A stretch of DNA of 53,597 nucleotides from positions 1-53,597 of the forward strand of contig JAHBZS010000034.1 of the NCBI GenBank assembly GCA_019635285.1. Direction: 5' to 3'. The translations under genes and the position numbers were made by a program. Below the pieces are notes generated by a model. It did no database searches. It saw only the letters and a list, made by a program, of their open reading frames with translations, and was not told the origin of the DNA. The stretch is from Rubrivivax sp. Lineage in GTDB: Bacteria > Pseudomonadota > Gammaproteobacteria > Burkholderiales > Burkholderiaceae_C. Numbering within the stretch: position 1 is the stretch's first letter; each line of letters begins with the position of its first letter. Below are positions 1 through 53,597 of the stretch, in pieces.

Positions 1-1113
1 CAGCAGCACGGCCAGGGCGCGCTGCAGGCCCGTGGCAGCGTGTCGATCCGCAACGCGCTTGGCGGCAACGAAGGTATCCACCAGGCTTCGCGGCAACACC
101 ATGTAGCCGAGTCGAAGTTGTGGCGACAGCGTCTTGGAGAACGTGCCGACGTGGATCACGCAGCCGCGCCGATCCAATGACAGCAGTGTCGCCTCCGGCC
201 GCACCGAGTAGCGGTACTCGCTGTCGTAGTCGTCCTCGATGATCCACGCATGCCGTCGTGCGGCCCAGGCGAGTAACGCCCGGCGCCGAGCCATCGGCAG
301 GAAGGATCCGAGCGGAAACTGATGCGTCGGGGTGACATACGCCAAGCGTGCCGGCCCGAGCATCGCGAGCGCATCGGTTCGCAGCCCGTGCTCGTCAACG
401 TCAACGCCACGCAGCTTCGCGCCGCAGGCCTCGAAGGCGTGGTGCGCCATGCGGTAGCCGGGGTTCTCGACGACCACACCCTCTCCGGGATCGACCAGCA
501 GCCGGGCGCACAGGTCCAGCGCCTGCTGCGACCCGTTGACGATCATGATCTGCTCGACGCTGCAGGACACACCCTTGGTCCTGCTCAGGTGTGTCTGCAG
601 TGCTCGGCGCAATGCGAGATTGCCGCGAGGATCCTCGTACTCCAGCCGCTGGACGCGCTGCCGCTCGACTGCACGAAGTGCCTTGAGCCAGGTCTGGGTC
701 GGGAAGTCGCCGCCAGCCAGGGGGCCGTAGACGAAGTCGATCTCCGCCGGCGCGGTCGGACCCGCATCGCGGATACCCATCGCCGCAATGCGCCGGCCGA
801 CGGCGGACAGCCTACCCGCCGATCGGCCGGCCTCGTCGCGCTCCTGGCGGGCGCCGCCAGCACGGCGCAAGGAGGCCACCGCGCCGTCGGCCACCCGGCT
901 CATGGCGCCAGGACGGGTGTCGATGAAACCATCGGCGGCCAGTTGTTCGTAGACCAGCGTCACGGTGCCGCGCGACAAGCCCCGCTCAGCGGCCAGCGCG
1001 CGCGAGGACGGCAGCGGCGCACCGGCCGCATACGTGCCGTCCGCGATGCGCGCGCGGAACTCCTCGTACAGCGCACGGCTGAGTCCGCGCCGACGGTCGG
1101 GGTCTGTTGGCAT
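1..1113 (-). CDS. MocR/PdxR-type GntR regulator with aminotransferase-like domain (3' end cut by window)
   Basis: The reading frame begins at ATG 1113 and runs off the left edge, giving 371 residues of a family that is usually about 450-500. The first ~70 residues form a GntR-type winged helix (LPSSRALAAERGLSRGTV). From about residue 120 a fold-type I aminotransferase domain follows, with the NGSQQALDL segment, the EDDYDSEYRY motif and a Schiff-base lysine candidate in GTFSKTLSP. Such proteins are PLP-responsive DNA-binding regulators rather than enzymes. It is divergent from a PaiB-like gene and probably controls that operon and itself through the repeats at 1121-1160. The true effector is unknown. 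Confidence 0.93.
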   Translation of the reverse strand, partial: MPTDPDRRRGLSRALYEEFRARIADGTYAAGAPLPSSRALAAERGLSRGTVTLVYEQLAADGFIDTRPGAMSRVADGAVASLRRAGGARQERDEAGRSAGRLSAVGRRIAAMGIRDAGPTAPAEIDFVYGPLAGGDFPTQTWLKALRAVERQRVQRLEYEDPRGNLALRRALQTHLSRTKGVSCSVEQIMIVNGSQQALDLCARLLVDPGEGVVVENPGYRMAHHAFEACGAKLRGVDVDEHGLRTDALAMLGPARLAYVTPTHQFPLGSFLPMARRRALLAWAARRHAWIIEDDYDSEYRYSVRPEATLLSLDRRGCVIHVGTFSKTLSPQLRLGYMVLPRSLVDTFVAAKRVADRHAATGLQRALAVLL

Positions 1114-1120
1114 GGTTGTC

Positions 1121-1160
1121 AACTGGTCCAGTGAGACTGTTGGAAACTGGATATTTTCCA
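1121..1160. promoter_or_regulatory. Putative MocR operator between divergent genes
   Basis: The 110-bp space between the MocR gene and the PaiB-like gene carries an inverted repeat ACTGG-N-CCAGT at 1122-1132. The half-site AACTGG recurs directly at 1121-1126 and 1145-1150, 24 bp apart. A second inverted repeat TGGAAA-N8-TTTCCA spans 1141-1160. MocR regulators such as GabR and PdxR are known to bind direct repeats in divergent promoters. The assignment as this regulator's operator is inference from position and symmetry. Confidence 0.5.
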
Positions 1161-1223
1161 CATGCCGGCTACAAGGCACAGTGAGGGTCCGTCGGTCTCC
1201 GGTTGCCCATTCCCAATTGCCCC

Positions 1224-1859
1224 ATGTACCTTCCCCAGCAGTTTGCCGAGTCCCGTGCCGAACAGCTTCATCGCATCGTGCGCGAGAACGCGCTCGGCAT
1301 GCTCGTCCGGCCAACGGGCGCTGGTTTCGAAGCCGACCACCTGCCGTTCATGCTGGAGGCGGCGCCGGACGGCCCGGGGACACTGATCGCCCACGTCGCC
1401 CGCGCCAACCCGGTGTGGCGCGAGATTGGCAATGGCGACCCGGTGCTCGTCGTCTTCCGTGGCGTGCAGGGCTACATCTCGCCGAACTGGTATCCCGGCA
1501 AGCACGAGACGCATCGTCGCGTTCCAACCTGGAACTACGAGATCGTGCATGCCCACGGCACGATCCACGTGCACGACGATGACAAGTTCGTGCGCGGCGT
1601 CGTGGCCCGCCTGACCCGCCGGCACGAGGCGGACCAGCCGCGTCCCTGGAAGATGGGCGACGCGCCGGCGGATTACCTGGCCGAGCAACTGAGCCACATC
1701 GTCGGCATCGAGGTCCGCCTGACCAGGCTGGAGGGCAAGCACAATCTCAACCAGCACCACGCGACGCCCGACCGTGAAGGCGCCATCCACGGTCTGGAGT
1801 CAGTCGGCAACGCCGGGCTGGCGCAAGCCATGCGGGACACTGCGAAACCAACCCTCTGA
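1224..1859 (+). CDS. PaiB-like FMN-binding negative transcriptional regulator family protein
   Basis: This 211-residue protein starts MYLPQQF, the usual start of the PaiB/FMN-binding split-barrel family, so ATG 1224 was preferred over the upstream frame start at 1203. Family hallmarks visible are ADHLPF near residue 40, GYISPNWYPGKHE around 91-103, VPTWNYEIVHAHG following, and a C-terminal KHNLNQH segment. Family members bind flavin and are annotated as regulators of sporulation and protease genes, but most proteobacterial members are functionally undefined. No clear Shine-Dalgarno precedes the start. It is first in a likely three-gene unit with the ABM-fold gene and gdx, divergent from MocR. 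Confidence 0.85.
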   Translation: MYLPQQFAESRAEQLHRIVRENALGMLVRPTGAGFEADHLPFMLEAAPDGPGTLIAHVARANPVWREIGNGDPVLVVFRGVQGYISPNWYPGKHETHRRVPTWNYEIVHAHGTIHVHDDDKFVRGVVARLTRRHEADQPRPWKMGDAPADYLAEQLSHIVGIEVRLTRLEGKHNLNQHHATPDREGAIHGLESVGNAGLAQAMRDTAKPTL

Positions 1860-1904
1860 AGGCCGATGAACCGCCGCGGCACACGCCGCGCAGGAGACGA
1901 ACGG

Positions 1905-2240
1905 GTGTACAGCGCGACCTTCACCTTCGCCAAGGGCGAGTACGACGACGAGTTCCATAGCCGCGACCAGGCGATCGCCGAGATCGCGAAGGCGATCCCC
2001 GGCTACCTGGGCGAGGAGGCCTGGGAGAACTCCGCGAGCGGGCTGATCTCGACCGTCTACTACTGGCAGACGCTGGAGGCGCTGCAGCAGCTCGTCGAGC
2101 ACCCGCTGCACCGCGCCGCCAAAGACTTGCAAGGGCGCTGGATCCGGGGCTATCACATCACCATTGCGCAGGTGCTGCGCAGCTATGGCGATGGCGGCAT
2201 CGCCCATCCGCTCGGTGCCATGCTACCTGGGCATGAGTGA
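1905..2240 (+). CDS. Antibiotic biosynthesis monooxygenase-like (dimeric alpha/beta barrel) protein
   Basis: A small protein of 111 residues that reads like the ABM/DUF4286 ferredoxin-like fold: an N-terminal beta strand ([17 protein letters not shown]), an alpha helix, [11 protein letters not shown], a strand with [15 protein letters not shown], then a HPLHRAAK helix and a [10 protein letters not shown] strand. GTG 1905 was chosen because AGGAG lies at 1892-1896 with an 8-nt spacer; an ATG at 1866 in the same frame lacks such a site. It lies 45 bp after the PaiB-like gene and 22 bp before gdx. Enzymatic activity cannot be told from sequence. Confidence 0.7.
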
Positions 2241-2262
2241 CGAGCATGAAGGAGACGCACCC

Positions 2263-2583
2263 ATGCCGTGGCTGTTGCTGATCATCGCGGGGCTGCTCGA
2301 AGTGGGCTGGGCCATCGGCCTGAAGTACACCGAGGGCTTCACGCGGCTGTGGCCGACCGTCGGCACGCTGGCGGCGATGGTCATCAGCCTGGGCCTGCTC
2401 GGCGTGGCGATGAAGACGCTGCCGGTGGGCACGTCTTACGCGGTGTGGGTGGGCGTGGGCGCGGTGGGCACGGCGATCCTCGGCATCGTGCTGCTGGGCG
2501 AGCCGGCCAGCGCCGGCCGGCTGATCAGCCTGGGGCTGATCGTCGCCGGCATCGTCGGGCTGAAGCTGGCGTCGCCGCTGTGA
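2263..2583 (+). CDS. gdx: Guanidinium exporter, SMR family (Gdx/SugE)
   Basis: 106 residues with four predicted membrane helices, the normal size of small multidrug resistance proteins. Glu13 in helix 1 ([18 protein letters not shown]) is the conserved proton/substrate carboxylate, and the GWAIGLK context matches the SugE/Gdx branch rather than EmrE. Gdx proteins exchange guanidinium for protons. ATG 2263 was chosen for its AAGGAG at 2249-2254. I see no guanidine riboswitch just upstream, since that DNA is the end of the ABM-like gene; expression probably comes from the promoter before the PaiB-like gene. Confidence 0.9.
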
Positions 2584-2603
2584 GCCTCAAAGGCTGAGAG
2601 TCA

Positions 2604-3143
2604 CTAGACCTGCAGCCAGCCGCGAAAGCCCCGCGCCGCGTAGTAGGACTGCGCGCCGTTGTGATAGACGAACACCTGGCCATAGCGCCGGTCACAGAAC
2701 AGCGCGCCGCCCAGCGCACGCACGGCCGGCGGCGTGCGGATCCAGCTCGACGTCTTCAGGTCGAACTCGCCCAGGCGCTGCAGGTCGCGGTACTGCGCTT
2801 CGGTGAGCAGCTGGATGCCCATGGCCGCGGCCGCCTCGACGGCGCTGCCCTGCGGCCGGTGCTCCTTGCGCGCGTCCAGCGCGTCCTGGTCGTAGCACAG
2901 GCTCCTGCGGCCCGCGGGGCTCTCGGCGGCGCAGTCGCAGAACGTCAGCGCGCCGCTGGCCGGGTCCTGCCCGATGACATCCGGCTCGCCGCCGGTGTCT
3001 TCCATCCGACGCAGCGACTGCAGCGCCGCGGCGTGGCCCTGCAGGCGCGCCTGCACCGCGGCCCAGGCGATGCCTGCATGGCGCGCGGCATGCTGGTCGA
3101 AGCGGCGCTTCAAGATCTGCAGCAGGTCGTCGTGTGTCTTCAT
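2604..3143 (-). CDS. DUF4256 family protein
   Basis: 179 residues matching the DUF4256 pattern: an N-terminal helical part (LLQILKRRFDQHAARH), RRMEDTGGEPDVIG, a cysteine-containing FCDCAAESPAGRRSLCYD stretch, LLTEAQYRDLQRLGEFD, and a C-terminal GGALFCDRRYGQVFVYHNGA segment. The family has no assigned biochemical role. It is convergent with gdx (20 bp between stops) and follows the GNAT gene on the same strand after a 22-bp gap, so the two may be cotranscribed. Confidence 0.82.
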   Translation of the reverse strand: MKTHDDLLQILKRRFDQHAARHAGIAWAAVQARLQGHAAALQSLRRMEDTGGEPDVIGQDPASGALTFCDCAAESPAGRRSLCYDQDALDARKEHRPQGSAVEAAAAMGIQLLTEAQYRDLQRLGEFDLKTSSWIRTPPAVRALGGALFCDRRYGQVFVYHNGAQSYYAARGFRGWLQV

Positions 3144-3165
3144 GGCGGCGTGATGTGGTGTGGGC

Positions 3166-3609
3166 TCAGGCCGGCCTGGCGATGAAGCCGGTCTTGCCCT
3201 GGCGGCTGAAGCCGCAGCCTTCGTAGAACCTGAGGGTGGCGTCGTCCTTGCGTCCCGTCAGCAGCATGACCTTGTAGGCCTCGCGGGCCCAGGCGAAGGC
3301 CAGGGCTTCCTGCAGCAGCCGGCGGCCCCAGCCGCGGCCCCGATGGTCCGCATGGGTGACGACATTCTCGATGACCCCATAGGGCCGACACGCGCGCGTG
3401 AGGTTGGGGATGAGCGTGATGTTGCAGCTGGACACCAGCCGGCCCATCTCGAAGCCGCCGAAGTAGCGGCACTTCGGGTTGCCGATCGCTTCCGTCCACA
3501 CCGCCTCGACCTGCGCCCGCGGCGGCAGCGGCAGGTCGGTGTCGTGCAGGTGCGCGTACAGCGCAAGCAGGTCGTCAAGCTCGTGGGCGCGCAGCGGTCG
3601 GACGGTCAC
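3166..3609 (-). CDS. GNAT family N-acetyltransferase
   Basis: 147 residues, a single GNAT domain. The acetyl-CoA binding motif is visible as HADHRGRGWGRRLLQEAL (R/Q-x-x-G-x-G/A type) near residues 90-107, followed by AYKVMLLTGRKDDATLRFYEGCGF, the usual C-terminal beta4-alpha4 region. The likely start is GTG 3609, which lies within the 3' end of murI and gives a 35-bp overlap with it, suggesting cotranscription with murI. Substrate unknown. Confidence 0.87.
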   Translation of the reverse strand: MTVRPLRAHELDDLLALYAHLHDTDLPLPPRAQVEAVWTEAIGNPKCRYFGGFEMGRLVSSCNITLIPNLTRACRPYGVIENVVTHADHRGRGWGRRLLQEALAFAWAREAYKVMLLTGRKDDATLRFYEGCGFSRQGKTGFIARPA

Positions 3610-4435
3610 TGAAGGCTCCTTCTTCGGGCAGCGTGCACACTGGGGCGGGCTCGCCGATGGCGCCCAGAAACGCGGCCAGGTCGGCGCGCGCGCCGGTCGT
3701 GTAGAACGCCGCCGTGCCCGCGCCCGGCGCCGAGACCGGCGGCGCGTCGGCCAGCACCGCGGCCAGTTGCCTGGCGATGGCCGCGGAGGGCTCGACGAGG
3801 GTCACCGACGGGCCGGCCAGGGCGGCAATCTCTTGCCTCAGAAAGGCGTAGTGCGTGCAGCCCAGCACCACGGTGTCCGCGCCCTGGGCCAGCCCCGGCG
3901 ACACGTAGTCGTGCAGCAGCCGCCGCGTGGCCGGGCTGCAGAACGCGCCGCGCTCCACCTGGTCGGCCAGACCCGGGCACGGCTGCAGCAGGATGCGCAC
4001 GCCGGCGCCGTGCTCGCGGCACAGCCGCGCCACCGACGGGCTGCGGATCGTGGCGGTGGTGGCCAGCACCAGCACCACCCGGGTCCGGGTGGCGTGCATC
4101 GCCGGTTTGATGGCCGGCTCCATGGCCACGATGGGCAGCGCATGCGTGCGGCGCAGGTCGGCCGCGGCCTGCACGCTGGCGGTGTTGCAGGCGATGACCA
4201 TGGCCTTCGCCTGCTGCCGCGCCAGGAAGGCGGCCACCGCCTCGGCCCGCCCGCGCACGAAGGCCGTCGTGCGATCGCCGTAGGGCGCGTGGCCGCTGTC
4301 GGCGACGTAGAGGAAGCGCTCCGACGGCAGCCGCGCCCGCAGCGCCCGCAGCACCGACAGGCCGCCGACGCCGGAGTCGAAGACGCCGATGGGCCTGGGC
4401 GCGCCGAGCTGAGGGCGCGTAGAAGGGAATGCCAT
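3575..4435 (-). CDS. murI: Glutamate racemase
   Basis: 286 residues. Glutamate racemase interconverts L- and D-glutamate, supplying D-Glu for peptidoglycan. The N-terminal GVFDSGVGGLSVLRAL motif, the first catalytic cysteine in ACNTAS (about residue 85) and the second in LGCTHYAF (about residue 196) are all present. The C-terminus extends about 20 residues past the usual end and overlaps the GNAT start. The start is ATG 4435; no good Shine-Dalgarno is visible and the leader just upstream consists of four 12-bp tandem repeats. Confidence 0.96.
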   Translation of the reverse strand: MAFPSTRPQLGAPRPIGVFDSGVGGLSVLRALRARLPSERFLYVADSGHAPYGDRTTAFVRGRAEAVAAFLARQQAKAMVIACNTASVQAAADLRRTHALPIVAMEPAIKPAMHATRTRVVLVLATTATIRSPSVARLCREHGAGVRILLQPCPGLADQVERGAFCSPATRRLLHDYVSPGLAQGADTVVLGCTHYAFLRQEIAALAGPSVTLVEPSAAIARQLAAVLADAPPVSAPGAGTAAFYTTGARADLAAFLGAIGEPAPVCTLPEEGAFSDRPTAARPRA

Positions 4436-4450
4436 GTCGACTGCCGGTCC

Positions 4451-4498
4451 GGGGTGTCGATCGGGGTGTCGATCGGGGTGTCGATCGGGGTGTCGATG
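4451..4498. repeat. 12-bp tandem repeat, four copies, in the murI leader
   Basis: Four head-to-tail copies of GGGGTGTCGATC start at 4451, 4463, 4475 and 4487; the last ends in G instead of C. The array ends 16 bp from the murI start codon, so it lies in the probable 5' untranslated region. The period of 12 keeps all reading frames open, but I see no start codon that would make it part of murI. Confidence 0.95.
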
Positions 4499-4538
4499 AT
4501 AGGCAGCGCGGCCGGCGCGGCGCCGGCGTGCGGCCCGC

Positions 4539-4562
4539 GATGCCGCGGCCGATGCCGCGGCC
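4539..4562. repeat. 12-bp direct duplication
   Basis: Two perfect adjacent copies of GATGCCGCGGCC lie at 4539-4550 and 4551-4562, in the divergent space between murI and the Nudix/MBL gene. The unit has the same length as the nearby murI-leader repeat but a different sequence. Confidence 0.9.
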
Positions 4563-4622
4563 CATCAAGCACCTATGCACCCCCTGGGGCCGCGGGCTCT
4601 CGCCTGCGCTACCCTTGCCGTC

Positions 4623-6332
4623 ATGAGCACGACCTCCGACACCTCCCCCGGCCCGATCACCGCGATCGCCTGGACGCCCACCCCCGGCGCCGCGGTGCGC
4701 CAGGCCGCCACCGTGGTGGTGCTGAAGCGCGACGCCGCTGGCATGCAGGTGCTGCTGATGCGCCGCGCGCCGCGCGCCGGTGACATCCACAGCGGTGCCT
4801 GCGTCTTCCCCGGCGGGCTGCTCGATGCCGCCGACGCCGCAGGCAGCGCGCTGTGCAGCGGCCTGGACGACGCGCAGGCCAGCGCACGCCTGGGCCTGCC
4901 TGCGGGCGGGCTGGCCTACTGGTTCGCGGCGCTGCGCGAATGCTTCGAAGAGGCCGGGCTGCTGTATGCCGACGGCCAGGACCGCGCGCACCTGAGCGCC
5001 GAGCAGCTGGCGCAGATCGCCACGCAGCGCGATGCGCTGAACCGGCGCGAGCTGAGCATGGCGGCGATCTGTCAGCGCTTCGGCATCCGCCTGGCCGCCG
5101 ACCGCATCGCCTACCTGGACCACTGGCTGACGCCGCCGGGCGTGCCCAAGCGCTACGACACGCGCTTCTTCGTCACCGAGGCGCCCGAGCTGCAGGTGGC
5201 CAGCCAGGACGACCACGAGACCGACGCGCAGCTGTGGCTGACGCCGGCCGAAGGCCTGGCGCGCCGCAAGGAGCTGAAGCTGGCGCCGCCGACCTACAAG
5301 ATCCTGGAACTGCTGCAGCGCCTGGGCGACGTGGACGCGGTGCTGGCGCATGCGCGCGCGCTGCCGTCGGTGCCCTGCATCATGCCGCGCCTGGCCACCG
5401 GCTCGCAGGGCCTGCGCCCGGTGATGCCGGACGAGCCGCCCTATGCCGAGATCGGCCGCGTCGACCCCGACGGCCACGGCGATGCCAGCTACGACCTGGC
5501 GCCGGCCAGCCCGCTGCGGCTGTCGCCGCGGCTGATCCGCGTCACCGCCGACAACGGCAGCCTCATGACCGGCCCCGGCACCAACTGCTACCTGATCGGC
5601 GGCGGCGAGACCAACGAATGGGCCGCACTGGACCCCGGCCCGGCCAGCGACGCGCATGTGCAGGCCATCGTCGACGCGGCGCCGGGCCCCATCCGCTGGA
5701 TCTTCGTCACGCACACGCACAAGGACCATTCGCCCGCCGCGCAGGCCCTGAAGGCGCGCACCGGCGCAGCGCTGCACGGCATGGCCGCGCTGCACGCCGA
5801 ATGGCAGGACACCGCCTTCCAGCCCGACGTGCCGCTGTCCGGCGGCGAGGTCTTCCAGCTGCCCGGCAGCAGCACGCTGCGCGTCATCCACACCCCCGGC
5901 CATGCCGGCAACCATCTTTGCTACCTGCTCGATGAAGAACGGATGCTGTTCACCGGCGACCACGTGATGCAGGGCTCCACCGTGGTCATCAACCCGCCCG
6001 ACGGCGACATGGGCGCGTACCTGCGCTCGCTGCGCGAGCTGATGGCGCTGGACCTGGACTGGCTGGCGCCGGGCCACGGCTTCCTGATGCCGCAGCCGCG
6101 GCGGGCCATGGAGCAGATCGTCGCGCACCGCCTGAAGCGCGAGGCCAAGGTGCTGCAGGCCTTCGGCAGCCGCGAGCCGGTTTCGATGGACCAGCTGCTG
6201 GCCACGGTCTACGACGACGTGCCGCCCAAGCTGCACGCGATGGCGCGGCGCTCGCTGACCGCCCACCTGCTGAAGCTGCGTGACGACGGCCGGCTGGTGC
6301 ATCCCACGCCGGACCATTGGGCGCTGGCCTGA
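4623..6332 (+). CDS. Nudix hydrolase and metallo-beta-lactamase two-domain protein
   Basis: 569 residues. The N-terminal ~260 residues form a Nudix domain: VFPGGLLD at 61-68 and RECFEEAG at 105-112 are the two halves of the Nudix box, separated by about 26 more residues than the canonical box, as in the NUDT19/RP2-like branch that cleaves CoA esters. The C-terminal half is an MBL-fold hydrolase of the LACTB2/glyoxalase II type, with metal ligands in HTHKDH (H364, H366, D368, H369), HTPGHAGNH, FTGDHVMQG and APGHG. ATG 4623 was preferred; an in-frame ATG lies at 4575. It is divergent from murI. A role in hydrolysing nucleotide-linked thioesters is inference. Confidence 0.88.
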   Translation: MSTTSDTSPGPITAIAWTPTPGAAVRQAATVVVLKRDAAGMQVLLMRRAPRAGDIHSGACVFPGGLLDAADAAGSALCSGLDDAQASARLGLPAGGLAYWFAALRECFEEAGLLYADGQDRAHLSAEQLAQIATQRDALNRRELSMAAICQRFGIRLAADRIAYLDHWLTPPGVPKRYDTRFFVTEAPELQVASQDDHETDAQLWLTPAEGLARRKELKLAPPTYKILELLQRLGDVDAVLAHARALPSVPCIMPRLATGSQGLRPVMPDEPPYAEIGRVDPDGHGDASYDLAPASPLRLSPRLIRVTADNGSLMTGPGTNCYLIGGGETNEWAALDPGPASDAHVQAIVDAAPGPIRWIFVTHTHKDHSPAAQALKARTGAALHGMAALHAEWQDTAFQPDVPLSGGEVFQLPGSSTLRVIHTPGHAGNHLCYLLDEERMLFTGDHVMQGSTVVINPPDGDMGAYLRSLRELMALDLDWLAPGHGFLMPQPRRAMEQIVAHRLKREAKVLQAFGSREPVSMDQLLATVYDDVPPKLHAMARRSLTAHLLKLRDDGRLVHPTPDHWALA

Positions 6333-6355
6333 ACCGATCGTTGCGGAGCCCATCG

Positions 6356-7603
6356 ATGCCTTTCACTTTCCTCAAGCGCGCATGCATCGCCACCTTGGCC
6401 GTGCTGGCCACCGCCGCCCATGCCGCCGACGAGAAGCTGCTGGCCGCGGCACGCGCGGCGCAACCGGCGGTCATCGACTCGCTGCGCGACATGGTGCTGA
6501 TCGAGTCCGGCTCGCAGGACGCCGCCGGCCTGAAGCGCATGGCCGACTATGTCGAGGGCCGGCTGCGCGCGCTGGGCGCGCGCACCGAGCGCCTGCCCGC
6601 CGACGCGGGGCCGGGCGAGATGGTCAAGGGCGTGTTCACCGGCAGCGGCAAGCGCGACTTCATGCTCATCGCCCACATGGACACGGTGTACGCCAAGGGC
6701 ATCCTGGCCAGCGACCCCTTCCGCCAGGACGGCAACCGGCTCTACGGCCCCGGCATCGCCGATGACAAGGGCGGCATCGCCGTGATCCTGCACACGCTGG
6801 CCCTGCTGCGCGACGCCGGCTGGAAGGACTACGCCAGCCTGACGGTGCTGTTCAACCACGACGAGGAGGTCGGCTCGGCCGGCTCGGGCGAAACGCTGGC
6901 CAAGCTGGGCGAGGCGCAGGACGTGGTGCTGTCCTACGAACCCATCGCCGCCAAGGCCGTGGCCAAGGACGAGGGCGTGCTGCTGATGGCCGCCGGCACG
7001 GCCACGATGCGCATGGCCGTCAAGGGCCGCGCCGCGCACGCCGGGGCCGCGCCGGAGCAGGGCCGCAACGCGCTGATCGAGCTGTCGTACCAGCTGCTGC
7101 AGACGCAGGACATCGCCAAGGACATCGCCGGCGCGCAGCTCAACTGGACCACGGCCCAGGCCGGCGAGGTGCGCAACCAGATTCCCGAAAAGGCCGAGGC
7201 CGGCGCCGACGTGCGCCTGCTGGCGCCCGATGCGGCCGACAAGCTGCTGGCGGCGCTGCGCGCCAAGGTCGCCTCCAGCCGGCGCGTGCCCGACACCGAG
7301 ACCACGGTGTCGATGGTCATCGGCCGGCCGCCGTACGTGGCCGGCGACAAGGGCCTGGCGCTGGCGCGCAAGGCGCAGGCGATCTATGCGGAACTGGACG
7401 GCCGCCCGCTGCTGCTGCACCCGCGTTCCGGCGGCGGCACCGATGCCGGCTTTGCCGGCCGCTCGGGCAAGCCCGCGGTGCTGGAAAGCCTGGGCCTGGC
7501 CGGCTGGGGCTACCACGCCAAGGACGAGTACATCGAGATCGACTCGATCGTGCCGCGGCTGTACCTGAGCGCGCGGCTGCTGGTCGAGCTGGCGCGCGAG
7601 TAG
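6356..7603 (+). CDS. Exported M20 family metallopeptidase, glutamate carboxypeptidase (CPG2)-like
   Basis: 415 residues with a Sec signal peptide (LKRACIATLAVLATAAHA, cleavage near residue 23), so it acts in the periplasm. The dizinc peptidase motifs are IAHMDTVY, GIADDKGG and FNHDEEVGS (ligands and general base), then the dimerisation domain with GRAAHAG, and the C-terminal SGGGTDAGF and YHAKDEYIEI. This layout matches Pseudomonas carboxypeptidase G2, which removes C-terminal glutamate from folates. The start ATG 6356 begins the signal peptide; the in-frame upstream start at 6317 would place 13 residues before it. It lies 23 bp after the Nudix/MBL gene. Confidence 0.9.
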   Translation: MPFTFLKRACIATLAVLATAAHAADEKLLAAARAAQPAVIDSLRDMVLIESGSQDAAGLKRMADYVEGRLRALGARTERLPADAGPGEMVKGVFTGSGKRDFMLIAHMDTVYAKGILASDPFRQDGNRLYGPGIADDKGGIAVILHTLALLRDAGWKDYASLTVLFNHDEEVGSAGSGETLAKLGEAQDVVLSYEPIAAKAVAKDEGVLLMAAGTATMRMAVKGRAAHAGAAPEQGRNALIELSYQLLQTQDIAKDIAGAQLNWTTAQAGEVRNQIPEKAEAGADVRLLAPDAADKLLAALRAKVASSRRVPDTETTVSMVIGRPPYVAGDKGLALARKAQAIYAELDGRPLLLHPRSGGGTDAGFAGRSGKPAVLESLGLAGWGYHAKDEYIEIDSIVPRLYLSARLLVELARE

Positions 7604-7604
7604 C

Positions 7605-8447
7605 TCAGCCGAACTCCGGCCCGGCCAGCACGAACAGGTGCTCGCTGCCGGCCAGCGCCGGCGCGTCGCCCCGCGCCATGCGCACGAAGGGCCGCTGCAG
7701 CCTGAAGCCATGTTCGCCAAGGTAAGCGGCCAGCGTGCGCCAGCGCTGCGGCAGATCCAGGAACACCGGGCCGTGCAGACCGGCCAGCGCCTGCTGCAGC
7801 AGCGTCGCCGCGGCCGCTTCGTCGGCCGCGACCAGCGGGCCGACCTGCGCCGCCCGCCGGCCGGCACGGGCGATGACGAAGCCCTGCCCGTCGGCGCTGA
7901 TCCAGGCCTGCGTGCCGGGTCGCTGCAGGAAGGAGTGCAGCAGCACGCGCCGGCCGACGCGGCTGGCCCGGGTGTCGGCGGCGACGAGGTCGTCCAGGTC
8001 CGGCAGGCCCACGCGCCGCAGGTCGGCCCGCGGCGCAGGCACCGACACCTGCGCATGTTCCCAGCGCTCGAAGGCCATGCCGGGCATGAAGCCCAGGCGC
8101 TGGTAGACCTGCGCGCCGGCCGGCGTGGCGTCGAGCACCGGCGTCAGGCCGCGTGCCCGCAGCCAGGCCATGCTGTCGTGGAGCAGTTCGCTCGCCAGCC
8201 CGCGGTGGCGAAAGGCCTGCGCGACCAGCACCATCGAGATCCAGCCCTGGCCTTCGCCGTAGGGCAGCGCGGCCCCGGTGGCCACCAGTTCGCCGCGCGC
8301 GCTGCGCCGGCCGAAGACGTGGCCGTGGTGAATGAACAGCGCCCAGTCCTCGGCAGTCTGGTTCCAGCCGGCGGCGTCGGACAGGGCCAGCGCGTCGGCG
8401 ATGTCAGCGGCGGCCAGCGTATGCGGCGTCAGGCGGTCGGCGTCCAT
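7605..8447 (-). CDS. Two-domain GNAT family N-acetyltransferase
   Basis: 280 residues. The first half has a clear GNAT acetyl-CoA site (ISMVLVAQAFRHRGLASELL, around residues 70-90) and the GAQVYQRLGF segment. The second half (from about residue 140) matches the acetyltransferase C-terminal domain (DUF1248-like) with FVIARAGRRAAQVGPLVA. The start is ATG 8447, 20 bp after the stop of the Crp/Fnr gene on the same strand, so the two are probably cotranscribed. It ends 1 bp from the convergent M20 gene. Substrate not recognisable. Confidence 0.85.
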   Translation of the reverse strand: MDADRLTPHTLAAADIADALALSDAAGWNQTAEDWALFIHHGHVFGRRSARGELVATGAALPYGEGQGWISMVLVAQAFRHRGLASELLHDSMAWLRARGLTPVLDATPAGAQVYQRLGFMPGMAFERWEHAQVSVPAPRADLRRVGLPDLDDLVAADTRASRVGRRVLLHSFLQRPGTQAWISADGQGFVIARAGRRAAQVGPLVAADEAAAATLLQQALAGLHGPVFLDLPQRWRTLAAYLGEHGFRLQRPFVRMARGDAPALAGSEHLFVLAGPEFG

Positions 8448-8467
8448 GCCGGCAGTGTGGCATGGCC

Positions 8468-9208
8468 TCAGACCAGCGGGCGCGGCGGCGGCCGGCCGTC
8501 GCCGTACAGGTCGGCCAGACGCACCAGCGCCTTCGGATCGGGCAACGTCAGCCGCCCGTCGGCCAGGCGGTACAGGCCGCGCCGCTCCAGCTTGCGCAGC
8601 GTCTTGTTGGTGTAGGCCAGCGACAGCCCCAGGGCATCGGCCAGGTGCTGCTGGGTCACCGGGAACGGCACGCCGCGGCCGTCGTCGGCGCCGTGGCGCA
8701 GCGCCGCGGCGCGCTTGTACAGCAGGATCAGCGCGGTGGCCACACGCTCCTCCGCGCTGCGCCGGCCCAGCGACAGCAGGTTGTCGTCGACCAGCGACTC
8801 CTCGTGCGCCGTCAACCAGGTGACGTTGAAGCCCATCGACGGCTGACCGCGGTGCAGCTCCCACAGCGCGTCGCGGTCGAAGACGCACAGCCGCACCGGC
8901 GTCAGCGCCACCACGCCGTGCGCGGCGGCGTCGCTCATCTTCTGCTGCACGCCGATGAAGTCGCCGGCGAGCAGGAAGTTGAGGATCTGCCGGCGGCCGT
9001 CGGACAGCGTCTTGAAGCGGTAGGCCCAGCCCTCGAGCAGCGTGAACAGCCGGGTCTCGCCCTGGCCTTCGTGGATCACCGCCTCGCCGGCATCGACGCT
9101 GAGTTCGCGGCGCTTCAGGAACTGCACCAGCGCCAGCTCCTCCTCGGTATGCGGCAGGAACAGCGGCAGCGCCCGCAGCGGACAGTCGATGCACGGGGTG
9201 GCGTCCAT
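8468..9208 (-). CDS. Crp/Fnr family transcriptional regulator
   Basis: 246 residues with a cyclic-nucleotide-binding-type beta barrel (residues ~25-140, including LLEGWAYRFKTLSDGRRQILNFLLAGDFIG) and a C-terminal Crp-type winged helix (VTQQHLADALGLSLAYTNKTLRKL). The N-terminus has CIDCPLR, a CxxC pair, but I do not see the four cysteines of an FNR iron-sulphur cluster, so oxygen sensing by that route is unlikely. It is divergent from the BLUF gene across 158 bp and upstream of a GNAT gene. Confidence 0.9.
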   Translation of the reverse strand: MDATPCIDCPLRALPLFLPHTEEELALVQFLKRRELSVDAGEAVIHEGQGETRLFTLLEGWAYRFKTLSDGRRQILNFLLAGDFIGVQQKMSDAAAHGVVALTPVRLCVFDRDALWELHRGQPSMGFNVTWLTAHEESLVDDNLLSLGRRSAEERVATALILLYKRAAALRHGADDGRGVPFPVTQQHLADALGLSLAYTNKTLRKLERRGLYRLADGRLTLPDPKALVRLADLYGDGRPPPRPLV

Positions 9209-9315
9209 GGCTGCTCGTCCTGGCAGTGGAAGTTCGGCCGAGTGTATCCAGCGCCTGCGCGCATCGCGGTGCCGATCTCTGCCGCCCAGGCTCCTAGCAG
9301 ACGCAGCCGCCGCCC

Positions 9316-9328
9316 CCTATGCCATAGG
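9316..9328. promoter_or_regulatory. Palindrome in the Crp/BLUF divergent region
   Basis: A perfect inverted repeat CCTATG-C-CATAGG lies at 9316-9328, and the half-site CCTATG recurs at 9353-9358, 8 bp before the BLUF start codon. The region separates a Crp/Fnr gene and a BLUF gene. It may be an operator, but it does not match the Crp consensus TGTGA-N6-TCACA. Confidence 0.4.
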
Positions 9329-9366
9329 ACATGCGCGCACGCCCCGGCGTCGCCTATGCTGTGCCG

Positions 9367-9825
9367 ATGAAGAGCGATGCGCAGCACGTCATCTACCTCA
9401 GCCGCCTGGCGCCGGACCGGGACTGGACGGTCTTCGGCAGCGTCTGTGCCACCGCGCGCACGCGCAATGCCGACGAGGGCATCGCCGGCGTGCTGCTGTT
9501 CGACGGCGAGCGCTTCCTGCAGTGGCTGCAGGGACCGGCCGAGCGCGTGGCGTCGCTGATGCGCGCCATCACCGCCGACGCGCGCCACACCGACCTGCGC
9601 GTGCTGCTGCAGGCCCCGCGGCCGGCCGCCGCGGCCGCGGGCTCATGGCGCGCTGGCTTCGTCGATGCGGAGGCGATGGATGCGTTCGCGGCGCTGGATA
9701 CCGCCGACCCCGAGGCCCTGCTCGACGGCCTGGCGCGGCTGATCGCCTGCGCCGACCTGGAGCCTGCACCACCGTCCGGCGCGCCGCGCGCCACACCGCC
9801 CGCCTGCGGCATGAAGGAGAGCTGA
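9367..9825 (+). CDS. Single-domain BLUF photoreceptor (blue-light sensing, FAD)
   Basis: 152 residues. The flavin hydrogen-bonding triad is present and correctly spaced relative to AppA: Tyr10 (VIYLSR), Asn34 (ARTRNADEGIAG) and Gln52 (FLQWLQGP), with a Trp at 94 (SWRAGF). BLUF domains switch hydrogen bonding around FAD in blue light. No output domain follows; the last 40 residues are Pro/Ala-rich, so signalling must go through a partner. ATG 9367 was chosen because the domain begins right after it. It is divergent from a Crp/Fnr regulator. Confidence 0.92.
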   Translation: MKSDAQHVIYLSRLAPDRDWTVFGSVCATARTRNADEGIAGVLLFDGERFLQWLQGPAERVASLMRAITADARHTDLRVLLQAPRPAAAAAGSWRAGFVDAEAMDAFAALDTADPEALLDGLARLIACADLEPAPPSGAPRATPPACGMKES

Positions 9826-9845
9826 GCGGGCGCGCTGTCGGGCGC

Positions 9846-9886
9846 CCCAGGGCCTGCGGCTCGGTCACCCCCAGAGCCTGCGGCTC
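9846..9886. repeat. 24-bp-period imperfect direct repeat
   Basis: CCCAG-R-GCCTGCGGCTC occurs at 9846-9862 and again at 9870-9886, with a further partial GGCCTGCGGC just beyond. The second copy overlaps the stop codon of the MFS gene. It lies between the convergent ends of the BLUF and MFS genes. Confidence 0.8.
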
Positions 9887-11096
9887 AGGCGCCGCGGGCC
9901 TGCGGCCGCAGGAAGCACAGCGCCGCCGCGAGGGCCTGGCAGAGCATGCAGGCCAGCAGCGGCCCCACCGACGAGCCCGTGGCGCCCAGCAGCAGGCCCG
10001 CGCCGATCGGCCCGAAGGCATACATCACCTGGCCGACCGACCAGATGCGCGTGATCACCGCGCCGTAGTGCGCCGGTGCAAATTCGCGCTGCGCGAACAT
10101 CGCCGGCAGGGTGATGACGTTGCCCACCGACGCGCCCACCAGGCCGCAGCCGGCGAGCACCGCCACCGGATGGTCCGACACGGCCATCAGCCCGCTGCCC
10201 AGCGCCTGCAGGCCGAAGCTCGCGGCCGTGGCGCGGCGGTGGTCGATGCGGTCCATGAAGCTGGCCAGCACCAGCCGGCCGAGCAGCGAGCTGGCCGTGG
10301 TCGCGGCCACCGCCAGCGTGGCCACCGCCGCGCCCACCTTGGGCACCAGCAGCGGCAGTTGCTGCGCCAGGAAGGCCACCTGCGCCAGCCAGCCGATGCC
10401 GAACAGCGCGCACAACAGCACCAGCCGCCGGTCGAGCCGCAGCCGCGCCGCGCCGGCCGCGCCCGCGGCGGGCGACGCGGCGGGGGGCGCGGTCGGCTCC
10501 ACCAGGTTGAAGGCGATCAACAGCAGCAGCAGCACGGCCACGCTGCCCGCCACCCAGGCCACACCCGGCCCCAGGCCGAAACGCGCGATGCTGCCGACCA
10601 GCAGCGGCACGATGACGAAGCCGGCCGCGCTGGCCCCGGTCAGCGCCAGGTTCAGCGCCAGGCCGCGCCGCGCATGGAACCAGCGGCCGATGATCTGCGT
10701 GATGGCGGTGCCCGAGATCGCCGACCAGCCGAAGGCCATGCCGGCATAGGCGGCAAACAGCCAGAAGGCATCCGGCACGTAGGCCAGCGCGCTGGCGCAG
10801 CCGGCCATCAGCAGCACGCCGGCCACCACCACCGGCCGGCGGCCGACGCGCGCGGCCACGGCCTCCACCACGTACAGCGCCGCCGCGCCGACCAGGAAGT
10901 GCCAGGTCGTGGCCGCGGACAGCAGCGCGGCGGGAAAGCGCCCGCTGGCCGACAGGTACTGCACGTAGACCGACAGGCTGTAGAAGCCCAGGCCCCAGGC
11001 GGCCAGCGCCATGCAGAAGGTGGTGAGCAGCACGCGCCAGCCGGGCACCGGCCGCGGCGCGCGGAATTCGTCAAGCTCCACGCCGCCGTTCACCAT
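9885..11096 (-). CDS. MFS transporter
   Basis: 403 residues with about 12 hydrophobic segments in two groups of six joined by an Ala/Pro-rich loop (AAPP...AAGAAG, about residues 210-225). The loop 2-3 motif appears as ARVGRRPVVVAG and GRWFHARRGLALNLALTG matches the oxalate/monocarboxylate (OFA-like) branch. No substrate can be assigned. It follows emrB on the same strand after a 112-bp gap. No Shine-Dalgarno of note. Confidence 0.88.
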   Translation of the reverse strand: MVNGGVELDEFRAPRPVPGWRVLLTTFCMALAAWGLGFYSLSVYVQYLSASGRFPAALLSAATTWHFLVGAAALYVVEAVAARVGRRPVVVAGVLLMAGCASALAYVPDAFWLFAAYAGMAFGWSAISGTAITQIIGRWFHARRGLALNLALTGASAAGFVIVPLLVGSIARFGLGPGVAWVAGSVAVLLLLLIAFNLVEPTAPPAASPAAGAAGAARLRLDRRLVLLCALFGIGWLAQVAFLAQQLPLLVPKVGAAVATLAVAATTASSLLGRLVLASFMDRIDHRRATAASFGLQALGSGLMAVSDHPVAVLAGCGLVGASVGNVITLPAMFAQREFAPAHYGAVITRIWSVGQVMYAFGPIGAGLLLGATGSSVGPLLACMLCQALAAALCFLRPQARGA

Positions 11097-11208
11097 GTGC
11101 TTGCCCGCCAGCCGCCGCTGCGGTCGGCCGCCGCCGCAGCGGCGTTGCCGGACCGCGGGCAGCGCACTCCGGAGGGGAAGCGTGCAAGGCGCCTCCGCGG
11201 CCGGGCCC

Positions 11209-12762
11209 TCAATGCGCGCCGCCCTCGATCGCCGACAGCGGCCCCTGGCGCCGGCGGGTGGCCCAGGCCAGTGCCACCAGCGCCACGAAGATCAGCGACG
11301 ACAGCCAGAACAGGTCGTTCGCCGCCATCGTGAAGGCCTGCTGGTCGATCATGCGGTTGATCAGCGCCAGGGCCTGCTCGCGCGTGTAGCCGGCGCCGCG
11401 CAGCTGCGCGATGGCCTGCATCGCCGCCGGGTTGGTCTCGGCCACGTGCTCGGCGAGCTGGGCATGGTGCAGGCTGGCACGGCTGTCCCACAGCGTGGTG
11501 TAGACCGAGGTGCCGATGGCGCCGGCGGTGATGCGCACGAAGTTGTTCAGCCCGGTGGCCGAGGGCAGCCGCGCCGGCGGCAGGCCGCCCAGGGCGATGG
11601 CCTGCAGCGGGATGAAGAAGAAGGCCATCGCGATGCCCTGCAGCAAGGTGGGCAGCAGGATGGTGGCGAAGTCGGACTGCGTGCTGAAGCGCGTGCGCAT
11701 CCACAGCACCACGGCGAAGCCGAGGAAGGAAAAGGTGGTCATCCAGCGCGGGTCGACGCGGCTGACGTTGTGCCCCACCCAGGGCGACAGCACGATCGCC
11801 AGCAGCCCCACCGGCGCCATCGCCATGCCGGCCCAAGTGGCGGTGTAGCCCATGTACTGCTGCAGCCACAGCGGCAGCAGCACGATGTTGCCGAAGACCA
11901 CGCCGTAGGCCACCGACAGCGCCAGCGTGCCGAACAGGTAGTTGCGGCGCGCGAACAGCTTCAGGTCCACCACCGGATGCGCGGCACCCAGCTCCCACAC
12001 CAGGAAGAAGGCGAAGCCGACCACCGCCGTGGCCGCCAGCGCGACGATCTCGCCCGACGCGAACCAGTCCAGCTCCTTGCCCTTGTCGAGCATCAGCTGC
12101 ATCGCGCCGACCCACAGCACCAGCAGCCCCAGGCCGATGCGGTCCAGCGGGATGCGCCGCGGCGGCGTCTGCCGGTCGCGGAACAGCTGCCAGGTGACGG
12201 CCATCGCCCCCAGGCCCAGCGGCACGTTGATGTAGAAGATCCACGGCCACGAGATGTGCTCGGTGATCCAGCCGCCGAGCAGCGGGCCGACCACCGGCGC
12301 CACCAGCACCGTCATGCCGAATAGGGCCGTGGCCATGCCGGCCAGCGCCGGCGGGTACACCGACAGCAGCAAGGTCTGCGACAGCGGGATCATCGGCCCG
12401 GCGACCAGGCCCTGCAGCACGCGAAAGCCCACCAGCGCCTCGATCGTCGGCGCCAGCCCGCACAGCCACGAGGCGACGACGAACAGCAAGGTGCTGGTGA
12501 CGAACACGCGCACCGCGCCGAAGCGCATCGCCAGCCAGCCGGTGAGCGGCATCGAGATGGCGTTGGCCACGGCGAACGAGGTGATCACCCAGGTGCCCTG
12601 CGCCGGGCTCACGCCCAGGTCGCCGCTGATCGCCGGGATCGACACGTTGGCGATCGACGAGTCGAGCACGTTCATGAACGTGGCCAGCGACACGGCGATC
12701 GTCGCCAGCCAGCGCTCCGCGCCGTGCAGCGGCGGCAAGGCCGGCGGCGCGGTGGCGCTCAT
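11209..12762 (-). CDS. emrB: DHA2 family MFS multidrug efflux permease, EmrB-like
   Basis: 517 residues and 14 predicted membrane helices. Motifs include FMNVLDSSIANVSIPAI in helix 1, GWLAMRFGAVRVFV, the GFRVLQGL helix 4 motif and LVAPVVGPLLGGWI (antiporter motif C). EmrB pumps hydrophobic compounds through an EmrA-TolC channel. The start ATG 12762 shares ATGA with the stop of the EmrA gene, showing translational coupling. The natural frame merges with a spurious open frame upstream, so the start was set by the overlap and by the family N-terminus. Confidence 0.94.
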   Translation of the reverse strand: MSATAPPALPPLHGAERWLATIAVSLATFMNVLDSSIANVSIPAISGDLGVSPAQGTWVITSFAVANAISMPLTGWLAMRFGAVRVFVTSTLLFVVASWLCGLAPTIEALVGFRVLQGLVAGPMIPLSQTLLLSVYPPALAGMATALFGMTVLVAPVVGPLLGGWITEHISWPWIFYINVPLGLGAMAVTWQLFRDRQTPPRRIPLDRIGLGLLVLWVGAMQLMLDKGKELDWFASGEIVALAATAVVGFAFFLVWELGAAHPVVDLKLFARRNYLFGTLALSVAYGVVFGNIVLLPLWLQQYMGYTATWAGMAMAPVGLLAIVLSPWVGHNVSRVDPRWMTTFSFLGFAVVLWMRTRFSTQSDFATILLPTLLQGIAMAFFFIPLQAIALGGLPPARLPSATGLNNFVRITAGAIGTSVYTTLWDSRASLHHAQLAEHVAETNPAAMQAIAQLRGAGYTREQALALINRMIDQQAFTMAANDLFWLSSLIFVALVALAWATRRRQGPLSAIEGGAH

Positions 12763-13985
12763 CGGGCGGCGGCGGGCTTCAGGTTGGCTTCGACGATGCG
12801 GTGCACCAGCTCGTCGGCCTCGCGCTGCTCGGCCTGCTCCTCGGCATCGGCCGGCGCGGCGGCGGAGGCCGCCGTGGCCGGTGCGGCCGCGGGCGCGCTC
12901 TCGTCCAGGTGGACCACCGCCTCCATCGACAAGCCGACGCGCAGCGGGTAGTCCTTGGGCAGCGGGCCGTCGAGGGCGATGCGCACCGGCACGCGCTGCA
13001 CCACCTTGATCCAGTTGCCCGTGGCGTTCTGTGCCGGCAGCAGCGCAAAGGCCGCACCGGTGCCGGCACCGATGCCGACGATGTGGCCGTGGTACTGCAC
13101 CTTCGTGCCATAGGCGTCGGCGCTCAGGCTCACCGGCTGGCCGACGTGCATGCGGCGCAGCTGCACCTCCTTGAAGTTGGCTTCGACCCACACCTGGTCC
13201 AACGGGATCAGCGTCATCAGCGTGGCGCCCGCCGCGACGCGCTGGCCGACCTGCACCGTGCGCCGCGCGATCTGCCCGGCCATGGGCGCGCGCAGCTCGG
13301 TGCGGCGCAGCGTCAGGAAGGCTTCGCGCAGCGCCGCGGCGGCACGCTTCACGTTGGGGTGGCTGTCGATGCGCGTGCCGTCGCTCAGCGCCAGGTTGGC
13401 CACGGCCTGCTGCTGCGCCGCGGCCTGCGCCGACACCGCGGCGGCCAGCGCGCTGCGCGCCGCGTCGCGGGCCACCTCGGCATGGCGGATGTCCTCGTCG
13501 CTGATGGCGCCGGTGGCCTGCAGCTTGGCGCGGCGCGCGGCATCGCCCTCGGCCTTGACCAGTTCGGCGCGCAGCCGCTCGACGTCGGCGCGCCGCGCCT
13601 TGACCTGCGCGTCGTAGCTGCCGTCCTGCGCCTGCAGCACGCGCACTTCGCGCACCGCCTGGGCCAGCGCGGCGCTGGCGCGCTGCAGCGCGAGCCGCGC
13701 GTCGGCGGCATCCAGCCGCACCAGCACCTGGCCGGCACGCACTTCGTCGGTGTCGTCGACCTCGACCGCGACCACGGTGCCGTCGATGCGCGGCGTGATC
13801 TGCACCAGCGGCGCCTGCACATAGGCGTTGTCGGTGGTCTCCTGGTGGCGCAGCACCAGCGCCCAGTAGGCGCCGAAGCCGATGGCCGCCAGCAGCAGCA
13901 GCAGGCCCAGGCCGATCAGCGCGCGGCGCCGCCGCGGCGCCGGCAGCACCGGTGCGGGTTCGGGGGGAGAAGCAGGTCCGCTCAT
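12759..13985 (-). CDS. emrA: HlyD/EmrA family periplasmic adaptor of the efflux pump
   Basis: 408 residues: an N-terminal membrane anchor (ALIGLGLLLLLAAIGFGAYWALV), a biotinyl-lipoyl-like half domain (TDNAYVQAPLVQITPRIDGTV), a long coiled-coil hairpin (residues ~95-215), the second lipoyl half (LRAPMAGQIARRTVQVGQ), and a beta-barrel region with VWVEANFKEVQL and NATGNWIKVVQRVPVRI, typical of EmrA. ATG 13985 overlaps the MarR stop by 4 bp. The C-terminal 40 residues are Ala-rich with an acidic/Gln run, longer than usual. Confidence 0.94.
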   Translation of the reverse strand: MSGPASPPEPAPVLPAPRRRRALIGLGLLLLLAAIGFGAYWALVLRHQETTDNAYVQAPLVQITPRIDGTVVAVEVDDTDEVRAGQVLVRLDAADARLALQRASAALAQAVREVRVLQAQDGSYDAQVKARRADVERLRAELVKAEGDAARRAKLQATGAISDEDIRHAEVARDAARSALAAAVSAQAAAQQQAVANLALSDGTRIDSHPNVKRAAAALREAFLTLRRTELRAPMAGQIARRTVQVGQRVAAGATLMTLIPLDQVWVEANFKEVQLRRMHVGQPVSLSADAYGTKVQYHGHIVGIGAGTGAAFALLPAQNATGNWIKVVQRVPVRIALDGPLPKDYPLRVGLSMEAVVHLDESAPAAAPATAASAAAPADAEEQAEQREADELVHRIVEANLKPAAAR

Positions 13986-14461
13986 CGTTCGTCGGCGCCG
14001 TCCAGCATGCGGCGCAGCAAATTGCGCAGCTGCTGCCATTCGGCATCATCAAAGCCACGCAGGAAGTCGTTGTTCACCGCCGCCAGTTCGGCCGGCACCT
14101 TGGCGGCCACCGCCTCGCCGGCGTCCGTCAGGCTCAGACACACGGCCCGGCGGTCGCTGCGGTCGCGCGCGCGCTCGACCAGGCCCTTGCTCACCAGACG
14201 GTCGACCAGGCGCGTCATCGCGCCGGCGTCGATGCCGCTGGCTTGCGCCAGCTCGCGCGCGCTGACCGACCCATCGAGGCGGATGCGCCACAACGGATAC
14301 CACTGCGCCGCCGTCAGGCCGAGCGCGGCCATGCGCCGGTCGATGCGCCGGCGCATGGCCAGCACCACCTGGTTCATCAGGTAGCCCACGCTGTCGCCGG
14401 GCACGTAGCCGGCCGCGGCATAAAAAGCGCGGGGGCGCCGGGGTCGGGCGACGGCAGACAT
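13982..14461 (-). CDS. MarR family repressor of the emrAB operon
   Basis: 159 residues with a winged helix: ALGLTAAQWYPLWRI, SARELAQASGIDAGAMTRLVDRLVSKGLVER and the wing DRSDRRAVCLSLTDAG. Its stop overlaps the EmrA start by 4 bp, so it is first in the marR-emrA-emrB operon. The array of inverted repeats directly upstream (14475-14510) is a probable autoregulatory operator. It is homologous to EmrR/MprA. Confidence 0.94.
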   Translation of the reverse strand: MSAVARPRRPRAFYAAAGYVPGDSVGYLMNQVVLAMRRRIDRRMAALGLTAAQWYPLWRIRLDGSVSARELAQASGIDAGAMTRLVDRLVSKGLVERARDRSDRRAVCLSLTDAGEAVAAKVPAELAAVNNDFLRGFDDAEWQQLRNLLRRMLDGADER

Positions 14462-14474
14462 CCGGGGATTATCG

Positions 14475-14510
14475 ATTGCTTAGGCAATCATTGTCCAGGC
14501 AATGGTTGCC
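14475..14510. promoter_or_regulatory. Probable MarR operator array
   Basis: ATTGC-N4-GCAAT at 14475-14488 is followed by CATTG-N6-CAATG (14490-14505) and GGCAA-N3-TTGCC (14498-14510). AGGCAAT occurs directly at 14482 and 14497, one and a half helical turns apart. This is AT-rich against its surroundings and begins 14 bp upstream of the marR start. MarR proteins bind such palindromes and release on ligand. Confidence 0.65.
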
Positions 14511-14602
14511 CATGCCGGTAGAGCCGGCGCCCTAGAGAAGCCGCGCAGCGCACGCGCGGCACCCACTACAGTAGAAGGCCACGCCCCGTGACAGGAGACA
14601 AG

Positions 14603-15163
14603 ATGGTCAAGAAGACGAACAAGACGGCCGGGCCGAAGCTCGATCTGCCGGCCGGCCTGCTGGACAGCCAGCTGGCGCAGTCGGTCAAGGAATCGGCGCA
14701 GCAGATCTGGCTGGCCGGCATGGGTGCCTTCGCCAAGGCGCAGGAAGGCCGGATGAAGATCTTCCAGGCGCTGATCAAGGAAGGCGCCAGCCTGCAGCGC
14801 AAGACCCAGTCGGCGGCCGAGGAAAAGATCGGCGAGGTCACCGACCGCATGAGCAGCATGGCCGGCGACGTGACGGCCAAGGCCGGCCACCATTGGGACA
14901 AGCTGGAATCGATCTTCGAGCAGCGCACCGCCAGGGCGATGAACAAGCTCGGCGTGCCCACCGCCAAGGACGTGGACGCGCTGATCAAGCGCGTCGACGA
15001 ACTGGCCGCCGCGGTGGCCCGCCTGTCGAAGACGGCACCCGCGAAGGCCCCTGCCAAGACGGCCCCCGCCAAGACGGCGCCCACCAAGACCGCGCGCCAA
15101 GCCGCGGCCAGGAAGGGCAGCCCGCGCCGCACGGCCACGCGCAAGAGCGCCAGCGGATCGTGA
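14603..15163 (+). CDS. Phasin-like polyhydroxyalkanoate granule-associated protein with Lys/Ala/Pro-rich tail
   Basis: 186 residues in two parts. Residues 15-140 form the phasin-like helical domain (LAQSVKESAQQIWLAGMGAF, then an amphipathic coiled-coil ending VDELAAAVARL), as in PhaI/PhaF. Residues 143-186 are a low-complexity basic tail of KTAPAK-type repeats resembling histone H1, as in PhaF, which binds DNA and spreads granules on the nucleoid. ATG 14603 has AGGAG at 14593-14597. It is coupled through a 4-bp GTGA overlap to a patatin gene. Confidence 0.88.
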   Translation: MVKKTNKTAGPKLDLPAGLLDSQLAQSVKESAQQIWLAGMGAFAKAQEGRMKIFQALIKEGASLQRKTQSAAEEKIGEVTDRMSSMAGDVTAKAGHHWDKLESIFEQRTARAMNKLGVPTAKDVDALIKRVDELAAAVARLSKTAPAKAPAKTAPAKTAPTKTARQAAARKGSPRRTATRKSASGS

Positions 15164-16392
15164 CGGGCGTGCGCAAGGCGGCCCGCCCGGGGCCGCGCAT
15201 CGGCCTGGCGCTGGCCGGCGGCGGCCCGCTGGGCGCGATCTACGAGATCGGCGCGCTGTGCGCGCTGCAGGAGTCGCTGGACGGCGTCGACTTCAACGAC
15301 CTGTCGGGTTATGTCGGCGTGTCGGCCGGCGGCTTCATTGCGGCCGGCCTGGCCAACGGCATGACGCCGCGCCAGCTGTGCAGCGCCTTCATCGAGAACG
15401 ACAGCGCCCGCGAGGACCTGATCCGCCCGTCGCTGTTCATCCGCCCGGCCTGGGGCGAATACGCGCGGCGCACGGCGGCCTTGCCGGGGCTGCTGGTGCA
15501 GGCCGGCATGCGCTTCGTGTTCAAGCGCCGCGCGCTGCTGTCGGCCGTCGAGATGCTGGGCCGCGCGCTGCCCACCGGGCTGTTCAGCCATGCGCCGCTG
15601 GAGGCGCAGATCCGCCGCGTGCTCAGTGCCGACGGCCGCAGCAACGACTTCCGCCAGCTCAAGCGCAAGCTGGTGCTGGTGGCCACCGACCTGGACAGCG
15701 GCGAAGCGGCGCCCTTCGGCCAGCCCGGCTGGGACCATGTGCCGATCTCGCAGGCGGCGGCGGCCAGCGCGGCCTTGCCGGGGCTCTTTCCGCCGGTGGC
15801 CATCGACGGCCGCTGGTACGTGGACGGCGCGCTGAAGAAGACGCTGCACGCCAGCGTGCTGCTCGACATGGGGCTGGACCTGCTGTTCTGCCTGAACCCG
15901 CTGGTGCCTTTCGATGCGACGCATGCACGCCACCGCGTGCTGGGCGGCGCCGACCCGCGCATTCCGCAGCTGGTGGTCGGCGGCCTGCCGGTGGTGCTGA
16001 GCCAGACCTTCCGCAGCCTGATCCATTCGCGGCTGGAGCTGGGACTGAAGGGCTACCAGAGCAGCCACCCGGGCACCGACATCGAGCTCTTCGAGCCCAA
16101 CCATCGCGACCCGGAAATGTTCCTGGCCAACACCTTCGGCTATGCGCAGCGCCGCGCGCTGGCCGAGCACGCCTACCAGCGCACGCGCGCCGACCTGCGC
16201 TCGCGCCGCACGACGCTGGCGCAGACGCTGGCGCGCCACGGCATCACGCTCAACGACGCCGTGCTCGACGACACCCAACGCACGCTGGTGGGCCGCAAGC
16301 CGCGGCTGCGCACGCGCGCGGCGCGCACGCTGCAACGCCTGGACGAGGTGCTCAACGACCTGGACGTGGCGCTCGCCGAGCGCGGCGCCTGA
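15160..16392 (+). CDS. Patatin-like phospholipase/lipid acyl hydrolase
   Basis: 410 residues. The oxyanion loop LALAGGGPLGA (residues 16-26), the nucleophile elbow GVSAG (Ser55) and the dyad aspartate in YVDGAL (Asp222) are all intact, so it should be catalytically active. The C-terminal third (LIHSRLELGLKGYQSSHPG and beyond) is a family-specific helical part ending in a basic segment. The GTG start at 15160 overlaps the phasin stop, making the two translationally coupled. Because of this I infer action at PHA granules or their phospholipid/acyl chains, but the substrate is unproven. Confidence 0.9.
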   Translation: MTGVRKAARPGPRIGLALAGGGPLGAIYEIGALCALQESLDGVDFNDLSGYVGVSAGGFIAAGLANGMTPRQLCSAFIENDSAREDLIRPSLFIRPAWGEYARRTAALPGLLVQAGMRFVFKRRALLSAVEMLGRALPTGLFSHAPLEAQIRRVLSADGRSNDFRQLKRKLVLVATDLDSGEAAPFGQPGWDHVPISQAAAASAALPGLFPPVAIDGRWYVDGALKKTLHASVLLDMGLDLLFCLNPLVPFDATHARHRVLGGADPRIPQLVVGGLPVVLSQTFRSLIHSRLELGLKGYQSSHPGTDIELFEPNHRDPEMFLANTFGYAQRRALAEHAYQRTRADLRSRRTTLAQTLARHGITLNDAVLDDTQRTLVGRKPRLRTRAARTLQRLDEVLNDLDVALAERGA

Positions 16393-16425
16393 GCTGGCGC
16401 TAGCATCGGGCCACCGAGGAGCCCG

Positions 16426-16761
16426 ATGATGACTACACGCAAGAACACCACCCTGGGGCTGTGTGCCGTGGCACTGCTGGCCGGCTGCGCCTCCGGCCCC
16501 CCGTTCATCGACCAGGCGCAGCCCGAGGCGCTGGCCATCGCGCAGCGGCGCGCCGCCTTCGAATTCAACTGCCCGGCGGCGACCACCCAGGTGCTGTCGC
16601 GCGAGACGCTGCAGCCGGTGTCCTTCCGCTTCGGCGTGGAGCGCGCCGAATACACGATCGGCGCCACCGGCTGCGGCAAGCGCGCCACCTTCGTGGTGAT
16701 CTGCCCCGACCAGCCCGGCTCGACCTGCTTCTCGGCCGCCGGACGCGACGGCATCCTGTAG
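16426..16761 (+). CDS. Small putative lipoprotein, function unknown
   Basis: 111 residues with a lipobox ALLAGC (acylated Cys21) after a basic N-terminus, so it should be exported and lipid-anchored. The mature part contains a C-terminal domain with FNCPA, RAEYTIGATGCGKRATFVVIC and CFSAAGRDGIL, with four or five cysteines that could form disulphides. It lies 33 bp after the patatin gene with AGGAG at about 16416-16420. ATG at 16426 and 16429 are equivalent choices. I do not recognise the family. Confidence 0.8.
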   Translation: MMTTRKNTTLGLCAVALLAGCASGPPFIDQAQPEALAIAQRRAAFEFNCPAATTQVLSRETLQPVSFRFGVERAEYTIGATGCGKRATFVVICPDQPGSTCFSAAGRDGIL

Positions 16762-16787
16762 GCGCTTCCGGCGCTTCGGGCGCTTCG
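16761..16787. repeat. 9-bp tandem repeat, three copies
   Basis: GGCGCTTCS repeats at 16761-16769, 16770-16778 and 16779-16787, starting on the last base of the lipoprotein stop codon. It is outside the gene. Confidence 0.85.
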
Positions 16788-16798
16788 GGCGCACGCCG

Positions 16799-16815
16799 CG
16801 GCACCGGCCGTGCCG
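16799..16815. terminator. Hairpin between convergent genes
   Basis: CGGCAC-N5-GTGCCG, a perfect 6-bp stem, sits between the stops of the plus-strand lipoprotein gene and the minus-strand M32 gene. There is no T-tract, so termination is only a guess from position. Confidence 0.4.
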
Positions 16816-16848
16816 GGCCGCAGGCGTGCCCGCGGACCCTGCAGCGAG

Positions 16849-18336
16849 TCAAAGGTAACGCTGCTCCAGGTGCGCCTTGAAGTGCGCCGGGTTCAGCGTC
16901 TCGCCGCTGGCGCGCCGCGCCAGCTCGTCGGTGGTCCAGCGGCTGGCCTGCGTCCAGATGTGCGCGCGCAACCAGTCGAACACCGGCGCCAGGCGGCCGG
17001 CGGCGATGTGCGCGTCCAGCTCCGGCATCTGGCGGCGCATCGCCGCGAACCACTGCGCCGCGAACATCGCGCCCAGCGAGTAGCAGGGGAAGTAGCCGAA
17101 ACCGCCTTCGGTCCAGTGCACGTCCTGCAGCGGCCCGTCGCGGTAGTTGCCGCGCGTGTCCAGGCCCAGCAGCTCCATCATCTTGGCGTCCCACAGCGCG
17201 GGGATGTCGTCCGCCTCGATCTCGCCTTCGACCAGCGCGCGCTCGATCTCGTAGCGCAGGATGACGTGGGCCGGGTAGGTGACCTCGTCGGCGTCGACGC
17301 GGATCAGCCCCGGCTTGACGCGCGTGATCAGCCGGTGCAGGTTGCCGGGCTCGAAGGCCGGCTGCGCGCCGAAGGCCTGCTCCACCATCGGCGCCAGGCA
17401 GGCGACGAAGCCCGGGTGGCCGCCCAGCTGCATCTCGAAGCTCAGCGACTGGCTTTCGTGCACCGCCATCGAGCGCGCCTCGGCCATCGGCTGGCCCAGC
17501 CATTCGCGCGGCAGGTTCTGCTCGTAGCGGCCGTGCCCCGTCTCGTGCACCGTGCCGAGCAGGCTGCCCAGGAAATCGTCCTCGGCAAAGCGCGTGGTCA
17601 TGCGCACGTCTTCGGGCACGCCGCCGCAGAAGGGGTGCGTGCTCACGTCCAGCCGGCCGGCCTCGAAGTCGAAGCCCAGCAGTCGCATGACCTGTTCGCA
17701 CAGCCGCCGCTGCGCCTCCACCGGGAACGGGCCCTGCGGCAGGACCAGCGGCTGCGCGGCCTGGCGCTCGCGCACGCGCACGATCAGCGGCGGCAGCCAT
17801 TGCCGCAGGTCGCCGAACAGCCGGTCCAGCTCGACGCTGGTCATGCCCGGCTCGAAGCGGTCCATCAGCGCGTCGTAGCGCGACAGGCCGCTGCAGTCGG
17901 CGAGCAGCGCCGCCTCTTCGCGCGCCACCGCCACCACCTCGCGGAAGTTCTGCAGGAAGCCGTCCCAGTCGTTGGCCGGGCGCTGCGTGCGCCACGCATG
18001 CTCGCAGCGCGAGCCGGCCAGCTGCCGGCGCTGCACCAGCGAGTCCGGCAGCGCGTTGGCGCGCTGCCAGTCGCGGCGGATCTCGCGCAGGTTGGCGCGC
18101 TGCAGATCGGACAGCGCCTCCTGTTCGGCGCGCGCGATGCCGTCGGCCAGGCCGGGGTCGGTGCGCATGCGGTGCAGCAGCGCGGCCATCTCGCTGAGCG
18201 CTGCGGCGCGCGCGGCATTGCCCTTGGGCGGCATCTTCGCCGCCTGGTCCCAGCCGGCCAGCGCCTGCAGATGCCCCAGGTGATGCAACCGGGTGTAGGT
18301 GCGCGTCAGCGCGTCGTAGGCGGGCGTGGCTTGCAT
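16849..18336 (-). CDS. Carboxypeptidase Taq (M32 family metallopeptidase)
   Basis: 495 residues, the usual M32 length. The zinc motif HETGH is present (GTVHETGHGRYEQNLP, about residue 264), with the third-ligand region HESQSLSFE following at about 293. Further family blocks are DVSTHPFCGG, DADEVTYPAHVILRYEIERAL and GGFGYFPCYSLGAMFAAQ. These are cytosolic broad-specificity carboxypeptidases. It is convergent with the lipoprotein gene and follows the YqaA gene on the minus strand after 25 bp. Confidence 0.96.
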   Translation of the reverse strand: MQATPAYDALTRTYTRLHHLGHLQALAGWDQAAKMPPKGNAARAAALSEMAALLHRMRTDPGLADGIARAEQEALSDLQRANLREIRRDWQRANALPDSLVQRRQLAGSRCEHAWRTQRPANDWDGFLQNFREVVAVAREEAALLADCSGLSRYDALMDRFEPGMTSVELDRLFGDLRQWLPPLIVRVRERQAAQPLVLPQGPFPVEAQRRLCEQVMRLLGFDFEAGRLDVSTHPFCGGVPEDVRMTTRFAEDDFLGSLLGTVHETGHGRYEQNLPREWLGQPMAEARSMAVHESQSLSFEMQLGGHPGFVACLAPMVEQAFGAQPAFEPGNLHRLITRVKPGLIRVDADEVTYPAHVILRYEIERALVEGEIEADDIPALWDAKMMELLGLDTRGNYRDGPLQDVHWTEGGFGYFPCYSLGAMFAAQWFAAMRRQMPELDAHIAAGRLAPVFDWLRAHIWTQASRWTTDELARRASGETLNPAHFKAHLEQRYL

Positions 18337-18361
18337 ATCTGCCTAGGAGTGTGCCGCGGGC

Positions 18362-18847
18362 TCAGGGGGCGAAGCGCCCCGGGAAAACCCAGATCAACGC
18401 CGCCGTCATGGTGATGTACCGCAGCAGCTTGCCGATGGCCATGTAGCCCACGCAGGGCCAGAAGGGCAGGCGCAGCCAGCCGGCCACCGCGCACAGCGGG
18501 TCGCCCACCGCCGGCAGCCAGCTCAACAGGCAGGCCTTGGGGCCGAAGCGGTGCAGCCAGCGCAGCGCGCGGGCCTCGCCGGGCGGGTGCTTTTTCACGT
18601 GCTCATAGGTGCGCTCGGCGGCATAGCCCATCCACCAGCTGATGGCGCCGCCGAGGGTGTTGCCGGCGGTGGCCACCAGCACCGCCGGCCAGAACAGCTC
18701 GGGGTTGAGCTTGACGAGGCCGAACACCGCCGGCTCCGAGCCCAGCGGCAGCAGCGTGGCCGACAGCAGCGAGACGAGGAAGACCGTGCTCAGCCCGTAT
18801 TTCGGCAGGGCCAGCGCAGCGAGCAGCGAATGCAGCCAAGCTTCCAT
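18362..18847 (-). CDS. YqaA family (SNARE-associated/DedA-like) membrane protein
   Basis: 161 residues with four or five hydrophobic segments. The conserved elements GSEPAVFGLVKLNP, ATAGNTLGGAISWWMGY and FGPKACLLSWLPAVGDPLCAVAGWLR match the YqaA/DedA fold, including the G-D-P-L re-entrant region. The function is probably lipid or membrane-potential related, as for DedA proteins, but this is not established. It is divergent from dusB. Confidence 0.9.
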   Translation of the reverse strand: MEAWLHSLLAALALPKYGLSTVFLVSLLSATLLPLGSEPAVFGLVKLNPELFWPAVLVATAGNTLGGAISWWMGYAAERTYEHVKKHPPGEARALRWLHRFGPKACLLSWLPAVGDPLCAVAGWLRLPFWPCVGYMAIGKLLRYITMTAALIWVFPGRFAP

Positions 18848-18877
18848 CGCCGCGCATTATCGGCAGGGCGCCGCCGC

Positions 18878-18883
18878 TATACT
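18878..18883 (+). promoter_or_regulatory. Possible -10 element of the dusB-fis-purH block
   Basis: TATACT at 18878-18883 lies 32 bp before the dusB start. A -35 position 17 bp upstream reads CATTAT and is poor. It is the only sigma70-like -10 in the 68-bp divergent space. Confidence 0.35.
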
Positions 18884-18915
18884 CCCGCCTCCCTTTCTGT
18901 CCTGTCCCACCTGCC

Positions 18916-19950
18916 ATGCACATCGGCGCTCACGCGCTCGCGAACAACCTGTTCGTCGCTCCGATGGCGGGGGTCACGGACCGGCCGTTCCGCCAGCTGT
19001 GCCGGCGCCTCGGCGCCGGGCATGCGGTGAGCGAGATGGTCACCTCGCGGCCCGAGTTGCGCGAGTCGCTGAAGACCTCGCGCCGCGCCAACCACGACGG
19101 CGAGACGGCGCCCATCACCGTGCAGATTGCCGGCACCGACGCCGCGATGATGGCCGAGGCCGCGCGCTACAACATCGACCGCGGCGCGATGATCATCGAC
19201 ATCAACATGGGCTGCCCGGCCAAGAAGGTGTGCAACAAATGGGCCGGCTCGGCGCTGATGCGCGACGAGCCGCTGGCGCTGCAGATCGTCGACGCGGTGG
19301 TCGCGGTGTGCGCGCCGCGCGGCGTGCCGGTGACCTTGAAGATGCGCACCGGCTGGTGCGACACCGAGCGCAACGCGCTGGTGCTGGCGCGCGCCGCGCA
19401 GGACGCCGGCATCGCCATGGTGGTGGTGCACGGCCGCACGCGCGAGCAGGGCTACAAGGGCCTGGCCGAATACGACACGGTGGCCGCGGTGAAGGCCGCG
19501 CTGCGCATCCCGGTGGTCGCCAACGGCGACATCGACTCGCCGCAGAAGGCGCTGCAGGTGCTGCGCCATACCGGCTGCGACGCGCTGATGATCGGCCGCG
19601 CCGCGCAGGGGCGGCCGTGGATCTTCCGCGAGATCGCCCACTTCCTGGCGCATGGCACGGCCGCGCCGGCGCCGGCCACGCACGAGGTGCGGCAGTGGCT
19701 GATCGAGCACCTGCACGACCACTACACGCTGTACGGCGAAGGCGTCGGCGTGCGCACCGCGCGCAAGCACATCGGCTGGGCGGTGCGCGCGCTGCCCGGC
19801 GGCGAGGCCTTCCGCGCGGCCATGAACACGCTGCAGGACAGCGACGCGCAGGTGCGCGCGGTCGCCACCTTCTTCGAGGCCCTGGCCGAGGTCCACCCGT
19901 GCCTGCCGCAGCCGGCCGCCAACGATGCCCTGGTGCAGTTGAGCGCATGA
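18916..19950 (+). CDS. dusB: tRNA-dihydrouridine synthase B
   Basis: 344 residues, FMN-dependent reduction of uridines in the tRNA D-loop. The N-terminal LFVAPMAGVTDRPFRQLC, the catalytic cysteine motif DINMGCPAKKVCNKWAGSAL (about residues 95-114), MRTGWCD, VVVHGRTREQGYKG and the phosphate-binding NGDI and IGRAAQGRPWIF segments are all present. It overlaps fis by 4 bp, the conserved dusB-fis operon of proteobacteria. Confidence 0.97.
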   Translation: MHIGAHALANNLFVAPMAGVTDRPFRQLCRRLGAGHAVSEMVTSRPELRESLKTSRRANHDGETAPITVQIAGTDAAMMAEAARYNIDRGAMIIDINMGCPAKKVCNKWAGSALMRDEPLALQIVDAVVAVCAPRGVPVTLKMRTGWCDTERNALVLARAAQDAGIAMVVVHGRTREQGYKGLAEYDTVAAVKAALRIPVVANGDIDSPQKALQVLRHTGCDALMIGRAAQGRPWIFREIAHFLAHGTAAPAPATHEVRQWLIEHLHDHYTLYGEGVGVRTARKHIGWAVRALPGGEAFRAAMNTLQDSDAQVRAVATFFEALAEVHPCLPQPAANDALVQLSA

Positions 19951-20183
19951 GCAAGAAGCACATCGAAGAGTGCGTGCGCGCCAGCCTGGAGCAGTACTTC
20001 AAGGACCTGCGCGGGGCCGAGCCGCATTCGGTGCATGACATGGTCATCCAGGCCGTGGAGAAGCCGATGCTCGACGTGGTGATGCGCCAGGCCGAAGGCA
20101 ATCAGAGCAAGGCGGCGCAATGGCTGGGCATCAACCGCAACACGCTGCGGCGCAAGCTGCTCGATCACAAGATCATCAAATGA
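19947..20183 (+). CDS. fis: Fis family nucleoid-associated DNA-binding protein
   Basis: 78 residues, typical of the short betaproteobacterial Fis. The helix-turn-helix is GNQSKAAQWLGINRNTLRRKL at the C-terminus and matches Fis and NtrC C-terminal domains. The N-terminal beta-hairpin arm of enteric Fis is largely missing. The ATGA overlap with dusB indicates translational coupling. In enterics dusB-fis is growth-phase controlled; the same may hold here. Confidence 0.95.
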   Translation: MSKKHIEECVRASLEQYFKDLRGAEPHSVHDMVIQAVEKPMLDVVMRQAEGNQSKAAQWLGINRNTLRRKLLDHKIIK

Positions 20184-20222
20184 CAATGACGCCCTGAACG
20201 GCGTCGAAGGGTGTTTCTGGAC

Positions 20223-21800
20223 ATGGCCACGGCGTTGATCTCCGTTTCCGACAAGACCGGCATCGTCGACTTCGCGCGCCAGCTGTCGGCGTTGGGCGTG
20301 CGCCTTTTGTCCACCGGCGGCACCGCGCGGCTGCTGTCCGAGGCCGGCTTGCCGGTGACCGAGGTGGCCGAGGTCACCGGCCTGCCGGAGATGCTCGACG
20401 GCCGCGTGAAGACCTTGCATCCGCGCATCCACGGCGGCCTGCTGGCGCGGCGCGACTCGGCCGAGCACATGGCGGCGCTGCGCGAGCACGGCATCGGCAC
20501 CATCGAGTTGCTGGTCGTCAACCTGTACCCGTTCGCGCAGGCCACCGCCCGCCCCGACTGCACGCTGGAAGAGGCCATCGAGAACATCGACATCGGCGGC
20601 CCGGCGATGCTGCGCGCCGCGGCCAAGAACTGGGCCGACGTGACGGTGCTCATCGACCCCGAGGACTATGCGCGCGCACTTGCCGAGCTCAAAGACGGCG
20701 GCGTCCGGCGCGACACGCGCTTCATGCTGGCGAAGAAGGTCTACGCGCACACCGCCGCCTACGACGGCATGATCTCCAACTACCTGGGGGCGCTGCAGGC
20801 CGGCGCCGAGGCCCAGGTGGCCGCGGTACCGGCGCGCGAGCCCTTCCCCGCGGTCTACACGCTGCAGCTGGCCAAGACGCAGGACATGCGCTACGGCGAG
20901 AACCCGCACCAAGCGGCGGCCTTCTACCGCGAAGGCACCCCCGGGGCCGGCCTGCTGGCCCGCTGGACACAACTGCAGGGCAAGGAGCTCAGCTACAACA
21001 ACATCGCCGACGCCGACGCGGCGTGGGAATGCGTCAAGACCTTTGAACAGCCCGCCTGCGTGATCGTCAAGCACGCCAACCCCTGCGGCGTGGCCACCGG
21101 CGGCACGCTGGTCGAGGCCTACGACAAGGCCTGGAGCACCGACCCCACGTCGGCCTACGGCGGCATCCTGGCCTTCAACCGGCCGGTCGACGAAGCCACG
21201 GCCAGGCGCATCAACGAGCACAAGCAGTTCGTCGAGGTGTTGATCGCGCCGGGCTTCGACGCCGGCGCGCGCGCCCTCTTCGCCGCCAAGCAGAACCTGC
21301 GCGTGCTCGAGGTGCCGTTGGGCGACGCGGCCAACGCGCTGGACTTCAAGCGCGTCGGCGGCGGCATGCTGCTGCAGACGCCGGACCTGAAGAACGTCGC
21401 CCGCAGCGAACTGCGCGTGGTCACCAAGCTGGCGCCGACGGCGGCGCAGATGGACGACCTGCTGTTCGCCTGGAAGGTGGCCAAGTTCGTGAAGAGCAAC
21501 GCCATCGTCTTCTGCGGCGGCGGCATGACGCTGGGCGTCGGCGCCGGGCAGATGAGCCGCATCGATTCGGCGCGCATCGCGCGCATCAAGGCCGGCAACG
21601 CCGGGCTGTCGCTGGCCGGCTCGGCCGTGGCCAGCGACGCCTTCTTCCCCTTCCGCGACGGGCTGGACGTGGTCATCGACGAAGGCGCGGCCTGCGTCAT
21701 CCAGCCCGGCGGCTCGATGCGCGACGACGAAGTCATCGCCGCCGCCGACGAGCGCGCCATCGCGATGGTCTTCACCGGCACGCGCCACTTCAGACATTGA
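20223..21800 (+). CDS. purH: Bifunctional AICAR formyltransferase/IMP cyclohydrolase
   Basis: 525 residues catalysing the last two steps of IMP synthesis with 10-formyl-THF as donor. The N-terminal MGS-like cyclohydrolase part has [26 protein letters not shown] and [15 protein letters not shown]. The transformylase part shows RYGENPHQ, the catalytic [15 protein letters not shown] and SNAIVFC. ATG 20223 was chosen over a GTG start at 20211 from family alignment. It is 39 bp after fis and its TGA shares one base with the next ATG. Confidence 0.97.
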
Positions 21801-22006
21801 TGGACCGCGACCGGCCTCGCCTGCGCGTGGGCCGCGCGATCACGCCCGACGAGTTCGAGCTGCTGTCCGACGAGCAGCTCGAGCGGCTGGTGCCGCGCGC
21901 CTGGCGCGAGTTCTTCCCCGGCAAGGACTTCTGCAACGACGGCTGCTTCTACCTGCACGACGGCCGCGCCTGGAGCTTCTACAAGGCCGGCTTCGTCGAC
22001 GACTGA
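21800..22006 (+). CDS. Small conserved hypothetical protein downstream of purH
   Basis: 68 residues, acidic-aromatic rich, with LSDEQLERLVPRAWREFFPG followed by KDFCNDGCFYLHDGRAWSFYK, containing a CNDGC pair. The ATG overlaps the purH stop by one base (TGATG), so it is coupled to purH translation. I do not recognise a named family. It is probably soluble; the two cysteines could bind a metal, but that is only a possibility. Confidence 0.75.
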   Translation: MDRDRPRLRVGRAITPDEFELLSDEQLERLVPRAWREFFPGKDFCNDGCFYLHDGRAWSFYKAGFVDD

Positions 22007-22029
22007 TTTTTCGCCTCAGGAGGCTTCCG

Positions 22030-23196
22030 ATGAAATGTGCCCTGGTCGGCTCGCGCTTCTTCGCGGCCAGCGTGCTGCAGGCGCTGCGCAACGAGCCCGG
22101 CGTGGAGATCGTGCGCGTCGTCGCGCCGGCGGCCGACGACCGGCTGGCGCTGGCCGCGCAGCAGGCCGGGCTGTCGCTGCACGTGCTGGCCAACCCGAAG
22201 ATCGTGCCGGCCGAGGCCATTCCCGAAGGCATCGACCTGATCGTCGCCGCGCACACCCACGCTCGCGTCAGCAACGAGGCGCTGGCCCACGCGCGGCTGG
22301 GCGGCGTCGGCTACCACCCGTCGCTGCTGCCACGGCACCGCGGCATCGCCGCGGTCGAGTGGACCATCCTCGAAGGCGACGCCATCGCCGGCGGCTCGGT
22401 CTACCACCTGGCCGACGGCTGGGATGCCGGCGCCATCGCCGCGCAGGACTGGTGTTTCGTCGCGAAGGGCGAGAGCGCGCGCGAGCTGTGGGAACGTGCG
22501 CTGGCGCCCATGGGGCTGAAGCTGCTGACGCAGGTGGTGCGCGAAGCCGCGCGCAGCGGCAAGCTGCCGTCGATCGAGCAGGACACACGCTTCGCCACCA
22601 AGGCGCCGATGCTGCGCAAGCCGGTGGTGCAGCTCGACCCGCAGGCGCCCACGCATGCGTCGCTGGTGGTCACGGTGATCGGCCCGGACCGGCCCGGCAT
22701 CGTGCGCCTGCTGTCGGACCGCGCGCAGCGCTTCGGCGCCAACTGGACCGACAGCCGCATGGCCCGGCTGGCCGGCGAATTTGCCGGCATGGTGCACTTC
22801 GAGGTGCCGCGCGAAAACGCCGACGCGCTGGCCGCGGCGCTGAGCGGGCTGGAAGGCGCGGGCCTGCGCGTGGCCATCGCCAAGAGCGAAGCCGAGGCGC
22901 GCCCGGGCATGCCGCGCGGCGTGACGCTGGAGCTGATCGGCGACGACCGGCCGGGCATCGTCGCCAGCCTGACGCGCATCCTGGCCGAGCGCGGCGTGAG
23001 CATCGACCACCTGCATACCGAGCTGCTGGGCCAGGGCGATGCCCGCCGCCGCTTCAAGGTGATGGCGCACCTGCGCGTGCCGCCCGGCGTCAGCGGCGCC
23101 ACGCTGCGCCACGAGCTCGACGCGCTGGCCACCGAGATGCAGCTGGACGTCGCGCTGGACCATGCCGAGGACGGCCCCGCTACCATGCCGGCATGA
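22030..23196 (+). CDS. Formyltransferase-like domain fused to two GcvR-like ACT domains
   Basis: 388 residues. Residues 1-200 are a formyl_trans_N domain: N-terminal MKCALVGSRFF, the GYHPSLLPRHRG block at 94-105 with the catalytic His96, and DGWDAGAI with Asp132. The Asn of the classical Asn-His-Asp triad is Gly94 here. Residues ~211-285 and ~298-375 are ACT domains with IGPDRPGIV and IGDDRPGIV loops, most like the GcvR glycine-cleavage repressor. PurU has the same two modules in the opposite order. Start ATG 22030 has AGGAGG at 22018-22023. It overlaps plsC by 4 bp. Role unproven; a folate-linked regulator or enzyme is likely from the neighbours. Confidence 0.85.
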   Translation: MKCALVGSRFFAASVLQALRNEPGVEIVRVVAPAADDRLALAAQQAGLSLHVLANPKIVPAEAIPEGIDLIVAAHTHARVSNEALAHARLGGVGYHPSLLPRHRGIAAVEWTILEGDAIAGGSVYHLADGWDAGAIAAQDWCFVAKGESARELWERALAPMGLKLLTQVVREAARSGKLPSIEQDTRFATKAPMLRKPVVQLDPQAPTHASLVVTVIGPDRPGIVRLLSDRAQRFGANWTDSRMARLAGEFAGMVHFEVPRENADALAAALSGLEGAGLRVAIAKSEAEARPGMPRGVTLELIGDDRPGIVASLTRILAERGVSIDHLHTELLGQGDARRRFKVMAHLRVPPGVSGATLRHELDALATEMQLDVALDHAEDGPATMPA

Positions 23197-23816
23197 CGAT
23201 CGCGGTCAAGGCCATGGGCCTGCTGGTGTCCTTCGTGGCGCGCCTGGTCACGGGCGCGCAGGGCCACTGGAAAGGCGCCCCGCCCGAGGCCTTGCAGCGC
23301 ATCTACTTCGCCAACCACCAGAGCCACCTCGACTGGGTGCTGATCTGGGCGGCGCTGCCCGACGACCTGCGCGTGCGCACGCGGCCCATCGCCGCGCGCG
23401 ACTACTGGACGACCAGCCCCTTCAAGCACTGGCTGACGCGCGAGGTCTTCCATGCGGTCTACGTCAGCCGACAGCGCACGGACGACCAGGACCCGCTGGA
23501 GCCGCTGGCCGAGGCGCTGGAACAGGGCGACTCGCTGGTCATCTTTCCCGAGGGCACGCGCAGCAACAAAGGGGAGCCGCAGCCCTTCAAGAGCGGCCTG
23601 TTTCACCTGGCCGAGCGCTTTCCGGGCGTGCAGCTGATCCCGGTGTGGATCGACAACGTGCAGCGTGTCATGCCCAAGGGCGAGGTGGTGCCGGTACCGA
23701 TCCTGTGCACCGCCACCTTCGGCGCGCCGATGCAGCTGCAGCCCGGCGAGGACAAGCGCGAGTTCCTGGAGCGCGCGCGCGCCGCGGTGGTCGCGCTGCG
23801 GCCGGCGCAGGCATGA
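23193..23816 (+). CDS. plsC: 1-acyl-sn-glycerol-3-phosphate acyltransferase family protein
   Basis: 207 residues of the PlsC/LPLAT family. The catalytic NHQSHLDW (HX4D) motif lies near residue 40 and FPEGTRSNKGEP, binding the glycerol-phosphate, near residue 118. A VPVPI segment completes the fold. The N-terminal helix (AMGLLVSFVARLV) is a membrane anchor. ATGA overlap couples it to the upstream fusion gene, and it is followed by a CdsA-like gene, so lysophosphatidate acylation in phospholipid synthesis is likely. Confidence 0.9.
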   Translation: MTIAVKAMGLLVSFVARLVTGAQGHWKGAPPEALQRIYFANHQSHLDWVLIWAALPDDLRVRTRPIAARDYWTTSPFKHWLTREVFHAVYVSRQRTDDQDPLEPLAEALEQGDSLVIFPEGTRSNKGEPQPFKSGLFHLAERFPGVQLIPVWIDNVQRVMPKGEVVPVPILCTATFGAPMQLQPGEDKREFLERARAAVVALRPAQA

Positions 23817-23850
23817 GCGCCGCGCGGCCGTTCCGAAGGCGCTCATGCCC

Positions 23851-23885
23851 CCTCGGGGGGCCGACGCGCAGCGCCTGGGGGGCCA
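23851..23885 (+). repeat. Copy of a G-rich dispersed repeat
   Basis: The sequence from CCTCGGGGGGC to CTGGGGGGCCA fills the space between plsC and the CdsA-like gene. A related copy lies at 50262-50304 on the opposite strand. Both share the CCTCGGGGGGC left end, a CGACGC core and a CTGGGGGGC right end. Confidence 0.6.
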
Positions 23886-23886
23886 G

Positions 23887-24861
23887 ATGAACGCCCTGCG
23901 CGCGCTCGGCGTCGACCAGCAGGTGGCGTTGCTGTTCCTGATCCTCTTCGGCCTGCTCAGCCTGGCCAGCATCGCCGTGCTGCTGCGCTCGTTCCGCGCG
24001 CAGCACGTGGAGCACAGTGACGCCGAGCTGCGCCTGCTGCGCGACCTGCGCGCGCTGTGGATCGGCACCGTGGTGTTCTGGCTGTCGTGGCTGTCCGGCC
24101 CGCTGGGCGCCACCTTGCTGTTCGGCGTGTTCTCGTTCCTGGCGCTGCGCGAATTCATCACGCTGGCGCACACGCGCCGCAGCGACCACCGCAGCCTGAT
24201 CCTGGCCTTCTTCATCGTGCTGCCGGTGCAGTACCTGCTGGTCGGCCTGCGCAGCTTCGACCTGTTCAGCGTCTTCATCCCGGTGTACGTGTTCCTGGCC
24301 GTGCCGGTGCTCAGCGCGCTGGCCGGCGACCCGCACCGCTTCCTCGAGCGCAACGCCAAGATCCAGTGGGGCATCACGGTGTGCGTGTTCGGGCTGAGCC
24401 ACGCGCCGGCGCTGCTGCTGCTGGAGTTCCGCAATTACGCCGGGCGCGGCGCCTTCTTGCTGTTCTTCCTGGTGGTCGTCGCCGCCAGCGCGCAGATCGT
24501 GCAGGAGCTGGCCAGCCGCTGGCTGCGCCGCCGGCCGGTGGCGCGGCACATCGACCGCTCGTTCTCCTACCGCGCCTGGGGTGCTGGCGCGCTGGCCGCG
24601 GCGCTGGTGGGCACGCTGCTGGTATGGATCACGCCCTTCCGCCTGTGGGAGGCGCCGCTGCTGGGCCTGGTGGCCGGTGCCTGCGGCACGCTCGGCGACT
24701 TCGTCATGCGTGCGCTGAAGAAGGACGCCGGCGTGCACTACTGGGGCAACAAGAGCTCGGTCACCGGCGCGGTCGGCCTGCTGGACCGGGTGGCGCCGCT
24801 GTGCTTCGCCGCGCCGGTGTTCTTCCATTCCGTGCGCTGGTACTCGACACTGCAGGCATGA
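23887..24861 (+). CDS. Phosphatidate cytidylyltransferase-like (CdsA/YnbB-type) membrane protein
   Basis: 324 residues with about eight hydrophobic segments. The C-terminal half carries the CdsA region: [24 protein letters not shown] then [13 protein letters not shown]. Canonical CdsA ends HGG-x-x-DR-x-D; here the HGG is TGA and the last Asp is Ala, so it is a diverged member, more like YnbB. ATG 23887 is used; an in-frame ATG at 23845 lies inside a repeat. It overlaps ruvC by 4 bp. CDP-diacylglycerol synthesis is likely but unproven. Confidence 0.82.
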
Positions 24862-25412
24862 AAGGGCGCATCCTCGGCATCGACCCCGGCCTGCAGAGCA
24901 CCGGCTTCGGCGTGGTCGAGGTCGACGGCCGCGGCCTGGCCTATGTGGCCAGCGGCACCATCCGCACCAAGGAGGCCGCGCAGTCCGACCTGCCGGGGCG
25001 GCTGAAGATCATCTTCGAAGGCGTGCGCGAGGTCATCGCCACCTACGCGCCGGACTGTGCCTCGGTGGAGATCGTCTTCGTCAACGTCAACCCGCAGAGC
25101 ACGCTGCTGCTGGGCCAGGCGCGCGGCGCGGCGCTGGCGTCGCTGGTCGCCGGCGGGCTGCCGGTGGCCGAATACACCGCGCTGCAGCTGAAGAAGGCCG
25201 TCGTCGGCCACGGCCACGCCAAGAAGCACCAGGTGCAGGAGATGGTGGCGCGGCTGCTGCAGCTGCCCGGCCTGCCGGGCAAGGACGCCGCCGACGCGCT
25301 GGGCCTGGCGATCACGCATGCGCATGCCGGCGCGTCGCTGGCCGCGATGGCCCGGGTCACCGCGCTGGCGCCGCGCACGCACGCGCAATACCGTCGCGGC
25401 AGGACCTATTGA
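24858..25412 (+). CDS. ruvC: Crossover junction endodeoxyribonuclease RuvC
   Basis: 184 residues. RuvC cleaves Holliday junctions. The catalytic acids are visible: Asp in [14 protein letters not shown], Glu in VEIVFV, and the C-terminal pair in [13 protein letters not shown]. The DNA-binding loop has [17 protein letters not shown] 24858 overlaps the CdsA-like stop by 4 bp. ruvA and ruvB, often adjacent in this clade, do not follow; a strong hairpin does. Confidence 0.97.
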
Positions 25413-25433
25413 CCCCCCTCGACCGCCCGTTCC

Positions 25434-25481
25434 GCGCCTCAAGGGCCCGCCAGCCGGCATGCTGGCTGGCCCTTGAGGCGC
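25434..25481 (+). terminator. Long hairpin after ruvC
   Basis: A 12-bp stem GCGCCTCAAGGG/CCCTTGAGGCGC (25434-25445 with 25470-25481) continues into a 6-bp stem CCAGCC/GGCTGG after a 4-nt bulge, with an 8-nt loop. No T-tract follows, so it may be a factor-dependent terminator or an RNA-stabilising element. A second short hairpin GGACCC-N3-GGGTCC lies at 25505-25519. Confidence 0.65.
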
Positions 25482-25554
25482 GACCCTGGCGGCCCGGCCG
25501 AGCCGGACCCGCGGGGTCCGCTCGAAGCGCCCCACCCACCCTGAAGGAGCTGCC

Positions 25555-26262
25555 ATGACCGCCCCCGTCACCACATCCTGGACCACCGTCACCGGCAGCG
25601 CCGGCAGCTTCGACGCCTACCTGGCGCTGCCGCCGGCCGGCCGCGGCCCGGGGCTGCTGCTGCTGCAGGAGATCTTCGGCGTCAATGCCCACATCCGCGC
25701 GGTGGCCGCGCAGTACGCGCTGGACGGCTTCGTGGTGCTGGCGCCCGACGTGTTCTGGCAGCAGGAAAAGCGCCTGGACATCGGCTACACGCCGCAGGAC
25801 ATTCAGCGCGGCCGTGCGCTGGCCATGGCCGCGGACAAGGCCGCGCTGCAGCGCGACCTGGCCGACAGCGTGAAGGCGCTGCGCGCGCGGCCCGAAGTGC
25901 AGGGCCGTGGCGTCGGCGCTTTCGGCTACTGCATGGGCGGCCGCCTGGCCTACGTGGCCGCGGCCACGGCGGGCGTCGACGCCGCCGTCGCCTACTACGG
26001 CGGCGGCATCCAGGACACGCTGGCGCTGGCGCCGCAGATCCGCTGCCCGATGCAGTTCCACTACGGCGCGCTGGACGCCAACATCCCGCTGAGCGCCGTC
26101 GACCAGGTGCGCGCGGCGATGCAGGGCAAGCCGGCCGAATTCTTCGTCTACGACGCCGCCGACCACGGCTTCAACTGCTGGGCGCGCGGCTCGTACCACG
26201 CCCCCAGCGCCGCGCTGGCGCACGGGCGCACGCTGCAGTTCTTCGCCGAACGCCTGTTCTGA
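25555..26262 (+). CDS. Dienelactone hydrolase family protein
   Basis: 235 residues, an alpha/beta hydrolase. The nucleophile elbow is GYCMGG (Cys as nucleophile), with the aspartate in GALDANIP and the histidine in DHGFNC, in the order C-D-H of dienelactone hydrolase. The LLQEIFGVNAHIRAVA block near residue 40 is family-typical. The true substrate may differ from dienelactone. An AAGGAG precedes the ATG at 25542-25547. It stands alone behind the hairpins and is convergent with the DUF2917 gene. Confidence 0.92.
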   Translation: MTAPVTTSWTTVTGSAGSFDAYLALPPAGRGPGLLLLQEIFGVNAHIRAVAAQYALDGFVVLAPDVFWQQEKRLDIGYTPQDIQRGRALAMAADKAALQRDLADSVKALRARPEVQGRGVGAFGYCMGGRLAYVAAATAGVDAAVAYYGGGIQDTLALAPQIRCPMQFHYGALDANIPLSAVDQVRAAMQGKPAEFFVYDAADHGFNCWARGSYHAPSAALAHGRTLQFFAERLF

Positions 26263-26271
26263 CGCTCAGCT

Positions 26272-26598
26272 TCAGCCGTCGGCCGTCACCGGGCCGAACT
26301 GCCAGCGCACGCGTTGCCGGCGCCAGGCGCGCCAGGCGCGCGCCCACGCGGCGGCCCACGGCACGGCGGTGTCCGCCACCTGCACCCGGGCCGGCCCCAG
26401 CGCCTCCACCAGCGTGCGGCCGCGGCCCAGCGCCACCTGGCCACCGGCGGGGACCACGCTGTCGCCGGCTTCGCCTTCCTGCGTCAACCAGGCCGCACCG
26501 CTGAGCACGCGCAGGCTGGCCTGGCGGCTGCCGTCGATGACCAGCACCTGGCGCTGAACCAGCTCGACGGTCCGGACCTGTGGCATCTGCATCTTCAT
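26272..26598 (-). CDS. DUF2917 domain protein
   Basis: 108 residues. The DUF2917 core is visible as VLSGAAWLTQEGEAGDSVVPAGGQVALGRG, followed by an Arg/Trp-rich C-terminus. ATG 26598 has GGAGG just upstream at 26604-26608. Function unknown; the family is frequent in Burkholderiales and is often divergent from a LysR gene, as here across 109 bp. Confidence 0.85.
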   Translation of the reverse strand: MKMQMPQVRTVELVQRQVLVIDGSRQASLRVLSGAAWLTQEGEAGDSVVPAGGQVALGRGRTLVEALGPARVQVADTAVPWAAAWARAWRAWRRQRVRWQFGPVTADG

Positions 26599-26707
26599 GG
26601 GAGCCTCCATTCGTGCGGCGCATCCATCTGCGCCGGTAGGCAGATTGAAGCGCGCCCTCTCCAGGAAGACAAACGAAAAGAACGCAGTTGATGGATGCAC
26701 ATAACGC

Positions 26708-27670
26708 ATGTATGGTGCGCGCATGGTGTCCCGCGCAAGCTCCGGCAGCCGGCGGCGGCCCGTCGGGCTGGCGCCGCTGCGCGGCTTCGAGGCGGCGGCG
26801 CGGCTGCTGTCGTTCACGCTCGCCGCCGAGGAGCTGAAGCTCACGCAGTCGTCGATCAGCCGCCAGATCGCCGCGCTGGAGCGCCAGGTCGGCAAGGCAC
26901 TGTTCGTGCGCCGCACGCGGGCACTGGAACTCACCGCCGCCGGCACGCAGCTGCAGCAGGCGGTGCGCCATGCGCTGAACGCGGTGGACCACTGCGTCGA
27001 CGAGATCCGCGGCGCGGGCGGCCAGCGCCGCGTCACGCTGACCACCTATGCGTCCTTCGCGTCGCTGTGGCTGGCGCCGCGGCTGGCGCAGTTCCAGCGC
27101 GAGCACCCCGGCATCGAGATCCGGCTCGACGCCTCGGACCGCGCGGTCGACCTGCAGGCCGAGGACGTGGACCTGGCGATCCGCTGGATGCCGCCCGGCC
27201 CGCTGCCACCGGGCACGACGGTGCTGGTCGAGGACCTGGTCACCGCGGCCATCAGCCCGCGCTTGTTGCCGGCCACGCCGCTGCGCTCGCCCGCCGAGCT
27301 GGCGCGCTGGCCGCTGCTCGATCTGGACGAAGTGGTGCGCGGCGCGCAGTTGCTGAACTGGGCCACCTGGTTCGACTTCGCCGGCGCCGGGCGCGTCGAG
27401 CCCACGGCCGGCCGGTTGGTCTTCTCCTTCGTCGACCAGGCGGTGCAGGCCGCCGTGCGCGGCCAGGGCGTGGCCCTGGTGCGCTCACCCTTCCTGCAGG
27501 ACTACGTGGCCAGCGGCGACCTGGTGATGCCCTTTCCCGGCCTGCTGATGCCCTCGGGCTACCGCCACGTGCTGGTGCGCCACCCGCAGGCGGCGCGGCG
27601 GCCGCAGGTGGCGGCCTTCCTGGACTGGCTGCTGGAGCAGTTCCGGCAGGCGCCGCAACTCGAAGGATGA
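26708..27670 (+). CDS. LysR family transcriptional regulator, GcvA-like
   Basis: 320 residues with the N-terminal winged helix (LRGFEAAARLLSFTLAAEELKLTQSSISRQIAALERQVG) and a substrate-binding domain from about residue 105. The FEAAARLLSFT start resembles the GcvA branch. ATG 26708 or 26723 may be the start; both lack a clear Shine-Dalgarno. It is divergent from DUF2917. The Bug receptor 184 bp downstream is a possible target. Confidence 0.9.
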   Translation: MYGARMVSRASSGSRRRPVGLAPLRGFEAAARLLSFTLAAEELKLTQSSISRQIAALERQVGKALFVRRTRALELTAAGTQLQQAVRHALNAVDHCVDEIRGAGGQRRVTLTTYASFASLWLAPRLAQFQREHPGIEIRLDASDRAVDLQAEDVDLAIRWMPPGPLPPGTTVLVEDLVTAAISPRLLPATPLRSPAELARWPLLDLDEVVRGAQLLNWATWFDFAGAGRVEPTAGRLVFSFVDQAVQAAVRGQGVALVRSPFLQDYVASGDLVMPFPGLLMPSGYRHVLVRHPQAARRPQVAAFLDWLLEQFRQAPQLEG

Positions 27671-27671
27671 C

Positions 27672-27774
27672 GTGGCGCCGCGCGGCGCGCCACCTTTCGC
27701 CCTTGCGCCCGCAGCGCTCCCGAGGAGCGCACCGCTGCGCGGGCCCTGCGCGCCGCCGCCGGAGGCGCTCCGGC
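27672..27774 (+). terminator. Cluster of three hairpins after the LysR gene
   Basis: Three stems follow the stop: GTGGCGC/GCGCCAC at 27672-27693 (8-nt loop, followed by CTTT), GCGCTCC-CGA-GGAGCGC at 27714-27730 and GCCGGAG-GCG-CTCCGGC at 27758-27774, the latter two with perfect 7-bp stems and 3-nt loops. They fill the gap between the LysR gene and the downstream Bug receptor. Confidence 0.55.
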
Positions 27775-27854
27775 GCGGCCCCGTGGCACCATACGTGGCG
27801 AGGCGCGGCCATCGGCGCGGCGACGCCCGACACACCACCATGAGGAGACCCGCC

Positions 27855-28841
27855 ATGCACCGCCATCCGATCGACCGCCGCCGCCTGCTGCAGCTGGGCG
27901 CGGGCAGCGCCGCCGCGCTGGCCACGCCGTGGCTGCGTGCGCAGGCCTGGCCCAGCAAGCCGATCCGGCTGGTGGTGCCCTTTGCGCCGGGCGGCAGCTC
28001 GGAGATCATCGCCCGCGCCACCGCGGCCGAGATGGGCAAGCTGCTCGGCCAGTCGGTGTTCGTCGACAACAAGCCCGGCGGCGCCGGCAACATCGCCATG
28101 ACCGAGGTCGCGCGGGCCGACGACCAGCACACGCTGATCCTCGGCCACATCGGCACGCTGGCGGTCAACCCGTACATCTTCGAGAAGCTGTCCTTCGACG
28201 TGAACAAGGACTTCAAGCCGGTGTCGCTGCTGGCCAAGGTGCCGAGCCTGTACCTGGTCAATCCGGAGGTGCCGGCGAAGAACCTGGTGGAGTTCATCGC
28301 GCTGGCGAAGAAGAAGCCGGGCCAGTTGAACTACGGCTCGGCCGGCAACGGCAGCGCCGGCCATCTGGCGATGGAATACCTGAAGATGGCCAGCGGCACC
28401 TTCATGACGCACGTGCCCTACCGCGGCACCGGGCCGATGCTCACCGACCTGATCGCCGGGCGCCTGGACGCGGCGTCCATCGGCGCCGCCGCGGTGATCC
28501 AGTTCATCCGCGCCGGCAAGCTGCGCTGCATCGCGACGGGCACCGCGCAGCGCATCGCCCAGCTGCCCGACGTGCCGACGGTCGCCGAGCAGGGCTTCCC
28601 CGGCTTCGAGATGACGCAGTGGTACGGCTTGAACGCCCCCGCGTCGCTGCCGCAGGCGGCGATCGACAAGCTGGCCGCGGCCGCCGCGAAGGCGGTGAAG
28701 GAGCCGGCCACGCAGGAGCGGCTGGCCAACGACGCGGCCATCGCCGTGGGCAGCACGGCCGCCGAATACGCCCAGTTCATCGGCGCCGAGCAGAAGCGCT
28801 GGCAGCCGGTGATCGCGCGGGCGAAGATCAAGCCGGACTGA
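27855..28841 (+). CDS. Bug (TctC) family periplasmic solute-binding protein
   Basis: 328 residues. The signal region has RRRLLQLGAG, a twin-arginine-like start, then ALATPWLRAQA. The mature domain shows WPSKPIRLVVPFAPGGSSEIIAR, VVDNKPGGAGNIAM-type and MTHVPYRGTGPML motifs, and a QLPDVPTVAEQGFPGFE C-terminal block typical of the Bug family. ATG 27855 has TGAGGAG at 27841-27847; an ATG at 27840 is also in frame. Without TctA/TctB neighbours it is an orphan; ligand unknown. Confidence 0.93.
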   Translation: MHRHPIDRRRLLQLGAGSAAALATPWLRAQAWPSKPIRLVVPFAPGGSSEIIARATAAEMGKLLGQSVFVDNKPGGAGNIAMTEVARADDQHTLILGHIGTLAVNPYIFEKLSFDVNKDFKPVSLLAKVPSLYLVNPEVPAKNLVEFIALAKKKPGQLNYGSAGNGSAGHLAMEYLKMASGTFMTHVPYRGTGPMLTDLIAGRLDAASIGAAAVIQFIRAGKLRCIATGTAQRIAQLPDVPTVAEQGFPGFEMTQWYGLNAPASLPQAAIDKLAAAAAKAVKEPATQERLANDAAIAVGSTAAEYAQFIGAEQKRWQPVIARAKIKPD

Positions 28842-28954
28842 AGGCGGGCCGCCTTCCCTGGCCGCCCACGGCGGCGACGGCGCGCCTGAGTTTCGCCCGG
28901 GGCGTGCGCGGCGGTCGTGCGGGCGGAATATTCGGCATCTGACAGGGCACGTCC

Positions 28955-29644
28955 ATGCAACGGTTCCAGACTTCCTCGGTGGCCTCCCGCCTGCGTCGCC
29001 GGCAACTGACCCCCCGCCCTGCCGCGCCACCGCCGAAGGCCGGCAGCGACAAGCTGTTCGGCAAGTACGACGAGCTGATGCGCCTGGTACTCGGCTTCCT
29101 GCTGACCGGCGTGCTGGGCGCCTACCTCTCGCACAAGTACACGACCGAGCAGGCCGACCTGACGGCGGCCGGCAAGGTCTTCAACGACTACAGCAAGCTC
29201 GTCGGCGACCGCTACTTTGCGCAGAACCGCCTCTTCCTGCACCTGCGGGACACGCGAGGCGACGCGGCCAAGGCCACCGTGGACCGCTTCACCGAACGGC
29301 TCGACGCCTACCGGGATGTGGTGCAGCACTGGAATTCGGCGCGAGGCTTCAACCGCGAGATGATCCGGCTGTACTTCGGCGACGCCCTGTACAACGCGGA
29401 GCGGGACATCCACTACGCCTTCAGAAGCTGGGGGCAGTCGCTGGAAGCGGAACTCAAGCAGGCGGGGTCGGTGAACTTCGAATGCATGGCGTCGGAGATC
29501 GACAAGCTGCTCGACGCGGTCAACCAGCTGCAGTCGGACATGGCCAGAGCCATGCAGGAAGGCAAGGTGGGCAGCGCCAAGGCGACGGCGGCGGGCCAGC
29601 GCAACGAACGCCCTGGCACGGTCTGCCTGACCAGTACACCCTGA
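28955..29644 (+). CDS. Hypothetical single-pass membrane protein
   Basis: 229 residues. The N-terminus is basic and Pro-rich, one hydrophobic segment spans about residues 41-58 (MRLVLGFLLTGVLGAYL), and the rest is predicted helical with many charged residues (LHLRDTRGDAAKATVDRF; LDAVNQLQSDMARAMQEG). The layout suggests a membrane-anchored coiled-coil protein facing one side of the membrane. I recognise no family. A weak ribosome site precedes the ATG. Confidence 0.65.
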   Translation: MQRFQTSSVASRLRRRQLTPRPAAPPPKAGSDKLFGKYDELMRLVLGFLLTGVLGAYLSHKYTTEQADLTAAGKVFNDYSKLVGDRYFAQNRLFLHLRDTRGDAAKATVDRFTERLDAYRDVVQHWNSARGFNREMIRLYFGDALYNAERDIHYAFRSWGQSLEAELKQAGSVNFECMASEIDKLLDAVNQLQSDMARAMQEGKVGSAKATAAGQRNERPGTVCLTSTP

Positions 29645-29737
29645 TCGGCCCTCGCGGCAGGCCGTACCCAACGGGTACACGCCACGCGCCGCCGCCGGGC
29701 CCCAGCGTGCGCGACCGGCGTCGTGCACGCAAGAACG

Positions 29738-29760
29738 GGCCGGGCAGAAAGTTCCCGGCC
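29738..29760. terminator. Hairpin between convergent genes
   Basis: GGCCGGG at 29738-29744 pairs with CCCGGCC at 29754-29760 over a 9-nt loop, between the stops of the membrane-protein gene and the AbgB-like gene, where a bidirectional terminator is expected. No T-tract. Confidence 0.5.
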
Positions 29761-29769
29761 GTGTGCCGC

Positions 29770-31188
29770 TCAGGCCGCCGCGGGCAGCGTGGCCTCCGGC
29801 GGAATCGGGCAGACATAGGGCCCGCCGCGGCGTTGTTCGAGTTCCTCGCGCGCGCGCTGCAGCAGCGCCGGGTCGTCGAAGAGCCGCAGCGCCGTCGCCG
29901 CCAGCGCGCGCGCGGCCAGGCGCAGGCCGGCATGGGCCATGCCGGTCTTGCCCTGCGCCACCAGCTGCCATGAGTGCATCGGCGTGCCGAAGGCGAAGCA
30001 GGCCACCCAGCACTGCGCGGTGGGCGTGACCCAGCTCACGTCGCCGACATCGGTGGAGCCGTAGAGCGGCTCGTCGCGGTTCGGCCGGTACTCGGCCACG
30101 CCTTCGAAGAGCGTGGGCCGGGCGTGGCGCAGCACCTGGCCCAGCGAGCGCTCGGCGGCGGCCACGTCGTTGTCGCTCAAGGTGGTGGCAAAGCGCTGGG
30201 CCTCGTCGCGCTCGGCGGCGCCGACCGGCAACTGGCCGATGGCCAGCAGCTCCTCGTGCATCACGCGGTTGAGCACGTCGTTGAGCAGCAGGTTCGAACA
30301 GGCCTTCTCGAACAGGATCTCCAGCTCGCAGCCGGTCATCAGCGCCGCGCCGCGGGCCACGTCGCAGACCCGCGCGTACAGCGCCGCGGCTTCGGCATTG
30401 GAGACGGCGCGCACCAGGTGCAGCACCTCGGCCCGCGCCTGCACGACGTTGGGCGACAGGCCGCCGCTGTCGGTCACCGCGTAGTGCACGCGCGCGTGCG
30501 GCGGCATGTGCTCGCGCAGGTAGTTGCAGCCGACGTTCATCAGCTCGACGGCGTCGAGCGCGCTGCGCCCGAGGTGCGGCGACTGCGCGGCATGCGAGGC
30601 GCGGCCGTGGAAGCGGAAGCGCGCCTGCACGTTGGCCAGCGAGGACTGGTCGAACACGCCGGTGTGGCTGGCCGGATGCCAGGTCAGCGCCGCGGCCAGG
30701 TCGTCGAACAGGCCGGCGCGCGCCATGAAGGTCTTGCCCGAGCCGCCTTCCTCGGCCGGGCAGCCGTAGAAGCGCACGCGCCCGGGTCGGCCCGTCGCCT
30801 TCAGCTGCGCGGCCACGCCGATGGCCGCCAGGTGCGCCGCCGCGCCCAGCAGGTGGTGGCCGCAGCCGTGGCCGTTGAGCCCCGGATGCTCGAGCGACGG
30901 CGCGCAGCTCAGCGCGCCGCTCTGCTGGTTCAGCCCCGACAGCGCGTCGTACTCGCCCAGCAGGCCGATCACCGGGCCGCCTTCCCCAGCCTCGGCGACG
31001 AAGGCCGTCGGGATGCCGGCGACGCCGCGCGTCACGCGGAAGCCCGCGGCGGCCAGCGCGTCGGCATGCAGCGCGGCCGATTCGCGTTCGGCATAGCGCA
31101 GCTCGGCCAGCCCCCAGATGCGGTCGGCCAGCGCCTCCAGGCGCGGCGCCTCGCGTTCGAGCAGGGAAAGCGACTCGTTGTGCCTCAT
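29770..31188 (-). CDS. M20 family amidohydrolase, AbgB-like (aminobenzoyl-glutamate hydrolase type)
   Basis: 472 residues. Motifs are LGEYDALSGLNQQ, LNGHGCGHHLLGAA (metal ligands), YGCPAEEGGSGKTF, the dimerisation GRASHAAQSPHLGRSAL and GSTDVGDVSWVTP. This pattern matches AbgB, which splits p-aminobenzoyl-glutamate, and related aminoacylases. The ATG at 31188 begins 1 bp after the Bug gene stop, so the two form an operon. The Bug receptor may supply its substrate, but this is inference. Confidence 0.88.
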   Translation of the reverse strand: MRHNESLSLLEREAPRLEALADRIWGLAELRYAERESAALHADALAAAGFRVTRGVAGIPTAFVAEAGEGGPVIGLLGEYDALSGLNQQSGALSCAPSLEHPGLNGHGCGHHLLGAAAHLAAIGVAAQLKATGRPGRVRFYGCPAEEGGSGKTFMARAGLFDDLAAALTWHPASHTGVFDQSSLANVQARFRFHGRASHAAQSPHLGRSALDAVELMNVGCNYLREHMPPHARVHYAVTDSGGLSPNVVQARAEVLHLVRAVSNAEAAALYARVCDVARGAALMTGCELEILFEKACSNLLLNDVLNRVMHEELLAIGQLPVGAAERDEAQRFATTLSDNDVAAAERSLGQVLRHARPTLFEGVAEYRPNRDEPLYGSTDVGDVSWVTPTAQCWVACFAFGTPMHSWQLVAQGKTGMAHAGLRLAARALAATALRLFDDPALLQRAREELEQRRGGPYVCPIPPEATLPAAA

Positions 31189-31189
31189 C

Positions 31190-32200
31190 TCAATCCACCT
31201 GAATGGCCGCACGCTTGGCGATGGCCCGGTTGCGTGCCAGCTGCGTGCTGATCTGCTGGCTGAATTCGGCACTGCCGGTGCCCAGAGGCGTGGCCGCCAG
31301 CTGGGCGAAACGCGTCAGGGTCTCCGGTGCCTTGAGCGCATTTTGCGCCGCGCTGCGCAGCCGGTCAGCCACCTCGGGCGGCGTCTTGGCATTCACCACC
31401 AGGCCGAACCAGGTCTGCACCAGGTCGTTCAGCTCGGCATGCCCCAGCTCCTTCAGGGTCGGCACCTGCGGCAGGTCGGCCAGGCGCTTGTCTGCGGCAA
31501 CGGCCAGCGGCCGCAGCTTGCCGGCCTTGATCAGCGGCAGCACCGACGGCGCCTGGTCCACCAGCCAGGGCATCAGGCCCGAGACCACGTCGCCCTGCGC
31601 CGGCCCCATGCCGCGATAGGGCACCGGCACGATCTTCAGCTTGAATTCATCGCCGAAGGCCTCGACGAACAGGTGGCCCAGGCTGCCGACGCCCGGCACC
31701 GGCGCACTCAGGCCCGTCTTGCGGCGCTGCAGCTCGGCCACGAAGCCGGCGAAGTCCTTGGCCGGGAACGACGGATGGACCGACAGGATCGACGGAATCG
31801 ACACCAGGTTGACCAGCGGCAGCAGCTGCCGGTTGGTGGCTTCGGCCTTGTCGTAGAAGATGGGGTTGACCGCCATCGTGCTGACCGTGGCCATGCCGAT
31901 GGTGTAGCCGTCCGGGGCCGCGCGGACCACCGCTTCGGTGCCCAGCTGGCCGCCGGCGCCGGCGCGGTTGTCGACGATGATCATCTGGCCCAGCTCGTGG
32001 CGCATCTGCTCGGCGACGACGCGGGCCACCAGGTCGGTCGATCCGCCGGCGGCGAAAGGCACGATGAGCGTGATGGGCTTGTTCGGGAAACCCGCCTGCG
32101 CCTGCGCCGACAATGGCGCGAGGGCACACAGGGCGATGGCGGCCAGTGCGGCGCGTCGCCCCGAGGGGCCGACGTTCGAACGGGATGAGGCAAAGAACAT
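31190..32200 (-). CDS. Bug (TctC) family periplasmic solute-binding protein upstream of the AbgB-like gene
   Basis: 336 residues. A Sec signal peptide (RRAALAAIALCALAPLSAQAQA) precedes PNKPITLIVPFAAGGSTDLVAR, VDNRAGAGGQLGTEAV, VPYRGMGPAQGDVVSG and DLPQVPTLKELGH. It is first in a two-gene operon with the AbgB-like amidohydrolase and divergent from a LysR gene, so a LysR-controlled uptake-and-cleavage system for an N-acyl amino acid is suggested. No TctA/TctB permease is in the window. Confidence 0.92.
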   Translation of the reverse strand: MFFASSRSNVGPSGRRAALAAIALCALAPLSAQAQAGFPNKPITLIVPFAAGGSTDLVARVVAEQMRHELGQMIIVDNRAGAGGQLGTEAVVRAAPDGYTIGMATVSTMAVNPIFYDKAEATNRQLLPLVNLVSIPSILSVHPSFPAKDFAGFVAELQRRKTGLSAPVPGVGSLGHLFVEAFGDEFKLKIVPVPYRGMGPAQGDVVSGLMPWLVDQAPSVLPLIKAGKLRPLAVAADKRLADLPQVPTLKELGHAELNDLVQTWFGLVVNAKTPPEVADRLRSAAQNALKAPETLTRFAQLAATPLGTGSAEFSQQISTQLARNRAIAKRAAIQVD

Positions 32201-32311
32201 GCTGTCTCCTGAGGTTCTGGGTGGGAATGGCGGCCGCAGCCGGCTTGCCGGTCACTGTAGGCAGCCGCCGCGTCGACGACCAGTCGCTTCTGCCACGCCG
32301 CTATCGGCGCT

Positions 32312-32371
32312 GCTTATGGCACGGCTTATGGCGCCGCTCATGGCGCGGCCATGGGCCCTGCACACGGCGCG
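32312..32371. repeat. 12-bp imperfect tandem repeat in the LysR leader
   Basis: Five imperfect units of 12 bp begin at 32312, 32324, 32336, 32348 and 32360, with the pattern GCTTATGGCACG and changes at a few positions. They lie upstream of and across the first in-frame ATG (32351). In that frame they would read Ala-(Tyr/His/Met)-Gly-X, but no upstream start codon exists. Confidence 0.85.
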
Positions 32372-32395
32372 GCGGCCACGGCCGGCCGGCCGGCG

Positions 32396-33361
32396 ATGAC
32401 GACCGCGGCCGAGCACGACAGCGGCCTGGCCACGGTGCTCTATGCGCGCCTGGCGGCGCATTCACGGCTGCGCCAGCTGCAGCTGCTGGTGGAGATCGAC
32501 GACTGCGGCAGCATCGCGCGTGCCGCCGAGCGGCTGCACCTGTCGCAGCCGGCGGCCACGCAGGCCCTGGCCGAGCTGGAGCGGCTGCTCGACATCAAGC
32601 TCTTCGAACGCCACGCGCGCGGCGCACGCGCCACCGCGGCCGGCCGCGCGCTGCTGGCGGCGGCCCGCGGCACGCTGGCCGAATTGCGCGAAGCGGCTGA
32701 ATCGCTGGCCGCCATCCGCCGCGGCGCGCCGGGCACCTTGCGCCTGGGCGCCATTCCGGCCGCCACCGCGTCATTGATGCCGCCGCTGCTGGCGGCGCTG
32801 GCGCAGAGCCATCCGGAGGTGCATCTCGAGCTCCTCGAAGACCGCGGCAGCCGGCTGCTGCCGCTGCTGACGGCCGGCGGCCTGGACGCGGTGTTCTGCC
32901 GCCGGCCGCCGGCCTTGCCGTCCGGCTTCCGCTTCGAGGCGCTGCGCGACGATGCCGTCGTCGTGGCCGCCGGCGCGACGCATCCGTTGGCCGGCGGCCG
33001 CGGCCTCGCGCTCGCCGACCTGGCCGAGTCGCGCTGGGTGCTGCCGGCGGCGCACACCCAGCTGCGGGAGATCTTCGAACAGACCGTGCGGCAGGCGCTG
33101 CCCGACGTGCGCTGCGTACCCGCCTCGACGATCTCGCTGCCGCTGCTGGCCGGCCTGCTGGCGCAGGACGGCGTGGTCACGCTGGTGCCGCTGAGCCTGG
33201 CCGACGCGCTGATCGGCAGCCAGCCGGTCGTGCGCCTGGACGTGAGCGTCGAGGCGCAGCTGGGCCCGCTGGGCGTGGCCTACGACGCCGGCTGCCAGTT
33301 CGAGCTGCTGCAGGAATGCCTGCAGCTGGCGCGGCGCGGCGCGCGGCCACCGCAGGCCTGA
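32396..33361 (+). CDS. LysR family transcriptional regulator
   Basis: 321 residues from ATG 32396 (336 from ATG 32351). The N-terminal helix-turn-helix is GSIARAAERLHLSQPAATQALAELERLLD; the effector domain starts near residue 107 (GTLRLGAIPAATASLMPPLL). Neither start has a clear Shine-Dalgarno. It is divergent from the Bug-abgB operon, the arrangement expected of its regulator. Confidence 0.9.
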   Translation: MTTAAEHDSGLATVLYARLAAHSRLRQLQLLVEIDDCGSIARAAERLHLSQPAATQALAELERLLDIKLFERHARGARATAAGRALLAAARGTLAELREAAESLAAIRRGAPGTLRLGAIPAATASLMPPLLAALAQSHPEVHLELLEDRGSRLLPLLTAGGLDAVFCRRPPALPSGFRFEALRDDAVVVAAGATHPLAGGRGLALADLAESRWVLPAAHTQLREIFEQTVRQALPDVRCVPASTISLPLLAGLLAQDGVVTLVPLSLADALIGSQPVVRLDVSVEAQLGPLGVAYDAGCQFELLQECLQLARRGARPPQA

Positions 33362-33432
33362 GGTCGTCGCCGGTGCGCGGCTTCAGCCGCGTGCGGGCCC
33401 GCGTCGGGCGCCGACGGCGACCGCGGCGGCGC

Positions 33433-33618
33433 TCACAACAACGGCGTCAGCCGCTCCAGCGCGATCACCGCAAAGAAGCCCAGCCCGGCGAGCACGGTCC
33501 ACTTCAGCACGATCAGCCCGCGCTGCAGCCACACCCGCTGCTGTGTGCCGATGTACATGCCGAAGCACAGCAGCGCGGCCAGCAGCAGCCCGCCGAAGGC
33601 CAGACGGAAGATCACCAT
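33433..33618 (-). CDS. Small membrane protein downstream of lpxC
   Basis: 61 residues with two hydrophobic helices ([21 protein letters not shown] and a second [21 protein letters not shown]). The ATG at 33618 overlaps the lpxC stop by 7 bp, so it is coupled to lpxC. I do not recognise the family; a role at the inner membrane is inferred only from its helices. Confidence 0.75.
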
Positions 33619-34547
33619 GCGGGGGCCAGCTCGGCAAAACCTTGGGGCGCCTGTGCCTCGTCGTCGAAGGTGACGGTGTCGTAGGCGGTGGGGTCGGCCA
33701 GCAGCGCGCGCAGCAGCTTGTTGTTCAGCGCATGGCCGCTGCGGTAGGCGCTGTAGGCCGCCAGCAGCGGCTGGCCCAGCACATGCAGGTCGCCGATGGC
33801 GTCCAGGATCTTGTGCTTGGCGAACTCGTCGCCGTAGCGCAGCCCCTCGGCATTGAGCACGCGCACCTCGTCGACGACGATCACGTTGTCCAGGCTGCCG
33901 CCCAGGCCCAGGCCGCGCGAGCGCATCATCTCCACGTCCTTGGTGAAGCCGAAGGTGCGCGCGCGCGCGATGTCGCGCTTGTACTGGCCCTGGCTGAAGT
34001 CGAACACCACCTGCTGGCCGGTTTCGTCCACCGCCGGATGGTTGAACTCGATCTCGAAGCTCAAGCGGTAGCCGTGGTACGGCTCCAGCCGCGCCCACTT
34101 CAATGTCGCGCCCTCGCCCTCGCGGATCTCCACCGGCTTCTTCACGCGCAGGAAGCGCTTGGGCGCGTTCTGCTTGACGATGCCGGCGCTCTGCAGCAGG
34201 TAGACGAAGCTCGCCGCCGAGCCGTCGAGCACCGGCACTTCCTCGCCGCTGATGTCGATGACCAGGTTGTCCAGCCCCAGGCCGGCGCAGGCCGACAGCA
34301 GGTGCTCGATGGTCTGCACGGTGGGCTGGCCGGGCAGGCCGCCCGGCGAGATGGTGGTGGCCATGCGCGTGTCGCTGACGGCCGTCACCGACACCGGGAT
34401 GTCCACCGGCGTCGGCAGGTCGACGCGGCGGAAGACGATGCCGCTGTCCGGCGGCGCCGGCTTCAGCGTCAGTTCGACCTTCTGGCCGCTGTGCACGCCC
34501 AGGCCCACGGCGTGGGTCACCGACTTCAGGGTGCGTTGCGCGAGCAT
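33612..34547 (-). CDS. lpxC: UDP-3-O-acyl-N-acetylglucosamine deacetylase
   Basis: 311 residues. LpxC performs the committed step of lipid A synthesis. The zinc ligands are visible: His in [19 protein letters not shown] (near residue 80), and His/Asp in [11 protein letters not shown] (near 240). GVHSG near the N-terminus and the C-terminal [13 protein letters not shown] are also present. It is normally close behind ftsZ in this order, but here ftsZ lies about 12 kb upstream on the same strand. Confidence 0.97.
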
Positions 34548-34627
34548 GGGGGAATTGTCGGCGAATCGGAGGGGCGGCGCGCCACTGTGGCCTAATCGCG
34601 CCTTTGCACAAAAGCTATGGAGCCACC

Positions 34628-34795
34628 ATGGGCAACAAGATCGTCACCGAAGCCGACCGCAAGGCCACGCCGCGTCCGCCCGCACCCAAGGGCGCGACGC
34701 TGACCGCGCACCGCGGCCAGAAGGTCAGCCTGGAGCGCGGATCGCACACGCGCAGCAAGAAGAACCCGGGCAAGCGCCCCAAGCAAGGCGGCTGA
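34628..34795 (+). CDS. Small basic hypothetical protein
   Basis: 55 residues, strongly basic (many Lys/Arg), ending [13 protein letters not shown]. No fold is predicted by eye; it may bind nucleic acid or be ribosome-associated, which is only a guess from charge. ATG 34628 is preferred to 34604. A hairpin follows at 34812. Confidence 0.6.
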
Positions 34796-34811
34796 ACCCC
34801 GCCCACCCCCT

Positions 34812-34826
34812 GCGGCCTTCGGCCGC
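34812..34826 (+). terminator. Hairpin after the small basic gene
   Basis: GCGGCC-TTC-GGCCGC is a perfect 6-bp stem with a 3-nt loop, flanked by CCCCT/AGGGG that can extend it. No T-tract. Confidence 0.5.
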
Positions 34827-34977
34827 CGGCTGAGGGGCGAGTGGGATAGAACACCGCCCCTGCGGCGCGTTCTTCGCCCCTCCCACACCGGCCGCGCCCT
34901 CGCTGCCGGCACCGTCCGCGGACAGGCCCAGGCCGACCCGCGACAGCGGCCCGAAGCGCGGGGCAGGCACTTCATCC

Positions 34978-36678
34978 ATGCTGCGCATCACCGAACTGCG
35001 CCTGCCGCTCGACCATGACGAGGGCGCGCTGCGCGCCGCCGTGCTCGCGCGCCTGGCGCTGGCCGACGCCGAGCTGCGCGCGCTGAACGTCTTCCGCCGC
35101 GCCTGGGACGCGCGCAAGAAGACGGCGGTGGTGCTGAGCTACACCGTCGACTGCACGCTCGCCGACGGCGTGGACGAGGCCGCCACGCTGGCGCGCCTGG
35201 CCGGCGACCGGCAGGTCCGCCTGGCGCCGGACACGCGCTACCGCATGGTGGCCCAGGCGCCGGCGGACTTTCGCGCCAGTGGCCGGCTGCGCCCGGTGGT
35301 GGTCGGCTTCGGGCCCTGCGGCCTCTTTGCGGCGCTGGTGCTGGCGCAGATGGGGCTGAGCCCGATCGTGCTGGAGCGCGGCCGGCCGGTGCGCGAGCGC
35401 ACGCAGGACACCTGGGGCCTGTGGCGCCGCGGCGAGCTGAACCCGCAGTCCAACGTGCAGTTCGGCGAAGGCGGCGCCGGCACCTTCAGCGACGGCAAGC
35501 TGTGGAGCCAGATCAGCGACCCGCGCCACCTGACGCGCAAGGTGCTGGAGGAATTCGTCAAGGCCGGCGCGCCGGAGGAAATCCTCTACGTCGCCAAGCC
35601 GCACATCGGCACCTTCCGCCTGGTGAGCATGGTGGAGAAGATGCGCGCCGACATCGAAGCGCTGGGCGGCGAGATCCGCTTCGGCCAGCAGGTCACCGAC
35701 CTGCGCATCGAAGAGCGCCGAGCGCAGGGCGGGGCCCCTGCGACGCGCCATCTTCGTGGCCTGCAGCTCGCCGACGGCAGCCAGCTCGACGCCGAACATG
35801 TGGTGCTGGCGCTGGGCCACAGCGCACGCGACACCTTCGCGATGCTGCAGCGGCGCGGCGTGCAGATGCTGGCCAAGCCCTTTTCGGTGGGCTTTCGCAT
35901 CGAGCACCCGCAGAGCCTGATCGACCGCGCGCGCTTCGGGCCCAGCGCCGGCCATCCGATCCTCGGCGCGGCCGACTACAAGCTGGTGCATCACGCCAAG
36001 AACGGCCGCAGCGTCTACAGCTTCTGCATGTGCCCGGGCGGCACCGTGGTGGCGGCCACGTCCGAAGAAGGGCGCGTGGTGACCAACGGCATGAGCCAGT
36101 ATTCGCGCAACGAGCGCAATGCCAACGCCGGCATCGTCGTCGGCATCGACCCGCAGGACTACCGCCAGGACGGCCGGCGCGACGGCAGCGCGGTCGACCC
36201 GCTGGACGGCGTGGCCTTCCAGCGCGCGCTGGAGTCGCGCGCCTTCGAGCTGGGCGGCGGCGGCTACGTCGCCCCGGGGCAGCGCGTCGGCGACTTCCTG
36301 GCCGGCCGGGCGTCCACCGCCTTCGGCGCGGTGCTGCCGTCGTACCGGCCCGGCGTGCGGCCCACGCACCTGGCCGAGCGCGGGCGCGAGAGCCTGCCGC
36401 TGTATGCGCTGGACGCCATCCGCGAGGCGCTGCCGGCCTTCGAGCGCCAGATCCCCGGCTTTGCGATGCACGATGCGCTGCTCACCGGCGTGGAAACGCG
36501 CACCTCGTCGCCGCTGCGCATCCCGCGCGGGCGCGACCACCAGAGCCTGAACGTGGTCGGGCTGTACCCAGCCGGCGAAGGCGCGGGTTACGCCGGCGGC
36601 ATCATGTCGGCCGGCGTGGACGGCATCGAGGTGGCCGAATCGCTGGGCCAGGCGCTGCTGGCCGACCTGGCGCGCTGA
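34978..36678 (+). CDS. FAD-dependent dehydrogenase, COG2509 family
   Basis: 566 residues. After an N-terminal ~100-residue domain, the Rossmann dinucleotide motif is VVVGFGPCGLFAAL (GxGxxG, about residue 108), followed by ERGRPV, then NVQFGEGGAGTFSDGKLWSQI and the C-terminal YPAGEGAGYAGGIMSAGVDG. This is an uncharacterised flavoprotein family sometimes linked to cofactor or RNA metabolism. It is convergent with argP after 10 bp. Confidence 0.9.
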   Translation: MLRITELRLPLDHDEGALRAAVLARLALADAELRALNVFRRAWDARKKTAVVLSYTVDCTLADGVDEAATLARLAGDRQVRLAPDTRYRMVAQAPADFRASGRLRPVVVGFGPCGLFAALVLAQMGLSPIVLERGRPVRERTQDTWGLWRRGELNPQSNVQFGEGGAGTFSDGKLWSQISDPRHLTRKVLEEFVKAGAPEEILYVAKPHIGTFRLVSMVEKMRADIEALGGEIRFGQQVTDLRIEERRAQGGAPATRHLRGLQLADGSQLDAEHVVLALGHSARDTFAMLQRRGVQMLAKPFSVGFRIEHPQSLIDRARFGPSAGHPILGAADYKLVHHAKNGRSVYSFCMCPGGTVVAATSEEGRVVTNGMSQYSRNERNANAGIVVGIDPQDYRQDGRRDGSAVDPLDGVAFQRALESRAFELGGGGYVAPGQRVGDFLAGRASTAFGAVLPSYRPGVRPTHLAERGRESLPLYALDAIREALPAFERQIPGFAMHDALLTGVETRTSSPLRIPRGRDHQSLNVVGLYPAGEGAGYAGGIMSAGVDGIEVAESLGQALLADLAR

Positions 36679-36688
36679 GCGCAGCCCT

Positions 36689-37582
36689 TCAGCGCGCCAG
36701 CGCCGTGCGCGCCGCGGCCTGCACCGCGCGGCTCAGGCCGTCCAGCAGCGACGACGCGGCGCGGGCGTGCTGCCAGTGCAGCGGCACGTCCAGCGGCGTG
36801 CCGGGCACCAGCTCCACGAGCGAGCCATCCGCCAGCCAGGGCGCGATCAGCGCCTGCGGATGCAGGCCCCAGCCCATGCCGGCGCGCGCCGCGGTGACGA
36901 AGGCCTGCGGCGACGGCAGGCTGTGCCGGGGCAGTTCCACATGCCGATGGCACAGCCGCCGCACCCAGCGCGCCTGCAGTGCGTCCTTGGTGTTGAACAC
37001 CAGGCTGGGCGCACTGGCCAGGCTGCCCGCACCCACGCCGCCGGCAAAGTGGCGCGCCACGAAGGCCGGACTGGCGGCCGCCACATAACGCATCGCCCCC
37101 AGCGGGCGGCTGTTGCAGCCCGCCGCGGGCCGCGCCGTGGCCGTCACGGCGGCCAGCACCGCGCCGCTGCGCAGCCATTCGGCGGTGTGGTCCTGATCGT
37201 CGACGGCCAGGTCCACCAGCACCGGCGCCGCCGCCGCGAAATCCGCAATGGCCGGGGCGAACCAGGTGGCCAGGCTGTCCGCATTCACCGCCACGGGCAG
37301 CGTGACGCGTGCCACGCCCTTGGGCGCCAGCGCCGGCAGCGTGCCATGCAGGTCCTGCTCGAGCAGGCGCACGCGGTCCACGTGCTGGCACAGGCGCCGG
37401 CCGGTCGGCGTGGGCCGGCAGGGCTGGTCGCGCACCACCAGCGCGCAGCCCACACGCTCTTCGAGCAGGCGCACACGCTGCGACACCGCCGACGGCGTGA
37501 CATGCAGCGCCCGCGCGGCCCGCTCGAAGCTGCCCTCGCGGATCACCGCAGCCAGCGCGGACAAGGCGGCATAGTCCAGCAT
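36689..37582 (-). CDS. argP: LysR family regulator ArgP-like
   Basis: 297 residues with the N-terminal helix-turn-helix GSFERAARALHVTPSAVSQRVRLLEERVG, the ArgP/IciA start MLDYAALSALAAVIREGSF, and an effector domain. ArgP activates argO in response to arginine and is antagonised by lysine. It is divergent from the LysE/ArgO gene over 74 bp containing an inverted repeat. Confidence 0.93.
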   Translation of the reverse strand: MLDYAALSALAAVIREGSFERAARALHVTPSAVSQRVRLLEERVGCALVVRDQPCRPTPTGRRLCQHVDRVRLLEQDLHGTLPALAPKGVARVTLPVAVNADSLATWFAPAIADFAAAAPVLVDLAVDDQDHTAEWLRSGAVLAAVTATARPAAGCNSRPLGAMRYVAAASPAFVARHFAGGVGAGSLASAPSLVFNTKDALQARWVRRLCHRHVELPRHSLPSPQAFVTAARAGMGWGLHPQALIAPWLADGSLVELVPGTPLDVPLHWQHARAASSLLDGLSRAVQAAARTALAR

Positions 37583-37587
37583 GGATT

Positions 37588-37607
37588 AAGTTTCACTTCA
37601 TCAACTT
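37588..37607. promoter_or_regulatory. Candidate ArgP binding site
   Basis: AAGTT-N10-AACTT (37588-37607) spans 20 bp in the AT-richer argP/argO intergenic region, with a TTCA-rich core. LysR proteins bind interrupted dyads of this size. It overlaps the probable leader of argP. Confidence 0.5.
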
Positions 37608-37656
37608 CAACAACGACAGTTTGTCTTCATTGCCGCTGGCTGGCAAGCTGTCGCCG

Positions 37657-38280
37657 ATGAACCCCTTGCCTGCCTTCGTCCAGGGCTTTGCGCTGAGCCT
37701 GGGCCTGATCGTCGCCATCGGTGCGCAGAACGCCTTCGTGCTGCGCCAGGGCCTGCGCCGCGAGCATGTGGGCAGCATCGTGCTGTTCTGCGCACTGGCC
37801 GACGCGGTGCTCATCGCCGCCGGCGTGATGGGCATGGCGCGCGCCCTGGGCGACCGCCCCGGGCTCGCGCAGGCGCTGGCGCTGGCCGGGGCCGCGTTCC
37901 TGGCGGCCTACGGGGTGCGGGCGCTACGCCGCGCGCGCCAGCCGCAGCGGTTGCAGGCCGCCGCGGGCGGCGCCGGCATGGGCCGTGCGGCGGCGCTGGC
38001 GCAGGCCGCGGCCTTCACGCTGCTCAACCCGCATGTGTACCTGGACACGCTGCTGCTGGTCGGCAGCATCGGCGCGCAGCAGCCGGCGGGGCTGCGCGGC
38101 GCGTTCGTGGCCGGCGCCGGCAGCGCCAGCCTGGCCTGGTTCGGCCTCTTGGGCTTCGGCGCACGCGGGCTGGCGCCCTGGTTCGCGCGCCCCAGGGCGT
38201 GGCAGTTGCTGGACGGCCTGATCGGCCTGACGATGCTGCTGCTGAGTGCCCTGCTCGTGCGCCACGCGCTGGGCGGCTGA
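37657..38280 (+). CDS. argO: LysE/ArgO family amino acid exporter
   Basis: 207 residues with about six hydrophobic helices. GFALSLGLIVAIGAQNAFVLRQGL is the typical LysE/ArgO start and NPHVYLDTLLLVGSIGA the conserved second motif. ArgO exports arginine (LysE lysine and arginine). ATG 37657 was preferred over the TTG at 37621, which lies in the regulatory region. It is divergent from argP. Confidence 0.92.
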   Translation: MNPLPAFVQGFALSLGLIVAIGAQNAFVLRQGLRREHVGSIVLFCALADAVLIAAGVMGMARALGDRPGLAQALALAGAAFLAAYGVRALRRARQPQRLQAAAGGAGMGRAAALAQAAAFTLLNPHVYLDTLLLVGSIGAQQPAGLRGAFVAGAGSASLAWFGLLGFGARGLAPWFARPRAWQLLDGLIGLTMLLLSALLVRHALGG

Positions 38281-38286
38281 GGCGCC

Positions 38287-39258
38287 TCAGTTGGCCGACA
38301 GGCCCACGTGCTTGATCACCGGCGCCCAGCGGTCGCGCTCCTCGACCATCCACTTGCCCATCTCTTCGGGCGTCGAGGCCACGCTTTCCATGTAGGCGGT
38401 GGCCAGCTTCTGCTGCGTGTCGGGCTCGTTCAGGATCGCGGCCACTTCCTTGTTGAAGCGGTTGATGATCTCCGGCGGCGTCTTCGCCGGTGCCATCAGG
38501 CCCATCCAGGCCAGCGCCTGGATGTCCGGGAAGCCCGATTCGGCCATCGTCGGCAGTTCGGGCGCCAGCTTGCTGCGCTTGGCGCTGGTCACCGCGATGG
38601 CCTTGACCTTGCCGGCCTTGGCCTGCGGCATCACCGCCACCGGCGGCACGCAGGCGAACTGCACGTCGCCCTGCATGATGGCCAGTACCGCCAGCGGCGA
38701 CGACGCATAGGGCAGGTGCACCGCGTAGGAATCGCTCTTCAGCTTGACGATCTCCACCGACAGGTGCGACATCGAGCCGACGCCGGTGGACGAATAGTTG
38801 TACTTGCCCGGGTCCTTCTTCATCGCCGCGACCCAGCCCTTGACGTCATCGACCTTCAGGTCGTTGGAAACCGCGCAGACGTTGGGCTGCACCGCCGCCA
38901 GCATCACCGGCGCCAGGTCCTTGAAGGGGTCGTAGGGCAGCTTCGGGTTGAACACCGTGCTGTAGACCAGCGGGCCGTTGGTGCTGACCAGCCAGGTGTA
39001 GCCATCGGGCGCGGCCTTGGCCACGTAGTCGGTGCCGGTGTTGCCGCCGGCGCCGGGCTTGTTCTCCACCACCACCGGCTGGCCCAGCGACTTGCCGAGC
39101 TTGTCGCTGAACAGGCGCACCAGCACGTCGGGCGACGAGCCGGGGCCGTAGGGCACGATGATGCGGATCGGCCGCGTCGGCCAGTTCGATTGGGCCGCGG
39201 CCGGCAAGGCTGCGGCGCACAGCGCGGCGGCCAGCAGCAGGGTTCGTCGATTGGTCAT
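38287..39258 (-). CDS. Bug (TctC) family periplasmic solute-binding protein in the chorismate operon
   Basis: 323 residues. Sec signal TLLLAAALCAAALPAAAQS, then WPTRPIRIIVPYGPGSSPDVLVR, VENKPGAGGNTGTDYV, HLPYASSPLAVLAI and a LAPELPTMAESGFPDI block. ATG 39258 has GGAGAC just upstream. It is 29 bp after the TrpE-like gene on the same strand, so it is probably the last gene of a four-gene operon. Its ligand is unknown but the context suggests an aromatic carboxylate. Confidence 0.92.
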   Translation of the reverse strand: MTNRRTLLLAAALCAAALPAAAQSNWPTRPIRIIVPYGPGSSPDVLVRLFSDKLGKSLGQPVVVENKPGAGGNTGTDYVAKAAPDGYTWLVSTNGPLVYSTVFNPKLPYDPFKDLAPVMLAAVQPNVCAVSNDLKVDDVKGWVAAMKKDPGKYNYSSTGVGSMSHLSVEIVKLKSDSYAVHLPYASSPLAVLAIMQGDVQFACVPPVAVMPQAKAGKVKAIAVTSAKRSKLAPELPTMAESGFPDIQALAWMGLMAPAKTPPEIINRFNKEVAAILNEPDTQQKLATAYMESVASTPEEMGKWMVEERDRWAPVIKHVGLSAN

Positions 39259-39287
39259 GCTCTGTCTCCCAAGGGTGAAAGTGAATT

Positions 39288-41258
39288 CTAGGCAGCGCCT
39301 TCGTGCAGCCATTGCAGCGCGGCCACCAGCGCGCGCTGCCCGGCCGCCTGCTGCAACGAGCGCAGCGCATCCGGCCTGAAAGCCAGCGCGACGATGCGGC
39401 GCGCGGCATGCAGTGCGGCGACCACGCGGCCGTCATCGCCGCGCGCCAGCAAGGTCCAGCCCGGCGGCAGCGTGTGCGCGGGCAGCAGGTGCGTGGCATG
39501 CACGCCGGCATGGAACTGGCCCAGGCCCTGCAGCAGCCCGCCCTGCACGGCTTCGCAGGCCAGTCCGCGGCCGAACTGCGGCAGCGGCAGCGCCTGCAGC
39601 TCGGCGCCGTCCAGCTCGAGCAGACGCAGCGCGGCGTTGTTCAGCGCCAGCGTCGGGCCGGAGGGCGCCCGCCACGCCGCATCGCGCAGCCGCGGCAGCG
39701 GTGCGTCGCCCAGCACGGTCAGCGGGGCGCCGTCGGCGAAGTGGCCGCCGGCCTGCACCAGCGCCTCGCGCGCCAGCGCCGCCAAGGCATCGCCGCCGTC
39801 GACGAAACGCACCGTGCGCCGCGGCGCAGGCGGCAGCGGCGCGGCCGGCGGCCTGGGCGACTGCCCGGCCAGCACGCGGAACATCGACTCGGCCTTGAGC
39901 TGCGTCTCGGCCTCTTCGCGCACCGGGTCCGAGTCGGCCAGCAGGCTGCCGCCGGTGCGCACCTCGGCCCAGCCGTCGGCCAGCCGCGCGAAGCGCAGCA
40001 GGGTCAGCGCCTCGCAGCTGCCGTCGCTGCCCAAGCGCACCGCCGCACCGGCGTACCAGCCGCGCCACTCGGCTTCCAGCTCGTCGATGGCGTGGCGCGC
40101 GTCGGCCTTGGGCATGCCGGTCACGGTGGCCGGCGTGCAGTGCGTGAGCACGATGTCGAAGCCGTCGACGCCGGCGCGGCGCCGGCCGCGCGTGTGGTCG
40201 ATGGTGTGCAGGATGGTGCTGAAGAAATGCACGCGCCGGCGCTGCAGCAGCTCCACGCTGCCGGGCTCGCACACCAGCGCCTTGTCGTTGCGGTCGGAAT
40301 CGGCACACAGCGCGAGCGAGGCCTCGTCGACCTCGGAGGCCATCAGCGCCTTGGCCTGCTCGTGGTCGTCCACCGGGTCGGCGCCGCGGCGGAAGGTGCC
40401 GCACACCGGCGCGGTCTCCACCCAGTCGGCATCGGCGCGCACCTGCACGTCGGGCGAGGCGCCGAAGACCTTCTCGCCGCCGCCCAGGTGCGCGAAGAAC
40501 ATCGCCGGATAGGGGTTGTCGCGGCGCAGCCGCTCGAAGGCTGCGGCCGCGTCCACCTGCGGCACCGCGCGCCTGAAGGTCTGCGACAGCACCAGCGAGC
40601 ACAGCTCGCCGCGCCGCATGCGCTCCACGCCGCGCGCCACCGCCGCGGCATGGCCGCCGGGCGCATGGTCGTCCTCGAAGCGGCTCAGGCGCACCACTTC
40701 CAGTGACGCCTGCGCGCCCGGCCGCGGCACCAGCCCGGGAAAGCGGAACTCGAGCCAGCGGTGGCCGCCCTCGCCGGCGCGCAGCACGCGCCGCGGCAGC
40801 ATCAGCGCGACGCGGCGCCGGCCGTCGTCGGGCACGTCGTCGGCATGCGCCAGCCGGTGGTAGTCGAAGGCCAGCGTGCCGTAGAGGCCGAAGTCCGGCG
40901 ACGGCGGCGTGAAGGCGGCGAGCAGCCCGCGCAGCCAGCTCAGCGCCGCATGCGGCCCGCTGCCGCCGGCGTCGAACTGGCCCTCCAGCCGGCCCTGCAC
41001 CGGCTCGAAGCCGGCCGGCCAGGGCAGCGCGTCCACCAGCCCGCGGCCGAGGTCGCCGTGCGGCACGACGCGCAGGCGCCGGCCGTCCAGATAGACGCTG
41101 AGCAGCGGGTCCAGCGCGGCCCGCGCCTCGCGCCGGTACAGCCCCGGCACGGCCACGTCGCAGCCCAGCCAGACGCCGCCGCCGGCGTCGATCTGGCGGA
41201 TGGCCAGCGCCTCGTCGGCCGCGCTGGCCGGGGTCTCGATGCATTCGACGCGGATCAC
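39288..41258 (-). CDS. TrpE-like chorismate-binding enzyme with degenerate glutaminase domain
   Basis: 656 residues. Residues ~200-465 are the chorismate-binding core: GEKVFGASPD, ETAPVCGTFRRGADPV, CADSDRNDKALVCEPGSV, HTIDHTRG and VTGMPKADA, resembling fused TrpE(G) and PhzE proteins. Residues ~480-656 resemble the class I glutamine amidotransferase by length and by AFRPDALRS, which aligns to the FHPES block, but the catalytic Cys-His-Glu triad is gone (TLALNN at the Cys position, F627-R628-P629-D630 at the His-Pro-Glu). GTG 41258 overlaps the PchB-like stop by 4 bp. Probably ammonia-dependent or non-aminating; product unknown. Confidence 0.82.
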   Translation of the reverse strand: MIRVECIETPASAADEALAIRQIDAGGGVWLGCDVAVPGLYRREARAALDPLLSVYLDGRRLRVVPHGDLGRGLVDALPWPAGFEPVQGRLEGQFDAGGSGPHAALSWLRGLLAAFTPPSPDFGLYGTLAFDYHRLAHADDVPDDGRRRVALMLPRRVLRAGEGGHRWLEFRFPGLVPRPGAQASLEVVRLSRFEDDHAPGGHAAAVARGVERMRRGELCSLVLSQTFRRAVPQVDAAAAFERLRRDNPYPAMFFAHLGGGEKVFGASPDVQVRADADWVETAPVCGTFRRGADPVDDHEQAKALMASEVDEASLALCADSDRNDKALVCEPGSVELLQRRRVHFFSTILHTIDHTRGRRRAGVDGFDIVLTHCTPATVTGMPKADARHAIDELEAEWRGWYAGAAVRLGSDGSCEALTLLRFARLADGWAEVRTGGSLLADSDPVREEAETQLKAESMFRVLAGQSPRPPAAPLPPAPRRTVRFVDGGDALAALAREALVQAGGHFADGAPLTVLGDAPLPRLRDAAWRAPSGPTLALNNAALRLLELDGAELQALPLPQFGRGLACEAVQGGLLQGLGQFHAGVHATHLLPAHTLPPGWTLLARGDDGRVVAALHAARRIVALAFRPDALRSLQQAAGQRALVAALQWLHEGAA

Positions 41259-41548
41259 GGCTGGCTCCAGCGCCGGTGTTCGGCCTCGGTGAAGGCCTCG
41301 ATCAGCTCGCGATAGACCCGCTCCACCACCTCGGGCAGCGCGCCGTGCTGCTCCGCCAGCGCACGCACGCGCGCCACCACCTGCTCCACGCGCTGCGGCG
41401 CGCGCACCTCGGCGGCACTGTGCTTGAAGCGTGCCGCGGCCAGCACGTAGCGGCCGCGTTCGGCCAGCAGTTGCACGACCTGCTCGTCGAGCCGGTCGAT
41501 CTCGGCGCGCACCTGCGCCAGCGATGTGCATTCTTCAGGTGTATTCAT
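41255..41548 (-). CDS. Chorismate mutase family protein, PchB-like
   Basis: 97 residues, an all-alpha chorismate mutase type II domain. CTSLAQVRAEIDRLDEQVVQLLAERGRYVLAAARF and the KHSAAEVRAPQRVEQVVARV block are closest to PchB isochorismate-pyruvate lyases rather than to housekeeping AroQ. Catalytic positions R15, R32 and K43-equivalents appear as conserved arginines and a lysine. It overlaps the FAD gene by 14 bp and the TrpE-like gene by 4 bp, indicating coupled expression. Confidence 0.85.
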   Translation of the reverse strand: MNTPEECTSLAQVRAEIDRLDEQVVQLLAERGRYVLAAARFKHSAAEVRAPQRVEQVVARVRALAEQHGALPEVVERVYRELIEAFTEAEHRRWSQP

Positions 41549-42887
41549 CCGTCCCCAGCCAAGCCCCTTGGTCCCTCAAGCCGCGCTGCAGCGCGGCCAC
41601 GTCGACATTGGCCACCGCGCCGCCGGCGCGCAGCGCCAGCGCCGCCCCCAGGCCGGCGGCCTCGCCCATCACGAAGCAGGCGCCGCTGACCCGCGCGGCC
41701 GACTGCGCCGCCGCATCCATCGACGCGCAGCGCCCGGCGACCAGCAGGTTGCGCACTTGCTGCGGCAACACCATGCGCCACGGCAGCTGGTTGTAGCCGC
41801 GCGAGTCGGCCGGCGGCCAGCTCCACTTGACGTCGCCGGCCACGTGCTGCTCCAGCGGCCAGGCGTTGACGCCGATGCTGTCGTCGAAGTCGGCGCAGCC
41901 CAGCACGTCCGCGCCCGTCAGCACCGCGCGCCCCAACAGGCGCCGCGTCTCGCGGATGCCGACCTGGGGCGCGATCTCCAGCAGGTAGGCGTGCTCGAAG
42001 CCGGGCATCTCGGCGCGCAGGAAGGCGAAGAACTCGCGCACCTGGCGCCGGCCTTCCACCTCGCCGGCCGACAGCTGCAGCGCGTCGGTGCCGTCCATCG
42101 CGCGGCCCTGCGCGTTGGCGATCTGCGTGACGTTGACGCGCCACTCGCCGGCATGTTTCATCGGCCGCAGGATCGCCCCCTGCCGCGCGAAGCGATGGCG
42201 GCCGGCGCGCTGCGCCTCGGCCATGCGCGGGCCGACCTCGCGCCAGGCCTCGCCGGCACGCGCGTCGTCGACGCCGGCGACGCGGAACATCAGCGTCGGG
42301 TAGAGCAAGTCGCCCTGCGCATCGCCCTGTTCCCACGGCGCGCCGGCCCAGTGCATCAGGTCGCCGTCGCCCGAGCAGTCGATGAACACCTGGGCGCGCA
42401 GCGCGCGGCGGCCCGAGCGGGTCTCGACCAGCAGCGCATCGATGCTGCCGTCGTCGCGCATCTGCACGCCCACGGCCTGCGCGTGGAACAGCAGCTGCAC
42501 GCCGCGCGTCAGCAGCAGCTCGTCGGCCGCGCACTTGTAGGCCGCACCGTCGTAGGCCTGTGCCAGCGTGCGGCCGAAGATGGCATGCGGCTCGTTCAGC
42601 CCGCCCAGCGCGTCGATGCGCTGCAGCAGCTCGTCGGCCACGCCGTGCACCACGCGCCGCATGCGGCCGTGCACGTTGGCATGCAGCCCGCAGAAATTGG
42701 TGACGCCTGCCGCGGTGCCCATGCCGCCGAGGAAACCGTAGCGCTCCACCAGCAGCGTCGCACGGCCGGCGGCCGCCGCACGGGCCGCGGCGGCGATGCC
42801 GGCGGGGCCGCCGCCCAGCACCAGCACCTCGGTCTCGGCCAACAGCGGGGTACGCCGGGCGCTCTCGGTCAGGGACACGGCAGCCAT
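41535..42887 (-). CDS. FAD-dependent oxidoreductase (FAD_oxidored family)
   Basis: 450 residues. The N-terminal dinucleotide motif is VLVLGGGPAGIAAAARAAAAG, with ERYGFLGGMGTAAG following. FIDCSGDGDLMHWAGAP and RNLLVAGRCASMDAAAQSAARVSG are the other FAD-binding blocks of PF12831-type proteins. It is first in the operon with the PchB-like, TrpE-like and Bug genes. The substrate is unknown; the context suggests an aromatic or chorismate-derived compound. Confidence 0.87.
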   Translation of the reverse strand: MAAVSLTESARRTPLLAETEVLVLGGGPAGIAAAARAAAAGRATLLVERYGFLGGMGTAAGVTNFCGLHANVHGRMRRVVHGVADELLQRIDALGGLNEPHAIFGRTLAQAYDGAAYKCAADELLLTRGVQLLFHAQAVGVQMRDDGSIDALLVETRSGRRALRAQVFIDCSGDGDLMHWAGAPWEQGDAQGDLLYPTLMFRVAGVDDARAGEAWREVGPRMAEAQRAGRHRFARQGAILRPMKHAGEWRVNVTQIANAQGRAMDGTDALQLSAGEVEGRRQVREFFAFLRAEMPGFEHAYLLEIAPQVGIRETRRLLGRAVLTGADVLGCADFDDSIGVNAWPLEQHVAGDVKWSWPPADSRGYNQLPWRMVLPQQVRNLLVAGRCASMDAAAQSAARVSGACFVMGEAAGLGAALALRAGGAVANVDVAALQRGLRDQGAWLGTDEYT

Positions 42888-42950
42888 CGGTCGATTATGG
42901 CGAGGCGCATGCTGTCATCATGCTGGGCCGACAACCCCGTGGAGGAGACG

Positions 42951-43778
42951 ATGACGATGCGCCCCGCTGCACCCCTTGCCCTGACCTGCCTGGCCGCCCT
43001 GCTGGTGGGCTGCCAGACGCCGCCGCCGACCTCGCCCGAGGCGGTGGGCGAATTCCGCAAGGGCTCCGGCTACCTCAACGGCTACCTGAATCCGAAGCAG
43101 TTGCCGAACAGCCTGGCCCTGCTGCCGCCGCCGCCCGCCGCGGGTTCGGCGCAGGCCGCCGCGGACATGGAGACGTTCAAGAGCACGCGCGCGCTGCGCG
43201 ACACGCCGCGCTGGGCGCTGGCGACCAAGGACGCGAACCTGAAGTTCCCGGCCGCGGCCTCGACCTACGAATGCGCGCTGCAGATCCCCATCTCACAGGA
43301 GGCCACGCCCAACCTGAACATGCTGCTGCGGCGCACCTTGCTCGACGCCGGCCTGTCCACCTACGCGGCCAAGGACCACTACAACCGGCAGCGGCCCTTC
43401 GTCGTCGCCGGCGCGCCGACCTGCACGCCGGCCGAAGAGCCGGCGCTGGCCAAGGACGGCTCCTACCCCTCGGGCCATTCGGCGCTGGGCTGGGCCTGGG
43501 CGCTGGTGCTGGTGCAGGCCGCGCCGCAGCGCATGGACGCGCTGCTGCAGCGCGGCTACGCCTTCGGCCAGAGCCGCGTGATCTGCGGCGTGCACTGGCA
43601 GAGCGACGTCGACGCCGGCCGGGTGATCGGCGCGGCCGCCGTCGCACGCCTGCAGACCGACGACACCTTCAAGGCGCAGCTGGCGCTGGCGCGCGACGAG
43701 ATCGCCCAAGCGCAGGCCAAGGGCCTGAAGCCGAGCGGCGACTGCGCCGCCGAAGCTGCGGCGCTGGCGATTCGCTGA
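42951..43778 (+). CDS. Class A non-specific acid phosphatase lipoprotein (PhoN-like)
   Basis: 275 residues. A lipobox LLVGC gives an acylated Cys21. The PAP2/acid-phosphatase signature is complete: KDHYNRQRPF (KX6RP), YPSGHSALG and SRVICGVHWQSDVDAGR (SRX5HX3D). Class A acid phosphatases release phosphate from organic esters in the periplasm or outer membrane. ATG 42951 has GGAGGAG at 42941-42947. It is divergent from the FAD gene. Confidence 0.94.
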   Translation: MTMRPAAPLALTCLAALLVGCQTPPPTSPEAVGEFRKGSGYLNGYLNPKQLPNSLALLPPPPAAGSAQAAADMETFKSTRALRDTPRWALATKDANLKFPAAASTYECALQIPISQEATPNLNMLLRRTLLDAGLSTYAAKDHYNRQRPFVVAGAPTCTPAEEPALAKDGSYPSGHSALGWAWALVLVQAAPQRMDALLQRGYAFGQSRVICGVHWQSDVDAGRVIGAAAVARLQTDDTFKAQLALARDEIAQAQAKGLKPSGDCAAEAAALAIR

Positions 43779-43890
43779 ACTGGCGACGAGCTGGCGGCGT
43801 GCCGAAGCCGGTGCGGCAAAGCCGGGCCCGGGCAGGCCGCGACGCTTCGCTGAGGGGGGCGTCTGCTCCGACGCGATCGAAACGGCGCGC

Positions 43891-44052
43891 CTAACGCCGC
43901 ATCAGCAGCGACACCCCGACCAGGATCAGGATCAGCGGCCACCAGGTGGCGAACAGCGGCCCGAGCCGGGGGATCAGCCCCAGGTTGGACAGCAGGAACA
44001 ACGCGCCCAGCACGATGAGCACGATGGCGCCTACACCCGAACGCGATCTCAT
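43891..44052 (-). CDS. Small LiaI/LiaF-like transmembrane protein (DUF5668-type)
   Basis: 53 residues: MRSRSGVGAIVLIVLGALF, then LLSNLGLIPRLGPLFATWW and PLILILVGVSLLMRR. Two hydrophobic stretches flank a GLIPRLGPLFATWWP motif, the hallmark of the LiaI-LiaF-like membrane region. ATG 44052, stop at 43891-43893. It lies 57 bp after the PAP2 stop on the same strand, likely the last gene of the lipid-phosphate operon. Confidence 0.8.
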   Translation of the reverse strand: MRSRSGVGAIVLIVLGALFLLSNLGLIPRLGPLFATWWPLILILVGVSLLMRR

Positions 44053-44109
44053 GTCTTTTCCGTTCGCTCTGCGAAGACAGCGGGCATTCTCGCGCCAGCG
44101 CCGCTCGTC

Positions 44110-44913
44110 TCAGCGCAGCCGGTGCCGCCGGCTCAGCTCGACGCTGAGCACGCACACCGCCAGCCAGGCCAGGCCGCAGGCAAAGCCGGCCACCACGTCG
44201 CTGGCGAAATGCACCTGCAGGAACACGCGGCTGCTGCCCACCGTGAAGGCCAGTGCCGCGGCGCCCATCAGCGCCGGCACATGCCAGCGCGGCGGCAGCA
44301 CGCGCAGCGCCAGGTAAGCCAGCATGCCGTAGGCCACGGTCGCGCCCGCGGTGTGGCCGCTGGGGAAGCTCCAGCCGGCCTCGTTGACCAGGCCGTGCTC
44401 GTGCACCGGCCGCACGCGCTCGAAGATGCGCTTGAGCAGCGGGATCAGCAGCGCGTTGCCGGCCAGCGCCAGCAGCCAGGCCAGCGCCAGCGGCCCGTGG
44501 CCGCGCCGCCACAGCAGCACCGCCACCACGGCGGCCAGCGCGCTCAGCAGCCAAGCATCGCCCAGGTGGGTCAGCAGGTAGAAGCATTGCAGCGTGGCCC
44601 GGTCCACGTGAAGGCCGATCGACTGGCTGAGCGCCTCGTCGATGCGTGCCATCTGGTGGCCGTCACCCAGTTGCTCGGCGATCTCGGCAAAGGCGTGGGC
44701 GGCGCCCACCAGCACCGCGAAGCCCGCGCCCACGCCCAGCAGCAGCAGGGCAGGCTGCGGCAGGCCGGCCTGCGCGCGCGGCCACACATGCTTCTGCCAG
44801 GTCCAGCCGAGCGCGCCCACCGCCAGCAGCAGCGCGCCCAGCAGCATCAGGAACAGCGGCAAGGCATGCCGCCCGGCCCAGTCGGCCGCGGCCAGCGACG
44901 CCTCAGCCGACAT
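44110..44913 (-). CDS. PAP2 family phosphatase, membrane-bound
   Basis: 267 residues with about six hydrophobic helices. The phosphatase motif is KRIFERVRP (KX6RP), FPSGHTAGATVAYG and SRVFLQVHFASDVVAG (SRX5HX3D). Membrane PAP2 enzymes dephosphorylate phosphatidate, undecaprenyl pyrophosphate or similar lipids. ATG 44913 overlaps the phosphoesterase gene by 11 bp. The neighbouring diacylglycerol kinase-like gene suggests a lipid-phosphate cycle. Confidence 0.92.
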   Translation of the reverse strand: MSAEASLAAADWAGRHALPLFLMLLGALLLAVGALGWTWQKHVWPRAQAGLPQPALLLLGVGAGFAVLVGAAHAFAEIAEQLGDGHQMARIDEALSQSIGLHVDRATLQCFYLLTHLGDAWLLSALAAVVAVLLWRRGHGPLALAWLLALAGNALLIPLLKRIFERVRPVHEHGLVNEAGWSFPSGHTAGATVAYGMLAYLALRVLPPRWHVPALMGAAALAFTVGSSRVFLQVHFASDVVAGFACGLAWLAVCVLSVELSRRHRLR

Positions 44914-45718
44914 CGCCCGGCTCCAGCGGATGCACCGCGATGCGGCGGAAGCACTGCATCGCCGCATCGTAGTCCCAGCGTTCGACCTGCCCCTGCCGCG
45001 GCTGGCCGCCGCACGCGGCGCGCAGCTGCAGCAGGTTCACCGAATTGTCGATGCCGTCGCGCACGCGCCGGCTCAAGGCCGTGCCCGCCTGCACCACCCA
45101 CAGCGGCCGTCCCGGCGTCTGACCGGGCCGCTGCAGCACATACGGCAGATGGATGTGGCCACCGAGCACTAGGTCCACGCCCGCTGCCGCCCAGCGCCGC
45201 AGCGCGGCCGCGTGCCCGTGCAGCAGGTCGTGTGCGTCGTCGGGCGACGGCACGGCCAGCGGCTGGTGCACCGCGACCAGCCGCCAGCGCTGTGGCGCGG
45301 CACGTTCGGCACGTTGCGCGACCTGCTCGATCTGCGCGGCGCCGAGCGCGCCGTCCACATGGCGCCAGCGGCGCGTGGTGTTCAGCGCCCACAGCTGCAG
45401 GTCCGCGTTCTCGAACTGCGGCTCGAGCTCGGCGCCGAAGGCGCGCGCATAGCGTGCATAGGGCCACAGCAGCCGGCTCGCCAGGTCGAACAGCGGCAGG
45501 TCGTGGTTGCCCGGAATGGCGATGCACGCCGGCACGCCCAGCGCATCGACATAGGCGCGCGCCGCGGCGAACTGCGCCGCGGTGGCGCGCTGCGTGATGT
45601 CGCCGGTCAGCAGCAGCAGCGCCGGCCGCTGCGCCTGCACCAGCGCGCGCAGCGCGTCGGCCACCGCCGGCCGCACCGTGCCGAAATGCGGGTCCGACAG
45701 CTGCAGTAGCCGCGTCAT
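44903..45718 (-). CDS. Metallophosphoesterase, CpdA-like
   Basis: 271 residues with the metal-binding motifs LSDPHFG, TGDITQR, GNHD, HQPL and GGHIHLPY in order, as in class III cyclic-nucleotide phosphodiesterases (CpdA/Icc). The ATG at 45718 overlaps the diacylglycerol kinase stop by 4 bp. cAMP or another phosphodiester could be the substrate; the lipid context leaves phospholipid head groups possible. Confidence 0.92.
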   Translation of the reverse strand: MTRLLQLSDPHFGTVRPAVADALRALVQAQRPALLLLTGDITQRATAAQFAAARAYVDALGVPACIAIPGNHDLPLFDLASRLLWPYARYARAFGAELEPQFENADLQLWALNTTRRWRHVDGALGAAQIEQVAQRAERAAPQRWRLVAVHQPLAVPSPDDAHDLLHGHAAALRRWAAAGVDLVLGGHIHLPYVLQRPGQTPGRPLWVVQAGTALSRRVRDGIDNSVNLLQLRAACGGQPRQGQVERWDYDAAMQCFRRIAVHPLEPGDVG

Positions 45719-46689
45719 GCGCGCGCGCGCTCGGGGGCCCGACCGGGCGGCCGGATCAGCCACAACGGCTCGGGCGCCACGCGGAACCGCAGCGGCAGCG
45801 GCAGGCGCAGCACCTCGCCGTCGGTGGCGACGAGCACGCGGCGGCGCGTCGGCGGCCAGCCCAGGTGGGCCGTCAGCCGCACGAAGGCGAAGTTCAGCAC
45901 CTGGTCGGCATCGCCCAGCTGGCCGAAGGCGCCGCGCAGGATCAGCCCCAGCATGGCCAGGCGGCCCACCGGCCGCAGCAGCACCGCCGCCAGCGCGCCG
46001 CGTTCGACGCTCCGCGCTTCCGGAAAGCCCAGCTGCTCCAGCTGCAGCGCGTTGTTGCCGACGAACAGCGTCGGCGTGCGCAGCTGCTGCGTGCGACCCT
46101 GCACCTCGAGCTGCAGGCGCAGGCTGCGGTAGCCGCGCAGCAGCGTCGCCAGCCCGGCGCCCAGGGCCACCAGGCGGCTGCGGCCGAAGCGGCGCTTCCA
46201 GCCCTCGCGCTCTTCCAGCAGACGCGGGTACAGGCCGACGCTGGCGTTGACCAGGAACACACGGTCGTTGACCAGCCCCGCCTGCACCGGCTGCGCCGGC
46301 GACTGCAGCAGCACCTGCATGGCCTCGGCCGTGTCCTGCGGAATGCCGTGGCTGCGGCCGAAGTAGTTGAAGGTGCCCTGCGGCAGCACGCCGAAGGCGC
46401 AGCCGCTGCCCAGCACCGCCTGCGCCACCGCATTCAGCGTGCCGTCGCCGCCGGCCGCGACGACCACGCCGCGCACGTCACCGGCGCGCCGCACCGCGTC
46501 ACGCGCGACGTCGCCGAGGCGCTGCGCATCATCGACCGTCAGCAGGTGCAGCTGGCGGCCGGCCGAGGCGCAGGCCTGCTCGATGGCCAGCCGGGCCGAG
46601 GCGGCGTCGCCGCCACCGGACCCCAGGTTGAAGACGACGAACAACGGGCCGGACGCAGAGGGCGCCGGCGACGGCAGGGGATCGGACAT
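45715..46689 (-). CDS. Diacylglycerol kinase-like lipid kinase
   Basis: 324 residues. The nucleotide-binding GGDGT (VVVAAGGDGTLNAVAQAVL) and GVLPQGTFNYFGR motifs are typical of the DagK/YegS/BmrU family. A beta-sandwich C-terminal half follows with LFVGNNALQLEQLGF. ATG 46689 is the natural start; a longer frame from 46767 is probably spurious. It is first in the dagK-phosphoesterase-PAP2-LiaI-like operon. Confidence 0.92.
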   Translation of the reverse strand: MSDPLPSPAPSASGPLFVVFNLGSGGGDAASARLAIEQACASAGRQLHLLTVDDAQRLGDVARDAVRRAGDVRGVVVAAGGDGTLNAVAQAVLGSGCAFGVLPQGTFNYFGRSHGIPQDTAEAMQVLLQSPAQPVQAGLVNDRVFLVNASVGLYPRLLEEREGWKRRFGRSRLVALGAGLATLLRGYRSLRLQLEVQGRTQQLRTPTLFVGNNALQLEQLGFPEARSVERGALAAVLLRPVGRLAMLGLILRGAFGQLGDADQVLNFAFVRLTAHLGWPPTRRRVLVATDGEVLRLPLPLRFRVAPEPLWLIRPPGRAPERARA

Positions 46690-46907
46690 GCGGCAGAAGA
46701 CCGTCGGCGCAAGACGCGGCCAGTATCGGCCGCGGCCCGCCCCGCGCGCGTAGGACAAGGCCGCCATCGCGGCCCATGCCGGTGCGCGCGGCCGAGCCCG
46801 GCGCCGTCACGCGCCGTGCTGCGCCAGCCCTGCTTCTGCGTGCTGACCGCGCGAGAGACGCCGGCACGCGGCCGCAGCCGCAGCCGCCTGCCGGCGCTGG
46901 CCTGGGC

Positions 46908-48125
46908 TCAGTCGGCCTGCTTGCGCAGGAACGCCGGGATCTCGATCTCGTCCATGCCGTTGCTCGACAGCGCCTCGACCTTGGCCGCGGCGCTCTGCGA
47001 GCGCGCGGTGCGCCACACGCTGGGCGTGCTCAGGCTGCTGTAGTCCTGCGGCTGCGCCGGCGCGGACCCGCCGGCCGCCTGCACCGACTGGTTCAGGATC
47101 GGCAGGTTGTCGGTGCCGGTGCGCATGGCCGGCTGCTGCACCACGCTCAGCGGCGGCTGCGCGCGGCGCGCCAGCGACGACAGGCCGGTGGCGATGACGG
47201 TGACGCGCAGCTGGTCGCCCAGGCTTTCGTCGTAGGCGGTGCCGAAGATCACGTGCGCATCGTCGGCCGCGTAGCGGCGGATGGTGTTCATCGCGTTCTT
47301 GCTTTCCGACAGCTTGAAGCTGCCCTTGCTGGCGGCGATCAGCACCAGCACGCCGCGCGCGCCGGACAGGTCGATGCCTTCCAGCAGCGGGCAGGCCACG
47401 GCCAGCTCGGCCGCCTTGTTGGCGCGGTCCGGACCGCCGGCCTGCGCCGTGCCCATCATCGCCTTGCCCGGCTCGCTCATCACCGTCTTCACGTCCTCGA
47501 AGTCGACGTTGACCAGGCCCGGCACGTGGATGATGTCGCTGATGCCGCCGACGGCGTTGCGCAGCACGTCGTTGGCATGCGCGAAGGCCTGCTCCTGCGT
47601 GATGTCGTCGCCCAGCACCTCGAGCAGCTTCTCGTTGAGCACGACGATCAGGCTGTCGACGTTGGCTTCGAGCTCGGCCACGCCGTGGTCGGCCTGCGTG
47701 CAGCGGCGCTTGCCTTCGAACTCGAAAGGCTTGGTGACCACGCCGACCGTCAGGATGCCCATCTCCTTGGCCACGCGCGCGATCACCGGTGCCGCGCCCG
47801 TGCCCGTGCCGCCGCCCATGCCGGCGGTGATGAACAGCATGTGCGCGCCCTGGATCGATTCGCGGATGCGGTCCACCGCCTCTTCGGCGGCGTTGCGGCC
47901 GACCTCGGGCTTGCTGCCCGCGCCCAGGCCGCTGGTGCCCAGCTGCACCAGCTCGCTGGCGCGGCTGCGATTCAGCGCCTGCGCGTCGGTGTTGGCGCAG
48001 ACGAACTGCACGCCCTGTACGCCCTGCGCGATCATGTGCTCGACGGCATTGCCGCCGCCGCCGCCGATGCCGATCACCTTGATCTGCGTGCCCTGGTCAA
48101 ATTCCTCGATCATTTCGATAGCCAT
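46908..48125 (-). CDS. ftsZ: Cell division protein FtsZ
   Basis: 405 residues, the tubulin-like GTPase forming the division ring. The GTP-binding signature GMGGGTGTGAAPV is near residue 105, with GGGGGNAVEHMI at the N-terminus. The C-terminal IPAFLRKQAD is the conserved tail that binds FtsA and ZipA. AGGAGG precedes ATG 48125. It follows ftsA after 91 bp with an AT-rich spacer. Downstream a diacylglycerol kinase-like operon replaces the usual lpxC. Confidence 0.98.
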   Translation of the reverse strand: MAIEMIEEFDQGTQIKVIGIGGGGGNAVEHMIAQGVQGVQFVCANTDAQALNRSRASELVQLGTSGLGAGSKPEVGRNAAEEAVDRIRESIQGAHMLFITAGMGGGTGTGAAPVIARVAKEMGILTVGVVTKPFEFEGKRRCTQADHGVAELEANVDSLIVVLNEKLLEVLGDDITQEQAFAHANDVLRNAVGGISDIIHVPGLVNVDFEDVKTVMSEPGKAMMGTAQAGGPDRANKAAELAVACPLLEGIDLSGARGVLVLIAASKGSFKLSESKNAMNTIRRYAADDAHVIFGTAYDESLGDQLRVTVIATGLSSLARRAQPPLSVVQQPAMRTGTDNLPILNQSVQAAGGSAPAQPQDYSSLSTPSVWRTARSQSAAAKVEALSSNGMDEIEIPAFLRKQAD

Positions 48126-48184
48126 GTGCGCCTCCTAGTCAGCTGCAGTTGCCAATGAACAAATAACCCACCACCCACGAAGCT

Positions 48185-48212
48185 GGAACCTCTCTGTGCA
48201 TGCCAGGGTTCC
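48185..48212. promoter_or_regulatory. Hairpin in the ftsA-ftsZ spacer
   Basis: GGAACC (48185-48190) pairs with GGTTCC (48207-48212), separated by a 16-nt loop. On the minus strand it starts shortly after the ftsA stop codon. The spacer is AT-rich compared with the rest of the window and may contain the ftsZ promoter or an RNA-processing site. Function is inference. Confidence 0.45.
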
Positions 48213-48216
48213 TTTT

Positions 48217-49449
48217 CTAAAAATTGCCCAAGAACCAGTCCTTGGCGCGGCCGACGATGGTCTTCATCGACCCCGCCTGCTGCGCCGCCTTGAACCCGCG
48301 TGCGCGCGCCGAGCGCGCCTCCTCCAGCAGGCCCATCACCGTCGCCGACCGCGGGTTGGCGACCATGTCCGACAACGGGCCGCCATACAGCGGCAGCCCC
48401 TTGCGCACCGGCTTCAGGAAGATGTCCTCGCCCAGCTCCACCATGCCCGGCATCACCGCGCTGCCGCCGGCCAGCACGATGCCGCTGGACAGCAGTTCCT
48501 CGTAGCCGCTCTGGCGGATGACCTGGTGCACCAGCGAGAAGATCTCTTCGACGCGCGGCTCGATCACGCCGGCCAGCGCCTGGCGGCTCAGCTTGCGCGG
48601 CGCGCGGTCGCCCAGGCCCGGCACCTCGATCTCCTGGTTCGGGTCGGCCAGCAGCTGCTTGGCCATGCCGTACTCGACCTTGATCTCCTCCGCGTCCTTG
48701 GTCGGCGTGCGCAGCGCCATGGCGATGTCGCTGGTGATCAGGTCGCCGGCGATGGGGATCACCGCGGTATGGCGGATGGCGCCGTCGGTGAAGATGGCCA
48801 CGTCGGTGGTGCCGGCGCCGATGTCGACCAGCGCCACGCCCAGGTCCTTCTCGTCGGCGCTCAGCACGCCGGCGCTGGACGCGCTGGGGTTCAGCACCAG
48901 CCGCTCCACTTCCAGGCCGCAACGGCGCACGCACTTCAGGATGTTCTCGGCCGCACTCTGCGCGCCGGTGACGATGTGCACCTTGACCTCGAGCCGGCTG
49001 CCGCTCATGCCCACGGGTTCTTTCACCTCGTGGCCGTCGATGACGAATTCCTGCGGCTCCACCAGCAGCAGCCGCTGGTCGTTGGGGATGTTGATGGCCT
49101 TGGCGGTTTCCACCACGCGCGCCACGTCCACCGGCGTGACCTCGCGGTTGTCGCGCACGATGACCATGCCGGTGGAGTTCTGGCCGCGGATGTGGCTGCC
49201 GGTGATGCCGGTGTAGACGCTGGCGATCTTGCAGGCGGCCATCATCTCGGCCTCCTTCAGCGCCTCCTGGATGCTCTGCACGGTGGCGTCGATGTTGACG
49301 ACGACGCCGCGCTTCAGCCCATGCGCCGGCGCCACGCCCAGCCCGGCCACGCGCAGCTCGCCCCCGGGCAGCACCTCGGCCACCACCACCATCACCTTGG
49401 CGGTGCCGATGTCGAGGCCGACGACCAGGTCCTTGTTCTCTTTGGCCAT
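48217..49449 (-). CDS. ftsA: Cell division protein FtsA
   Basis: 410 residues, an actin-like ATPase tethering FtsZ to the membrane. The phosphate motifs VVGLDIGTAKVMVVV and VALVDIGAGTTDVAIF, adenosine motif VLAGGSAVMPGM and the amphipathic C-terminal helix (GRAKDWFLGNF) are present. It is 7 bp after the ftsQ stop. Confidence 0.98.
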   Translation of the reverse strand: MAKENKDLVVGLDIGTAKVMVVVAEVLPGGELRVAGLGVAPAHGLKRGVVVNIDATVQSIQEALKEAEMMAACKIASVYTGITGSHIRGQNSTGMVIVRDNREVTPVDVARVVETAKAINIPNDQRLLLVEPQEFVIDGHEVKEPVGMSGSRLEVKVHIVTGAQSAAENILKCVRRCGLEVERLVLNPSASSAGVLSADEKDLGVALVDIGAGTTDVAIFTDGAIRHTAVIPIAGDLITSDIAMALRTPTKDAEEIKVEYGMAKQLLADPNQEIEVPGLGDRAPRKLSRQALAGVIEPRVEEIFSLVHQVIRQSGYEELLSSGIVLAGGSAVMPGMVELGEDIFLKPVRKGLPLYGGPLSDMVANPRSATVMGLLEEARSARARGFKAAQQAGSMKTIVGRAKDWFLGNF

Positions 49450-49456
49450 AGGCGTC

Positions 49457-50251
49457 CTATCTGGGTTTCTTGACGGCCTTGGCGGCCGGGGCGAGGGTGG
49501 TCGTGATGCCGCGCAGGCGCACCGCGTAGCCGTCGGCATGGCGCAGGTCGGCGTATTCCAGGTCGCGCTGGTAGCGGTCGGTGACCTGAGCCACGCTGCG
49601 CAGGAAACGCTCGCTGCGCGCCAGCAGTTCGTCTTCGCTGCCGCGGCCCAGCGTCACGGTGGCGCCGGTGTCCAGTTCCACGCTCCACGAGCCACGGCCG
49701 GACAGCTGCAGCGACACCGGCGCCATCTTGTAGGCGGCGAACAGCGGCGCCAGCCGCTGGTACAGCGACAGCATCTGCGCCGAGCTGCCCTCGGGCCCGC
49801 TGAACTCGGGCAGGTGTTCGTCCTCGACGTCGCCGAGGTTGGCCTCGAAGACCTCGCCCTGTGCGTTGACCAGCCGCGGGTTGCCATCGTCGCCCTGCCA
49901 CAGCGCCGCGGGCTGGTGCTCGCTCAGGCGCACCGCCAGGCGGTTGGGCCAGATGCGGCGCAGCGTCGCCTGTCGCACCCAGGGCACGGCCTCGAAGGCG
50001 TCGCGCGCCTGGTCCAGGTCCATCGAGAAGAAGTTGCCGCGCAGCCGCGGCATGACGTTGGCGCGGATCGTCGCCACGCTGTTGCGCTGCAGGTCGCCGT
50101 CGAGCTGGATGGCGCGCAGGTTCAGGCCCGGCGAGCGCGCCAGCCACACCAGCAACGCGGCCAGCAACGCCACCACGACGCCGACGAACAAGGTGGTGGC
50201 GGCGCCGTTCATCAGGCGGATGTCCAGGGGCAGGGGCACGTCGGCAGCCAT
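49457..50251 (-). CDS. ftsQ: Cell division protein FtsQ
   Basis: 264 residues with an N-terminal membrane helix (TTLFVGVVVALLAALLVWLA), a POTRA domain (LRAIQLDGDLQRNSVATIRANV), and the FtsQ beta domain (VPWVRQATLRRIWPNRLAVRLSEHQPAA). FtsQ links FtsB/FtsL to the ring. It begins 3 bp after the ddlB stop and ends 7 bp before ftsA. Confidence 0.97.
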   Translation of the reverse strand: MAADVPLPLDIRLMNGAATTLFVGVVVALLAALLVWLARSPGLNLRAIQLDGDLQRNSVATIRANVMPRLRGNFFSMDLDQARDAFEAVPWVRQATLRRIWPNRLAVRLSEHQPAALWQGDDGNPRLVNAQGEVFEANLGDVEDEHLPEFSGPEGSSAQMLSLYQRLAPLFAAYKMAPVSLQLSGRGSWSVELDTGATVTLGRGSEDELLARSERFLRSVAQVTDRYQRDLEYADLRHADGYAVRLRGITTTLAPAAKAVKKPR

Positions 50252-50253
50252 GC

Positions 50254-51287
50254 TCAAGCCTCGCCCCCCAGGCTGCCGCCGTGCGGCGTCGCGCCCCCCG
50301 AGGAGGAGCCCGGGCCCTTGGCACGGCCCGACGTGCCCCCGACCTTGCTGTCCAGCGCGGCGTCGGCCAGCAGCTGCAGGCACAGCTGCTCGTAGGACAG
50401 GCCGGCGGCGCGCGCCGACATCGGCACCAGCGAGTGGCTGGTCATGCCGGGTGAGGTATTCATTTCGAGCAGGAAGAACTTGCCGTCGCTGGCCCGGCGC
50501 ATCAGGTCGGCGCGGCCCCAGCCGCGGCAGCCCAGGCTGCGGTAGGCGGCCAGCACCAGGCGCTGCACCTCGGCCTCTTCTTCCGGCGGCAGGCCGCTCG
50601 GCACGTGGTAGCCGGTGTCGTCGGAGAAGTACTTGTGCTCGTAGTCGTAGTTGCCGTCGGGCGCGGCGATGCGCACCACCGGCAGCGCCCGCGCGTCCGG
50701 CCCGTGGCCCAGCACCGGACAGGTCAGCTCCATGCCGTCGATGAATTCCTCGCACAGCACGTCGGGGTCGTAGCGCGTGGACAGGGCCACCGCGTCCTGC
50801 ATCTGCGAATAACCCAGCACCTTGGTGATGCCGATCGACGAGCCTTCGCGCGGCGGCTTGACGATCAGCGGCAGGCCGATGCGGTCGGGCACCTCGCGCA
50901 CGCGCTCGCGCTGCAGTTCGTGCCGCGACAGCTGCACCCAGCGCGGCGTCGGCAGGCCTTCGGCCAGCCAGACGCGCTTGGTCATGACCTTGTCCATGCA
51001 GATGGCCGACGCCATCACGCCCGAGCCGGTGTAGGGGATGCCCAGCAGCTCCAGCGCGCCCTGCACCGTGCCGTCCTCGCCGTGGCGGCCGTGCAGCGCG
51101 ATGAAGACCCGCTCGAAGCGCTCGATCTTCAGCTCCGACAGGTCCTCGTGCGCCGGGTCGAAGGCGCTGGCGTCCACGCCCTGCGACAGCAGCGCATTCA
51201 GCACGCCGGTGCCCGACATCAGCGACACCTCGCGCTCGGCCGAGGTGCCGCCCATCAGCACGGCGACCTTGCCCATGGCCTTGGCAT

Positions 51288-51291
<4 letters not shown>
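50254..51291 (-). CDS. ddlB: D-alanine--D-alanine ligase B
   Basis: 345 residues, ATP-grasp enzyme making D-Ala-D-Ala for peptidoglycan. [21 protein letters not shown] at the N-terminus, LHGRHGEDG, the [10 protein letters not shown] loop and the C-terminal [15 protein letters not shown] are present. GTG 51291 overlaps the murC stop by 4 bp; ATG 51276 is an alternative. The C-terminus is a Gly/Ser-rich tail of about 30 residues (from about 315) that is not typical of the family and coincides with the G-rich repeat. Confidence 0.95.
50262..50304 (-). repeat. Copy of the G-rich dispersed repeat at the ddlB 3' end
   Basis: Read on the minus strand, the segment from CCTCGGGGGGC to CCTGGGGGGCG resembles that at 23851-23885. 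It encodes the last residues of DdlB and ends just before the ddlB stop codon. Confidence 0.6.
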
Positions 51292-52690
<1,399 letters not shown>

Positions 52691-52694
<4 letters not shown>

Positions 52695-53597
52695 GATGTC
52701 ACCAAGGTCTCGCAGGCCTGCACGACCTGGGCCGTGGCCTCGGTCTTGGCGCAGCGCCGCGCCGCGGATGCGCAGGCCAGCAAGTTCTCGCGCGTGGCCT
52801 GTTCCAGGAATTGCGCCAGGCGCTCGGGCGTGAGTTCGGCCTGCGCCATCATCCAGCCGCCGCCGCGCTCGACCAGGAAACGCGCGTTGCGGCTCTGGTG
52901 GTCGTCGACGGCCGAGGGCAGGGGAATGAACAGCGCCGCGGCGCCGATCGCCGCGAGCTCGGTCACGGTACTGGCGCCGGCGCGGCAGATCACCAGGTCG
53001 GCATCGGCGAAGGCACTGGCCGTGTCGTCGATGAAGGGCGTGAGCTCGGCCTGCACGCCGGCCTGCGCATAGTTGTTGCGCAAGGCGTCGATCTGGCTGC
53101 TGCCGCTCTGGTGGGTCACGATCGGCCGCTGTTCCTGCGGCAGCAGCGCCAGCGCCTGCGGCACGATGTCGTTGAGTGCCCGCGCGCCCAGGCTGCCGCC
53201 CACCACCAGTACCCGCAACGGCCCGCTGCGTGCGGCGAACCGCTGTGCCGGCGCGGGCTGGTCGACGAAGGCCTGGCGCAGCGGGTTGCCGACCCAGTGC
53301 GCGCGGCGCAACACGTCCGGGAACGCGGTGTAGACCCGGTCGGCGACACCGGCGAGGACGCGGTTGGCCATGCCCGCGACCGAGTTCTGTTCGTGCAGCA
53401 CCAGCGGCTTGCCCAGCAGCACGGCCATCATGCCGGCAGGGAAGGTGATGTAGCCGCCGAGACCGACGACGACGTCGGGCCGTACCCGGCGCAGCACCCG
53501 GATGCTTTGCCAGAACGCGCGCAGCAGGCGCAGCGGCAGCAGACCCAGTGTCAACAGGCCCTTGCCGCGCACGCCGGAGAAATCCAGCGACGCGAAG
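52691..53597 (-). CDS. murG: MurG glycosyltransferase (5' end cut by window)
   Basis: About 302 residues of the C-terminal part; the first ~55-60 residues lie beyond the right edge. Visible are [45 protein letters not shown] and the C-terminal [26 protein letters not shown]. MurG adds GlcNAc to lipid I to give lipid II at the inner membrane. It overlaps murC by 4 bp. The cluster continues upstream of the window. Confidence 0.96.

Follow-up and report, generated by a model that had tools for sequence, protein, structure and literature searches.

The window analysed here, a stretch of 53,597 nucleotides from a Rubrivivax sp. genome, carries on its minus strand a real four-gene bacterial operon, which is comprised of the genes for a FAD_oxidored flavoprotein (FAD), a PchB-like AroQ/CM_2 protein (CM), a TrpE-like protein belonging to the fused TrpEG group, and a Bug/TctC periplasmic receptor (Bug) (Table 1). 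All four Pfam matches (FAD_oxidored, CM_2, Chorismate_bind, and TctC) exceed their curated cut-offs. The predicted layout was reproduced to the base: the FAD and CM genes overlap by 14 bp (41535-41548), the CM and TrpE-like genes by 4 bp (41255-41258, GTGA), and a gap of 29 bp (39259-39287) separates the TrpE-like gene from Bug. The order FAD-CM-TrpE-Bug is found again in a second genome (G022), and a comparison of the two copies indicates net purifying selection on each of the four genes, both of which speak against a chance arrangement. The dN/dS values between the window and G022 are 0.095/0.342 (~0.28) for FAD, 0.158/0.335 (~0.47) for CM, 0.169/0.389 (~0.43) for the TrpE-like gene, and 0.075/0.263 (~0.29) for Bug, the last over 316 aa, where the G022 contig stops. 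Between positions 37000 and 43500, neither a sigma-70-type promoter (the promoter type scanned) nor a minus-strand terminator-like site was found.

Table 1. Features of the four-gene operon in the window
Feature	Position	Strand	Remarks
FAD_oxidored (PF12831) flavoprotein, first gene	41535-42887	minus	450 aa; Pfam 368 bits
PchB-like AroQ/CM_2 protein (CM)	41255-41548	minus	97 aa; Pfam CM_2 76 bits
TrpE-like protein, fused TrpEG group	39288-41258	minus	656 aa, GTG start; catalytic residues replaced
Chorismate_bind domain of TrpE-like protein	39894-40652	minus	PF00425
Glutaminase-like C-terminal remnant of TrpE-like protein	39291-39821	minus	catalytic Cys and His missing
Bug/TctC periplasmic receptor	38287-39258	minus	323 aa; PF03401, 208.1 bits vs cut-off 27

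The four genes had originally been proposed to act as one system. As a fixed unit this does not hold, since the complete set is present in 2 genomes (the window genome and G022); what stands is a narrower arrangement in which, at the level of sequence comparison, the CM-Bug pair is the conserved core and FAD and the TrpE-like gene are its optional partners. Rare adjacency in relatives, which had been named as grounds for rejecting the proposal, was indeed observed within the genus, where the TrpE-like gene was found in 1 of 36 other genomes and CM in 2 of 76 (own genome counted), but not among genomes of the family that possess a Bug orthologue: CM adjoins this orthologue or shares its operon in 22 of the 30 loci that contain one. 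The two genes are co-oriented in all 21 gene-called pairs and overlap by 4 bp in 14 of them, although some CM-Bug gaps are unsure due to the start calls of the gene caller. The CM gene of one locus (L148, listed as L127 in the HMM search) was missed by the gene caller and recovered by that search, and the presence of CM in G375 was checked by HMM search only. All carrier counts are lower bounds because a limited number of first-look candidates was scored per genome (up to 3 in the TrpE-like family, order, and phylum searches, 5 for Bug, 9 for salicylate 5-hydroxylase, and 58 for CM).

The receptor belongs to the Bug/TctC family by its PF03401 domain. In each of the nine genomes tested, the module-linked Bug was the top match (55-88% identity, own copy excluded), and the second-best Bug by score reached at most 44% identity. 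In G142, the top Bug and the TrpE-like gene are located on different contigs, yet this Bug adjoins a CM gene. The Bug tree, a quick search with SH-aLRT support only, places the proteins in a single clade of 26 rows (SH-aLRT 99), and on these comparisons Bug is one orthologous group across the module loci. According to two papers, known ligands in this family, of which the module Bug is a member, include aromatic acids (bound by TphC) and quinolinate (bound by Bug27 and Bug69) (PMC8556258, PMC11452294).

With regard to the two optional partners, a CM-less Bug has a FAD_oxidored neighbour of 62-67% identity in G150, in G358, and on a plasmid of Cupriavidus necator. FAD accompanies Bug of the module group in 5 loci, the Cupriavidus Bug being 48% identical and absent from the Bug tree, and by this distribution FAD is a separate, optional partner of the module Bug group. 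Its structure model (pLDDT 48.2) is too poor to use, and the role suggested by its gene neighbourhood is among the least certain assignments made here. The TrpE-like gene accompanies CM-Bug in two subgroups (9 sequences), together with the pair in 7 loci of two different gene orders; in one further locus the contig ends within the TrpE-like gene, with its Bug adjoining. As predicted, its association with these two genes extends to other genera and is separate from the housekeeping trpE.

The TrpE-like protein is a member of the MST superfamily (PF00425 Chorismate_bind, 164.5 bits vs a cut-off of 27), and its AlphaFold2 model (pLDDT 85.4) finds TrpE and PabB as top fold matches. PhzE, an ADIC synthase, and the salicylate synthase MbtI have the same fold at 16-24% identity in the structure search. 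It is not the trpE of the organism, as had been supposed from the start: the own trpE is a PF00425 gene on contig G000:C51, which passes the curated TrpE model TIGR00564 (539.1 bits vs 517.7). The family forms one clade with a long stem inside the fused TrpEG anthranilate synthases (PRK13566/TrpE-clade3; SH-aLRT 100, in a quick search that carries a long-branch warning and SH-aLRT support only), and PRK13566 is also its top NCBIfam match. Unlike these relatives, it lies far below the curated cut-offs, with 330.5 bits vs 645 for PRK13566 (best stretch at residues 104-472) and 290.4 bits vs 739.15 for TIGR01815. Moreover, the predicted degeneration of the glutaminase holds throughout: the catalytic Cys (NNA/GDA instead of CLG) and His (RPD/RPE instead of HPE) are absent in 9/9 TrpE-like proteins and present in 11/11 fused TrpEG relatives compared.

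The active site was examined in a 24-row alignment of the 9 TrpE-like and 15 comparison proteins. Residues H351, R422, E448, E451, and K455 are conserved in all 24 rows, so that the carboxylate-binding His, Arg, and Lys and two metal-site Glu are retained, including E451, the counterpart of EntC E376. In contrast, S221, D270, C286, and S314 are found in 9/9 TrpE-like proteins, where the comparison proteins have E/Q/K, E, S/A/K, and E, respectively. These positions correspond to EntC K147, EntC E197, PabB K274, and EntC E241, which we take to be the general base, the general acid, the active-site Lys or nucleophile of the E. coli enzyme, and the Mg ligand; the equivalents of E. coli TrpE E361 and E309 are also replaced. 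The active-site Lys is absent from some PabB proteins as well. Since the four replacements are invariant, the family fails the sequence tests for anthranilate, aminodeoxychorismate, and isochorismate synthases. The TrpE-like protein had been expected to stand in the place of an isochorismate synthase, which is not simply the case because the base, the acid, and the Mg ligand are replaced. Judged from its residues, it is best read as a repurposed or dead enzyme, and it apparently represents a subfamily undescribed so far. MbtI is set apart by its published description, which assigns roles to K205, E252, E297, and E434 and in which the base is a Lys and both the acid and an Mg ligand are Glu (PMC8008425), a comparison made at the level of this description.

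Outside the host family, searches of genome samples at E<=1e-70 matched the TrpE-like query in at least 31 of 397 other genomes of the phylum and at least 1 of 398 of the order (G684), a threshold at which weaker relatives could escape. Eleven of these matches were aligned, and all of them are of the fused TrpEG type and retain both glutaminase residues, Cys and His. A contig scan with two patterns only returned 2 loci, apparently the copies of G022 and G262. Plasmid matches from Streptomyces, Legionella, and Methylobacterium have neither CM nor Bug in their annotation, itself incomplete, and another from Sinorhizobium is on a record that carries no annotation.

The closest PDB match of the CM protein is PchB, the isochorismate pyruvate lyase of P. 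aeruginosa (65.7 bits), whereas its score against the NCBIfam isochorismate lyase model PRK07075 is 91.7 bits, under the cut-off of 126. Both proteins belong to the AroQ family, align from residue 1, and have R14, R31, K42, R53, A50, and V54 in common. They differ in that CM has E90, A85, and F86 where PchB has Q90, W85, and Y86, and in their partners, which are the Bug receptor and the TrpE-like protein for CM and PchA for PchB. Gln90 of PchB, an active-site residue, is replaced by E90 in 21/21 CMs. At PDB position 54 (Val55 in the paper), a published study describes a lyase-type Val in place of the mutase Glu that contacts the 4-OH of chorismate (PMC12329711). This Glu occurs in 0/21 CMs; V54 is found in all 3 CMs of the window subgroup (window, G022, and G444) and Q54 in the remaining 18. 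Q54 is also present in those members of the second subgroup that carry a TrpE-like gene, and Val54 is therefore not simply tied to this gene. With its lyase-type Val54, the AroQ protein of the window subgroup is probably an isochorismate-type lyase.

Salicylate, one of the products considered originally, has proved a reasonable theme, given that 7 loci have CM-Bug within a salicylate 5-hydroxylase (S5H) operon, together with the alpha subunit, the beta subunit, a Rieske ferredoxin, and a LysR gene. In one of them (L139), the alpha subunit scored 787.6 bits (E 2.9e-236) against the solved salicylate 5-hydroxylase 7c8z, compared with 317 bits for the next-best molecule, terephthalate dioxygenase; the other six were assigned via sequence clustering. 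The same kind of oxygenase genes makes up the nagAaGHAb (S5H) operons. The published Ralstonia solanacearum cluster is described as nagAaGHAbIKL with a LysR gene and porins, and the word chorismate is absent from the main text of that paper (PMC4916378). In the open-licence literature, no paper was found that combines chorismate mutase, tripartite tricarboxylate, and salicylate. An S5H-like alpha gene (65-81% identical) is present elsewhere in 5 of the 9 TrpE-like genomes (G142, G251, G223, G107, and G193). At E<=1e-60, none was found in the window genome, G022, or G262, and G444 has only a 40% relative, so the window subgroup would be connected to salicylate by analogy. Among the fetched flanks, CM was observed beside 3 of the best 30 S5H loci and 3 of the 46 scanned overall. 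Furthermore, 15 PF00425 proteins were typed in 13 CM-Bug genomes that lack a TrpE-like gene: 13 are ordinary TrpE (79-87% identical to the own TrpE), 2 have the PabB Lys, and none is an isochorismate synthase by residues, the EntC K147 position being Gln in 15/15. An internal isochorismate supply of known kind is thus missing there, which makes the lyase reading weaker for those lineages.

The explanation that we favour, with somewhat less than even confidence, is that of a composite operon built on the CM-Bug core, belonging to a salicylate-linked modular set that includes a lyase-type AroQ and a repurposed or dead TrpE-like protein. Here, we infer a role for the core in handling salicylate or the enolpyruvyl precursor thereof. 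In the periplasm, the ligand of Bug would be a carboxylate of the aromatic or cyclohexadiene kind, and the window-subgroup AroQ, with its lyase-type Val54, may split an isochorismate-type acid into salicylate and pyruvate; in other lineages, the S5H of the same operon would convert salicylate to gentisate. The TrpE-like protein, which keeps the substrate-carboxylate residues and part of the metal site, would have lost the known addition of water or ammonia to chorismate and might make or bind a different chorismate-derived acid or act as a binding-only pseudoenzyme, while the flavoprotein might oxidise the resulting cyclic acid; these two steps are the shakiest of the proposal. The prevalence of Q54 and E90, the PRK07075 score, and the rarity of CM beside S5H loci all weigh against it.

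It is somewhat unlikely that the TrpE-like protein is simply a pseudoenzyme, either a chorismate/salicylate-binding regulator or scaffold for AroQ or a gene en route to loss. Base, acid, metal ligand, and glutaminase are all lost, most CM-Bug loci lack the gene, and its constraint is weaker than that of FAD and Bug (with CM no tighter); on the other hand, the replacements are invariant among sequences only 35-38% identical, which looks more like a new site being selected than like decay, and all 9 matches are free of internal stops. A PchA/PchB-like synthesis of salicylate as a signal or chelator, with the TrpE-like protein as isochorismate synthase feeding the lyase, would agree with the architecture of the gene pair, the PchB-type V54 and A50 of the window CM, the retained substrate-holding residues, and the S5H association of the core. 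It appears unlikely given the Ser at both the EntC K147 and E241 equivalents and the Asp at that of E197 in 9/9 proteins, and since CM-Bug is wider (22 loci) than the TrpE-like gene (9 sequences), CM is independent of the latter. It is similarly improbable that CM-Bug is the sole functional unit and the genes for FAD, the TrpE-like protein, and S5H each travel along independently; the partners do vary by lineage and the full set is rare, but both the repeated company of the TrpE-like gene and CM-Bug in two gene orders, with one more copy beside Bug, and the recurrence of FAD beside the module Bug speak against chance. Least probable by some distance is an amino route, modelled on the PapA/PapB route to p-aminophenylalanine, in which the TrpE-like protein forms an aminated chorismate (ADIC/ADC) from free ammonia and AroQ acts on the product, as would suit its fused TrpEG anthranilate synthase relatives but neither its missing glutaminase residues and replaced E361 and E309 equivalents nor, the FAD protein aside, the lack of an adjoining aminotransferase or dehydrogenase.

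Within the favoured composite operon, a bolder version is doubtful: the TrpE-like protein could be a new chorismate-utilising enzyme, with Cys286 replacing the PabB nucleophile, whose acid is split by AroQ, and AroQ-Bug could be an import-coupled lyase that frees salicylate from environmental (e.g., plant) enolpyruvyl precursors to feed S5H. In chorismate-utilising enzymes, few residues choose between water, ammonia, and lyase chemistry, and a subfamily with the substrate-holding residues kept and the catalytic ones replaced, beside a part-lyase-like AroQ, probes further capabilities of the fold. The AroQ-Bug pair in S5H operons poses the puzzle of a chorismate-type enzyme in a salicylate degrader without an isochorismate synthase of known type, and it offers a route to the ligand of one group in a large, mostly unassigned receptor family. 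In addition, orphan AroQ genes occur on plasmids; their neighbours differ from those of the CM-Bug loci in the one Klebsiella/Enterobacter record opened and in one Azotobacter plasmid, and among the matches listed, the Klebsiella and Enterobacter copies are 41-43% identical to the CM of L139.

The core of the operon is a gene pair encoding the PchB-like AroQ protein (CM) and the TctC-type periplasmic receptor (Bug); salicylate 5-hydroxylase (S5H), the TrpE-like protein, the FAD_oxidored flavoprotein and, in loci L054, L150 and L155, a sulfatase are changing partners. Of 399 genomes searched in the family, 29 (source genome included) have a Bug orthologue at E<=1e-95, and CM adjoins Bug or shares its operon in 22 of the 30 loci formed by these and the same-genus genome G022. 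Both genes occupy the same strand in all 21 pairs resolved by gene calling, with a 4-bp overlap in 14. In the Bug tree, 26 rows form one clade (SH-aLRT 99), 21 of them with CM; one more CM locus (G156) falls outside it. CM was not found at eight Bug loci (G262, where the contig ends, G377, G234, G375, G433, G069, G150 and G358). At two of these, L153 (G234) and L154 (G433), Bug lies immediately 3' of a protease-like gene, DegP-like by eye. The sulfatase gene immediately precedes CM-Bug (family search: L054 only).

Salicylate or a salicylate precursor is the best-supported theme of this core. At seven loci (L139, L140, L142-L146), genes for Rieske oxygenase alpha and beta subunits, CM, Bug and a Rieske ferredoxin follow in order. 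A LysR gene on the opposite strand lies upstream of this set, and in L139 and L140 alpha is also preceded by a gene for ferredoxin reductase. For the alpha subunit of L139, salicylate 5-hydroxylase 7c8z scores 787.6 bits (residues 5-416; next molecule, 317 bits); families and domains were assigned on L139, and the six other loci were placed by clustering. The link from S5H to CM is weak: CM occurs in the flanks of 3 among the best 30 S5H loci (68 positive genomes of 200), and no further CM was found in the fetched flanks of 46 scanned loci (3/46 in total). At L195 (G207), CM lies beside an S5H gene and the Bug match is split over two ORF pieces. The S5H alpha subunit was not found at E<=1e-60 in the source genome, G022 or G262, and its only relative in G444 is 40% identical; the other five genomes with the TrpE-like gene encode one elsewhere (65-81% identity).

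A search of 76 genomes from the genus found CM in two, the own one among them. Its top solved-structure match is PchB. R14, R31, K42, R53 and A50 (PchB numbering) are retained in 21/21 CMs. Position 54 is Val in the window, G022 and G444, as in PchB, and Gln in the remaining 18, the Glu of ordinary mutases occurring in 0/21; position 90 is Gln in PchB and Glu in all 21. PMC12329711 (numbering one higher) ties Val to lyase and Glu to mutase function, cautioning that a single Val/Glu exchange leaves the activities unswapped. An orphan AroQ chorismate mutase gene was also seen on a Klebsiella pneumoniae plasmid (L188, 5992-6279), with similar matches on plasmids of Klebsiella (64 records) and Enterobacter (8 records); in one record examined it lies near ccdAB and integrases.

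With regard to substrate supply, the 13 genomes that have CM-Bug but lack the TrpE-like gene encode 15 Chorismate_bind proteins (13 ordinary TrpE, 2 PabB-like), and the isochorismate-synthase Lys is found in 0/15. We infer that an isochorismate-type acid, or salicylate itself, is likely taken up through Bug. A single Chorismate_bind protein was observed in 10 of 11 same-genus genomes checked and in 11 of the 13 CM-Bug genomes; as the sole protein is TrpE in those 11, they hold no recognisable PabB.

Of the 36 other genomes searched in the genus, one (G022) has the TrpE-like gene; a sample of 399 genomes from the family yielded eight carriers (own, G444, G262, G142, G223, G107, G193 and G251), for a set of nine sequences. 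Order-level (399 genomes) and phylum-level (398 genomes) searches returned 1 (G684) and 31 other matches, respectively, and the 11 of these proteins that were aligned are relatives of the fused TrpEG type in which both glutaminase residues, Cys and His, are present. The gene order is FAD-CM-TrpE-Bug in the window and G022, CM-TrpE-Bug behind a 571-aa cNMP-binding/Pyr_redox flavoprotein gene in G444, and CM-Bug-TrpE in G223, G107, G193 and G251. In G262, a contig end falls within the TrpE-like gene and Bug then follows; in G142, the TrpE-like gene is by itself on one contig and CM-Bug on another. The linked Bug is the top match to the window Bug in 9/9 genomes (55-88% identity outside the own copy), which have 5-48 Bug matches at the same threshold, the second best by score being <=44% identical; in G142 the top match is the copy adjoining CM.

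The nine TrpE-like proteins form a single, long-stemmed clade (SH-aLRT 100) nested in the fused TrpEG group. They were compared with 15 proteins: the 11 fused relatives, the own TrpE and E. coli EntC, PabB and TrpE. All nine carry S221 (E/Q/K in the comparison proteins), D270 (Glu in 15/15), C286 (S/A/K) and S314 (Glu in 15/15), retain H351, R422, E448, E451 and K455, and lack the catalytic Cys and His of the glutaminase part. The predicted structure (pLDDT 85.4) has TrpE and PabB as best fold matches. Between the window and G022, dN/dS is 0.169/0.389, which shows net constraint, weaker than on FAD and Bug and similar to CM. The protein is either repurposed or binding-only, and the evidence leans to a new function because the replacements are strictly invariant across 35-38% identity. 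The own genome encodes one other Chorismate_bind protein (contig C51), above the cut-off of the curated TrpE model TIGR00564 (539.1 vs 517.7 bits), and one other CM_2 protein (contig C37).

FAD copies 63-67% identical (L158, L157) adjoin CM-less Bugs of the wider group in G358 and G150, and another (62%) lies beside a 48% identical Bug on a Cupriavidus necator plasmid; FAD-Bug is therefore another pair that recurs, and it is combined with CM-Bug in the window. A solved-structure search with the FAD protein gave matches confined to the N-terminal nucleotide-binding part. No CM match was found at the plasmid pair (L190, 5881-8323), where a divergent gene is LysR-like by eye.

Within the operon, FAD_oxidored and CM overlap by 14 bp and CM and TrpE-like by 4 bp, with 29 bp between TrpE-like and Bug.

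Operon genes and their surroundings in the window
Feature	Position	Strand	Remark
lpxC	33612-34547		name presumed from reading ORFs, without family search
lpxC-ftsZ stretch	34548-46907		~12.4 kb, holds the operon
Bug	38287-39258	minus	above Pfam cut-off
TrpE-like	39288-41258	minus	above Pfam cut-off
PchB-like AroQ (CM)	41255-41548	minus	above Pfam cut-off
FAD_oxidored flavoprotein	41535-42887	minus	above Pfam cut-off
ftsZ	46908-48125		full ORF; name presumed as for lpxC

In E. coli, lpxC and ftsZ are neighbours. The stretch between them in the window also holds PAP2 and LysE genes (domain matches) and, by eye, second PAP2-like, phosphoesterase-like and lipid-kinase-like genes.
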